From Clostridiales bacterium (GTDB lineage Bacteria; Bacillota; Clostridia; Christensenellales; Borkfalkiaceae), in contig SVIX01000008.1 of assembly GCA_015069285.1 (NCBI GenBank), forward strand, positions 1 through 35,619: DNA of 35,619 nucleotides, written 5' to 3'. How positions within the stretch are numbered: the first letter of the stretch is position 1; every line of letters starts with the position of its first letter. Under the pieces are notes generated by a model. It was not told the DNA's origin and made no database searches. It was given only the letters and a program-made list of their open reading frames with translations. A program made the position numbers and the translations under genes. Below, in pieces: positions 1-35,619 of this stretch.

Positions 1-1
1 T

Positions 2-994
2 AAGACGTTCATGCTTACGGTAACGGGCGACCACGCTTGGAAACTTAGCCAAACGATTCCTTCGGACTGCGTAACGGACGGTAAACTCATCTACGTATGT
101 GAAAACGACGAAACGCATACCAAGACGATAGTGAACCCCTTTGATTTGAAGAAAGGTCATAACCTTGTACTTTCCGAAAAGGATAGCGATATTGCAAATG
201 GTAAGCTTGTATTTAATTGTGCAAATTGCGACCATAGCGAAAGGATTGACGCGATTAAGTTCGAGGTAAAAGTAACGCCTGCTACCTGTACGACTACGGG
301 TGAAAGATACGTAGAATATACGTACGTTGATAAGGCTGACAACAACACGGAAAAATCCGATAGAAAGACGTTGGAAATTCTTCCTAAAACTATGACGCAT
401 AAGTTCGGTGCACATAGCATTGTAGTAGACGGCACGAAAGCTTACACGATGAGCGAATTGAAGACAATCTTCGGTGATAACCTCGACGGTTACACGCCGA
501 TTGTGAACGCTCCTGCAACCTGCTTAGAAGAAGGTCACGGATTCTTCGACTGTACGGATTGTGGTGAAACGTTCATGCTTGACGTTGAGGGCGACTGCGA
601 CTTCACGGATTGGACGGTTATAGACGGGTATGAGCGTAGGACGTGTAAAGTATGTGGCAAAGTAGAGGTAGGCGACGTTTTTGTGGACGTAGGTACGGAG
701 GGAAAAATAACCTACTTTGCAGTAGTGGACGGGGAGTTGAGGGCGTTTGATGATTTGAACGCACTCAAAAAAGATAACGGAAAATATCCCGACAAATACG
801 TTTATAATACGGAAACGGAAATTAGTGACTTGAAGACGCAAGCAGGAAATTATCAATTTGTCGGTTGGTATCTTGATGCTGAATGTTCGGTAAAATTTGA
901 CGGAACAATAGACGAAAATCAACGAGGCGAGCTCGTATTATATGCGGCGATTCTTGACTTAAACAACTATAAATATTGGACGCCCAATTTTTAA
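2..994 (+). CDS. C-terminal part of a large Cys-rich surface/repeat protein (partial)
   Basis: The reading frame is open from base 2, so the 5' part of the gene lies outside the window; about 330 residues are visible. I see repeated beta-rich modules with paired cysteines (NCANC, DCTDCGETF, TCKVCGK) in a style common in large surface proteins of gut Clostridia. The segment near the C-terminus (QFVGWYLDAEC...KFDG...LYAAI) resembles a Listeria-Bacteroides/InlB-B type repeat. No LPXTG sorting signal or terminal membrane helix is visible, so the mode of surface attachment is unknown. The last residues (LNNYKYWTPNF) do not look like a normal domain end, and the stop lies only 8 bp before yigZ with no terminator between. 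The extracellular role is inferred from repeat style only; the exact function is not recognisable. Confidence 0.6.
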   Translation, partial: KTFMLTVTGDHAWKLSQTIPSDCVTDGKLIYVCENDETHTKTIVNPFDLKKGHNLVLSEKDSDIANGKLVFNCANCDHSERIDAIKFEVKVTPATCTTTGERYVEYTYVDKADNNTEKSDRKTLEILPKTMTHKFGAHSIVVDGTKAYTMSELKTIFGDNLDGYTPIVNAPATCLEEGHGFFDCTDCGETFMLDVEGDCDFTDWTVIDGYERRTCKVCGKVEVGDVFVDVGTEGKITYFAVVDGELRAFDDLNALKKDNGKYPDKYVYNTETEISDLKTQAGNYQFVGWYLDAECSVKFDGTIDENQRGELVLYAAILDLNNYKYWTPNF

Positions 995-1002
995 ACAAGA
1001 AC

Positions 1003-1638
1003 ATGGAAAAAGCTATCCGTACGGTATTTGCAAACGGCGAATACGAAAAAATTATTGAAAAATCGCGGTTTATCACCTATTGCGCGCACGTGGAAACGGA
1101 AGAGGAAGCAAAGGCGTTTATTGCGCAAATTCGCGGTAAGCATACGCTTGCCACGCACGTTTGTTATGCGTTTATCGCCGATAAGATAGGGAACTTGCAA
1201 CGGTTTTCGGACGACGGTGAACCGCAAGGCACGGCAGGCGTTCCGATGCTCGAAGTGTTAAAGGCGAAAAAGCTGTTCGAAACGGCGGTTGCCGTCGTGC
1301 GGTATTTCGGGGGAGTAAAACTCGGCGCGGGCGGTTTGGTACGCGCCTATTCCTCTTGCGTGGCGGAATGTTTAGACGGCGCGGATATCCGCGTTTTAGA
1401 GGTTTGCGCCGAATATACGCTTTTCGTGGAGTATACGGGAGTGGATAGTTTGCAAAAATATTTATCCACGCATAGCTGTAGCTTGCTTTCTACCGAATAC
1501 GGCGCGCAAGTAACTTTTAAAATTGCCGTAAAAAAGACGGAGGAAGAGGGTTTTGTCCGTGGTTTGGTGGATTATATGCAAGGCAGAGTGCAAGCGGAGC
1601 GGGGAGAAGAATATTACGCGCCGTTTGCGGAAAATTAA
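1003..1638 (+). CDS. yigZ: YigZ/IMPACT family protein
   Basis: About 211 residues, matching the YigZ/IMPACT family length. The N-terminal domain has the conserved signatures: SRFI near the start, KHTLATHVCYAF, FSDDGEPQGTAG and VVRYFGGVKLGAGGLVRAY. The family is conserved in bacteria and eukaryotes; the eukaryotic homologue IMPACT regulates Gcn2, and the bacterial role (often called a translation-linked regulator) is not settled. The ATG at 1003 is chosen because family proteins begin shortly before the SRF motif. An in-frame TTG at 976 would overlap the upstream gene. Neither start has a visible Shine-Dalgarno sequence, which is odd for this window, where nearly all genes have one. Translation may be coupled to the preceding gene. 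Confidence 0.85.
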   Translation: MEKAIRTVFANGEYEKIIEKSRFITYCAHVETEEEAKAFIAQIRGKHTLATHVCYAFIADKIGNLQRFSDDGEPQGTAGVPMLEVLKAKKLFETAVAVVRYFGGVKLGAGGLVRAYSSCVAECLDGADIRVLEVCAEYTLFVEYTGVDSLQKYLSTHSCSLLSTEYGAQVTFKIAVKKTEEEGFVRGLVDYMQGRVQAERGEEYYAPFAEN

Positions 1639-1647
1639 AAAAGGCTA

Positions 1648-1676
1648 TTGACATTTTCGTTAGCATATATTATAAT
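1648..1676 (+). promoter_or_regulatory. Sigma-A type promoter of the aldo/keto reductase gene
   Basis: TTGACA at 1648-1653 and TATAAT at 1671-1676 with a 17-bp spacer are a consensus match. An AAGGAG ribosome site follows just before the start at 1704. Confidence 0.85.
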
Positions 1677-1703
1677 ATAGATAAGAAAGGAGCAACGAAT
1701 TGT

Positions 1704-2624
1704 ATGGAATATTGTAATTTAAGGGGCATACAATCTTCGCGTGTGGTAATGGGTTGTATGCGGATTGCGGATAAATCGCTACAGCATACCGAGTCGCTTA
1801 TCGTGGAGGCGGTTCGCGCAGGCGTAAACACCTTCGATTTGGCGGATATTTACGGGAACGGCGACTGTGAGAAAATTTTCGGCGTTGCGATGAAGGATTT
1901 AGGGCTTTCGCGCAAAGATTATATCGTACAGACCAAATGCGGAATTCGGCGTAGCGCCACGGGGAAATGGTATGATTTTTCGCGCGAACATATTATCAAT
2001 TCGGTGGAGAACAGCTTGATTCGGCTGAACACCGAATATATCGATATCTTTTTATTGCACCGTCCCGACGCGTTAATGCAACCGGACGAGATAGCCGAGG
2101 CGTTCGAGCGGTTACGCGGTAGCGGTAAAGTTCGGGCGTTTGGCGTAAGCAATTTTTCGGCGATGCAAATTCGGGCGTTGGAGCAAAGCGGGTTTTTGCC
2201 CGTAGCAAATCAAATGCAATTTTCGCTCGGGCAAACGTTGCTCGTAGACGCGGGATTTAACGTGAACCGTAGCGTGGACGAGGCGACTTCGCGCGCGGGG
2301 GACGCTTTTGAATACTGCCGATTGAAAAAGATAGCGATGCAGGCGTGGTCGCCTTTGCAATACGGATGGTTGGAAGGCGTGTTCGTTGGGAACGAGAAGT
2401 TTGCTCCGCTTAACGCGTTATTGGACGAACTTGCGGAGAAATATAATATAACGCCGTCAGCGGTGGCGCTTGCGTGGATACTTAGAACGCCTGCGTTTGC
2501 GCAGGTTGTAACGGGAACTACGTCGCCTGAAAGAATGAAAGAGCTTTGTAAAGCGACGGATATAACCTTGACGCGCGAGGAGTGGTATGCGTTGTACCGC
2601 GCGACGGGAAAACAATTACCGTAA
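1704..2624 (+). CDS. Aldo/keto reductase, YdhF-like
   Basis: 306 residues, typical of the aldo/keto reductase superfamily (TIM barrel, NADPH-dependent carbonyl reduction, cytosolic). Visible signatures: FDLADIYG holding the catalytic Asp and Tyr (about residues 46-51), VQTKCGI with the catalytic Lys, LLHRPD with the active-site His, then GVSNFS and the late TGTTSPERM cofactor-binding region. The order and spacing match the YdhF-like subgroup of predicted oxidoreductases. The substrate cannot be inferred. It has its own consensus promoter and an AAGGAG site 11 bp before the ATG, and is probably cotranscribed with the darA-like gene 31 bp downstream, since no terminator lies between them. Confidence 0.9.
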   Translation: MEYCNLRGIQSSRVVMGCMRIADKSLQHTESLIVEAVRAGVNTFDLADIYGNGDCEKIFGVAMKDLGLSRKDYIVQTKCGIRRSATGKWYDFSREHIINSVENSLIRLNTEYIDIFLLHRPDALMQPDEIAEAFERLRGSGKVRAFGVSNFSAMQIRALEQSGFLPVANQMQFSLGQTLLVDAGFNVNRSVDEATSRAGDAFEYCRLKKIAMQAWSPLQYGWLEGVFVGNEKFAPLNALLDELAEKYNITPSAVALAWILRTPAFAQVVTGTTSPERMKELCKATDITLTREEWYALYRATGKQLP

Positions 2625-2655
2625 ATAAATTATCAATAAAGGGGTGAAAAGAATT

Positions 2656-2979
2656 ATGAAAATGATTACCGCAATCGTCAATAAAAAGGACTCGGGGGAA
2701 GTTTGCGATACGTTATCGGAGGAAAAAATTATCTTTACGAAAATTTCCACGATGGGCGGATTTTTAAAGGCGAAAAACGTTACGCTTTTGATTGGCGTGG
2801 AGGACGATAAAGCGGGGTTCGTTTTAGAACTTATCAAAAAACATTGCGCAAAACGAATGGAACCGATACCCGCGCCCGTCAATGCAGGCGTCCCTGCGTT
2901 CGGGTATTATAAAACGGAAGTGCCCGTAGGCGGGGCGACGGTGTTCGTAACGGAAGTCGAACGGTTCGAGAAATTTTAA
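2656..2979 (+). CDS. darA: Cyclic di-AMP receptor (DarA/PstA, PII-like)
   Basis: 107 residues from the ATG at 2656, preceded by GGGGTG; an in-frame GTG at 2644 is inside that ribosome site and is rejected. The sequence matches the PII-like DarA/PstA (YaaQ, DUF970) family: a first strand MKMITAIVN, the MGGFLKAKNVTLLIGVEDDK block containing the family GGFLK and nucleotide-contact region, and a long loop before the C-terminal strand (VPVGGATVFVTEVERFEKF). Family members form cytosolic trimers that bind c-di-AMP; their downstream partner is unknown. Here it follows an aldo/keto reductase rather than the tmk/holB-type neighbours often seen. Identification is strong; cotranscription is inferred from the short gap. 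Confidence 0.88.
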   Translation: MKMITAIVNKKDSGEVCDTLSEEKIIFTKISTMGGFLKAKNVTLLIGVEDDKAGFVLELIKKHCAKRMEPIPAPVNAGVPAFGYYKTEVPVGGATVFVTEVERFEKF

Positions 2980-3010
2980 TGCCTTTACTTAAAGCCAAGA
3001 AGAGATAAAA

Positions 3011-3038
3011 GGGAAAAGCGTTGCGTTCGCTTTTTCCC
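3011..3038 (+). terminator. Hairpin after the darA-like gene, possible terminator
   Basis: GGGAAAAGCG at 3011-3020 pairs with CGCTTTTTCCC at 3028-3038 around a short loop. No T-run follows on the plus strand, so termination activity is uncertain. Confidence 0.4.
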
Positions 3039-3097
3039 AAAATTAAGCTTTGTATAAAGCGTATAACGCAATAGGACAAGTTTGTGGAAAATGTCTA

Positions 3098-3126
3098 TTG
3101 TATTTTTTTAAAAAATATAGTAAAAT
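3098..3126 (+). promoter_or_regulatory. Promoter of the sugar ABC ATPase gene
   Basis: TTGTAT at 3098-3103 and TAAAAT at 3121-3126, 17-bp spacer. A GGAGG ribosome site precedes the start at 3170. Confidence 0.65.
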
Positions 3127-3169
3127 AGTAATATCTAAAATTATGTAATCCATTTGGAGGAAAAAGATT

Positions 3170-4594
3170 ATGTCAGGACTTTTGCTGAAAGGCATTAACA
3201 AGGTATACCCTTCCGGGGTGCAAGCGGTGTTCGATTTCTGTTTGGATATCAGAGATAAAGAATTCATCGTTCTCGTAGGACCTTCCGGTTGCGGTAAATC
3301 TACTACGCTTCGTATGATTGCAGGGCTTGAAGAAATTACTTCGGGCGAATTGTATATCGACGGAAGACTTGTGAACGACGTCGTTCCTAAGGATAGAGAT
3401 ATTGCGATGGTATTCCAAAACTACGCGTTGTATCCTCATATGACCGTATACGATAATATGGCGTTCGGTTTGAAACTTAGAAAAGTACCCAAGGAAATTA
3501 TCGACCAAAAAGTAAAGGCGGCTGCGGAAATTCTCGGTATTACCGACTATTTGTCCCGTAAACCCAAGGCGCTTTCCGGCGGTCAACGTCAACGTGTTGC
3601 GCTCGGTCGTACGATCGTTCGTGAACCGAAAGTATTCTTGCTCGACGAACCTTTGTCGAACCTCGACGCAAAACTTCGTGCATCGATGAGAACGGAAATT
3701 TCTAAATTGCACGCGCGTCTTGCGACGACGTTCATCTACGTTACGCACGACCAAGTAGAGGCTATGACGATGGGTACGCGTATCGTCGTTATGAAAGACG
3801 GCTTTATGCAACAAGTAGATACCCCTCAAAACCTTTACGATTATCCCGTAAACCTCTTCGTTGCAGGCTTTATCGGTACGCCTCAAATGAACTTCTTTAG
3901 AGATTCCGTATTGACCTCCGACGCTGGTAAAATTTACGTAGAATTCGTCGGTGGCAATAAAATCCTTCTTCCCAAGAGCGTAGCTACGAGAATTAAGAAT
4001 ATCAACGAGTACCTTGATACGGGCAAGAAGATTACGCTCGGCGTTCGTCCTGAAGATATCCATCAAGACCAAATGTTTATTTCCAATTCGCCCGATACGA
4101 TTGTAAACGCGCGTGTTGAAGTTATCGAAAAACTCGGTGCGGAAACGCAAATTTACTGCGAACTCGACCACGAAGGCAAAGAAAGCTCGGTTATCGACAA
4201 CTCTACGCAAATGATTGCGAAGATTTCTAGCCGTGCAGTCGTTGCTTTGCACGATATTATCGAACTTGCATTCGACGCATATCATATTCATATGTTCGAC
4301 GCAGAAACGGAAGCTACCATTCTTGAAAGAGATGAAAATTACGAAGTAATTGAAGAAAATGCAGAAGGTTCGGCATTCGTACCTCCTACACCTCAAGAAA
4401 TGCGCGTGCTTATTGACGCGGCTCGTAGCGAAACGAAAGAAATGAAGGCGTTCAGAAGAAAAGAAGAACGTCGCGCAAGAGCAGCGGAAAGAGCAGCTGC
4501 AAAAGCAGCGTTGTCGGAAGAAACTGTTGAAGAAGTAGCGGAAGACGCTCCCGTTGAAGAAGTAGAAACGGAAGAAAAGAACGACAACGAATAA
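3170..4594 (+). CDS. msmK: Sugar ABC transporter ATP-binding protein, MsmK/UgpC (MalK) type
   Basis: 474 residues. The ABC domain shows Walker A GPSGCGKST, the Q-loop in VFQNYALYPHMTVYDN, signature LSGGQRQRVALGR, Walker B VFLLDEPLSNLD and H-loop YVTHDQVEAMT. A MalK-type regulatory (TOBE/OB) domain follows (LGVRPEDIH). It would energise carbohydrate uptake at the inner face of the membrane. No permease or binding-protein genes lie beside it, the usual picture for shared MsmK ATPases that serve several sugar transporters in Firmicutes. Family members are usually about 360-380 residues; the extra ~60 residues at the C-terminus are basic/Ala-rich (KAFRRKEERRARAAERAAAK), then acidic (EEVAEDAPVEEVETEEK). 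Monocistronic: own promoter, strong terminator 17 bp after the stop. The large antisense frame across it is a codon shadow. Confidence 0.9.
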   Translation: MSGLLLKGINKVYPSGVQAVFDFCLDIRDKEFIVLVGPSGCGKSTTLRMIAGLEEITSGELYIDGRLVNDVVPKDRDIAMVFQNYALYPHMTVYDNMAFGLKLRKVPKEIIDQKVKAAAEILGITDYLSRKPKALSGGQRQRVALGRTIVREPKVFLLDEPLSNLDAKLRASMRTEISKLHARLATTFIYVTHDQVEAMTMGTRIVVMKDGFMQQVDTPQNLYDYPVNLFVAGFIGTPQMNFFRDSVLTSDAGKIYVEFVGGNKILLPKSVATRIKNINEYLDTGKKITLGVRPEDIHQDQMFISNSPDTIVNARVEVIEKLGAETQIYCELDHEGKESSVIDNSTQMIAKISSRAVVALHDIIELAFDAYHIHMFDAETEATILERDENYEVIEENAEGSAFVPPTPQEMRVLIDAARSETKEMKAFRRKEERRARAAERAAAKAALSEETVEEVAEDAPVEEVETEEKNDNE

Positions 4595-4610
4595 TTATTC
4601 GAAATAGAAA

Positions 4611-4646
4611 AACTCCCGAACTTTAACCAAGTTCGGGAGTTTTTTT
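4611..4646 (+). terminator. Intrinsic terminator of the sugar ABC ATPase gene
   Basis: A perfect 13-bp stem (AACTCCCGAACTT at 4611-4623 with 4629-4641) with a 5-nt loop is followed by a T-run to 4646. Confidence 0.95.
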
Positions 4647-4663
4647 GCGCATTTTGTAATAAG

Positions 4664-4797
4664 GGTCAAGGGGATTATCCCCTTGCAGATTGCAAAGACG
4701 GAGTCTTTGCGCCTCGATGGCAATCGCCGCCGCAAGGCGGAACACTGCCCCAAAAAAGCAAGCGTAGCTTGCGCCAACCAAACGCGCAAGCGTTTAT
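4664..4797. repeat. Hairpin-array repeat unit, copy a
   Basis: Five short palindromes follow each other: 4667-4685 (CAAGGGGAT/ATCCCCTTG), 4692-4710 (GCAAAGAC/GTCTTTGC), 4727-4740 (CCGCC-GCAA-GGCGG), 4758-4772 (GCAAGC/GCTTGC) and 4780-4795 (AAACGC-GCAA-GCGTTT). The same order recurs in copy b at 4884-5019, with several stem sequences changed on both arms. No protein is encoded; a frame reading through both copies is a repeat translation, not a gene. Confidence 0.8.
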
Positions 4798-4798
4798 C

Positions 4799-4883
4799 CC
4801 TGTCATTGCGAGGAGCAAAAGCGACGAAGTAATCGTTGTTGCAAAGAGCTTGCCACGCTTTGCGCAAAGTGACGAAGAGCAAA
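4799..4883. repeat. Mosaic palindromic repeat module (GTCATTRCGAGGAGC family)
   Basis: TGTCATTGCGAGGAGC with the AAAGCGACGAAGTAATC continuation lies at about 4800-4834, followed by TTGCCACGC and GTGACGAAGAGC segments. The same core occurs in the arrays at 28322-28580 and 35286-35547. The module sits between copies a and b of the hairpin unit. Confidence 0.7.
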
Positions 4884-5019
4884 GGTCAAGGGGATTATCC
4901 CCTTGCGCGGTTGTAAGGGCGCGTAGCCCTTACCCCTCAACGGGAGTTGCCGTCGTAAGACGGAACAAGCCTTTCAACCAAGCAACCGCAGGTTGCGCCT
5001 AATAACGCGCAAGCGTTTT
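4884..5019. repeat. Hairpin-array repeat unit, copy b
   Basis: Palindromes at 4887-4905 (same as in copy a), 4913-4933 (GTAAGGGC/GCCCTTAC), 4950-4963 (CCGTC-GTAA-GACGG), 4982-4996 (GCAACC/GGTTGC) and 5004-5017 (AACGC-GCAA-GCGTT). Relative to copy a, the second to fourth stems differ in sequence but remain complementary. Confidence 0.8.
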
Positions 5020-5069
5020 CCTCAACAAAAAGTTTTGATAAGGACTTTAATTGGTAAAAAATAAATTTC

Positions 5070-5096
5070 GGGCGGAGAGGTGACTCCTCTCCGCCC
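5070..5096 (-). terminator. Terminator of the LRR lipoprotein gene
   Basis: An 11-bp GC-rich stem (5070-5080 with 5086-5096). On the minus strand it is followed by an AT-rich tract containing a T-run near 5055-5061. It lies just past the stop of the minus-strand LRR gene fragment. Confidence 0.75.
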
Positions 5097-5104
5097 GTTG
5101 TGCT

Positions 5105-5626
5105 TTAATCTTCTTTCGTATAAACCCAAGGCGTTGCTACGCCGTCAACGTAACGCCAATAATTCCCGTCGTACGCCGTGCCGTTGCTATTAAGCGCAGG
5201 CTCGCTTTCGCTGTAATAATACCGCGTTGCAATGCGTAACGGGTGGTTAGTATAATCAATCGAAATTTCTAACCATTCGTCCACCGTTCCTTTATAATAT
5301 ACACTCGTCAAGTTACTGCAATTATGGAACGCATGAGTACCGATAGAAGTTACGCTGTCGGGAATAACGATACTCGTCAAACTACTACAATCAGAGAACG
5401 CATAAGGATCGATATAAGTTACGCTGTCGGGAATAACGATACTCGTCAAGCTACTGCAATAATAGAACGCCTGAGTACCGATACTCGTGATAGAGTCGGG
5501 AATGGTGATACTCGTCAAGCTACTGCAACCAGAGAACGTATCTTTGCCGATATTCGTGACAGAGTCGGGAATGGTAATACTCGTCAAACTATTGCAAAGA
5601 GAGAACGCACCCGTTAAAGACCTCAA
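5105..5626 (-). pseudogene. 3' fragment of a BspA-like LRR protein gene split by the serine-recombinase element
   Basis: About 166 residues belong to the original gene; the first few codons (a TTG and the next six, to about 5607) lie in the element end. Four BspA/Treponema-type leucine-rich repeats are visible (consensus CSSLTSITIPDSVTSIG..AF), followed by a C-terminal cap (VYYKGTVDEW) and a terminal W/Y-rich tail. The matching 5' part of the gene is at 11722-13011 on the same strand. Joining 13011-11729 to 5603-5105 across the shared AACGCA gives 1782 nt with no frame error, 593 residues, and the repeat continues as GDSAF-SLCNSL. The fragment has no visible ribosome site or promoter and is probably not expressed in the integrated state. 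Confidence 0.9.
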
Positions 5627-5640
5627 TTGAACACAATAAA
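5604..5640. other. attL of the element
   Basis: Junction of LRR-gene sequence with the left element end. The core AACGCA (5604-5609) is followed by the element arm holding GTTAAA and CAATTGAACAC. The crossover dinucleotide within the core is not determined by the sequence. Confidence 0.7.
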
Positions 5641-5746
5641 ATAATTAAACTCCCGAATTTTTCGCCTTGCTGTTGTGTCGTTGTATCACAGTTAAAAGCA
5701 GAAGTCAACGGGAAAAAATATGACTTAAGCAATTTAATATACTTTC

Positions 5747-5783
5747 AAGAGTTAGGCTCGATTATGAGCTTAGCTCTTTTTTA
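5747..5783 (+). terminator. Plus-strand intrinsic terminator near the left end of the element
   Basis: Stem 5747-5759 with 5766-5778 (13 bp, two G-U type pairs), 6-nt loop, then a T-run. No plus-strand gene lies upstream in the integrated form. In an excised circle the recombinase gene would read into it. Confidence 0.75.
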
Positions 5784-5987
5784 TTATCTAAAAATATATA
5801 CCCGCTTTTGTCCTACGTTAAACTATAAGATTTTAAGGTTTATTCCCCTTCTATTACTCACGTAATATTTTTGTCCTTTTTCGTGGACTTCTGTTGCACT
5901 TTACTTAATGATGACAGATTAGGGCTTTTCTCAGTGATACTTAGCCCCTGCCGCAAGGCAAATAAAAAATTCAGGAGGTAATCCAAA

Positions 5988-6260
5988 ATGAAAAAAGTAA
6001 TTTACTCAGTAACAAAATTAGGCAAGGTTGAAAACACCAAGATAACAGGTGTTGGATACATCACAGATGAAGATTTGATAACAGCTGGTTATAGTCAAAG
6101 AACTAACAAGCCATATATCAGAATTTACGACTGTGTTAAAGATTGCAGACCTGTAAGTGGAACAGATGACGAATTTAGAGGATCTTACTACGAAATCGTT
6201 GAATACAAAGGTCGTGACATAGAAGTTAATTATATGATTTGGTTCAAATTAGCAAAATAA
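5988..6260 (+). CDS. Hypothetical protein of the integrative element
   Basis: 90 residues, preceded by a strong AGGAGGTAA ribosome site. The protein is soluble by eye, with mixed charge and no membrane segment or recognisable motif (starts MKKVIYSVTKLGKVENTKI, ends YMIWFKLAK). The ~200 bp before it contain a plus-strand terminator and a small TGCC-GCAA-GGCA hairpin but no clear consensus promoter. It is the first of three plus-strand genes at the left of the element, 22 bp before the next one. Such small proteins are common accessory genes of clostridial integrative elements, but I do not recognise a function. Confidence 0.65.
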   Translation: MKKVIYSVTKLGKVENTKITGVGYITDEDLITAGYSQRTNKPYIRIYDCVKDCRPVSGTDDEFRGSYYEIVEYKGRDIEVNYMIWFKLAK

Positions 6261-6282
6261 AAAATTAAAAGGAGATAAAACT

Positions 6283-6567
6283 ATGAACAAATTTTACTTA
6301 AAAGAATTTCAATACTTTGATGGTGAAGCATTTATCACCTTCAATATCGTGAACTTAGACAGCGATAACAAGACAGTTAAGCTGGCTATATCTAATCGTG
6401 GCAGAATATCTGTTGTAGATTATGACCTACTCGAAGATGAAAACGGTTTCTACTTTGAATATGGTACAAAGCTCCGGTTAAGACCACACCTAAAACAACT
6501 ATCACAAAACCGAAACCTGTGGAGAAACCTAAAAAGCAAGAACAACAATTCTCGCTCTTTGATATGA
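6283..6567 (+). pseudogene. ICE accessory protein, probably frameshifted into the MutS-domain reading frame
   Basis: Starts at an ATG with AAAGGAG upstream. Residues 1 to about 66 form a coherent domain (MNKFYLKEFQYFDGEAFITF to FYFEYGTK). After about 6480 the frame turns into low-complexity basic residues (RLRPHLKQLSQNRN) that look like out-of-frame sequence. At the same place the -1 frame opens and reads a Pro/Lys-rich linker (KAPVKTTPKTTITKPKPVEK) that leads straight into the MutS-like domain of the next feature. The simplest reading is one gene, or two fused remnants, with a frame disruption near 6465-6480. A programmed frameshift is possible, but I see no clear slippery heptamer. Confidence 0.55.
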
Positions 6568-6947
6568 TTTCTAAAACGGAAGAAAAGAAAGAACCACCGG
6601 TTGAAGAACCTTCCGTTGATGATGACGATGATGAACTTCCTTCTAAAGAAGAAATAGACGAGATTATGAAAGAACTCGCAGAAGAAGAACTTAAAAAAGT
6701 AGAACCTGTAAAACCTACACTCTCCCCTTTCTACGCTAAATATAAGGATTTACAGGACTCTTATCCTCAAGCAGCTATCCTTTATCGTTTGGGTGATTTC
6801 TATGAAATTTTGGGCGATTTCGCAGTTAAAATCGCAGATGAATTAAACATTACGTTAACGGGTAGAGATTGTGGATTAGAAAGTCGTGTTCCTATGGTTG
6901 GTTTCCCTTACCACTGTTCAGATACTTATAACCTCCTTTTCCCATGA
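6519..6947 (+). pseudogene. Truncated protein with a MutS domain I (mismatch-recognition)-like module
   Basis: The only start in this frame is a GTG at 6519 without a ribosome site, so this is probably the downstream part of the disrupted gene above. After a Lys/Glu-rich linker (FSLFDMISKTEEKK, then an acidic DDDDDE stretch), residues ~70-138 match MutS domain I: YKDLQDSYPQAAILYRLGDF, then YEI, LNITLTGRD and VPMVGFPYH. The Phe-Tyr-Glu in GDFYE corresponds to the mismatch-reading Phe-x-Glu of MutS. No ATPase or clamp domain follows. Related proteins in clostridial conjugative elements carry this module within large proteins. The end after CSDTY (NLLFP, stop) looks truncated, since the family normally continues with a further helix. 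Confidence 0.6.
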
Positions 6948-7065
6948 ATACATAAAGTTGGAAATTTAATACACTGCATAAAGGGGTTGGGATTTCCACC
7001 GTAGAAGTGTATTATCTTTTGTATTCCTATTTAATAGCAGGACGAATATAACGGGGCTATGTTAT

Positions 7066-7404
7066 TTATCCGTCTAGTATAGATAGCGAATATATATCGT
7101 CAAAGAAAATCTTTTCTTCGCCAATAAGTAAATATTGATATACAGTGTTTATTCTTGAAACTGTGCCTAGTAAATCATAATAATGACCTTTACGATAGAA
7201 CGTCATTTCAATTTCAGTATTATTAGTGATACGAGATAGGGTATATGATAATTCTTCCTTTGTTTCTTCAGAGAAATCGTGTTTTGCAACTCTACTTAAT
7301 TTTTCTTCACGCTCTAAAAGTGCTTCTTTTAATCCTTTCATTGCGTCGAATGGAAGAAATTGTTTGGCTCTATCTACCCTATTCACCGTTGTGACCTCCG
7401 ACAA
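7066..7404 (-). CDS. YolD-like family protein
   Basis: 112 residues. The N-terminal RAKQFLPFDAMKGLKEAL block is the hallmark of YolD-like proteins, small factors regularly encoded next to UvrX/UmuC-type polymerases on phages, plasmids and integrative elements of Firmicutes. The C-terminal half is beta-rich (EMTFYRKGHYYDLLGTVSRI). The start overlaps the end of the polymerase gene by 26 bp, so translation is almost certainly coupled. It is the last gene of the LexA-like/polymerase/YolD operon. Its biochemical role is unknown; a UmuD-like accessory function for the polymerase has been suggested for the family. Confidence 0.8.
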   Translation of the reverse strand: MSEVTTVNRVDRAKQFLPFDAMKGLKEALLEREEKLSRVAKHDFSEETKEELSYTLSRITNNTEIEMTFYRKGHYYDLLGTVSRINTVYQYLLIGEEKIFFDDIYSLSILDG

Positions 7405-8644
7405 GTTTATTTCTGATTATAGCCGTTGCGCCTTCTTGCAGATCGGCAGCACGTAACATTGAATTTTTGCCGAACTTGTCTTTAATATCAAGGACAGCGT
7501 GTTCCAAATGTTTTTCTCGTTCTACCTTTTCAAAATCCGTAAACAGGTCATAACCCTCACAACCTTCATCCATAACATTATTAAATGTTATTCCTAGTCG
7601 TCTTATTGGAACTTTAGGGTTGGTGGTCCGTCTAAAAAGAGTGTTAACGTAGTCACTTATAACTGAGAAAACGTGAGTTGTGACCGTCATTTTTATCGTT
7701 CCACCTGTAGGGGGAATTACGTCCTTAGAGTAACCAACATAGATAGAGATACTATTTGTTACAACGTGTTCACGCATCATTCTTTGACAACCACTTAGTG
7801 TCATTTCACTTATAACAATAGCCGCTTTTTCAATGTCGTAATCGCTAAATAATATCTGAGAGGAAGATATAGATTTAGACTTACTCTTATAGGATTTTAT
7901 ATCTGCAATCGTGCAACTTTCTCTGCCCCAAGCGTGGTCTATAAGTAATTCAGCATTTATACCAAATTCTTTATACAACACGTCAGTAGGACATTTAGCC
8001 ACACCCTGCATATCGTATATAGCATATTTCGCTAACCGTTTAGCCGTTCCGTAGGCAATTTGCCAAAAATCGGTTATCGGACGATGAGCCCAGAGCGTTG
8101 CACGATAGGTTTCTTCGTCTAAATACCCAATATGATCGGATACATGCTTTGCCGTTATATCTAATGCTATTTTAGCTAAATAAAGATTTGTGCCAATACC
8201 ACAAGTAGCAGGTATACGAGTTTTATCTGCGATTTCGTTTATCAGCATTTTCGCAAAATCTTTAGGGGTTTTATTAAATATAGATAAGTAATCTGTTACG
8301 TCCAAAAAGGACTCATCAATAGAATAGACGTGGATATCTGCAGCATCTATATAATGTAAATAAAGCTCGTAAATATCAGCAGTATATTCTATATATTTTT
8401 TCATACGTGGCATCGCAACTATGTAGTGGATATTTTTAGGAATATCGCTTAATCTACAACGGTTTTTGACACCTAAACTTTTCATTTTTGGTGATATAGC
8501 AAGACACAAAGCATTTTTACCTCTGGATTCATCGGCAACTACAAGGTTTGTTTCAAACGGGTTAAGTCCTCGTTCGGCACATTCAACACTTGCATAAAAA
8601 CACTTCATATCTATACATAAATATGTTCGTTGTTTAGCAGCCAT
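7379..8644 (-). CDS. Y-family (UmuC/UvrX-like) error-prone DNA polymerase
   Basis: 421 residues, the usual length for UvrX/UmuC-type polymerases of mobile elements. The palm signatures are intact: LCIDMKCFYASVE with the first catalytic Asp and the steric-gate Tyr, and YSIDESFLD with the catalytic Asp-Glu pair. Helix-hairpin-helix residues follow (GIGTNLYLAKIALD), then a little-finger domain in the second half. The protein should carry out translesion synthesis. The start has an AGGAGCG ribosome site. The gene lies 24 bp after the LexA-like gene and overlaps the yolD-like gene, so all three form one operon read from the promoter at 9332-9360 and should be induced by DNA damage. The sequence appears complete. 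Confidence 0.9.
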   Translation of the reverse strand: MAAKQRTYLCIDMKCFYASVECAERGLNPFETNLVVADESRGKNALCLAISPKMKSLGVKNRCRLSDIPKNIHYIVAMPRMKKYIEYTADIYELYLHYIDAADIHVYSIDESFLDVTDYLSIFNKTPKDFAKMLINEIADKTRIPATCGIGTNLYLAKIALDITAKHVSDHIGYLDEETYRATLWAHRPITDFWQIAYGTAKRLAKYAIYDMQGVAKCPTDVLYKEFGINAELLIDHAWGRESCTIADIKSYKSKSKSISSSQILFSDYDIEKAAIVISEMTLSGCQRMMREHVVTNSISIYVGYSKDVIPPTGGTIKMTVTTHVFSVISDYVNTLFRRTTNPKVPIRRLGITFNNVMDEGCEGYDLFTDFEKVEREKHLEHAVLDIKDKFGKNSMLRAADLQEGATAIIRNKLVGGHNGE

Positions 8645-8668
8645 AAATACGCTCCTGCTCGAACATTA

Positions 8669-9283
8669 TTACACCTCCAAGTCTTTAATAACCTTTACTG
8701 CTATACCTTGAATAACAATATTGTCGTAATACATATCTTTCATTCTATTGTTTTCAGGGTGCAATCGTATTTGTTTACGTTCACCATCTAAATAATAGCG
8801 TTTTAAGGTAGCTTCCCCATCTTCTGTAAGAGCAACAACAATTTGCCCTTGATTAGCCGTTTCCTGTTGCCTTATAACAACATAATCGCCATCATTTATA
8901 CCAGCATTAATCATACTGTTGCCTTTAGCTCTTAATACAAAATGTTTTCCTGTGCCTAAGAACTTGGAAGAAATAGTAACATAACTTTCAATATTTTCTT
9001 CAGCAAGTATAGGTGTGCCACACGCAACATCACCAACAACGGGTAATCTTTCAATGCCAACCATAGCCTTATTGATTTCTACGGTGCTTAGACCATAAAA
9101 AGAGCCATTACGAGAGATAAGACCTTTTTCTTCCATATCCGTTAGATATTTGCTAACGTTCCCTTTACTAAGACCGACCTTATCTGCAATTTCTTGTAAA
9201 GAAGGGATTTCGTTGTCAGTGAAGAACCTGTTGTTAATACAAGCGATTATTTCTTGCATTAAACTTTCATTTTTCGTTCTCAT
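8669..9283 (-). CDS. LexA-like (S24 family) self-cleaving repressor of the element
   Basis: 204 residues. The N-terminal winged helix-turn-helix (SLQEIADKVGLSKGNVSKYL) is followed by the S24 peptidase domain: cleavage site in GDVACGTP (Cys-Gly, as in several phage repressors), catalytic Ser in GNSMINAGINDGD and catalytic Lys in EATLKRYY. It should repress its own operon and be cleaved with RecA filaments during DNA damage. The promoter and a perfect palindromic operator (9305-9318) lie directly upstream, the operator just downstream of the -10. The gene is first in an operon with the polymerase and yolD-like genes. It might be called LexA, but its location on the element argues for a private regulator. 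Confidence 0.88.
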   Translation of the reverse strand: MRTKNESLMQEIIACINNRFFTDNEIPSLQEIADKVGLSKGNVSKYLTDMEEKGLISRNGSFYGLSTVEINKAMVGIERLPVVGDVACGTPILAEENIESYVTISSKFLGTGKHFVLRAKGNSMINAGINDGDYVVIRQQETANQGQIVVALTEDGEATLKRYYLDGERKQIRLHPENNRMKDMYYDNIVIQGIAVKVIKDLEV

Positions 9284-9304
9284 TGGTTTCCTCCGATTCT
9301 AATT

Positions 9305-9318
9305 GAAACACTTGTTTC
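9305..9318. promoter_or_regulatory. Operator of the LexA-like repressor
   Basis: GAAACACTTGTTTC has perfect 6-bp inverted arms (GAAACA/TGTTTC) and lies about 14 bp downstream of the minus-strand -10. It resembles a lengthened Gram-positive SOS box (GAAC-N4-GTTC type). Confidence 0.75.
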
Positions 9319-9331
9319 GTTTACAGTTATT

Positions 9332-9360
9332 ATTATACTCAGATACGATTTTAATGTCAA
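9332..9360 (-). promoter_or_regulatory. Promoter of the LexA-like/polymerase/YolD operon
   Basis: On the minus strand TTGACA (9360-9355) and TATAAT (9337-9332) are separated by 17 bp, a full consensus match. Confidence 0.9.
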
Positions 9361-9425
9361 GAGGAAAATAGCACTTATTTGCAAATAAAATATAAAATTT
9401 TTTTATGGCAAATTTCTTTTAATAG

Positions 9426-9459
9426 ATGACAACAGTTGTCATATATACTTTGGTATAAT
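9426..9459. promoter_or_regulatory. Palindrome next to a plus-strand TATAAT
   Basis: ATGACAACAGTTGTCAT at 9426-9442 has perfect 8-bp arms around one central A. TATAAT follows at 9454-9459 on the plus strand. No good -35 sits at 17 bp, so a promoter, if real, may be activator-dependent. The palindrome differs from the LexA-like operator. Confidence 0.4.
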
Positions 9460-9538
9460 AGAAAATTTATCTTTTCTTAAAAGTGTCAAATTTTGGCAGT
9501 TTTTGTCGAAAATTTTATGTTAGAATAAAAAGTTTACC

Positions 9539-9682
9539 CTACTCTTCCTTATTTTCTTTATAATAGGCAAGCATATTTGCTAAAAGCGTTTCTATTACCG
9601 GTTCTAATACCGCCTTTGGAATTGCTTTGAAATCGGGAACGCCGTTAGTTTCTACCTTTCTTTCTGTATCGTTTTTCTTCAT
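9539..9682 (-). CDS. Small protein of 47 residues
   Basis: The minus-strand ATG at 9680-9682 is preceded by a strong GTAGGAGGTGATACC ribosome site, and the frame runs to TAG at 9541-9539. The protein is charged at both ends and has a hydrophobic middle that could form an amphipathic helix (VLEPVIETLLANMLAYYKEN). No family is recognised. The gene lies between the repressor operon and the recombinase, where small regulators or excision factors are often found, but nothing in the sequence shows such a role. Its ribosome site is inside an inverted repeat (9689-9718). Confidence 0.6.
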   Translation of the reverse strand: MKKNDTERKVETNGVPDFKAIPKAVLEPVIETLLANMLAYYKENKEE

Positions 9683-9688
9683 GGTATC

Positions 9689-9726
9689 ACCTCCTACGTC
9701 TAATTGTAGGTGGTGTTTTTTATTTT
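9689..9726. promoter_or_regulatory. Hairpin covering the ribosome site of the 47-aa ORF / plus-strand terminator-like
   Basis: CACCTCCTAC and GTAGGTGGTG form a 10-bp stem with one mismatch. On the minus strand it sequesters the GGAGG of the 47-aa ORF. On the plus strand it is followed by a T-rich run and could terminate a plus-strand transcript. Confidence 0.5.
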
Positions 9727-9730
9727 TTCG

Positions 9731-9791
9731 CCATACCTAAAGCAGACTAATTCCATACTCAACCCATACTCTTACACCAATCAAGCCATAC
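9731..9791. repeat. Four CCATAC boxes spaced 22, 11 and 22 bp
   Basis: CCATAC occurs at 9731, 9753, 9764 and 9786; three of them extend to CCATACT. All intervals are multiples of 11 bp, so the boxes lie on one face of the helix. Confidence 0.55.
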
Positions 9792-10107
9792 TTAAATGGA
9801 ATTGTCTTTCTTTTTTTGGTTTTTTGGTATCAGAAAAAGTCTTGTTGTCAAGTGAAAAAATTATCGCTTAAACCATTAAATAGAAATATCCATAGGACAA
9901 TATTTTTTTCTTGGGAACGCATTTCAACTGAATAATTCTACCCAACCCTTGACCACTGCACCTTTTCCCGATGAGAGGTGGTTGTCGAAAGACAATTCTA
10001 CAAATTATGGAGTTTGGATATGTTGAAAAAAAATATTTTTAAGTCGAATAAATTGTTCGAGTTTAACTTTTACAATGTGTTCAATAATAAGAAAAGGAGG
10101 GTTTGAA
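9792..10107. other. Non-coding upstream region of the recombinase gene
   Basis: AT-rich. TTGTC-GAAA-GACAA forms a small hairpin near 9983-9996. TCGAATAAATTGTTCGA at 10044-10060 is an inverted repeat overlapping a weak TTGAAA-17-GAATAA promoter candidate (10023-10051). A strong AAAAGGAGGG site precedes the recombinase start. No ORF is supported here. Confidence 0.45.
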
Positions 10108-11667
10108 ATGAAAACCGCAGTTATTTATGCTCGTTATTCAAGTGATAGACAAACCGAGCAGTCTATCGAAGGTCAAGTTCGTGTTTGTAATGACTTTGCC
10201 GAAAGAAATGACATTTTAATCGTTCATTCATATATCGACAGAGCTACAACAGGCACGAATGATAACCGTGAGCAGTTCCAACAAATGATGAAAGACAGTG
10301 AAAAACGTGCTTGGGACTATGTTCTGGTTTATAAGCTTGACCGTTTCTCTCGTAATAAATACGAGATGGCTATGCACAGAAAACGCCTTAAAGACAATGG
10401 CATTAAAATTCTGTCTGCTATGGAAAACATACCCGAAACACCGGAAGGCATTTTGCTTGAATCGTTGCTTGAAGGTATGAACCAATACTACTCAGAAGAA
10501 TTATCCCAAAAAACAAGGCGTGGTCAAAGAGAAACACGCCTTAAAGGTTTACACTGTGCTGGTAAATTAAATTACGGTTATTACACCGAAAAGAAAAAAG
10601 TAAAGATAAATGAAGAAGAGGCTGCCGTTGTAAAAGAGATATTCACAAGGTATGCTTCAGGTGAACGTGGTATTGACATAGAAAGAGATTTTGCCGAACG
10701 TGGTATTCTCTATCGTGGAAAACCGTTTACTGCCGCTAATATGTATGTTATCCTTCACGTTGAAAAATACACAGGAAAATATGTATTACACGGAGAAACG
10801 TATAACGACATTTATCCCCCTATCATTACACCTGAGCTTTACGAAATAGCAAGAAAAAAAATAGACGCTAATAGATATGGTAAACACGTTCCAGACGTTA
10901 CATATTTACTTAGAGGAAAAGCGTTTTGTGGTCAATGTGGTGCAAGACTTACTTCCTACACTGGAACATCAAGAACTGGTCGTGTCTTTAGGTATTACAA
11001 ATGCTATAATGCGATTGGAAAAAGAGATTGCCAAACTAAACACGTTCAAAAAGACGTTTTAGATAGGATTGTTATTGATACGATATTCAATCTTATAGAT
11101 GGCGATAATTTGGCGTTCCTTGTAGATGAGATTTATAAGGCACACAATAAAAGCCTCGAAAATGAGAACCCTGTAAAAATGCTCGAAAAACAGTTGCAGC
11201 AAATCAATAAATCGTTAAGCAATATCTTAGTCGCTATTGAAAACGGTATATTTACGGATACCACAAAGGAACGCTTGCAAGAACTTGAAACCACTAAAAA
11301 AGAATTGCAAGAGAAACTTATAATGGAACGTATGCGTGAAGAGATACGAATTGAGAAACCTCAAATAGAGAAATATCTTAAAAACGGAGCGAAAGAAAAT
11401 CCTCAGATGATGCTCGATCTGTTAGTTGAGAAAGTGTTCGTTCATAATGATAAAATTGAATTACTACTGAAATATACTTCAGAGCCGAAACCTACATCAC
11501 CCGACGATGAAGATAAAAATAACCCCGATGGTAACAAAGACCGTCGGGGTTTTGCTATTATGCAAATGATTACTAAATATGACGTTTTCACTACTCAAGG
11601 ATTAAAAAAAGGCTTTGAGCCACGACTCAAAGACACCTACGAAATTCCTGTTATTATTGAAATATGA
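10108..11667 (+). CDS. Large serine recombinase (site-specific integrase)
   Basis: 519 residues from the ATG at 10108 (AAAAGGAGGG upstream); an earlier ATG at 10075 has no ribosome site. The N-terminal resolvase domain shows VIYARYSSDRQTEQSIEGQ with the catalytic Ser in YSSDRQ, and VYKLDRFSRN carrying the catalytic Arg residues. A recombinase domain follows (GYYTEKKKVKINEEE onward), then a zinc ribbon (CGQCGARLTSYTG...YYKCYN...C), then a coiled coil (about residues 355-410) of the kind needed for synapsis. It is the integrase for the surrounding element: it lies at the right end, with recognisable att arms at both boundaries. Residues after ~455 (acidic, Pro-rich, then RRGFAIMQMI) look like an added tail encoded over a terminator-like hairpin. 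Confidence 0.93.
   Translation: MKTAVIYARYSSDRQTEQSIEGQVRVCNDFAERNDILIVHSYIDRATTGTNDNREQFQQMMKDSEKRAWDYVLVYKLDRFSRNKYEMAMHRKRLKDNGIKILSAMENIPETPEGILLESLLEGMNQYYSEELSQKTRRGQRETRLKGLHCAGKLNYGYYTEKKKVKINEEEAAVVKEIFTRYASGERGIDIERDFAERGILYRGKPFTAANMYVILHVEKYTGKYVLHGETYNDIYPPIITPELYEIARKKIDANRYGKHVPDVTYLLRGKAFCGQCGARLTSYTGTSRTGRVFRYYKCYNAIGKRDCQTKHVQKDVLDRIVIDTIFNLIDGDNLAFLVDEIYKAHNKSLENENPVKMLEKQLQQINKSLSNILVAIENGIFTDTTKERLQELETTKKELQEKLIMERMREEIRIEKPQIEKYLKNGAKENPQMMLDLLVEKVFVHNDKIELLLKYTSEPKPTSPDDEDKNNPDGNKDRRGFAIMQMITKYDVFTTQGLKKGFEPRLKDTYEIPVIIEI
11521..11554 (+). terminator. Terminator-like hairpin inside the recombinase coding sequence
   Basis: AACCCCGATGGT (11521-11532) pairs with ACCGTCGGGGTT (11540-11551), one mismatch, followed by TTT. 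It lies about 115 bp before the stop codon, in frame with the protein. Confidence 0.5.
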
Positions 11668-11699
11668 TGATTTTTACTGAAAAAAGACTGATTTTCTAC

Positions 11700-11734
11700 T
11701 ATATTAAGTGTTCAATTGGGGTTAAACAAACGCA
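11700..11734. other. attR of the element
   Basis: Element arm GTGTTCAATTG (11708-11718) and GTTAAAC, then core AACGCA (11729-11734), then LRR-gene sequence. The arm is an inverted copy of that in attL. Confidence 0.7.
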
Positions 11735-13011
11735 GAATCACCGATACTCGTGACGCTTTCGGGGATTACAACGCTCGTCAAGTTATCGCAATCATAGAAC
11801 GCATCTTCGCTGATACTCGTTACGCTATACGTAGTATCTTTATACGTGATACTTGCTAGAATATTTGCCGTTTGGATATTTCTTGCTTGCTTTATAACCG
11901 TTGCAACACCGTCCTTTATGCCGTAGCGAAGAGTATCTATCGCTACGTGGATATATCCGTCGCTTGTCACGTCGTTGTTATTACAATCCCAAACTACGGG
12001 ACAGTCAGAAGTATTCCAATCATAATCCCAACCGCTCGGCTGGCTTGTCGTTTCGCAATAAATCGTCAAGCCACTGCAACCAGAGAATGCACCGTGACCA
12101 ATAGAAGTTACGCCGTCGGGGATTGTGATACTCGTCAAGCCACTGCAACCAGAGAATGCACCGTGACCAATAGAAGTTACGCCGTCGGGGATTGTGATAC
12201 TCGTCAAGCTACTGCAATAATAGAACGCAGAATCACCGATAGAAGTTACGCCGTTGCCTATTGTTACGCTCGTCAAGCTACTGCAACCAGAGAATGCACC
12301 GTAACCAATAGAAGTTACGCCGTTGCCTATTGTTACGCTCGTCAAACTACTGCAACCATTGAACGCCAGCTCACCGATACTCGTGACGCTATCGGGAATG
12401 GTGATACTCGTCAAACTACTGCAACCATTGAACGCATAATCCGCTATTTTTTCAACGCCGTCGGAGATAATCACTTTTTGCGCTCTCCCACCTGCCACGC
12501 CAAAAAAGTAGTCTAATACTTCGCTTACTTTTTTGCCTTTATAGGTAGCAGGAATGGTAATTTCCGAAAGATAGCTTGCTTTGCCTGCCTTTACGCCGTA
12601 CGTGCCGTTGCCCAACGGATAAAATTCTAATCCTTGCGCATTTTCCTCCGCGTCCGTAGCGTTCTCGTCGTCCTTGTCAACCACCACGCCGAGGTTTTTC
12701 GGCTCGCCCACGGTTAATTCTACTATCAATTCCCCGTTTTCGTTTACGTAGATATTTTTTATCCCAATGCCGTCGTCGCCCTTAATGCTCGCCAGCCATT
12801 GTTCGTAAGAAAGCGGTGTTTCGCTTTGCGCGTTTGCGTATACGACGTACTGCGCGTACACCTTCTCTATTTCCGATGGCTCCTCCTGCGTTTGCTCTGA
12901 TTGCGATTGACTTTGATTGACGCTATCCGTTTCGCACGCGGTAAAAGCAAGCGCGCTCACGAGAGTACACCCCAAGCAAAGTAGAGTAAGTAACCGTTTT
13001 TTCTTTTTCAT
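11722..13011 (-). pseudogene. 5' part of the BspA-like LRR lipoprotein gene, interrupted by the element
   Basis: The first 427 residues are original; the element adds one Val and a stop. The N-terminus is a lipoprotein-type signal (KKKKRLLTLL...LAFTAC, Cys ~26), followed by a Gln/Glu-rich linker. A short domain ends in the YEQWLASIKGDDG motif common in such proteins. Then come tandem BspA-type LRRs (CSSLTSITIPDSVTSIG...AF), an insert domain (about 300-385) and more LRRs broken at GDSAF. BspA-like proteins are surface adhesins or ligand binders. A GGAGG site lies 6 bp upstream of the ATG. Because signal peptide and promoter side are intact, a truncated lipoprotein could still be made. The 3' part is at 5105-5609. 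Confidence 0.88.
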
Positions 13012-13049
13012 AAAAAACCTCCAAACAAAAAGTTCTTTTATCGTTTAGA

Positions 13050-13160
13050 TGCGACACTAACTTAAAAAATAACCCATAGTAAAAGGTTTTTATGTAAACG
13101 CGAAAAGATACACTTCACCGAAAAGTATACATTCACTATAAATTATTAAGTTAGGTCGCA
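13050..13160. repeat. 111-bp segment bounded by inverted repeats, upstream of the LRR gene
   Basis: TGCGACACTAACTTAA at 13050-13065 and TTAAGTTAGGTCGCA at 13146-13160 are inverted copies with one base difference. The segment lies in the promoter region of the LRR gene. It could be a small MITE or a pair of regulator sites. Confidence 0.5.
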
Positions 13161-13195
13161 ATTCTATTTTAGCACTTTTTGAAAAATTTAGCAAG

Positions 13196-13227
13196 AAAAA
13201 ACGGCTATTCATGGGAATAAATAGCCG
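13196..13227 (-). terminator. Terminator of spoIIE
   Basis: CGGCTATT (13202-13209) and AATAGCCG (13220-13227) form the stem. On the minus strand a T-run (A-run at 13196-13201) follows, 20 bp after the spoIIE stop. Confidence 0.85.
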
Positions 13228-13248
13228 AATTGCAGTAAGGGGGGGAAA

Positions 13249-15555
13249 TTACGCTACCGCTTTGAATAGCCGTACGGCTACCGCCGTCATATCGTCTTTC
13301 GCTACGCCTCCGTACGCTTGAATGGCGCTGTCTAAAAGGAAATCGGCGAGCTGTTGCGGATTGGAAGTGGGCGTAGTTTTTAAAATCTCGTACAAATCGG
13401 CGGTAGACCCAAACGCGCCCGTTATGCCGTCGCTTAAAAAGAGCAAGACGTCGTTCTCGTACAACGTATACGAGGAGGAGTCGGGGCGCAGGCAGTCCAA
13501 AATTCCAAGGGGTAAGGAGGTGCTTTCCAATACTTTTACCGTATTCCCCGAAAGGATAAATCCTGCGGGCGAGCCGATTTTGACAATATCCGTTTTACCG
13601 TCTTCGAGGTCGACGACGGCAATATCCACGCAAGCAAACGTTTCCTCGCGGTTAAAGGCGAGTAGTTTATTCACGGTAGAAAGTACCGTATCAGAGGGCA
13701 TTTTCGCGCGGTAAAAACTTTCAAGCAGGGTAATGGTGCTTTCGGAAACGCGACGCGCGTATTCACCGCTACCCATTCCGTCGGACAGTGCGACTAAAAA
13801 TCTGCGTTCGTCGATTTTAATAACGGTATGCGTATCGCCACTCGCGTATTCGTCCGTTTTCGTAGCGGTTGCCACGCCGAACGCGGCGTCGAAGTACGGC
13901 TTTTTGCGTAAAATACAACAAAATTTATCGTTGGTGAGGGTAATGCGTTCGGATATCATCATCGGAGTTTGAAAGACGTGCGAGGCGACGGCGGAAATTT
14001 TTTTGACGTCCGCTTTCCCGAAGGTAATTAAGGAGAGTGTAGGGTCTTCGCCGTAAACGAGAATTTCCGAGCAAACGATTCCCGCGCTTAATAACGCGGT
14101 ACAAACGGCGCGTTCTTTGTCCGTATACATACGCAAAGGTTCGCTTTGTTCCAAAGCGAGATTGCGTAAAATTTCGCTAACGCCTTGCGCTTGTCCTGCC
14201 AAAAGCGTTCTGCCCGAGGCGGAGTTTTCCGCTTCCGTCATATAGTTTTTATATTCGCCGATACGTCGGTTTACGGCGTAAAGGAGGTTGCTTTGGTTGA
14301 AACATACTTCCGAGAGATATTTTGGGATATCGATAAGGCTCGTTCTGCCTTTTACGCAACCGATTTCTATCAATTTGTCCAACTCAGCGTTTACGCCTTT
14401 GCGCATACAGGCGCGGTATTGCGCGCAATTTTTACACGCCTCCTCAACGATACAGTTACGGATATATTCTTTTGCGCCTTTTTCCGATTGCGAATCGCCG
14501 AGCGCCGAAAAGGTCGTTTGAATTTCGCGGAATACCGCCGATATTTCGTAAAGCTGTTTCCCGATAGTGGCGCGGTTGCGGTTTATTGCAATACGGGAAA
14601 GGTGCTTTTCGCGGTAAAACACCAATTTATTTTCCAGCTCACGGATAAACGGAGCGGGTAAAAGCATAAAAAACAACGCGGGCAGAGTGACGGATAGGAT
14701 AGCCACGACGAGTTCCGCCGTGGGGTAGGTATATAATCCGTCGGCATAACCGTAGAGAAAAAAGACGGCGGTAAGGGCAAGGGTAGCGGAAAGCCTGCCC
14801 GATTTGATAAATAAACTCACGACCACGCCGTACACGAAAAACCGTTCCATAGACAGCCCGACGGTGAGCGCAGGCGGTAGCGCCAAAGTAAAAGCGCAAA
14901 CGATAGCCGTGGCGTCTTTGGTGACGCAAGCAAAGAGGAGCAGAATGAAAAACGCCGTGCCCATGTATGCGTTCACGCCCAAAAAACGACAAAACCCTAC
15001 CCCTAATAAAACGAGGCTAAGAACGGAAAAAACAAGTTCGTCGCCCTTTAAGCGACATTTTAAAAACTTTCCGAGCATAGCTTTGAGCGCGACGGTAAAT
15101 ATGCCCGCCAACAAAAAAACGAGCGCGGAGATAACGACCTTTTGTCCGATTGCGCCGAGTTCGTTGGCAAACGTAAAGGGCAGGACGTAGGGCGTAAAGG
15201 GCGCGAAAAGCACGAACACCGCTAACGCAAGTGTGAGGGAGAAAAGCGCGAACCAAGCGCATTTGTTTGCGTGATGACCTTTCGAAAGTGCGTGGCGGTA
15301 GACGAGGAAACCGAAATAAAGCAAGCTCGCCTGTAAAGCGGATAATAAAATTACCGTCGTATTTTTGGAAAACAGAGAAACGGCAAAGTAAGAAAGGGCG
15401 GTAAGCAAAGGGGAGAGCGACGCCATAGGCATTGCGTAAACGAGCGCTAACGCGAGCGGTTCTGCGTTGTTGCCGATTTTTTGCAATAATAGCATTGCAA
15501 CGCCGAAGAAAATATGTAAAAACGCTTGCGAATAAGAAATTTTTCGATAAGTCAT
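13249..15555 (-). CDS. spoIIE: Stage II sporulation protein E (PP2C phosphatase)
   Basis: 768 residues from the ATG at 15555, which has GGAGG 5 bp upstream; an in-frame GTG at 15567 falls inside that site. The N-terminal ~310 residues are a polytopic membrane region with about ten hydrophobic segments. A cytosolic linker has a Cys cluster (CKNCAQYRACMRKG). The C-terminal PP2C domain keeps the metal-binding motifs: ALSDGMGSGEYA, LFLSDGITGAF and KDDMTAVAVRL. In Bacillus, SpoIIE at the asymmetric septum dephosphorylates SpoIIAA and so activates sigma-F in the forespore. The gene appears complete, arguing for a functional sporulation programme. It is monocistronic, with a terminator after the stop; upstream lies the mazF-like gene with its own hairpin. 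Confidence 0.93.
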   Translation of the reverse strand: MTYRKISYSQAFLHIFFGVAMLLLQKIGNNAEPLALALVYAMPMASLSPLLTALSYFAVSLFSKNTTVILLSALQASLLYFGFLVYRHALSKGHHANKCAWFALFSLTLALAVFVLFAPFTPYVLPFTFANELGAIGQKVVISALVFLLAGIFTVALKAMLGKFLKCRLKGDELVFSVLSLVLLGVGFCRFLGVNAYMGTAFFILLLFACVTKDATAIVCAFTLALPPALTVGLSMERFFVYGVVVSLFIKSGRLSATLALTAVFFLYGYADGLYTYPTAELVVAILSVTLPALFFMLLPAPFIRELENKLVFYREKHLSRIAINRNRATIGKQLYEISAVFREIQTTFSALGDSQSEKGAKEYIRNCIVEEACKNCAQYRACMRKGVNAELDKLIEIGCVKGRTSLIDIPKYLSEVCFNQSNLLYAVNRRIGEYKNYMTEAENSASGRTLLAGQAQGVSEILRNLALEQSEPLRMYTDKERAVCTALLSAGIVCSEILVYGEDPTLSLITFGKADVKKISAVASHVFQTPMMISERITLTNDKFCCILRKKPYFDAAFGVATATKTDEYASGDTHTVIKIDERRFLVALSDGMGSGEYARRVSESTITLLESFYRAKMPSDTVLSTVNKLLAFNREETFACVDIAVVDLEDGKTDIVKIGSPAGFILSGNTVKVLESTSLPLGILDCLRPDSSSYTLYENDVLLFLSDGITGAFGSTADLYEILKTTPTSNPQQLADFLLDSAIQAYGGVAKDDMTAVAVRLFKAVA

Positions 15556-15604
15556 AGTTGCCTCCACTTAGAATCAATCGGTATACGCCATTATTATAAA
15601 ATAA

Positions 15605-15659
15605 AATCCGTCGCGGGATTTGTCTTTTTTTGCAAAAGCAAAACAAATTCTGACGGATT
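15605..15659 (-). terminator. Long hairpin downstream of the mazF-like gene
   Basis: AATCCGTC (15605-15612) pairs with GACGGATT (15652-15659), with further pairing inside (GGATTTGT/ACAAATTC, TTTTGC/GCAAAA). On the minus strand it lies 12 bp after the mazF-like stop and is followed by a T-rich tract. Confidence 0.7.
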
Positions 15660-15670
15660 ACTATAAAAAT

Positions 15671-16021
15671 TTAATTGTTGACGGGGAACCCTAAACTTAT
15701 TAAAATGGCGCGGTTGACCCGTACCATCGTGGCAGGTGGCAGTTCTCCGATGCGTTCTTTTAACCGCCGTTTATCCAGCGTACGGATTTGTTCTAAAAGT
15801 ATCACGCTTTCTTTGGCAAGCCCGAAAGAGGGCGGTAGTTCGATATGCGTAGGCAGTTTGGCTTTGTTGATTTTGCTGGTAACGGCGGCGGCGATTATCG
15901 TCGGGGAATATTTATTCCCTACGTCGTTTTGCACGACGAGGACGGGGCGGATTCCGCCCTGTTCACTACCCACGACGGGGGATAAATCGGCATAGTACAG
16001 TTCACCGCGCTTTACGTTCAT
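15671..16021 (-). CDS. ndoA: MazF/PemK-family mRNA endoribonuclease toxin (EndoA-like)
   Basis: 116 residues from the ATG at 16021, with GAGGTG upstream; longer starts lack a ribosome site. Family signatures are present: [20 protein letters not shown] at the N-terminus, [12 protein letters not shown] with the conserved Arg, AAAVTSKI with the conserved Thr, and a C-terminal [11 protein letters not shown] helix. It is closest in style to the chromosomal MazF (NdoA) of Bacillus and Clostridia, which cleaves single-stranded RNA at short motifs. The partner antitoxin is normally encoded just upstream. Here the ~190 bp upstream contain only a divergent promoter region for the next gene and no antitoxin-like ORF. 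The toxin may be controlled by an antitoxin encoded elsewhere. Confidence 0.88.
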
Positions 16022-16150
16022 TGGCACACCTCTTTTGAAAAACGAACACCCCTTTACTATATTATATGTAAAAGGCAAGCGTTCGCGTTCCCGTATTCTC
16101 GCTTACAAGTATTTCCATACCGCTTACTTTTTATACTTCGTTTGAAATAA

Positions 16151-16179
16151 TTGACAATATTTTCCCGTTGTGTTAAAAT
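16151..16179 (+). promoter_or_regulatory. Promoter of the lipoprotein gene
   Basis: TTGACA at 16151-16156 and TAAAAT at 16174-16179, 17-bp spacer; GGAGG follows before the start at 16212. Confidence 0.85.
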
Positions 16180-16211
16180 ATGTATAGAAACTTATTTATG
16201 GAGGAAACAGT

Positions 16212-17717
16212 ATGAAGAAAAAGTTATTATCAATATTTTCACTTACCTTGGCGTTGGCGTTTACGCTCGGCGCAACGGGCTGTGATTTTTTTGATATCGA
16301 CAACGACGGTAGTAGTAACGACAGCGGGGACAGTAGCAGTAGCTCAAGCTCTACGCCCGGCGCAACGCCCACTTCGGACGAGGAGATTTTTACGGCTGTA
16401 AAAGAGGCGGTTTTTGCGTCTATGGCGTACGACGGCGCGTATACGCTTACGCGTGAACAAACGCAAACGATGAACGGGCAAACGATGTCGGCGGTAGGCG
16501 TTTATTCCGCAGACCCTGCCACCAAACGCGCGGGCTTTAGAGGAGCGGACCCGTATGACGATGGTTACGTCGGTAAAGTTTTCGAAAAAGATAGCGAATA
16601 TTATTATTTTTACCAAACTTCTCCTAGCAATCCCAGCTCATCGTCTAGTGAGTTCGTAGAGTATTACGCGATTACGGAAAGAGAAGCAATGGAGTACGTG
16701 ATAGATGAAATGCCGAACGAGAATCTTGATGGCACGACGGCGTTTACGCTTGCGGAGAATTTTGCGTCCGTTCAAAGCGCGTACGATACCGTAGCGACGG
16801 CGTCTTTGGCGCAGTTACAAGAAGAATACCCCACGATGCAAGGGGGCGCGGAAGTGTCCGTGGAACAAACGGACGGAGTATCCGTTTTGCAGGTATCGTT
16901 GAACTCGTCGATTACGGGGGAGGAAGCCCGAGATATGACGACGACTTATCGTTTTTCCGCAAAGGATGGAAAAATCGTTGGAATAGAAATGAAGGCGGAA
17001 GGGACGTTTGTCGACACGGAAGGTCACTACGGAGAAGAGGGAGAAGAAGTTTCGATAGAATCGTTGATTTCCTTTGCTTACGAATATTCCTTTGACCAAG
17101 AATTATTCGATTCCATTACCCCTTGCGAGCCTTCGGAGGAAGAAAGTAACGAAAGCGTGAGCATTGATTTCCACGTGGCGGGACAGTTCTATATGCACGG
17201 CTATGCCGGTAACATAGAAGGTCGTACGGCGGAAGAGCTTTTCGATAATGCGCTCCGCGATGCGTTTGCTTATCAATGGGAGGACGGTTCGTATTCCTTT
17301 GATAAATGGTACTTGGACGAGGCTTGTACGCAAGAGTTTGTTTTGAGCGAATATACGGCGGAGGAGTTGGCTGAAATTGAAGATTTGTACGCAAAAACGG
17401 TGACGATTTCCGACGGATACGCTTTGGTTGCGGAGGACTACGTTGAGGAAAATAAACAATCCCTTGCCTATCAAATCGTAGAGGGTACGGGTATGTCGTT
17501 TGGAGGCAAGAGTAATATGAAACATGAGCCCCGTATGATTCCTGCGGGTAACTCCGTAAGCTATTCGATGGAAGGATACGACGAATTGCGCGTCAACGGC
17601 GAATCGACTACCGAAACGACTTGGACTTGCGAAAGCGGTAAGGTGTATTTCGTGGAGAGAGTAAGATATTATAAAGACGAAGACTTTAATTTATTTGAAG
17701 TATTTTTAGAAATCTAA
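16212..17717 (+). CDS. Secreted lipoprotein of unknown function
   Basis: 501 residues. The N-terminus is a lipoprotein signal peptide (MKKKLLSIF to LGATGC, Cys ~24), followed by an Asp/Ser-rich flexible linker of about 25 residues. The main body (about 50-300) is a soluble beta-rich region with no family I recognise; the pattern of aromatic and Thr residues resembles the LolA/LppX-like or DUF-type lipoproteins of Clostridia, but this is a weak impression. The segment SFDKWYLDEACTQEF resembles half of a Listeria-Bacteroides repeat. The protein should be anchored on the outer face of the membrane. Own promoter and bidirectional terminator make it a single-gene unit. Confidence 0.75.
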   Translation: MKKKLLSIFSLTLALAFTLGATGCDFFDIDNDGSSNDSGDSSSSSSSTPGATPTSDEEIFTAVKEAVFASMAYDGAYTLTREQTQTMNGQTMSAVGVYSADPATKRAGFRGADPYDDGYVGKVFEKDSEYYYFYQTSPSNPSSSSSEFVEYYAITEREAMEYVIDEMPNENLDGTTAFTLAENFASVQSAYDTVATASLAQLQEEYPTMQGGAEVSVEQTDGVSVLQVSLNSSITGEEARDMTTTYRFSAKDGKIVGIEMKAEGTFVDTEGHYGEEGEEVSIESLISFAYEYSFDQELFDSITPCEPSEEESNESVSIDFHVAGQFYMHGYAGNIEGRTAEELFDNALRDAFAYQWEDGSYSFDKWYLDEACTQEFVLSEYTAEELAEIEDLYAKTVTISDGYALVAEDYVEENKQSLAYQIVEGTGMSFGGKSNMKHEPRMIPAGNSVSYSMEGYDELRVNGESTTETTWTCESGKVYFVERVRYYKDEDFNLFEVFLEI

Positions 17718-17732
17718 AACTTTTGAACAAGA

Positions 17733-17762
17733 AAAACGGCGTTCCGAGCGGAACGCCGTTTT
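17733..17762. terminator. Bidirectional terminator between the lipoprotein gene and pgi
   Basis: 13-bp perfect stem AAAACGGCGTTCC (17733-17745) with 17750-17762 and a GAGC loop; A/T runs on both sides serve the two convergent genes. Confidence 0.92.
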
Positions 17763-17778
17763 GATATACCGTTTAGGG

Positions 17779-19212
17779 TTAGATAATACAAGCAGGGTCT
17801 TTTGCAGGAAGGGAATCGAGTTCCTTTTTCTTTTCCGAATAGCCTGCTTTGCCGAGTAAAGCAAAGGTTGCTTTTTTGCCCTCTTCCACGCCCGGTTGGT
17901 TGAAGGTGTTAATGTTGAGCATTGCGCCTGCGTACGCCGTTTGCAGTTCGAAGAGGAACAAAAGCTGACCTAAGGTGAACGCGTTGAGTTCGGGGAGTAA
18001 AATGGTATAATTCATTCTGCCCGCTTTGGTGAGCGCGTACGCCGTTGCCGCGTTTTCCGCTTGGATGAGTTCTTCCATCGTATGTCCGCCGAGGAAGGAA
18101 ACGTCGGGGATATTTTCGCAACCGTGGGGGATAGGCATTTCACAGCCGTATTTTTCAAGCGATAAGAAGGTAACGACTTTATCGAACGGACCTTCGGTGT
18201 AAAGTTGTACTTGCGAGTGTTGGTCGGTAACGCCGAGCGATTTTACGGGCGTTTGACCTACGTTGCAGGGTTTTCCGTCCAAGGTAACGTTTTTGCCGAG
18301 CGATTCCGCCCAAAGTTGGCAATACCAATCGGCGATATATTTTAAGTTATCCGAATAAGGCATCATAACGCCCACGTTTTTACCCTCTTCCATCGCCGCG
18401 ATTTGCAGTACCGCGCACATAAGCGCAGGGTTTTTGCGCATAGAGGGTTGACGGCAAAGATAATCCATATATCCCGCGCCTGCAAGCAAGCCTTTAATAT
18501 CGATACCGAGTACCGCCGCGGGCAACAAACCTACGGGGCAAAGTTGAGAGAATCTACCGCCTACGCCGTCGGGAAGTATATAGCTTTTAATTCCGCCCAC
18601 TTCGTCGGAAATCTTTTTCAAATTGCCTTTATTTGCGTCCGTCGTAAAGATAACGTTTTCTTTTACGTCTACGCCCGCCTTTTTTAATAAGTCGAGAATA
18701 ATCAAATATTGCGTCATCGTTTCGCTTGTTGCGCCCGATTTGGAAATAACGTTAAAACACGTTTTCGCGGGGTCGATAACGTCGAGCAAGTCCCGCATTC
18801 TCACGGGGTCAACGTTGTCTTCCACGTAGAACTTAGGGCCTTTGCGTTTGGAACGGGGTAAGTCGTTATAATGTAAATGGCAAAGAGCGTTAAACGCCAT
18901 AATAGGACCAAGCGCGCTACCGCCGATGCCGAGCACGACGAAGTATTGGAATTTATTGCGGATTGCTTTTGCCGTTTGTAAAATATCCGCAACGATTGCG
19001 TCTTGGTTGTAAGGGAGTTCCGTCCAACCCATATACAGCTCGTCTTTACCGCGGTTTTCTTTCACGTAGCGGAACGCTTGGTTTGCGCGAGAGGAATAGG
19101 AGGCGAGTTTTTTCGCCGAAAAGCCTTTGTCGCCCAAGAAGGTGTCCGTCATATTGTTAAAATCTAATTTTACACGCATAGAATTGCGCCATTCTCTTGT
19201 TTTGTAAGTCAT
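17779..19212 (-). CDS. pgi: Glucose-6-phosphate isomerase
   Basis: 477 residues. Glycolytic and gluconeogenic enzyme converting glucose-6-phosphate and fructose-6-phosphate. Signatures: GIGGSALGPIMA, VISKSGATSETMTQ (phosphate-binding SIS fold), FTTDANKGN, DQHSQVQLYTEGPFDK, and the C-terminal LFELQTAYAGAMLNINTFNQ segment. The start at 19212 has AAGGAG upstream and is preceded by a consensus promoter. The gene appears complete and of normal length for the short Gram-positive enzymes. It ends at the bidirectional terminator. It is not in an operon with other sugar genes here. Confidence 0.95.
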   Translation of the reverse strand: MTYKTREWRNSMRVKLDFNNMTDTFLGDKGFSAKKLASYSSRANQAFRYVKENRGKDELYMGWTELPYNQDAIVADILQTAKAIRNKFQYFVVLGIGGSALGPIMAFNALCHLHYNDLPRSKRKGPKFYVEDNVDPVRMRDLLDVIDPAKTCFNVISKSGATSETMTQYLIILDLLKKAGVDVKENVIFTTDANKGNLKKISDEVGGIKSYILPDGVGGRFSQLCPVGLLPAAVLGIDIKGLLAGAGYMDYLCRQPSMRKNPALMCAVLQIAAMEEGKNVGVMMPYSDNLKYIADWYCQLWAESLGKNVTLDGKPCNVGQTPVKSLGVTDQHSQVQLYTEGPFDKVVTFLSLEKYGCEMPIPHGCENIPDVSFLGGHTMEELIQAENAATAYALTKAGRMNYTILLPELNAFTLGQLLFLFELQTAYAGAMLNINTFNQPGVEEGKKATFALLGKAGYSEKKKELDSLPAKDPACII

Positions 19213-19245
19213 AAAAATTCTCCTTGCTTTTTTGTTTGCCTTTCT

Positions 19246-19274
19246 ATTTTACACTTAAATAAAAATAATGTCAA
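19246..19274 (-). promoter_or_regulatory. Promoter of pgi
   Basis: On the minus strand TTGACA (19274-19269) and TAAAAT (19251-19246), 17-bp spacer. Confidence 0.85.
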
Positions 19275-19281
19275 GAAATGA

Positions 19282-19299
19282 AATAGGCAAAAGCCTATT
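19282..19299 (-). terminator. Small terminator overlapping the end of the spoVB-like gene
   Basis: AATAGGC (19282-19288) pairs with GCCTATT (19293-19299) around a 4-nt loop. It overlaps the stop codon, and only a short T-run follows, so it is a weak candidate. Confidence 0.45.
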
Positions 19300-20845
19300 T
19301 TTTCCTTTGTTTTTTTTGTCGAGGGAGGCGAATTACGCCGAGTGCGAGCCAAAGGGTGGCGGTTATAAGTCCTACGGCAAGACCTGTCAACGCGACGGAG
19401 AAGAACGCGCCGAAAACGCGTTTTAAAAGTTGGAGCAGTAAATCCCCGAAAAGGGATAACGGTAACACGCAAAGCGTGGCTTTAAAAAGTGCCGAAAACG
19501 CTTGTTTTTTTGCCGTTTTATAAAAATTCGGGCATTTTTTGCCAAGCAAAACGAGGTTGCAAATACCGCTTAGAGTAAAACTTGCGCCCAAGCCCACGAC
19601 GTATGCGTACGCGCCGATGAGCGCGGGTAAAAGCAAAATACAAACGAGCATTACCGCCGAGCCGAGCGCGTAAAAAAGGAAGGTTTGTTTTTCAAAACCC
19701 ATTGAGTTGAGCATACCCGTTGAAATCATTCCAAGACTCATAGGAAGAAGGACGATACAGCCTTTTTTGATAAATTCGCCCGCTAACGGATTGGAAAAGG
19801 CGAGCAGTCCTAAATCGTTTCCAAGCGCGTAAAACAACGGGAGCAAAAACAGGGCGACGAGGAACGCTACGGATAGACCGCGGGCGAGATTGTTATACAA
19901 ACGGGTTTGATTTTTTCTATAAAAATCTTCCGAAAGTTCGGGGACGAGAACCAAAGAAAGCGACCCGATAATCGTCGAGGGGATAAATAAAACGGGTAAC
20001 GCCATACCCGATACGACGCCGAAAAGCGTAAGCGTGTCCGATTCGCTTAAACCTGAGCGAATGAGCATAGCAGGGAGCAAAACGGCGACGGCGGAATTGA
20101 CGAGCGTTCCGCCGACGCGGACGGAGGTGATAGGGAGGGCGGAAGTAAAAAGGGATTTCAAACGGCGTTTAGGCGAGGCGAGTTTTCCTCCGCCTAAGAA
20201 AAAACAAAGCGCGGAGGCGGAAAAGGAGAAAAGATAGGAAATTACCACCGCCCAACCCGCGAGAAGGACTCCGTTTTCTACGGAAGTTGCGTTTTGCAGG
20301 AGAAGAACGCCGACGATTACCATTATCGCCTCTTCGGAAATTTCTAAAACGGAGGGGAGCAAAAAGCGTTTATTCCCCCAAAAACTTCCCCGTAGTATCG
20401 CGTAGAGCGAGGAAAATACCAATCCGATAAGCAGTATACGGAAGACGCGTAACGCGCGCGCGTCGGGGAATAAAAAAGAAAGGGTTTTAGGAAATGCGCC
20501 TAAAATCAAGGAAACGGGCAGGGTGAGAAGAAGGGATAAAAACAGTCCCGAACTTACGGCACGCCGTTCGTTGTACGGATTATTTTCCGCTTTGCTTTGG
20601 GAAATGAAACGGGAAACGGTAATAGGGATACCGCCCGTTCCAACGGTAAGAAAAACGGAAAAAACGGACAGCGCAACTTGATATAAGCCCAACCCCTCCG
20701 CGCCTAAAAGTCTGGAAAGGACGACGCGGTATAAAAAGCCCAAACCGCGTTCGGCGATAGACAGAGCGGTGACGATAGAGGCTGTTGCGAATATGTTAGA
20801 GCGTAATTTTCTTTGTCGGGGATTGCATTTTAAAGTTTTTTTCAT
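19295..20845 (-). CDS. spoVB: SpoVB-like polysaccharide flippase (MOP superfamily)
   Basis: 516 residues with about 14 hydrophobic membrane segments, the size and architecture of SpoVB/MurJ-type lipid-linked oligosaccharide exporters. The N-terminal region (SIVTALSIAERGLGFLYRVVLSRLLGAEGLGLYQV) is characteristic of SpoVB and related YtgP/YkvU proteins. In Bacillus, SpoVB is needed for spore cortex formation. The neighbouring divergent LysM and coat-like genes support a sporulation role. Other MOP proteins with this fold export teichoic or capsular units, so the assignment to SpoVB proper is likely but not certain. The ATG at 20845 has no strong ribosome site. Confidence 0.8.
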   Translation of the reverse strand: MKKTLKCNPRQRKLRSNIFATASIVTALSIAERGLGFLYRVVLSRLLGAEGLGLYQVALSVFSVFLTVGTGGIPITVSRFISQSKAENNPYNERRAVSSGLFLSLLLTLPVSLILGAFPKTLSFLFPDARALRVFRILLIGLVFSSLYAILRGSFWGNKRFLLPSVLEISEEAIMVIVGVLLLQNATSVENGVLLAGWAVVISYLFSFSASALCFFLGGGKLASPKRRLKSLFTSALPITSVRVGGTLVNSAVAVLLPAMLIRSGLSESDTLTLFGVVSGMALPVLFIPSTIIGSLSLVLVPELSEDFYRKNQTRLYNNLARGLSVAFLVALFLLPLFYALGNDLGLLAFSNPLAGEFIKKGCIVLLPMSLGMISTGMLNSMGFEKQTFLFYALGSAVMLVCILLLPALIGAYAYVVGLGASFTLSGICNLVLLGKKCPNFYKTAKKQAFSALFKATLCVLPLSLFGDLLLQLLKRVFGAFFSVALTGLAVGLITATLWLALGVIRLPRQKKQRKK

Positions 20846-20894
20846 AGTATTATTGTACGAGCCTTCCCCTTTTGATATGACTTAAAAACGGCAG

Positions 20895-20923
20895 GCATAT
20901 CTTTTCGGTTAAGCGCATATACT
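20895..20923 (+). promoter_or_regulatory. Possible sigma-E-type (mother-cell) promoter of the LysM gene
   Basis: GCATATC (20895-20901) and CATATACT (20916-20923) with a 14-bp spacer resemble the Bacillus sigma-E consensus. The -10 ends only 5 bp before the ATG at 20929, implying a leaderless mRNA if correct. Confidence 0.4.
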
Positions 20924-20928
20924 ATCGT

Positions 20929-21210
20929 ATGCTAACAATAAAAAAAACGAAGTATTATAAGGTCAAAAACGGACAAAGTTTATCGGACGTGGCAAGGGCG
21001 TTTTGCGTTTCCGCGCGCGTGTTGGCGAAAGCGAACGGATTAAGCGAAGAACTGCAAAAGGGGCAAATTTTGCGTATCCCCGAAAGTGCGGGGAACGCGT
21101 ATACGGCTACGGCTACGGATACGCCTGCGTTGCTTTGCGGTAGCGGTGAAAAATTTATCGAGAAAAACGGCGGAGCGTATTTGTACCCCGGTATGCGCGT
21201 GATTTTATGA
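20929..21210 (+). CDS. LysM-domain protein, probably spore-associated
   Basis: 93 residues. One LysM domain occupies the first ~50 residues (YYKVKNGQSLSDVARAFCVS, then LAKANGLS and GQILRIP). LysM binds N-acetylglucosamine-containing glycans such as peptidoglycan or cortex. A Thr/Ala-rich link and a short C-terminal segment (EKNGGAYLYPGMRVIL) follow. No signal peptide or membrane helix is present, which fits a protein made in the mother cell and targeted to the spore surface. The start is the first ATG in an open frame beginning at 20881; no Shine-Dalgarno is visible. It is divergent from the spoVB-like gene and followed immediately by a remnant MITE. Confidence 0.7.
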   Translation: MLTIKKTKYYKVKNGQSLSDVARAFCVSARVLAKANGLSEELQKGQILRIPESAGNAYTATATDTPALLCGSGEKFIEKNGGAYLYPGMRVIL

Positions 21211-21212
21211 AA

Positions 21213-21260
21213 AGGCTCTAATAGATTTTTGTTAATCAACCGTTCTTCGTGGCATAGCCT
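21213..21260. repeat. Remnant MITE-like element, copy 3 (48 bp)
   Basis: AGGCTCT at the left and GTTAATCAACCGTTC...GGCATAGCCT at the right match the ends of the longer copies at 23710 and 28074; the interior is deleted. Confidence 0.75.
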
Positions 21261-21293
21261 ATAAAAATAATTCACTTTTTTTCACAAAGCGCG

Positions 21294-21302
21294 CATACGA
21301 TA
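21294..21302 (+). promoter_or_regulatory. Possible sigma-K-type -10 element of the coat-like gene
   Basis: CATACGATA fits the sigma-K -10 pattern CATANNNTA; an AC pair lies 18 bp upstream. TATAAT overlaps at 21301-21306, but no sigma-A -35 is at a suitable distance. Confidence 0.35.
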
Positions 21303-21398
21303 TAATAAGTAACGATTATGCGAAAAACCGAAAAAATGCCGTGGCTTGCGCTCGCCACGGGTAGTTCTTCGGGAATCTTCGTAAACAGGAGGTATACG

Positions 21399-22064
21399 AT
21401 GTCCTTTTATTCCAATTTTCAATCGGATAAATGCCCTTGTCAAATTACGGGCAACCCGATGAACGGGTTGACGGAAAAGGTATGTATTCAAGCGGAAAAG
21501 ATTTTTGACGCGGCGATTAAACAAACGCAGTTGGAGTCTTATTCGTTGACGCTTACCGATATTTCCGTTGAAACTCCTACATATCCTTTAACCTTCGTCA
21601 GCGCGCGTTCGACGGCGTCCGAGGCGACTGTGACCAATCTTAATATCGAACGGCAAGTAGATAAACGATGCGCAAGGGTGCAAGCAACCGTTTCCGTGCC
21701 GTTGGAGGTATTGTTTACTGACGCAACGGGCGTGGAGGGTAGCGCAACGGCTACGGTTTCCTTCAATCAAGACTTGTTGTTGTCCGTACCGTCGCCCTCG
21801 ATTATGCCTTTTTCTGTGCGCGCGTTCGTGAGCGCTGTTGCGCCCGACGGTACGTATAACCCCGATACGCAAGGGTTTACCGTGTCCGTTTGCGCGACGG
21901 TAATCATCAAAATTTCTATGCCCGTGGAATTGCTCGTACCTACGTACGGGTATTGCGCAATTCCGCCTGCGCAGGAATACTCGCAAGAGGTTTGCGCCGG
22001 ATTTTTCGAGTTGCCTTTATATCCGCAGGGCAGGAGCGGTTGCCCTACGGGCGGAAAGTGCTAA
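21399..22064 (+). CDS. Conserved clostridial protein, probable spore coat/exosporium component
   Basis: 221 residues from the ATG at 21399 with AGGAGG upstream; an earlier frame start at 21318 lacks one. The N-terminus is Cys-rich (SDKCPCQITGNPMNGLTEKV), followed by KVCIQAEKIFDAAIKQTQLE, a pattern I associate with an uncharacterised protein family widespread in spore-forming Clostridia. The rest is beta-rich with two similar halves: VQATVSVPLEVLFTDATGVE and SVCATVIIKISMPVELLVPT. It ends with YCAIPPAQEYSQEVC and a Cys/Gly tail. There is no signal peptide. Location next to LysM and spoVB-like genes, and a sporulation-like -10, support a spore-surface role; this is inference. Confidence 0.65.
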   Translation: MSFYSNFQSDKCPCQITGNPMNGLTEKVCIQAEKIFDAAIKQTQLESYSLTLTDISVETPTYPLTFVSARSTASEATVTNLNIERQVDKRCARVQATVSVPLEVLFTDATGVEGSATATVSFNQDLLLSVPSPSIMPFSVRAFVSAVAPDGTYNPDTQGFTVSVCATVIIKISMPVELLVPTYGYCAIPPAQEYSQEVCAGFFELPLYPQGRSGCPTGGKC

Positions 22065-22081
22065 CCGAAAACAAAGCGCGA

Positions 22082-22116
22082 AAAACGGCTACGGAATTTT
22101 CCGTAGCCGTTTTTAT
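22082..22116. terminator. Bidirectional terminator between the coat-like gene and the DUF1846 gene
   Basis: AAAACGGCTACGG (22082-22094) pairs with CCGTAGCCGTTTT (22101-22113), with T-runs on both strands. Confidence 0.92.
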
Positions 22117-22122
22117 ATAAGT

Positions 22123-23604
22123 TTAGTCTTGACAAGAGGTAGTTTGCCGTTGCGGTTCGCAAGTGACGTGCATACCCAGCGTTTTAAAGGTCTTTTCGTC
22201 TACGTGCGAAAGAATTACCGTGGAATGAATTTCGCAATTTTTCAGTTTGTCTAATTGTTGCATCGCAAGTTTTGCCATCGGGTCGGTGACGGCGCAAATA
22301 GCAAGCGCCATTAAAATTTCGTCCGTGTGTAATCTTGGATTGAACGACCCCATATGCTTGACTTTCAAGCGTTGTATGGGTTCGATAATCGTGGGGGAAA
22401 TAAGTTCGATTTTGTCGTCGATACCGCCCAAAGCCTTTAACGCGTTCAGCATACACGCGGCGCTTGCGCCGAGCAATTCGCCCGTTTTTCCCGTTACGAT
22501 TCGACCGTCGTTCAGCTCTATCGCTACGGCAGGGTTGCCTGTTTGTTCCTCCTTTTCCAAAGCGTACGCAACGGGTTTTCTATCCGCGACGCTTACGCCC
22601 GCTTTGCGCATTAAAAGTTCGATTTTCGCAACCACGTCTTTGCCGATTCTGCCCTTTCTCGCGTCGCAAAGGGAAGCGTAATAACGGCGGATAATTTCGG
22701 CGTTAGAGGCTTTTTTGCAAGCCTCGTCATCCACGATACAGTTGCCCGCCATATTCACGCCCATATCCGTAGGGGATTTATAGGGGGAATAGCCGAGGAT
22801 TTTTTGAAGCATAGCCGATACGACGGGGAAAATTTCCACGTCGCGGTTGTAATTGACGGCAAGCGTTTGGTAAGCGTCTAAATGATAGGGGTCTATCATA
22901 TTCACGTCGTTCAAATCGGCGGTTGCCGCCTCGTACGCTAAGTTGACGGGGTGGGATAAGGGTAAGTTCCAAACGGGGAAAGTTTCGTATTTTGCGTAGC
23001 CCGCCTTAATTCCGCGTAAATTTTCGTGATAGAGCTGAGAAAGGCAGGTCGCCATTTTACCGCTACCAGGCCCCGGCGCGGTTACTACCACTAAGCGACG
23101 GGAGGTGGGAACGTATTCGTTTTTGCCGTACCCTTCTTCGCTTACGATTTTTTGAACGTCGGAAGGGTAACCTTCAATCGCGTAATGCTTATACACGTTA
23201 ATACCGAGGTTATTCAAGCGCTTAATAAAACCGTCTACGCTCGGTTGCGGGGAATACATCGTCATTACGACGCTTCCGACGAACAACCCTTTGCTTTTAA
23301 AAACGTCGATTAAACGGATAACGTCCGCGTCGTAAGTAATACCCAAATCGCTACGGTATTTGTTTTTGATGATATCGTTCGCGCTGATAACGACGAGAAT
23401 TTCCGCTACGTCTTTGAGTTTTAATAACATTTTAATTTTGCTGTCCGGTTCAAAACCGGGCAAAACGCGCGAGGCGTGGTAATCGTCGAATAACTTACCG
23501 CCGAATTCCAGGTAGAGCTTGTCCCCGAACGCATTGATACGTTCCTCGATTTTTTCCGATTGCATAGACAAATATTTTTTATTGTCAAAGCCTGTTTTTA
23601 TCAT
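22123..23604 (-). CDS. DUF1846 family protein
   Basis: 493 residues, matching the DUF1846 family, conserved in Firmicutes and of unknown function, with a solved structural-genomics fold. Recognisable blocks: IKTGFDNKKYL at the N-terminus, EFGGKLFDDYHASRVLPGF, DIIKNKYRSDLGITYD, VTAPGPGSGKMATCLSQLYH (a P-loop-like Gly-rich segment), SPTDMGVNMAGNCIVDD, and PRLHTDEILMALAICAVTDP. The pattern suggests a nucleotide-binding cytosolic protein, but no reaction is established. The ATG at 23604 has GAGGCG upstream and a TTGACT-17-TACAAT promoter. It is a single-gene unit ending at a bidirectional terminator. Confidence 0.88.
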   Translation of the reverse strand: MIKTGFDNKKYLSMQSEKIEERINAFGDKLYLEFGGKLFDDYHASRVLPGFEPDSKIKMLLKLKDVAEILVVISANDIIKNKYRSDLGITYDADVIRLIDVFKSKGLFVGSVVMTMYSPQPSVDGFIKRLNNLGINVYKHYAIEGYPSDVQKIVSEEGYGKNEYVPTSRRLVVVTAPGPGSGKMATCLSQLYHENLRGIKAGYAKYETFPVWNLPLSHPVNLAYEAATADLNDVNMIDPYHLDAYQTLAVNYNRDVEIFPVVSAMLQKILGYSPYKSPTDMGVNMAGNCIVDDEACKKASNAEIIRRYYASLCDARKGRIGKDVVAKIELLMRKAGVSVADRKPVAYALEKEEQTGNPAVAIELNDGRIVTGKTGELLGASAACMLNALKALGGIDDKIELISPTIIEPIQRLKVKHMGSFNPRLHTDEILMALAICAVTDPMAKLAMQQLDKLKNCEIHSTVILSHVDEKTFKTLGMHVTCEPQRQTTSCQD

Positions 23605-23634
23605 AAGTACGCCTCGTAAAAGTAATATATGTAT

Positions 23635-23663
23635 ATTGTATCAAAACGGCAAGAAAAAGTCAA
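23635..23663 (-). promoter_or_regulatory. Promoter of the DUF1846 gene
   Basis: On the minus strand TTGACT (23663-23658) and TACAAT (23640-23635), 17-bp spacer. Confidence 0.8.
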
Positions 23664-23709
23664 ACTCTTAACGCCGTAAAAAACGCGCGAACGCAGAAAT
23701 ATTTTTTTT

Positions 23710-23994
23710 AGGCTCTGTCACGTCACTTGGTTGATTTTTTACGGAAAAATCCTACGGAATACTGCGTATTTTGCTCGCTTTCGTACAAGTTAAGTACGCG
23801 CGCTCACAAAATACTTGTCTTTCTTGCATTTTTCTCGTAAAACGCAAAAATCCTACGAAATGCTTCGTATTTTGCTCGCTTTCGTACAAGTCAAGTACGC
23901 GCGCTCACAAAATATTTGTCTTTCTTGCATTTTTCTCGTAAAAAAACACAAAAAAAGATTTTTTGTTAATCAACCATTCTCTGTGACATAGCCT
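23710..23994. repeat. MITE-like element, copy 1 (285 bp) with internal duplication
   Basis: Left end AGGCTCTGTCACGTCACT plus TGGTTGAT and right end ATCAACCATTCTCTGTGACA plus TAGCCT form ~26-bp imperfect terminal inverted repeats. A ~98-bp internal unit (AAAATCCTACG to TTTTTCTCGTAAAA) is present twice in tandem with few differences. No ORF is inside. Confidence 0.8.
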
Positions 23995-24003
23995 TTTTTT
24001 AAA

Positions 24004-24029
24004 CGAAAAAACCGCCTTTGCAGACGGTT
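24004..24029 (-). terminator. Terminator of the NUDIX gene
   Basis: AACCG (24010-24014) pairs with CGGTT (24025-24029), extended by partial pairing; on the minus strand a T-run follows, just after the stop at 24038. Confidence 0.75.
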
Positions 24030-24037
24030 CTTTTCGT

Positions 24038-24532
24038 TTAAAGTTTTTTCTTTAATTCGCGTACGGCGTTGGTTAAGAAATATTCCGCCGTAGTCCCTTT
24101 GCGGATAAGCGTAAGCGCTTCTTCTGGCGAGCACCAGCGCGCCTCGGCGACTTCGTCTAATTTGAGTTTTATCGGTTGGTCTTCCACGACGACGATAAAA
24201 TTGAGCATAAGCACTTCTTTGCGGGTATGATAGCGCGAAGACATATACTTGGCTTTGACGACGTTTAACCCCAATTCCTCCTTGATTTCTCTCGGAATGG
24301 TCTTTTCGGCGTTTTCGCCCTTTTTAATATAGCCCGCGAAGAGAATAAAATCTTCGTCTTCCACGTGCTTGGCAAGTAAAATTTTGTCTTGCGCGCGATT
24401 GGTAACGACCATCGACACGGCGATGGAAAATTGCGGGAACATATACGACTCGCACGTTCCGCAATAGGGGATTAAGCCTTCGTTTTCACAAAACCGCAAC
24501 GTTAATTTTTGTCCGCATTCTCTACAATACAT
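24038..24532 (-). CDS. NUDIX hydrolase with N-terminal zinc ribbon (NudC-like)
   Basis: 164 residues. The N-terminus is a zinc ribbon (CRECG and YCGTCES). The NUDIX box is complete: GYIKKGENAEKTIPREIKEE followed by LGL, satisfying GX5EX7REUXEEXGU. The zinc ribbon before the NUDIX domain is typical of NADH pyrophosphatase NudC and its relatives, which hydrolyse NADH or remove NAD caps from RNA, but the protein is shorter than NudC (about 250 residues) and lacks its N-terminal domain. The substrate is therefore open. Start with AGGAGGT upstream; promoter TTGACA-17-TATTAT. Confidence 0.88.
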   Translation of the reverse strand: MYCRECGQKLTLRFCENEGLIPYCGTCESYMFPQFSIAVSMVVTNRAQDKILLAKHVEDEDFILFAGYIKKGENAEKTIPREIKEELGLNVVKAKYMSSRYHTRKEVLMLNFIVVVEDQPIKLKLDEVAEARWCSPEEALTLIRKGTTAEYFLTNAVRELKKKL

Positions 24533-24568
24533 AAAGCAATACCTCCTTATCCTTGTCTTTACTATATT

Positions 24569-24597
24569 ATAATACGACTTTTTACGGGATTTGTCAA
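24569..24597 (-). promoter_or_regulatory. Promoter of the NUDIX gene
   Basis: On the minus strand TTGACA (24597-24592) and TATTAT (24574-24569), 17-bp spacer. Confidence 0.85.
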
Positions 24598-24697
24598 TAG
24601 CAGAAAGAAAATTTTTTTTGTCAAATAAGCGTTTTTTTTGTTTTTTGACGAAAAACAGGAAAATTTTATAAAAAATCGAAAGGGAGCTTTTTTCGAC

Positions 24698-24726
24698 TTG
24701 ACAAGCGCTCTAAAATCATATATAAT
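24698..24726 (+). promoter_or_regulatory. Promoter of purA
   Basis: TTGACA (24698-24703) and TATAAT (24721-24726) with a 17-bp spacer, a full consensus match. The leader to the start codon is about 105 nt. Confidence 0.9.
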
Positions 24727-24747
24727 GTAATCGTTATAGATATGAAG

Positions 24748-24786
24748 AGCGTTTTTTAGCGGAAGAGAAAAAACGCTTGGTTTTTT
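24748..24786 (+). promoter_or_regulatory. Terminator-like hairpin in the purA leader
   Basis: AGCGTTTTTT (24748-24757) and AAAAAACGCT (24768-24777) form a perfect 10-bp stem with a 10-nt loop, followed by TGGTTTTTT. The position between promoter and gene suggests attenuation; no known purine riboswitch core is visible. Confidence 0.5.
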
Positions 24787-24839
24787 CGCGGTTTAAATAA
24801 CTGCGTTCAAACGGATAAAACAAAAGGAGAAAATGTATA

Positions 24840-26114
24840 ATGCTCACATCTATTTGCGGTATCAACTGGGGCGACGAAGGCAAAGGCAGAATGGTGGATT
24901 TGCTTTCGCAAAATTTTGAAGTGGTTTGCCGTTATCAAGGCGGAAACAACGCGGGTCACACCGTTATCAACGAACGGGGTAAGTTTATTTTGAACCTTCT
25001 TCCCTCGGGTATTTTGCGTGAAGAAGTCGTCAACGTAATGGGACCGGGTATGGTTATCGATATCAAACACCTTTGCGGTGAAATGGCGAGATTGCGTGAG
25101 GCGGGTATTAAAATTACCCCTGCTAATTTGAAGATTTCCGACCGCGCGGTAATTACGATGCCTTATAACGTATTGCAAGACTGCTTGGAAGAAGACAGAC
25201 TTTCGGATAAAAAATTCGGGTCGACCCGTCGTGGTATCGCGCCCGTTTACGCCGATAAATATTACAAAAAAGCTTTCCGTATGGGCGAACTTTTAAACAC
25301 GGAAAAATTATACGCTCGCGTGGCGGATATCGTTGAGTGGAAAAATTTAACCGTCGTAGGCGGTTACAAAGCCGAGCCTGTAAAAACGGAAGATATTATC
25401 GCGTATTTCGAGGAATACGGCGCGCCGTTAAAGGACTTTATTTGCGATACGGGTTTGTACCTTACGCAAGCAAACGCCGAAGGCAAAAATATTATGTTCG
25501 AGGCGCAACTTGGCGCGATGCGCGATATTGATTTCGGAATTCATCCGTATACTTCCTCCTCGTCTACCATAGCGGCGTACGCGCCTATCGGGGCGGGCGT
25601 ACCGCAACTGCAACTTGATAATTCCATAGGGATTATGAAAGCGTATTCTACTTGCGTGGGCGAAGGCCCGTTCACGGCGGAATATTTTGGCGAGGACGCG
25701 AAAAAGCTCCGCGATTTGGGCGGTGAATACGGCGCGGCAACGGGTAGACCCCGCAGAGTCGGACCGTTCGACGTCGTAGCCTCCCGTTACGGCATCCGTT
25801 GTCAAGGCGCGAAAGAAATTGCGCTTACGAAAATGGATATTTTGTCGGGCTATGAGGAAATTGAAGTTTGCGTTGCGTACGAATTGAACGGTAAGATTAT
25901 TCACGAATTCCCGTTCATCGACGTGTTGGACGATTGTAAACCGGTCTTTGAAAAGGTAAAAGGTTGGAATTGCGATATTTCCGCTTGCCGTAAAAAGGAA
26001 GATTTACCCAAAGAGGCGCTTGCGTATATCGAATATTTGGAAAAGGCTTGCGGTTGCAAGATTAAATACGTATCGGTTGGCGCGGAACGCGACGCGTACG
26101 TAGAAATGTATTAA
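24840..26114 (+). CDS. purA: Adenylosuccinate synthetase
   Basis: 424 residues, normal for the family. It catalyses the GTP-dependent joining of IMP and aspartate, the first committed step to AMP. Visible signatures: the P-loop-like GINWGDEGKGRMVD at the N-terminus, the catalytic-His segment GGNNAGHTV, GSTRRGIAPVYADK, GAMRDIDFGIHPY and ATGRPRRVGPFDVVASRY near the middle. A ribosome site AAAAGGAG lies ~10 bp before the ATG at 24840; an earlier out-of-frame ATG (24834) overlaps it. The gene is alone, with a strong promoter, a structured leader and its own terminator, so its regulation is probably independent of a pur operon. Confidence 0.95.
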   Translation: MLTSICGINWGDEGKGRMVDLLSQNFEVVCRYQGGNNAGHTVINERGKFILNLLPSGILREEVVNVMGPGMVIDIKHLCGEMARLREAGIKITPANLKISDRAVITMPYNVLQDCLEEDRLSDKKFGSTRRGIAPVYADKYYKKAFRMGELLNTEKLYARVADIVEWKNLTVVGGYKAEPVKTEDIIAYFEEYGAPLKDFICDTGLYLTQANAEGKNIMFEAQLGAMRDIDFGIHPYTSSSSTIAAYAPIGAGVPQLQLDNSIGIMKAYSTCVGEGPFTAEYFGEDAKKLRDLGGEYGAATGRPRRVGPFDVVASRYGIRCQGAKEIALTKMDILSGYEEIEVCVAYELNGKIIHEFPFIDVLDDCKPVFEKVKGWNCDISACRKKEDLPKEALAYIEYLEKACGCKIKYVSVGAERDAYVEMY

Positions 26115-26121
26115 GCGAAAA

Positions 26122-26149
26122 AAAACCGACTTTTGCAAAAGTCGGTTTT
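26122..26149 (+). terminator. Terminator of purA
   Basis: AAAACCGACTTTT and AAAAGTCGGTTTT form a long perfect stem 8 bp after the stop. Confidence 0.93.
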
Positions 26150-26214
26150 CCGTTTTATGCGTTTTTCGTATATGCGGTATAACGAAATTCGTTTCAAAAA
26201 TTTTATCGCAACGG

Positions 26215-26243
26215 TTGAAATATTTTTTTTGGTATAGTATAAT
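26215..26243 (+). promoter_or_regulatory. Promoter of ddh
   Basis: TTGAAA (26215-26220) and TATAAT (26238-26243), 17-bp spacer. Confidence 0.8.
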
Positions 26244-26279
26244 AATAAACGAACGAGAACGTTGAAGAGGTTAAAAACA

Positions 26280-27257
26280 ATGAGTATTCGTATCGGTATT
26301 TACGGTTATGGCAATTTAGGGCGTGGCGTAGAGCTTGCGTTGACGCAAAACGACGATATGCAAGCGGTGGGCGTGTTTACCCGTCGCGACCCGTCTACTT
26401 TAAAAACGTTGACGGGAATCCCCGTGTATACGGCGGACGAAGTAAAAAAATACGCAAACGATATCGACGTAATGATACTTTGCGGAGGGAGCGCAACCGA
26501 TTTGCCCACGCAAACGCCTGCGTTGGCGGAGCATTTTAACGTGGTGGACAGTTTCGATACGCACGCAAAAATTCCGCAACATTTGCTTGCCGTAGATACG
26601 GTTTCCAAAAAATCAGGTAAAACGGCGATTATTTCCGCGGGTTGGGACCCCGGTATGTTCTCGCTTGCCAGACTTTACGGGGAAACGGTATTGCCCGTCG
26701 GCGAAACGTATACCTTTTGGGGTAAAGGCGTAAGCCAAGGTCACTCGGACGCGATACGGAGAATCGAAGGCGTTGCGGACGCAAAACAATATACCATTCC
26801 CGTGCAAAGCGCGATGCAAGCGGTGCGCGAGGGCAAAAATCCCACGCTTTCTACAGCGGAAAAGCACGAACGGGAATGTTTCGTCGTGGCAAAAGAGGGC
26901 GCGGATAAAGCGCGGATAGAACGGGAGATTAAAACGATGCCCAACTATTTTGCCGACTATAATACGACGGTGCATTTCATTTCGCAGGAGGAGCTTAACG
27001 AAAAACACGGCGGTCTTCCTCACGGTGGCGTGGTGATACGTAGCGGGGAAACGGGTGGCGCGCACAAACACGTCGTTGAATATAGCTTAAAATTGGATTC
27101 CAACGCCGAATTTACCGCCTCCGTATTAGTAGCTTGCGCAAGAGCGGTATACCGCTTGAACGGGCAAGGGGTAACGGGCTGTAAGACGATTTTGGATATT
27201 CCGCCCGTATATCTTAGTGGAAAAAACAGGGAAGAATTGATTGAAAAATTGTTGTAA
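26280..27257 (+). CDS. ddh: meso-Diaminopimelate D-dehydrogenase
   Basis: 325 residues from the ATG at 26280 (GAAGAGG upstream); a TTG at 26262 is less likely. It matches Ddh: N-terminal Rossmann motif IGIYGYGNLGRGVE, ILCGGSATDLP, VDSFDTH, SAGWDPGMFS, FWGKGVSQGHSDAIR, and a C-terminal ETGGAHKHVVEYSL. The enzyme makes meso-DAP in one NADPH-dependent step from tetrahydrodipicolinate, for lysine and peptidoglycan. Its presence implies DAP-type peptidoglycan and a lysine route by the dehydrogenase branch, as known in many Clostridia and Bacteroidetes. Single-gene unit with promoter and terminator. Confidence 0.93.
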   Translation: MSIRIGIYGYGNLGRGVELALTQNDDMQAVGVFTRRDPSTLKTLTGIPVYTADEVKKYANDIDVMILCGGSATDLPTQTPALAEHFNVVDSFDTHAKIPQHLLAVDTVSKKSGKTAIISAGWDPGMFSLARLYGETVLPVGETYTFWGKGVSQGHSDAIRRIEGVADAKQYTIPVQSAMQAVREGKNPTLSTAEKHERECFVVAKEGADKARIEREIKTMPNYFADYNTTVHFISQEELNEKHGGLPHGGVVIRSGETGGAHKHVVEYSLKLDSNAEFTASVLVACARAVYRLNGQGVTGCKTILDIPPVYLSGKNREELIEKLL

Positions 27258-27277
27258 TATTAGATGAAAAACGTTAA

Positions 27278-27317
27278 AAAACGGAGTTTTCCAAATTGTG
27301 GATAACTCCGTTTTTTT
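27278..27317 (+). terminator. Terminator of ddh
   Basis: AAAACGGAGTT (27278-27288) pairs with AACTCCGTTTT (27304-27314), followed by T. Confidence 0.88.
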
Positions 27318-27362
27318 CTTGCGCGTAACAGAATAAATTTTCCAATTTTTTGCGTAAAATGC

Positions 27363-27391
27363 TTGACAAACGTCAGGGGGGGGGGTATAAT
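27363..27391 (+). promoter_or_regulatory. Promoter with a G10 tract in its spacer
   Basis: TTGACA (27363-27368) and TATAAT (27386-27391), spacer 17 bp. Ten consecutive G (27376-27385) directly abut the -10. It drives the PH-domain gene at 27452. Confidence 0.85.
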
Positions 27392-27451
27392 GATTGTATG
27401 ATGAATTTTGTGTGAGTTCTATGTGGAAAAATATACGGAGGTAATATTAAA

Positions 27452-27997
27452 ATGAACTACATTGAAAGCAATTTAAGAAAAGATGAACAAGTTGTTATTC
27501 GTGCAAAAATTAGTTGGTTGACCTTGATTGCACCCGCTTTGTCTTGCATCATCGGTTGGGTTATCGCGTTTTACCTTAAAGGGTTGGAGCTTGATAACAT
27601 GCCGGAAAGTATGGCGACGATACTCGGTTACGTAGCTATCGTTATCGGCGTACTTTTCACCCTTCCCCTCGTTAAGAGAATTCTTTTCAACCTTACGACG
27701 CACCTTGCAGTAACGAACAAGCGCGTTATCGGTAAAGTCGGCGTATTGAAAATCGATACGATTGACTATCCCATCGACAAAGTTGATAACGTTTCCTTCA
27801 AAGCAGGTTTCTTCGGCAACATCTTCAAATATGCAACCGTACAAATCGGTAGCGTAAGCGGTGAAAAGAAATTAATCAATTCTATCGGCAACGCGCAACA
27901 ATTTAAAAACAACGTAACCGACGCGATTGAAAAGCACGCTGAAGAAGCGAGAAGAGCGCAAGCTGCGGAAATCGCCGCTGCGATGGCAAATAAATAA
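27452..27997 (+). CDS. Membrane protein with bacterial PH domain (YdbS/YdbT-like)
   Basis: 181 residues. Two membrane helices near the N-terminus (about 23-43 and 59-80) are followed by a bacterial PH-like (bPH2/DUF304) domain: THLAVTNKRVIGKVGVLKID, then TIDYPIDKVDNVSFKAGFFG. The tail is a short Ala-rich helix (HAEEARRAQAAEIAAAM). Related Bacillus proteins YdbS/YdbT are linked to resistance against membrane-active compounds, but this short single-domain version has no assigned role. It has a GGAGG site and a promoter with a G10 spacer, which could make its expression variable between cells. Confidence 0.82.
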   Translation: MNYIESNLRKDEQVVIRAKISWLTLIAPALSCIIGWVIAFYLKGLELDNMPESMATILGYVAIVIGVLFTLPLVKRILFNLTTHLAVTNKRVIGKVGVLKIDTIDYPIDKVDNVSFKAGFFGNIFKYATVQIGSVSGEKKLINSIGNAQQFKNNVTDAIEKHAEEARRAQAAEIAAAMANK

Positions 27998-28034
27998 AAA
28001 TAAGGACTACAACTCACACGGAACAACGTAAAAA

Positions 28035-28067
28035 CACTCGTCTTTGAAGATAAGACGAGTGCTTTTA
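28035..28067 (+). terminator. Terminator of the PH-domain gene
   Basis: CACTCGTCTT (28035-28044) and AAGACGAGTG (28052-28061) with a 7-nt loop, followed by CTTTTATT. Confidence 0.88.
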
Positions 28068-28073
28068 TTGATA

Positions 28074-28256
28074 AGGCTCTGTCACGTCACTTGGTTGATT
28101 TTTTACGGAAAAATCCTACGAAATACTTCGTATTAGGCGCGGTTACATACCGTTTCGTATGCGCCCTTGCCTAATACTTGTCTTTCTTGCATTTTTCTCG
28201 TAAAAACACAGAAAAATAGATTTTTTGTTAATCAACCATTCTTTGTGACATAGCCT
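28074..28256. repeat. MITE-like element, copy 2 (183 bp)
   Basis: Same ends as copy 1 (AGGCTCTGTCACGTCACT... and ...TTTGTGACATAGCCT), one internal unit instead of two; part of the interior is replaced by a different palindromic segment (near 28130-28175). Confidence 0.8.
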
Positions 28257-28321
28257 TTTGTAAAAACGGTATTTCCCTTCGCGTGGTACGCCAAGACAAA
28301 GCGTGCAATTTATGAAAGAGA

Positions 28322-28580
28322 TTGCCACGGCAACGTTCGTTGCCTCGCAATGACTGAAAAGTGTCATTACGAGGAGCGAAAGCGACGAAGTAATCCCGTG
28401 GTGTAAAGTGCATTACCTCGCCTCTCTGTCACTCTGGAGCGAAGCGATAGAGTCTACAAGATTCTATCGGTCACTTCGTTCCCTCCAGAATGACACTCTA
28501 CCTGTCATTACGAGGAGCGAAAGCGACGAAGTAATCCCAAGGAAGAAAGAGATTGCCACGTTTACGTCTTAGAATGACAG
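28322..28580. repeat. Mosaic palindromic repeat array, left of the fibre operon
   Basis: Starts with a 52-bp module (28322-28373, GGCAACG/CGTTGCC core then GTCATTACGAG). It continues with the GAGCGAAAGCGACGAAGTAA module (twice, near 28372 and 28512) and a CACTCTGGAG...CCAGAATGACA module carrying a GATAGAGTC/GATTCTATC hairpin. The array at 35286-35547 uses the same modules in the same orientation. The ORFs called here are repeat translations. Confidence 0.8.
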
Positions 28581-28610
28581 TTCAAAAACACGCTTACTAT
28601 GGGTTTACGA

Positions 28611-28651
28611 CACAAAAACGCGTATACGTATACGCGTTTTTGTGTTTTTTT
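28611..28651 (+). terminator. 34-bp perfect palindrome followed by T7
   Basis: Bases 28611-28627 and 28628-28644 are exact complements (CACAAAAACGCGTATAC and its reverse complement), followed by a T-run. It lies 356 bp before the TetR gene and may insulate the fibre operon. Confidence 0.65.
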
Positions 28652-28836
28652 GCTTAATTTGCCTTTAAATCACCGCGTTTTATCAGCAAAATAAAAAAAG
28701 GGTGGGGGAGGGTATAATTATCGCATGGAGGTGATTTGCGGAAGGGATAAATTTGTTAGAAAATAGTAGTTTTTTTGTTGCTTTTATAAATATTTATAAA
28801 ATATTTAATAAAAAGGGAAATTCTTTGTGAAACGCA
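28652..28836. other. Intergenic region, nothing coding
   Basis: AT-rich. It contains GGGTGGGGGAGGG followed by TATAAT (28713-28718) and a GGAGGTGAT-like site, but only a 13-codon ORF follows. No good -35 is present, so function is unclear. Confidence 0.4.
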
Positions 28837-28865
28837 TTGACAAATACGGAAAAATGTGATAAAAT
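28837..28865 (+). promoter_or_regulatory. Promoter of the TetR/fibre operon
   Basis: TTGACA (28837-28842) and TAAAAT (28860-28865), 17-bp spacer; leader of about 127 nt. Confidence 0.85.
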
Positions 28866-28920
28866 ATTTTCGAAGTAACATCGGATAGTGTATTCGTGGA
28901 ACGGTTGCGTCTTAAAAGTT

Positions 28921-28953
28921 CATTCGATTACCCATAATCGATGTAATTTTTTT
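28921..28953 (+). promoter_or_regulatory. Terminator-like hairpin in the leader of the TetR gene
   Basis: CATTCGATTA (28921-28930) pairs with TAATCGATG (about 28935-28943) with one bulge, followed by TAATTTTTTT. It could attenuate transcription into the operon. Confidence 0.45.
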
Positions 28954-28999
28954 CTAAAGCTATGTAGCAAATGCTTTCAAGTCTAAGAGGAGGAGAAAA

Positions 29000-29587
29000 A
29001 TGGAGGCGCAACGTGAAAAAATACGTACGGCATTAATGGACGGCGTGATAAAGGTGGTTGTAAACAACGGTTTTGACAAAGCCACCACGCGCGCTATTAC
29101 GTCAAGCGTATCGGACGTCAGGTTGAACGACGCGTACATTTACCGCTACTTTCAAGACAAGGAAGATTTGTTTCAAAAAACGTTTATGCGGGCGGATAGA
29201 AAATTCATTCAAACGATAAACGATAACCTGCATTATATCGAAGAAACGGACGTAGAAATCAAAGAACGCTGTCGAAAGCTTTGGTATGCCTGCTGGGAGT
29301 TCCTTTTAGGGAATAAAGACGAATACATTTTTTACTTGCGGTATTACTATTCTGCGTACTTCAAGGAATATGCGTTAAAAGAGCATATGGCGCTTTATAA
29401 AGCGTTTATGGAACGGTTTGAAAAATACGTTCCGCAAACGAAGGACGTGGCAGGTATGATGCATACGCTTTTAGAGTTTGCGTTGAGCGAGCTTGCGAAA
29501 GCGGACGACCCGAATCTTCGTTTAAACGAACGGGAAAAGAGAAATTTTGAATTGGTTTGGAATATAATTTTATTGTATTTTTCATAG
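29000..29587 (+). CDS. TetR-family transcriptional regulator
   Basis: 195 residues. The N-terminal helix-turn-helix of TetR type covers about 8-55 (IKVVVNNGFDKATTRAITSS and DAYIYRYFQDKEDLF, the last being the typical YxYFxxKEDLF segment). The rest is an all-helical ligand/dimerisation domain rich in aromatic residues (FYLRYYYSAYFKEYAL), suggesting a hydrophobic pocket. A strong GAGGAGG site precedes the ATG. It is the first gene of the fibre operon (36 bp to the next), so it probably controls its own transcription and that of the TasA/SipW genes, directly or through a divergent target; no operator palindrome was identified with confidence. Confidence 0.85.
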   Translation: MEAQREKIRTALMDGVIKVVVNNGFDKATTRAITSSVSDVRLNDAYIYRYFQDKEDLFQKTFMRADRKFIQTINDNLHYIEETDVEIKERCRKLWYACWEFLLGNKDEYIFYLRYYYSAYFKEYALKEHMALYKAFMERFEKYVPQTKDVAGMMHTLLEFALSELAKADDPNLRLNEREKRNFELVWNIILLYFS

Positions 29588-29622
29588 AATAAATGCGACA
29601 AGATTGTGGAGATGGATAGCGT

Positions 29623-30120
29623 ATGAAAAATAAAAACATCAATATGTTGTTGGTAGCGTTGTGTTTATTTGCGGTAATATCGATTATGCTTATCGTGTTC
29701 CTCGATAAAGCGCACGACGATTTCAAAGAAGACATAAGAATCAACGCAGACGGCGTAACGGAAAAAACTTTAACGGTTAAAAATTTAAAATTGACCCCTA
29801 CGCAAAAGGCGGAATACGAAATACACCTTACCTGCGCGGCGAGCGGTGGCTACGATTTTTTCCTTGACTACGAGGAAACGCAAGACGGCGGTATGAAGAA
29901 TTTCGTAAGCGTTACCGTTCTTTGCAACGACGATAACGTTTATCAGGGAAGTTTGAGCGAACTTTTGGATAAAGACGCAATCGTAGAATTCGACGGAACG
30001 TTAGAGGCGGAAGAACCGCTTATCGTGACGATACGTTACGAAATGCCCGAAACCGTCGGCAACGACGCCCAAGGCACGTCAGCCGATTTTAAAATACATC
30101 TTAAGGTGAAAAAAAATTAA
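29623..30120 (+). CDS. Membrane-anchored protein with TasA-like ectodomain
   Basis: 165 residues. One N-terminal membrane helix (about 7-27, LLVALCLFAVISIMLIVFL) and a short extracellular linker precede a beta-rich domain (INADGVTEKTLTVKNLKLTP onward). The late segment YEMPETVGNDAQGTSADFKI is similar to the end of TasA-type domains (MP...GN.AQG.SADF). Unlike the three downstream proteins, the hydrophobic segment is not followed by the ALF[S/T] cleavage motif; it reads FLDKAHDDF. It may therefore stay membrane-anchored and act as a fibre base or minor subunit. A weak ribosome site (TGGAGAT) lies upstream. It is the second gene of the operon, 40 bp before the first peptidase. Confidence 0.65.
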   Translation: MKNKNINMLLVALCLFAVISIMLIVFLDKAHDDFKEDIRINADGVTEKTLTVKNLKLTPTQKAEYEIHLTCAASGGYDFFLDYEETQDGGMKNFVSVTVLCNDDNVYQGSLSELLDKDAIVEFDGTLEAEEPLIVTIRYEMPETVGNDAQGTSADFKIHLKVKKN

Positions 30121-30159
30121 TCAACAGTTGAAAAAGTCAAACGATTGAAAGGGAATTAT

Positions 30160-30936
30160 ATGGAAAAGCGGAAAATAGTGGGAAAAGTAGCAAGAATCAT
30201 CGGAAACGTATTGCTGTATATGTTCATCGTCATAGCGGTGCTTGGCGTTATCTTAACGATAACGGGTAAAAAGGACGCGGACGGCGCAACGACGATATTC
30301 GGTAAGCAAATGCGTATCGTGCAATCGCCTTCAATGGAAAAATGCGACGATACGGACGTGAGCGGTTACGAGATAAAAGACATTCCGACAAAATCAATGG
30401 TTTTTATCGAAGTCGTACCCGAAGATAAGAACGAGGCGGAAAAATGGTACGCGGACGTAAAAGTCGGCGACGTGTTGACCTTTAAATACGTGTACGTTCG
30501 TCAAGAAACGATAACCCACCGCGTTACGAAAATCGAAGAAAAAGAAACGGGCGGATATATCTTTCATTTAGAGGGCGACAACAAAGCCGAAGAGTCGGAA
30601 ACGCTTACGCAAACGATAGATACGTCGCTCGATAACTCGCCCAATTACGTCGTGGGTAAAGTAACGGGTAAAAGCTATTTTCTCGGTTTGCTCGTTTCTA
30701 CGTTGAAAGCTCCGGCGGGAATCGTATGCGTCATTATTTTACCGTCGTTGATAATTATCGTTTTGGAAATTCTTAAAATCGTCCGTATGTTCCACAAGGA
30801 AAGAAAGAAGAAGGACGAACAGGTAAAAGAAGAACAGCAAAACGAGATAGAAGAATTAAAACGTAAGCTCGCGCAATTAGAGGCAAATCAAACGCCACAA
30901 GCGGAAAATACGCAGGCGGAAAGTACGAAAGAATAA
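30160..30936 (+). CDS. sipW: SipW-type (ER-like) signal peptidase I, first copy
   Basis: 258 residues from the ATG at 30160, with GAAAGGGA upstream; a longer frame start lacks one. An N-terminal membrane helix (about 16-35) is followed by the catalytic Ser in IVQSPSMEK (Ser58) and by His in ETITHRVTK (His120), the Ser-His arrangement of archaeal/ER-type peptidases to which SipW belongs, rather than Ser-Lys. A second membrane helix (about 190-210) is followed by a cytosolic tail predicted as coiled coil (KEEQQNEIEELKRKLAQLEA). Bacillus SipW (190 aa) lacks such a long tail. In Bacillus SipW matures TasA and TapA; here the substrates are presumably the three ALF-motif proteins downstream. Confidence 0.88.
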   Translation: MEKRKIVGKVARIIGNVLLYMFIVIAVLGVILTITGKKDADGATTIFGKQMRIVQSPSMEKCDDTDVSGYEIKDIPTKSMVFIEVVPEDKNEAEKWYADVKVGDVLTFKYVYVRQETITHRVTKIEEKETGGYIFHLEGDNKAEESETLTQTIDTSLDNSPNYVVGKVTGKSYFLGLLVSTLKAPAGIVCVIILPSLIIIVLEILKIVRMFHKERKKKDEQVKEEQQNEIEELKRKLAQLEANQTPQAENTQAESTKE

Positions 30937-30996
30937 GGAAATAACGACGAGAGTCGTGATAATAAAATAAAAACTTTTTAGAAAGGAGTAAAAAGT

Positions 30997-31746
30997 ATGG
31001 AAATTTTATTTATGGTGTTTATGGTAATCGTTTCGATTATGGCGTTGTTCGCCGTAATGGTTGTCTTCAGAGACGTGGTAAAAGAAATTCTTTTAGCGCG
31101 CCGTGAAAGAAACGCTACCGCAAACGTGGCGCAACAAGCGCCTGTGGCAGAACCTGTGGTAGAGCAGGCAGTAGAAGAACCCGTGGAAGCCCCCGTGGAA
31201 GAAGAAGTAGTAGAAGAAACGGCGGAAGAAACGGTGGAAGAACCCGTGGAAGAAGAAGTTGCAATCACGGAAGAAGACGACGGAAAAATCAGTTTCTCCG
31301 CAAAGCAACAACAAACGTTAGATGAAAAATATCTTGCGCTCTCTTCCGAAGCAAAGAATTGGTACGACGAAATTATCAAGTACGCGTCGGCTGTTGAAAA
31401 CAGTAAACGTTATAAAAACGCGCGTTACGAAGAATATAAAGTCGGTAAAAACCGTCTTGTCCGTTTGTTGATTAAACGCGGTGTGATTAATTGCGAATTT
31501 ATCTTACATAACAGCGATTTCAGAAACTACGTACAAGAAAACAAAATCTCCGTAAAGCAATCCGCAACGACGATGCTCGTAGAAGATGCTACAACGGTTG
31601 ACGCGGTAAAGAACAGTATCGACATCGTAGTATCGGCTATCGCGGAAGAAAAGGAATATAAAAAGCAATTAGCGAGAGAAAAACGCAGAGCGGCAAGAGC
31701 GAACAGTAAAGCCGTTGCGGAAGAAACTGAAACGGAAAACGCGTAA
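30997..31746 (+). CDS. Single-pass membrane protein with Glu/Val-rich linker, unknown domain
   Basis: 249 residues. One N-terminal membrane helix (about 4-26) is followed by a positively charged segment (LLARRERN), so the bulk should be cytosolic. Residues ~50-92 are an acidic Glu/Val/Pro repeat (PVEEEVVEETAEETVEEPVE). The C-terminal domain (about 100-225) is helical/mixed (SAKQQQTLDEKYLALSSEAK, LIKRGVINCEFILHN) and ends with a basic coil (KKQLAREKRRAARANSKAVA). No known family is recognised. It has AAAGGAG upstream and lies between the first peptidase and the TasA-like genes, suggesting a scaffold or regulator of the export machinery; this is inference from position. Confidence 0.65.
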   Translation: MEILFMVFMVIVSIMALFAVMVVFRDVVKEILLARRERNATANVAQQAPVAEPVVEQAVEEPVEAPVEEEVVEETAEETVEEPVEEEVAITEEDDGKISFSAKQQQTLDEKYLALSSEAKNWYDEIIKYASAVENSKRYKNARYEEYKVGKNRLVRLLIKRGVINCEFILHNSDFRNYVQENKISVKQSATTMLVEDATTVDAVKNSIDIVVSAIAEEKEYKKQLAREKRRAARANSKAVAEETETENA

Positions 31747-31893
31747 GCGTCCGCTTGGAGCGAAACGCTCTAAATTACGATATATATAGTTATATATTAT
31801 ATAAATTAAGGAAGTAAATCCTAATAAAACCGTTGTTTGACGCGTGTAAACGCGCCTACATACAAAAAATCTAAAAAAAGGAGGTAGAAAATC
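31747..31893. other. Gap before the first TasA-like gene
   Basis: Contains GAGCG-AAA-CGCTC (31758-31770), a TATATA-rich stretch with possible but weak -10 elements (31780-31803), a GCGT-GTAA-ACGC hairpin, and a strong AAAAGGAGG site before the GTG start. An internal promoter is possible but not demonstrable. Confidence 0.4.
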
Positions 31894-32538
31894 GTGACAA
31901 CAAAAAAGAGAAGTATCCTTTTATCCATTTTGACGTTGATGCTTTGTTTGGCGCTTGTGGCTGTCGGTACGTACGCACTCTTTTCCGATCAAGTAACGCT
32001 TGAAAACCACTTGCAAGCGGGAACTTTGGACGTTACGCTTACGCGTACGAGTTTGAAGACGAAAACGTTGGACGACACAACGGGTTTCCTCGTGGATAAT
32101 CCCGTAAACGACGAAGACGTGGACTTTTCCAAACCTACCACGAGAAACGTATTCGATCTTGAAACGGGTGATTTGATTGTTCCGCAAAGTTCGTATTTGG
32201 CAGAAATGAAAATCGAAAACAACAGCGACGTAGCGTTTAAGTATTGGATTGAAGTCGTATTGAAAGATTCGACCGACCCTGCTTTTGCTGAACAACTTGA
32301 CGTAAAAGTAACGACGGAAAAAATGCCACAAGGAACTTCAGCTACTTTAAGTGCAGGGTTGAAAGTTGGAAGTGAACAAACGCCGATTGGTACGTTGGCG
32401 AAAGGCACTTCGCAAACGTTCACCATTAGCGTAACGTTTGTCGACGATAATAACGTGAACAACGATGCGATGAATGATGAGTTGAATTTCGACATCGTCG
32501 TGCACGCAGTACAAGAAACGGAAGATCCGAACGCTTAA
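31894..32538 (+). CDS. TasA-like secreted fibre protein 1 (SipW-dependent)
   Basis: 214 residues, GTG start with AAAAGGAGG upstream. The leader has a basic N-region, hydrophobic core (SILTLMLCLALVAVG) and the segment GTYALFSDQVTLENHLQAG, directly comparable to Bacillus TasA (GTWAAFNDIK...FASGTLDL); cleavage is expected around ALFS. The mature part is a TasA/camelysin-type beta-sandwich with LDVTLTRTSLK, an insertion (DNPVNDEDVDF), and IENNSDVAFKYWIEVVLKD. It should be exported by the Sec system and matured by the SipW-type peptidases, then polymerise or cap fibres. It is probably a major subunit because it is closest to TasA. Confidence 0.85.
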   Translation: MTTKKRSILLSILTLMLCLALVAVGTYALFSDQVTLENHLQAGTLDVTLTRTSLKTKTLDDTTGFLVDNPVNDEDVDFSKPTTRNVFDLETGDLIVPQSSYLAEMKIENNSDVAFKYWIEVVLKDSTDPAFAEQLDVKVTTEKMPQGTSATLSAGLKVGSEQTPIGTLAKGTSQTFTISVTFVDDNNVNNDAMNDELNFDIVVHAVQETEDPNA

Positions 32539-32558
32539 AAGCAGTAAATCGACCTCAT

Positions 32559-32599
32559 TCTTACCGCTCTTAGGGGAAGAGGCGAAACGGCTGGTAAGA
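32559..32599. other. Nested hairpin between TasA-like genes 1 and 2
   Basis: Outer stem TCTTACC (32559-32565) with GGTAAGA (32593-32599), inner stem CTCTT (32567-32571) with AAGAG (32577-32581). No T-run follows. An RNA-processing or stability element is possible. Confidence 0.5.
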
Positions 32600-32632
32600 G
32601 CAAAACTAAATTATATAGGAGTAATAAATAAA

Positions 32633-33805
32633 ATGAAAATGAAGAAAACAGCATTAGCGTCTTCCGTAGCAACGATTGCACTTTGCTCGACGCTTATTGC
32701 AGGTTCGACTTTCGCGTTATTCACGACGCAAGACAAGGTCAACGTAGCAGTTACTGCAGGTCAAGTAGCGCTTACGGCAAATCTTGTGGACGATTCTCTT
32801 AAAACTTGGTCGCTTTACGAAACGGAAGCCGACGCACGTACAGACGGTACGTTCGTCAACGGCGGTACGGCGGAAATCACGGACGAAGCAAACGTCAAAA
32901 TTGATTTGATGACGCCCGGCGACGTTGTGAAATTTACGATTGACGTAGAAAACGCAAGCAACGTACATACCCAATACAGAGTACGTATGGTTTCGACCAA
33001 CAGCGACCCCAACGTAGTAGATTTAACGCCCGCGCTTACGACGACGGCGATTATCGAAGGCGTAGAATACGCGGTAACGGGTAGCGAAAACGCAACGCTT
33101 TGGAAGTACGTAGAAGCGAACAAGGAGATCAAGGATATCGAAGTTCGCGTAGAATTCCCCAACACGGACGATTCGTTCGGACCTGAAAACAAGGACAACG
33201 CTTATCAAAACGGCCACGCGGATATTACGTTTATCGTAGAAGCGGTACAAAGCAACGCGAAGATTGTTGCTTCGGACGAAGCAAGCTTGCAAGAAGCTTT
33301 GCTTAACGGTGCGGTGGCAGTCAGCGGTAACGGCGCGACGGTAAACACGGAAGGCCTTGACCTTAATAAAAAGGACGCTGCGTTGGAAGACGTTACGATT
33401 GTTGCACAAGGCGGAGAGGGCTACGGTATTGCTTATTACCAAGGCGAAAAATTAACGCTTGGCGCAGGTGCAACCATTCAAGCGAACAACGACTACGGTA
33501 TTCTCGTTGTGCAAAACGGTGGCGATATCGTGTTGAACCAAGGCAGTAAAATTGTAAACACCCAATCTGGTGGTGCTTGTATCGGTGTAATGCCTTATCC
33601 TAATCAAGAAGTAAATATCTATTTGAACGACGTTGATTTATTGGAAGGCGATGTCGGTATTTACATTTTAGGCGCGATGGCGGGTTCGAAGGTAAATCTT
33701 CACTTCCCCAATGAAGAAGTGATGAATCACTACGTTGGTAGGGTAAAGAAAGAAAATAACTTTATCGACTTGAATGACCCTTACGTATCGTGGATCATCG
33801 GCTAA
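32633..33805 (+). CDS. TasA-like protein 2 with C-terminal beta-helix-like domain
   Basis: 390 residues. Leader with motif GSTFALFTTQDKVNVAVTAG, again the SipW-dependent type. Residues ~40-205 are a TasA-like beta-sandwich (LMTPGDVVKFTIDVENASNV, then NTDDSF... and ITFIVEAVQSN). The C-terminal ~170 residues (ASDEASLQEALLNGAVAVSG onward) look like a right-handed beta-helix of the pectate-lyase style: repeated short strands with Gly/Asn turns (GAGATIQANNDYGILVVQNG, GSKIVNTQ). It lacks recognisable catalytic residues, so a carbohydrate- or host-binding role is more likely than an enzyme. Ribosome site TAGGAG upstream. This extended member may be an adhesive tip or decorated subunit. Confidence 0.8.
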   Translation: MKMKKTALASSVATIALCSTLIAGSTFALFTTQDKVNVAVTAGQVALTANLVDDSLKTWSLYETEADARTDGTFVNGGTAEITDEANVKIDLMTPGDVVKFTIDVENASNVHTQYRVRMVSTNSDPNVVDLTPALTTTAIIEGVEYAVTGSENATLWKYVEANKEIKDIEVRVEFPNTDDSFGPENKDNAYQNGHADITFIVEAVQSNAKIVASDEASLQEALLNGAVAVSGNGATVNTEGLDLNKKDAALEDVTIVAQGGEGYGIAYYQGEKLTLGAGATIQANNDYGILVVQNGGDIVLNQGSKIVNTQSGGACIGVMPYPNQEVNIYLNDVDLLEGDVGIYILGAMAGSKVNLHFPNEEVMNHYVGRVKKENNFIDLNDPYVSWIIG

Positions 33806-33860
33806 AAAAAACAAATCAAAAAAAGACAAATTGCTTTAAATAAGCAACAAGGAGGTAATA

Positions 33861-34442
33861 ATGGACCGTTATAAATTTAAAAAGAGCTCGTTTATTATAG
33901 CGGTGTTGGCTATATTACTGTGCCTTGTATCAATCACAGGCGCAACGCTCGCTTTGTTCACAAGTGACGTAAACGACGGAAAAATCGGTATAAATGCGAC
34001 GGCAGGCGACGTGAAGGTGGATATCGTGGATATTTCCGATAATCCCCAAACGCTCGTCGGCGACGTTTTGAATTTCCAAACGTCATCAAACAAAAAAGAA
34101 ATTCTCTTCGAACCGGGCGCAACGTATTATACCGAGGGTTTCCGCGTGAAAAATTTAGGGAACATTCCCATCAATTTCATACTTTACGTTAGCGAAGACG
34201 GCAAAACCTCTAAAGATTTCGCGGACGCGTTTGACGTTTGGATTACAACCAATCCAGACGATATTCAAAACGCTGAAAAATTACGTGAATTTAGCGGTCG
34301 GTTGGAAGTTGGACAAAGCAGTGGTGCGTACTATTTGGTCTTTAAAATGAAAGAAACGGCAGGAAATGAATTCCAAGACAGATCGTTCACGGGCGTAGGC
34401 ATAACCGTCAACGCGGTACAAGGTAACGTCAATCTTGGATAA
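33861..34442 (+). CDS. TasA-like secreted protein 3
   Basis: 193 residues. The leader begins with a short basic stretch (MDRYKFKKSS), a hydrophobic core (FIIAVLAILLCLVSI) and motif GATLALFTSDVNDGKIGINA, again TasA/SipW type, with AG and D-V following (TAGDVKVDIV). The mature domain is a TasA-like beta-sandwich (FEPGATYYTEGFRVKNLGNI and PINFILYVSEDG) ending in ITVNAVQGN. AAGGAGG lies before the ATG. It is 12 bp upstream of the second peptidase, so the two are likely translated together, and this may be its dedicated substrate. Confidence 0.83.
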   Translation: MDRYKFKKSSFIIAVLAILLCLVSITGATLALFTSDVNDGKIGINATAGDVKVDIVDISDNPQTLVGDVLNFQTSSNKKEILFEPGATYYTEGFRVKNLGNIPINFILYVSEDGKTSKDFADAFDVWITTNPDDIQNAEKLREFSGRLEVGQSSGAYYLVFKMKETAGNEFQDRSFTGVGITVNAVQGNVNLG

Positions 34443-34454
34443 AGGAGAAAACAT

Positions 34455-35255
34455 ATGTCAAAGGAACAAATAAAAAAAATACTCGGCATCGCGTCTAAAG
34501 TGGTGACGTGGATAGTCGTAGCGTTTGCGGTTTTTATGATGATTTTCACCATTTTTTCCGTACGAACCTTCGACAATAACGAACGGAGTATCTTCGGTAG
34601 GAAGTTTTATATCGTACAAACGAACTCAATGAGTTTGTCCGAAAAAAATAAGGACGATGAGGTGCATTTCGATGCAGGCGATATCGTTATTATTAAAAAC
34701 GTAGACGACCCGTATTCGTTGCAAGCAGGCGATATTATTTCGTTTATTTCCCAAAATTCGGTGAGCTTTAACGAAACGGTAACCCACCGTATCCGCGAAG
34801 TAAAATACAACGAGAAAGGTAGAGTAGAAGGCTACGTAACGTACGGTACGAATACGGACACGAACGACGAACAAATTGTAGAACCCGAATACGTATTGGG
34901 CGTGTATAGCGGAAAACTTCCTAAACTTGGTCATTTCTTTCAATTCTTAAAGTCAACCCCGGGATATATCGTGTGTATTCTCGTCCCGTTCTTGCTCCTG
35001 ATTCTCTATCAGGGCGTAAACACCGTGCTGTTGTTTAAAAAATACCAAAAAGAAAAAACAGCGGATTTGCAAGCGGAACGCGAACAAATCGCCGAAGAAC
35101 GCAAACAGTCGGAACAAATGTTACGCGAATTAGAGGCGTTGCGTGAAAAATTGGCGCAATCGGGTGTGGATATCTCTACGCCAGCGTCAGCGCAACAACC
35201 TACTACGGAACAGGAAAGTTTCGAAGAAAAGCAAGAAATCTTTGACGAAGAATAA
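34455..35255 (+). CDS. sipW: SipW-type signal peptidase I, second copy
   Basis: 266 residues, AAAGGAG upstream. Membrane helix at about 15-34, catalytic Ser in IVQTNSMSL (Ser58, the same position as in the first copy) and His in TVTHRIREV (His111). A second membrane helix (about 172-190) is followed by a long cytosolic coiled coil (LQAEREQIAEERKQSEQMLR, then LEALREKLAQSG) and a low-complexity tail. The overall design matches the first copy, but the sequences are clearly diverged, so this is an old duplication with possible specialisation. Presence of two SipW-type peptidases in one operon is unusual; Bacillus has one. Confidence 0.87.
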   Translation: MSKEQIKKILGIASKVVTWIVVAFAVFMMIFTIFSVRTFDNNERSIFGRKFYIVQTNSMSLSEKNKDDEVHFDAGDIVIIKNVDDPYSLQAGDIISFISQNSVSFNETVTHRIREVKYNEKGRVEGYVTYGTNTDTNDEQIVEPEYVLGVYSGKLPKLGHFFQFLKSTPGYIVCILVPFLLLILYQGVNTVLLFKKYQKEKTADLQAEREQIAEERKQSEQMLRELEALREKLAQSGVDISTPASAQQPTTEQESFEEKQEIFDEE

Positions 35256-35285
35256 AAGATACGCTCGACGTGTTTTCCTCAGAAC

Positions 35286-35547
35286 TTGCCACGGCAACGT
35301 TCGTTGCCTCGCAATGACTGTAAAGTGTCATTACGAGCATAAGCGGAGTAATCCCACGGAAGAAAGGGCGTTACCTCGTCTTTCTGTCACTTAAGGAGCG
35401 AAGGGCTTTAGCCCTGTTCCCTGTCACTCTGGAGGGAACGAAGTGACCGATAGAGTCTAAGAAAGATTCTATCTCTCCGCTATAGAATGACACTTTCCCT
35501 GTCATTACGAGCAAGGTTGCGAAAGCAACCGCGTGGAGCAAATCCCA
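35286..35547. repeat. Mosaic palindromic repeat array, right of the fibre operon
   Basis: Begins with the same 52-bp module as the left array (35286-35337, one mismatch). Then modules with exchanged stems: GGGCT-TTA-GCCC, CACTCTGGAGGGAACGAAGTGA, and GTCATTACGAGC with GGTTGC-GAAA-GCAACC. Orientation is the same as in the left array. Confidence 0.8.
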
Positions 35548-35580
35548 AAAATAGCAGTACAATTAGAAGGAATAATCTTT

Positions 35581-35619
35581 ATGAAACCCACCTTGAAAAG
35601 ACATTTTCGCTACGGGGGG
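35581..35619 (+). CDS. Start of a gene cut by the window end (partial)
   Basis: ATG at 35581 with AGAAGGAATAAT upstream; thirteen codons are visible (MKPTLKRHFRYGG). Too short to identify. Confidence 0.35.
   Translation, partial: MKPTLKRHFRYGG

Follow-up and report, generated by a model that had tools for sequence, protein, structure and literature searches.

Why would one operon carry two SipW-type signal peptidases beside several TasA-like proteins, and what would such an operon build? In our preferred reading, to which we give a probability of about 0.6, its genes are relatives of TasA and SipW that build a membrane-anchored fibre, likely with large adhesin-like domains displayed without sortase, and that use two export lanes with SipW-type peptidases. 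The genes, their homology, order and module structure, and the association between leader and peptidase, are established.

Gene order and upstream region

The window (the whole stretch of DNA analysed, 35,619 nucleotides) is one whole contig, which stops 364 bp past Sip2, so genes 3′ of Sip2 may be missing; a junction of the contig end with the dispersed substrate genes was rejected, the longest common stretch being 8–24 nt. The eight open reading frames that a preliminary description had placed on one strand, with intergenic gaps of 12–147 bp, were all recovered on the + strand at the same positions. That description had also proposed a search for the gene order in relatives, its loss to count against the fibre system, and the order was found again in other genomes (28 named loci, collected via g4, were compared; 40 stretches were collected via Sip2 or g4). 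Such recurrence places the order beyond chance, and rejects an operon unique to this genome. The carriers are uncultured Clostridia, many from animal guts, and not members of the genus Clostridium, as "gut Clostridium" had implied. The larger substrate set and the two ER-type peptidases bear out the suggested expansion of a TasA-type system, and no described system with exactly this layout was found in the literature searched, among the matches listed, as the same description had supposed. Searching the literature for the domain-family names brought up no paper, and no Rfam family was found within the window at gathering cut-offs.

A promoter-like site (28837..28865, + strand; TTGACA-17-TAAAAT), a candidate operon promoter by consensus match only, agrees at 11 of 12 consensus positions and has TG ahead of the second hexamer; such sites are not enriched (10 observed, against a mean of 12.0 expected in shuffles). 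The TetR-type regulator that follows (29000–29587, + strand; 195 aa; Pfam TetR_N, 24.3 bits for a cut-off of 24) lies outside the conserved core, and any role of TetR in the operon is one that we infer. A TetR gene was detected 5′ of g2 in at least 3 of the 28 named loci, a lower bound because the search profile was built on two sequences; the idea that TetR is a constant component of the operon was rejected, and the TetR switch proposed earlier is not supported as general. A conserved TetR operator was likewise rejected, the palindrome TCGATTA-N4-TAATCGA at 28924 being absent from all other loci compared. Upstream of g2, a recombinase accompanied by inverted repeats is present in five relatives. 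Among the regions upstream of 46 g2-profile matches, g5 genes included, six have inverted repeats, the sixth of which (L130, repeats 58 nt apart) is without a recombinase. Direct proof of promoter inversion was rejected, as the spacers of L111 and L112 share the same orientation (93% identical; 48% if inverted).

Predicted subunits and candidate displayed domains

Three proteins have leaders with a common motif (ALFS, ALFT and ALFT), as first described. The g5 protein (31894–32538, + strand; leader GTYA|LFSD, the bar marking the proposed cleavage point) is a TasA/camelysin-type subunit that exceeds the cut-offs of both PF12389 (1.1e-11) and TIGR04088, and does not reach that of the BsaA family TIGR04090 (14.0 bits; cut-off 60). 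In g6 (32633–33805, + strand; leader GSTFA|LFTT), a TasA-like N-domain of ~215 aa, just below the PF12389 cut-off (21.8 versus 22.5 bits), is followed by a C-terminal extension of ~175 aa. The TasA-like subunit g7 (33861–34442, + strand; leader GATLA|LFTS), linked to Sip2, passes no family cut-off, and was assigned by profile comparison with the g5 family (99.6%, hhalign). Of the four ectodomains for which TasA-like folds had been suggested, g2 was modelled, with such a fold, so that the refuting outcome of a predicted structure without it did not arise there, and g5, g6 and g7 were placed by sequence profiles.

Many g6 homologues are longer (for example 974, 1217 and 1420 aa), and one of 791 aa carries Pectate_lyase_5; the g6 of the window has a short C-terminal part with no adhesive Pfam domain. 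The A|WF proteins of the source genome, encoded at dispersed sites, have the fibre domain and the leader in common, and their C-terminal parts match no Pfam family above cut-off. In some relatives, the C-terminal parts of the longer fibre-domain proteins are adhesive domains of pectate-lyase-like or LRR type.

Between the peptidases lies g4 (30997–31746, + strand), a protein with a single transmembrane segment, a Glu-rich linker and a conserved domain that is predicted to be cytosolic and, in the structure model, has a weakly frataxin/YjbR-like fold. Structural matches to Frataxin, YjbR and YdhG are marginal, and a solved relative of g4 was rejected on that ground; searched by sequence against the PDB, the profiles of g4, g2 and g5 turned up no convincing relative. 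In the weakest step of our scheme, g4 would work with the peptidase or the export site from the cytosolic side.

Two peptidases and two leader spellings

Sip1 (30160–30936, + strand; alternative TTG start at 30145) and Sip2 (34455–35255, + strand) are ER-type signal peptidases with Ser58/His120 and Ser58/His111, respectively, and the columns of these residues, named in the preliminary description, are invariant across 23 peptidases. The two are 26% identical and fall each in its own clade; the C-terminal tail of Sip1 is coiled-coil-like, as judged by eye. For TIGR02228 (ER/archaeal-type signal peptidase I; cut-off 51.85 bits), Sip2 scores 59 and Sip1 40.4, while against the SipW equivalog NF046067 (cut-off 190 bits) the two peptidases score 53.6 and 81.1, both below (2e-14 for Sip1). 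By profile score, they are SipW-type peptidases, not SipW itself.

Across relatives, Sip1 and Sip2 are accompanied by differently spelled leaders. This is the part of the suggested dedicated peptidase–substrate pairs that stands; the window alone shows no pairing, since its three leaders are all A|LF and Sip2-only operons keep A|LF on g5 and g7. The leader count excluded peptidases below 200 bits to both models, as well as leaders of loci without another peptidase (including loci with A|WF, L074, L076, L078, L079 and L098; with A|LF, L091, L092 and L099, the last also with A|IF and A|AF; and with A|YF, L102), omitted substrate reading frames without a recognised leader, and counted ten duplicate loci once. 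The DNA pattern misses the Ser codons AGY, so some leaders may be missed. A genome-level Fisher test, with a 1e-22 threshold chosen post hoc, was superseded by ranking inside each genus (seven genera, two of them with just two genomes each).

That the two peptidases of a TasA-type fibre system are redundant, Sip1 and Sip2 being interchangeable and A|LF and A|WF marking two substrate families carried with two operon modules, seems to us rather unlikely. The Ser/His core is identical in both, and in the Sip2-only operons L069, L072 and L075, as in three genomes whose single peptidase match is Sip2 (G043, G076 and G141), the g5 beside Sip2 has an A|LF leader. The short g7 beside Sip2 has A|LF in 10 of the 10 loci where it was recognised; with A|LF on both g5 and g7 beside it, a strict W-specificity of Sip2 is unlikely. 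One genome (G034) has an A|WF-type leader without a Sip2 match, and leader spelling may follow the substrate family rather than the peptidase. However, no A|WF leader occurs in Sip1-only loci (0 of 44), A|WF leaders are found in six of the seven genera precisely in those genomes whose Sip2 matches rank highest, and both clades are retained side by side in 7 of the 28 named loci, which speaks against interchangeable peptidases.

Proposed fibre assembly and anchor, and known systems

For cleavage, polymerisation, anchoring, display and lane specificity, we infer the following scheme. Membrane-seated Sip1 and Sip2 would cut TasA-like preproteins after the leader alanine (T-x-A|L-F or T-F-A|W-F), freeing an N-terminal strand (in g5 starting LFSDQVTLENHL) that, as TasA's does, would insert into the subunit that follows. 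The main fibre subunit would be g5; the same domain would bring in g6, g7 and the A|WF proteins, the longer ones displaying their C-terminal parts. Sip1 would serve the core operon, whereas the A|WF set would require Sip2, which probably handles g7 too.

The proposed anchor is g2 (29623–30120, + strand; 165 aa), a membrane-anchored protein whose TasA-like fold, earlier suggested, is supported by structure prediction; the structures and topologies of g2 and g4 are predictions. It passes no family cut-off in profile searches, and PDB searches with the g2 and g5 sequence profiles found no TasA. The predicted topology is N-in/C-out, and in the model a transmembrane helix takes the place of TasA's donor strand. 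Accepting a neighbouring subunit's strand and offering none, g2 would thereby tether the fibre to the membrane. We regard as possible, if unlikely, that g2 instead acts in the membrane like TapA, as a starter or chaperone whose fold is closed and self-complemented: it occupies the tapA slot of tapA-sipW-tasA, 5′ of sipW, its modelled strand comes directly after the helix, and TapA is described as starting filaments while unable to accept a strand (PMC10151520). TasA monomers are described as self-complemented (PMC9674648), and g2 may for this reason be unable to take up a strand. Yet the cleaved SipW leader that frees the N-terminal strand of a TapA is not found in g2, the leader motif occurs in 0 of 51 aligned family members, and a predicted TasA fold without such a strand to donate speaks against the starter or chaperone reading. 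Improbable, in our judgement, is the reading without a polymer, in which the proteins with TasA-like domains act separately, on the surface or secreted, the domain marks SipW-dependent export and g2 belongs to the export site as a membrane protein. Camelysin was first described as such a separate protein, g5 matches a family named camelysin metallo-endopeptidase, and the common domain lies directly behind the leader; however, several domain-bearing subunits are encoded together with a protein that holds the predicted fold in anchored form, and the closest studied relatives, as described, form filaments (TasA, PMC9674648; BsaA, PMC7395162).

To our knowledge, adhesin display by sortase-less Gram-positive gut bacteria is poorly known. 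No sortase gene was found in G000, a result weakened because this genome is 76% complete, and 1 of 151 family genomes has one; the family is thus nearly sortase-free, yet has a conserved operon with an anchored predicted TasA fold and an unannotated g4 partner family. We tentatively suggest a sortase-free display platform of gut Clostridia, in which the TasA domain would be a universal plug for genome-wide beta-helix and leucine-rich adhesins in a g2-rooted donor-strand fibre, a one-residue code (A|LF versus A|WF) would sort subunits between two peptidases, and a recombinase would flip the operon on and off in some species. The system offers a direct genetic test of leader discrimination by SipW-type peptidases and of the way in which a TasA fibre is anchored to its cell.

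Like tapA-sipW-tasA of Bacillus subtilis, the operon combines an accessory protein, an ER-type peptidase and a TasA-fold subunit in the same order, whereas the B. subtilis system has one SipW and SinR control and, going by the descriptions in PMC9674648 and PMC10151520 rather than a genome search, is without a membrane-anchored TasA-fold protein, g4 or multi-domain subunits. The sipW-bsaABCRSD operon of Clostridium perfringens is likewise clostridial and joins SipW to several secreted proteins, of which BsaA forms extracellular polymers, but is described with one SipW and two-component control (PMC7395162). The sipW-tasA/capP/calY region of Bacillus cereus shares several SipW substrates, sortase-independent filaments and an accessory assembly protein; it is described with one sipW, and its CapP, unlike g2, is SipW-processed and secreted (PMC13082335). 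The g5 profile matches AbpX (PDB 9sj2) weakly (E 0.46), and the bundling pili of AbpA and AbpX, although archaeal, are described as TasA-like donor-strand filaments (PMC9674648).

The predicted fibre operon and its recurrence in the family

The eight genes of the operon (window 29000–35255, + strand) lie where the preliminary description had placed them, on a single strand with intergenic gaps of 12–147 bp, in the order TetR regulator, g2, Sip1, g4, g5, g6, g7 and Sip2. g2 is a small protein with a single N-terminal membrane helix, g4, another membrane protein, has a Glu-rich linker, and the preproteins of g5, g6 and g7 do share the proposed A-L-F-[S/T] leader motif. By Pfam, g5 is a clear camelysin relative and g6 matches camelysin slightly below the cut-off; family profile searches gave zero matches above cut-off for g2, g4 and g7. 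A promoter-like site is found at window 28837, and the window, which is one entire contig, stops 364 bp past Sip2, in an assembly of 1.41 Mb that is 76% complete. On either side of the operon lies a copy of a 57-nt direct repeat (window 28317–28373 and 35281–35337; 95% identity), and more intergenic repeats occur at window 23710 and 28074.

When the same gene order was searched for in related genomes, it recurred. Sip2 has a match in 89 and g4 in 72 of the 151 genomes of the family (own genome included). Among 40 stretches around Sip2 or g4 matches, including one in the own genome, the order g2-SipW-g4-g5-g6 is present in 13 (L066, L080–L085, L087, L088, L091, L092, L099 and L101), and g2-g4-g5-large substrates-Sip2, without Sip1, in three (L069, L072 and L075). 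A g4 profile scan of named genomes yielded 28 loci, ten of whose contigs are also among the 40 stretches; their assembly titles are all uncultured or MAG Clostridia, Clostridiales, Oscillospiraceae or Firmicutes, and 17 name the colon, cecum or rectum of sheep, deer, goat or buffalo. The run g2-SipW-g4-g5 is contiguous in 23 of these loci; of the other five, three are without g2, L121 ends after g4 and L129 has only g4. Seven (L104, L105 and L109–L113) carry the complete run g2-SipW-g4-g5-g6-g7-SipW, and in three (L104, L105 and L130) a TetR gene was found upstream of g2. In one relative, a polysaccharide pyruvyl transferase family gene (L116:347–1195) lies 375 bp upstream of g2.

Two peptidases, two modules and leader spelling

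A histidine in place of the bacterial lysine is the mark of an ER-type signal peptidase, and the catalytic Ser and His columns are invariant across 23 aligned peptidases. Sip1 shares only 26% identity with Sip2, and on a tree of 74 peptidases one group holds the 31 high-scoring Sip1 sequences and one short sequence (support 0.899), the other the 18 high-scoring Sip2 sequences and two from L077 (support 0.905). The window operon is a composite of two modules, because these stand on separate contigs in two relatives: the core and g7-Sip2 modules in G114, and the Sip1 and g7-Sip2 modules in G126, where the Sip1 module is g2-Sip1-g5, without g4 or g6.

Leaders were taken from substrate ORFs of non-duplicate loci with at least one peptidase of at least 200 bits, and were called L-type when Leu, Phe, Ile or Met follows Ala. 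Loci with Sip1 only have 44 L-type and no Trp leaders, whereas those with Sip2 only have 15 Trp, five L-type (two g7, three g5) and three others (Fisher, L versus Trp, 1e-10, for loci that are related). Where both peptidases occur, 24 leaders are L-type and eight Trp, seven of the eight downstream of Sip2. The A|WF-type leader (bar, predicted cut after Ala) is found in 18 of the 151 genomes, and in six of the seven genera that contain it, its carriers are exactly the genomes whose Sip2 match is best; g18, the seventh, has two genomes, and its carrier is without a Sip2 match. In G043, G076 and G141 the sole peptidase match in the scan of the 151 genomes is Sip2, yet the g5 leader is A|LF, which speaks against strict pairing. 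The idea of dedicated peptidase-substrate pairs is thus partly supported: judged from sequence, A|WF export appears to accompany Sip2 across relatives, but A|LF leaders seem not to be exclusive to Sip1.

A further SipW-type peptidase, the third in the own genome, is encoded on contig C43 together with substrates bearing A|YL or A|YF leaders, possibly a third lane, and with a 1544-aa protein (all within L102:4847–13493).

Dispersed substrates and a candidate promoter switch

The own genome has 40 matches to a 917-aa substrate linked to Sip2 in L105, and a TasA-like N-domain or its end is encoded at nine places besides the window and C43 (contigs C13, C74, C19, C62, C18, C67, C42, C53 and C46; L142–L150). 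The N-domains are closely similar and the C-terminal parts different. Eight of the nine genes reach into, or start at most 90 bp from, a contig end, and pairs of contigs have perfectly identical segments as long as 122 nt in common, as expected if near-identical 5' parts break the assembly. Their neighbour genes differ by eye, and the substrates are therefore scattered. All six proteins that keep the cleavage motif read A|WF, and five of six scanned contain the Pfam camelysin domain; the C-terminal parts resemble beta-helix repeats by eye and match no Pfam family above its cut-off. Among relatives, Pfam assigns LRR_5 cargo to the L105 substrate (2e-20) and the adhesive domain Pectate_lyase_5 to that of L080 (25.6 bits, cut-off 24.3). 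No sortase was found in the own genome (76% complete), and one of the 151 genomes has it. The LRR portion of the L105 substrate also matches two window proteins (5105–5626 and 11722–13011, - strand) whose 69-nt periodic repeats have a BspA-type leucine-rich look.

Directly upstream of g2, five relatives carry a tyrosine recombinase, identified by Pfam (L107, L120) or similarity (L108, L111 and L112, the last split over two ORFs), followed by perfect inverted repeats of 18–24 nt with arms 213–280 nt apart (L107:5338–6650, L108:5142–6594, L111:4915–6688, L112:4915–6688 and L120:649–1832). Repeats of at least 15 nt occur in 6 of 46 upstream windows (these five and L130) versus 4 of 137 controls. 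The repeats of the five relatives have ACATAAYGNNTGTTATGT in common, up to one base, and of five occurrences of this motif in the 151 genomes four are upstream of g2 in G074 and G083. A promoter-like site aimed at g2 lies between the arms in L107 and L120; none reached threshold in L108, L111 or L112. The arrangement looks like a predicted invertible, phase-variable promoter of the fibre operon; inversion itself was looked for and not seen, and no such inverted repeats were found upstream of g2 in the window. A recombinase of the same kind adjoins an 807-aa A|WF substrate upstream of the L110 fibre operon (L110:2303–6031). By eye, window 10075–11667 (+ strand) has the look of a serine recombinase, beside a LexA/UmuC-like pair (7379–9283).

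Proposed working and comparison with known systems

TasA fibres form by donor-strand exchange (PMC9674648), and TasA, TapA and BsaA depend on SipW (PMC9674648, PMC7395162). By analogy with these three, the simplest reading is that g5 would form a fibre that starts from g2 or is rooted there. Through the domain that they share, g6, g7 and the A|WF proteins may be incorporated into this fibre, with their C-terminal parts exposed. The tapA position of g2 fits a role in anchoring or starting the fibre, and its fold may be strand-accepting or closed; any role for g4 is a guess, and TetR control of the operon is putative.

Judged from titles, abstract openings and passages, this layout is not described among the matches listed in the SipW, TasA, camelysin and invertible-promoter literature, in a library with only a minority of subscription papers and no bioRxiv preprints. 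The nearest described systems, in the parts consulted, have a single SipW in the operon and no anchored TasA fold such as that predicted for g2. We regard the layout as a variant of TasA/SipW-type systems.
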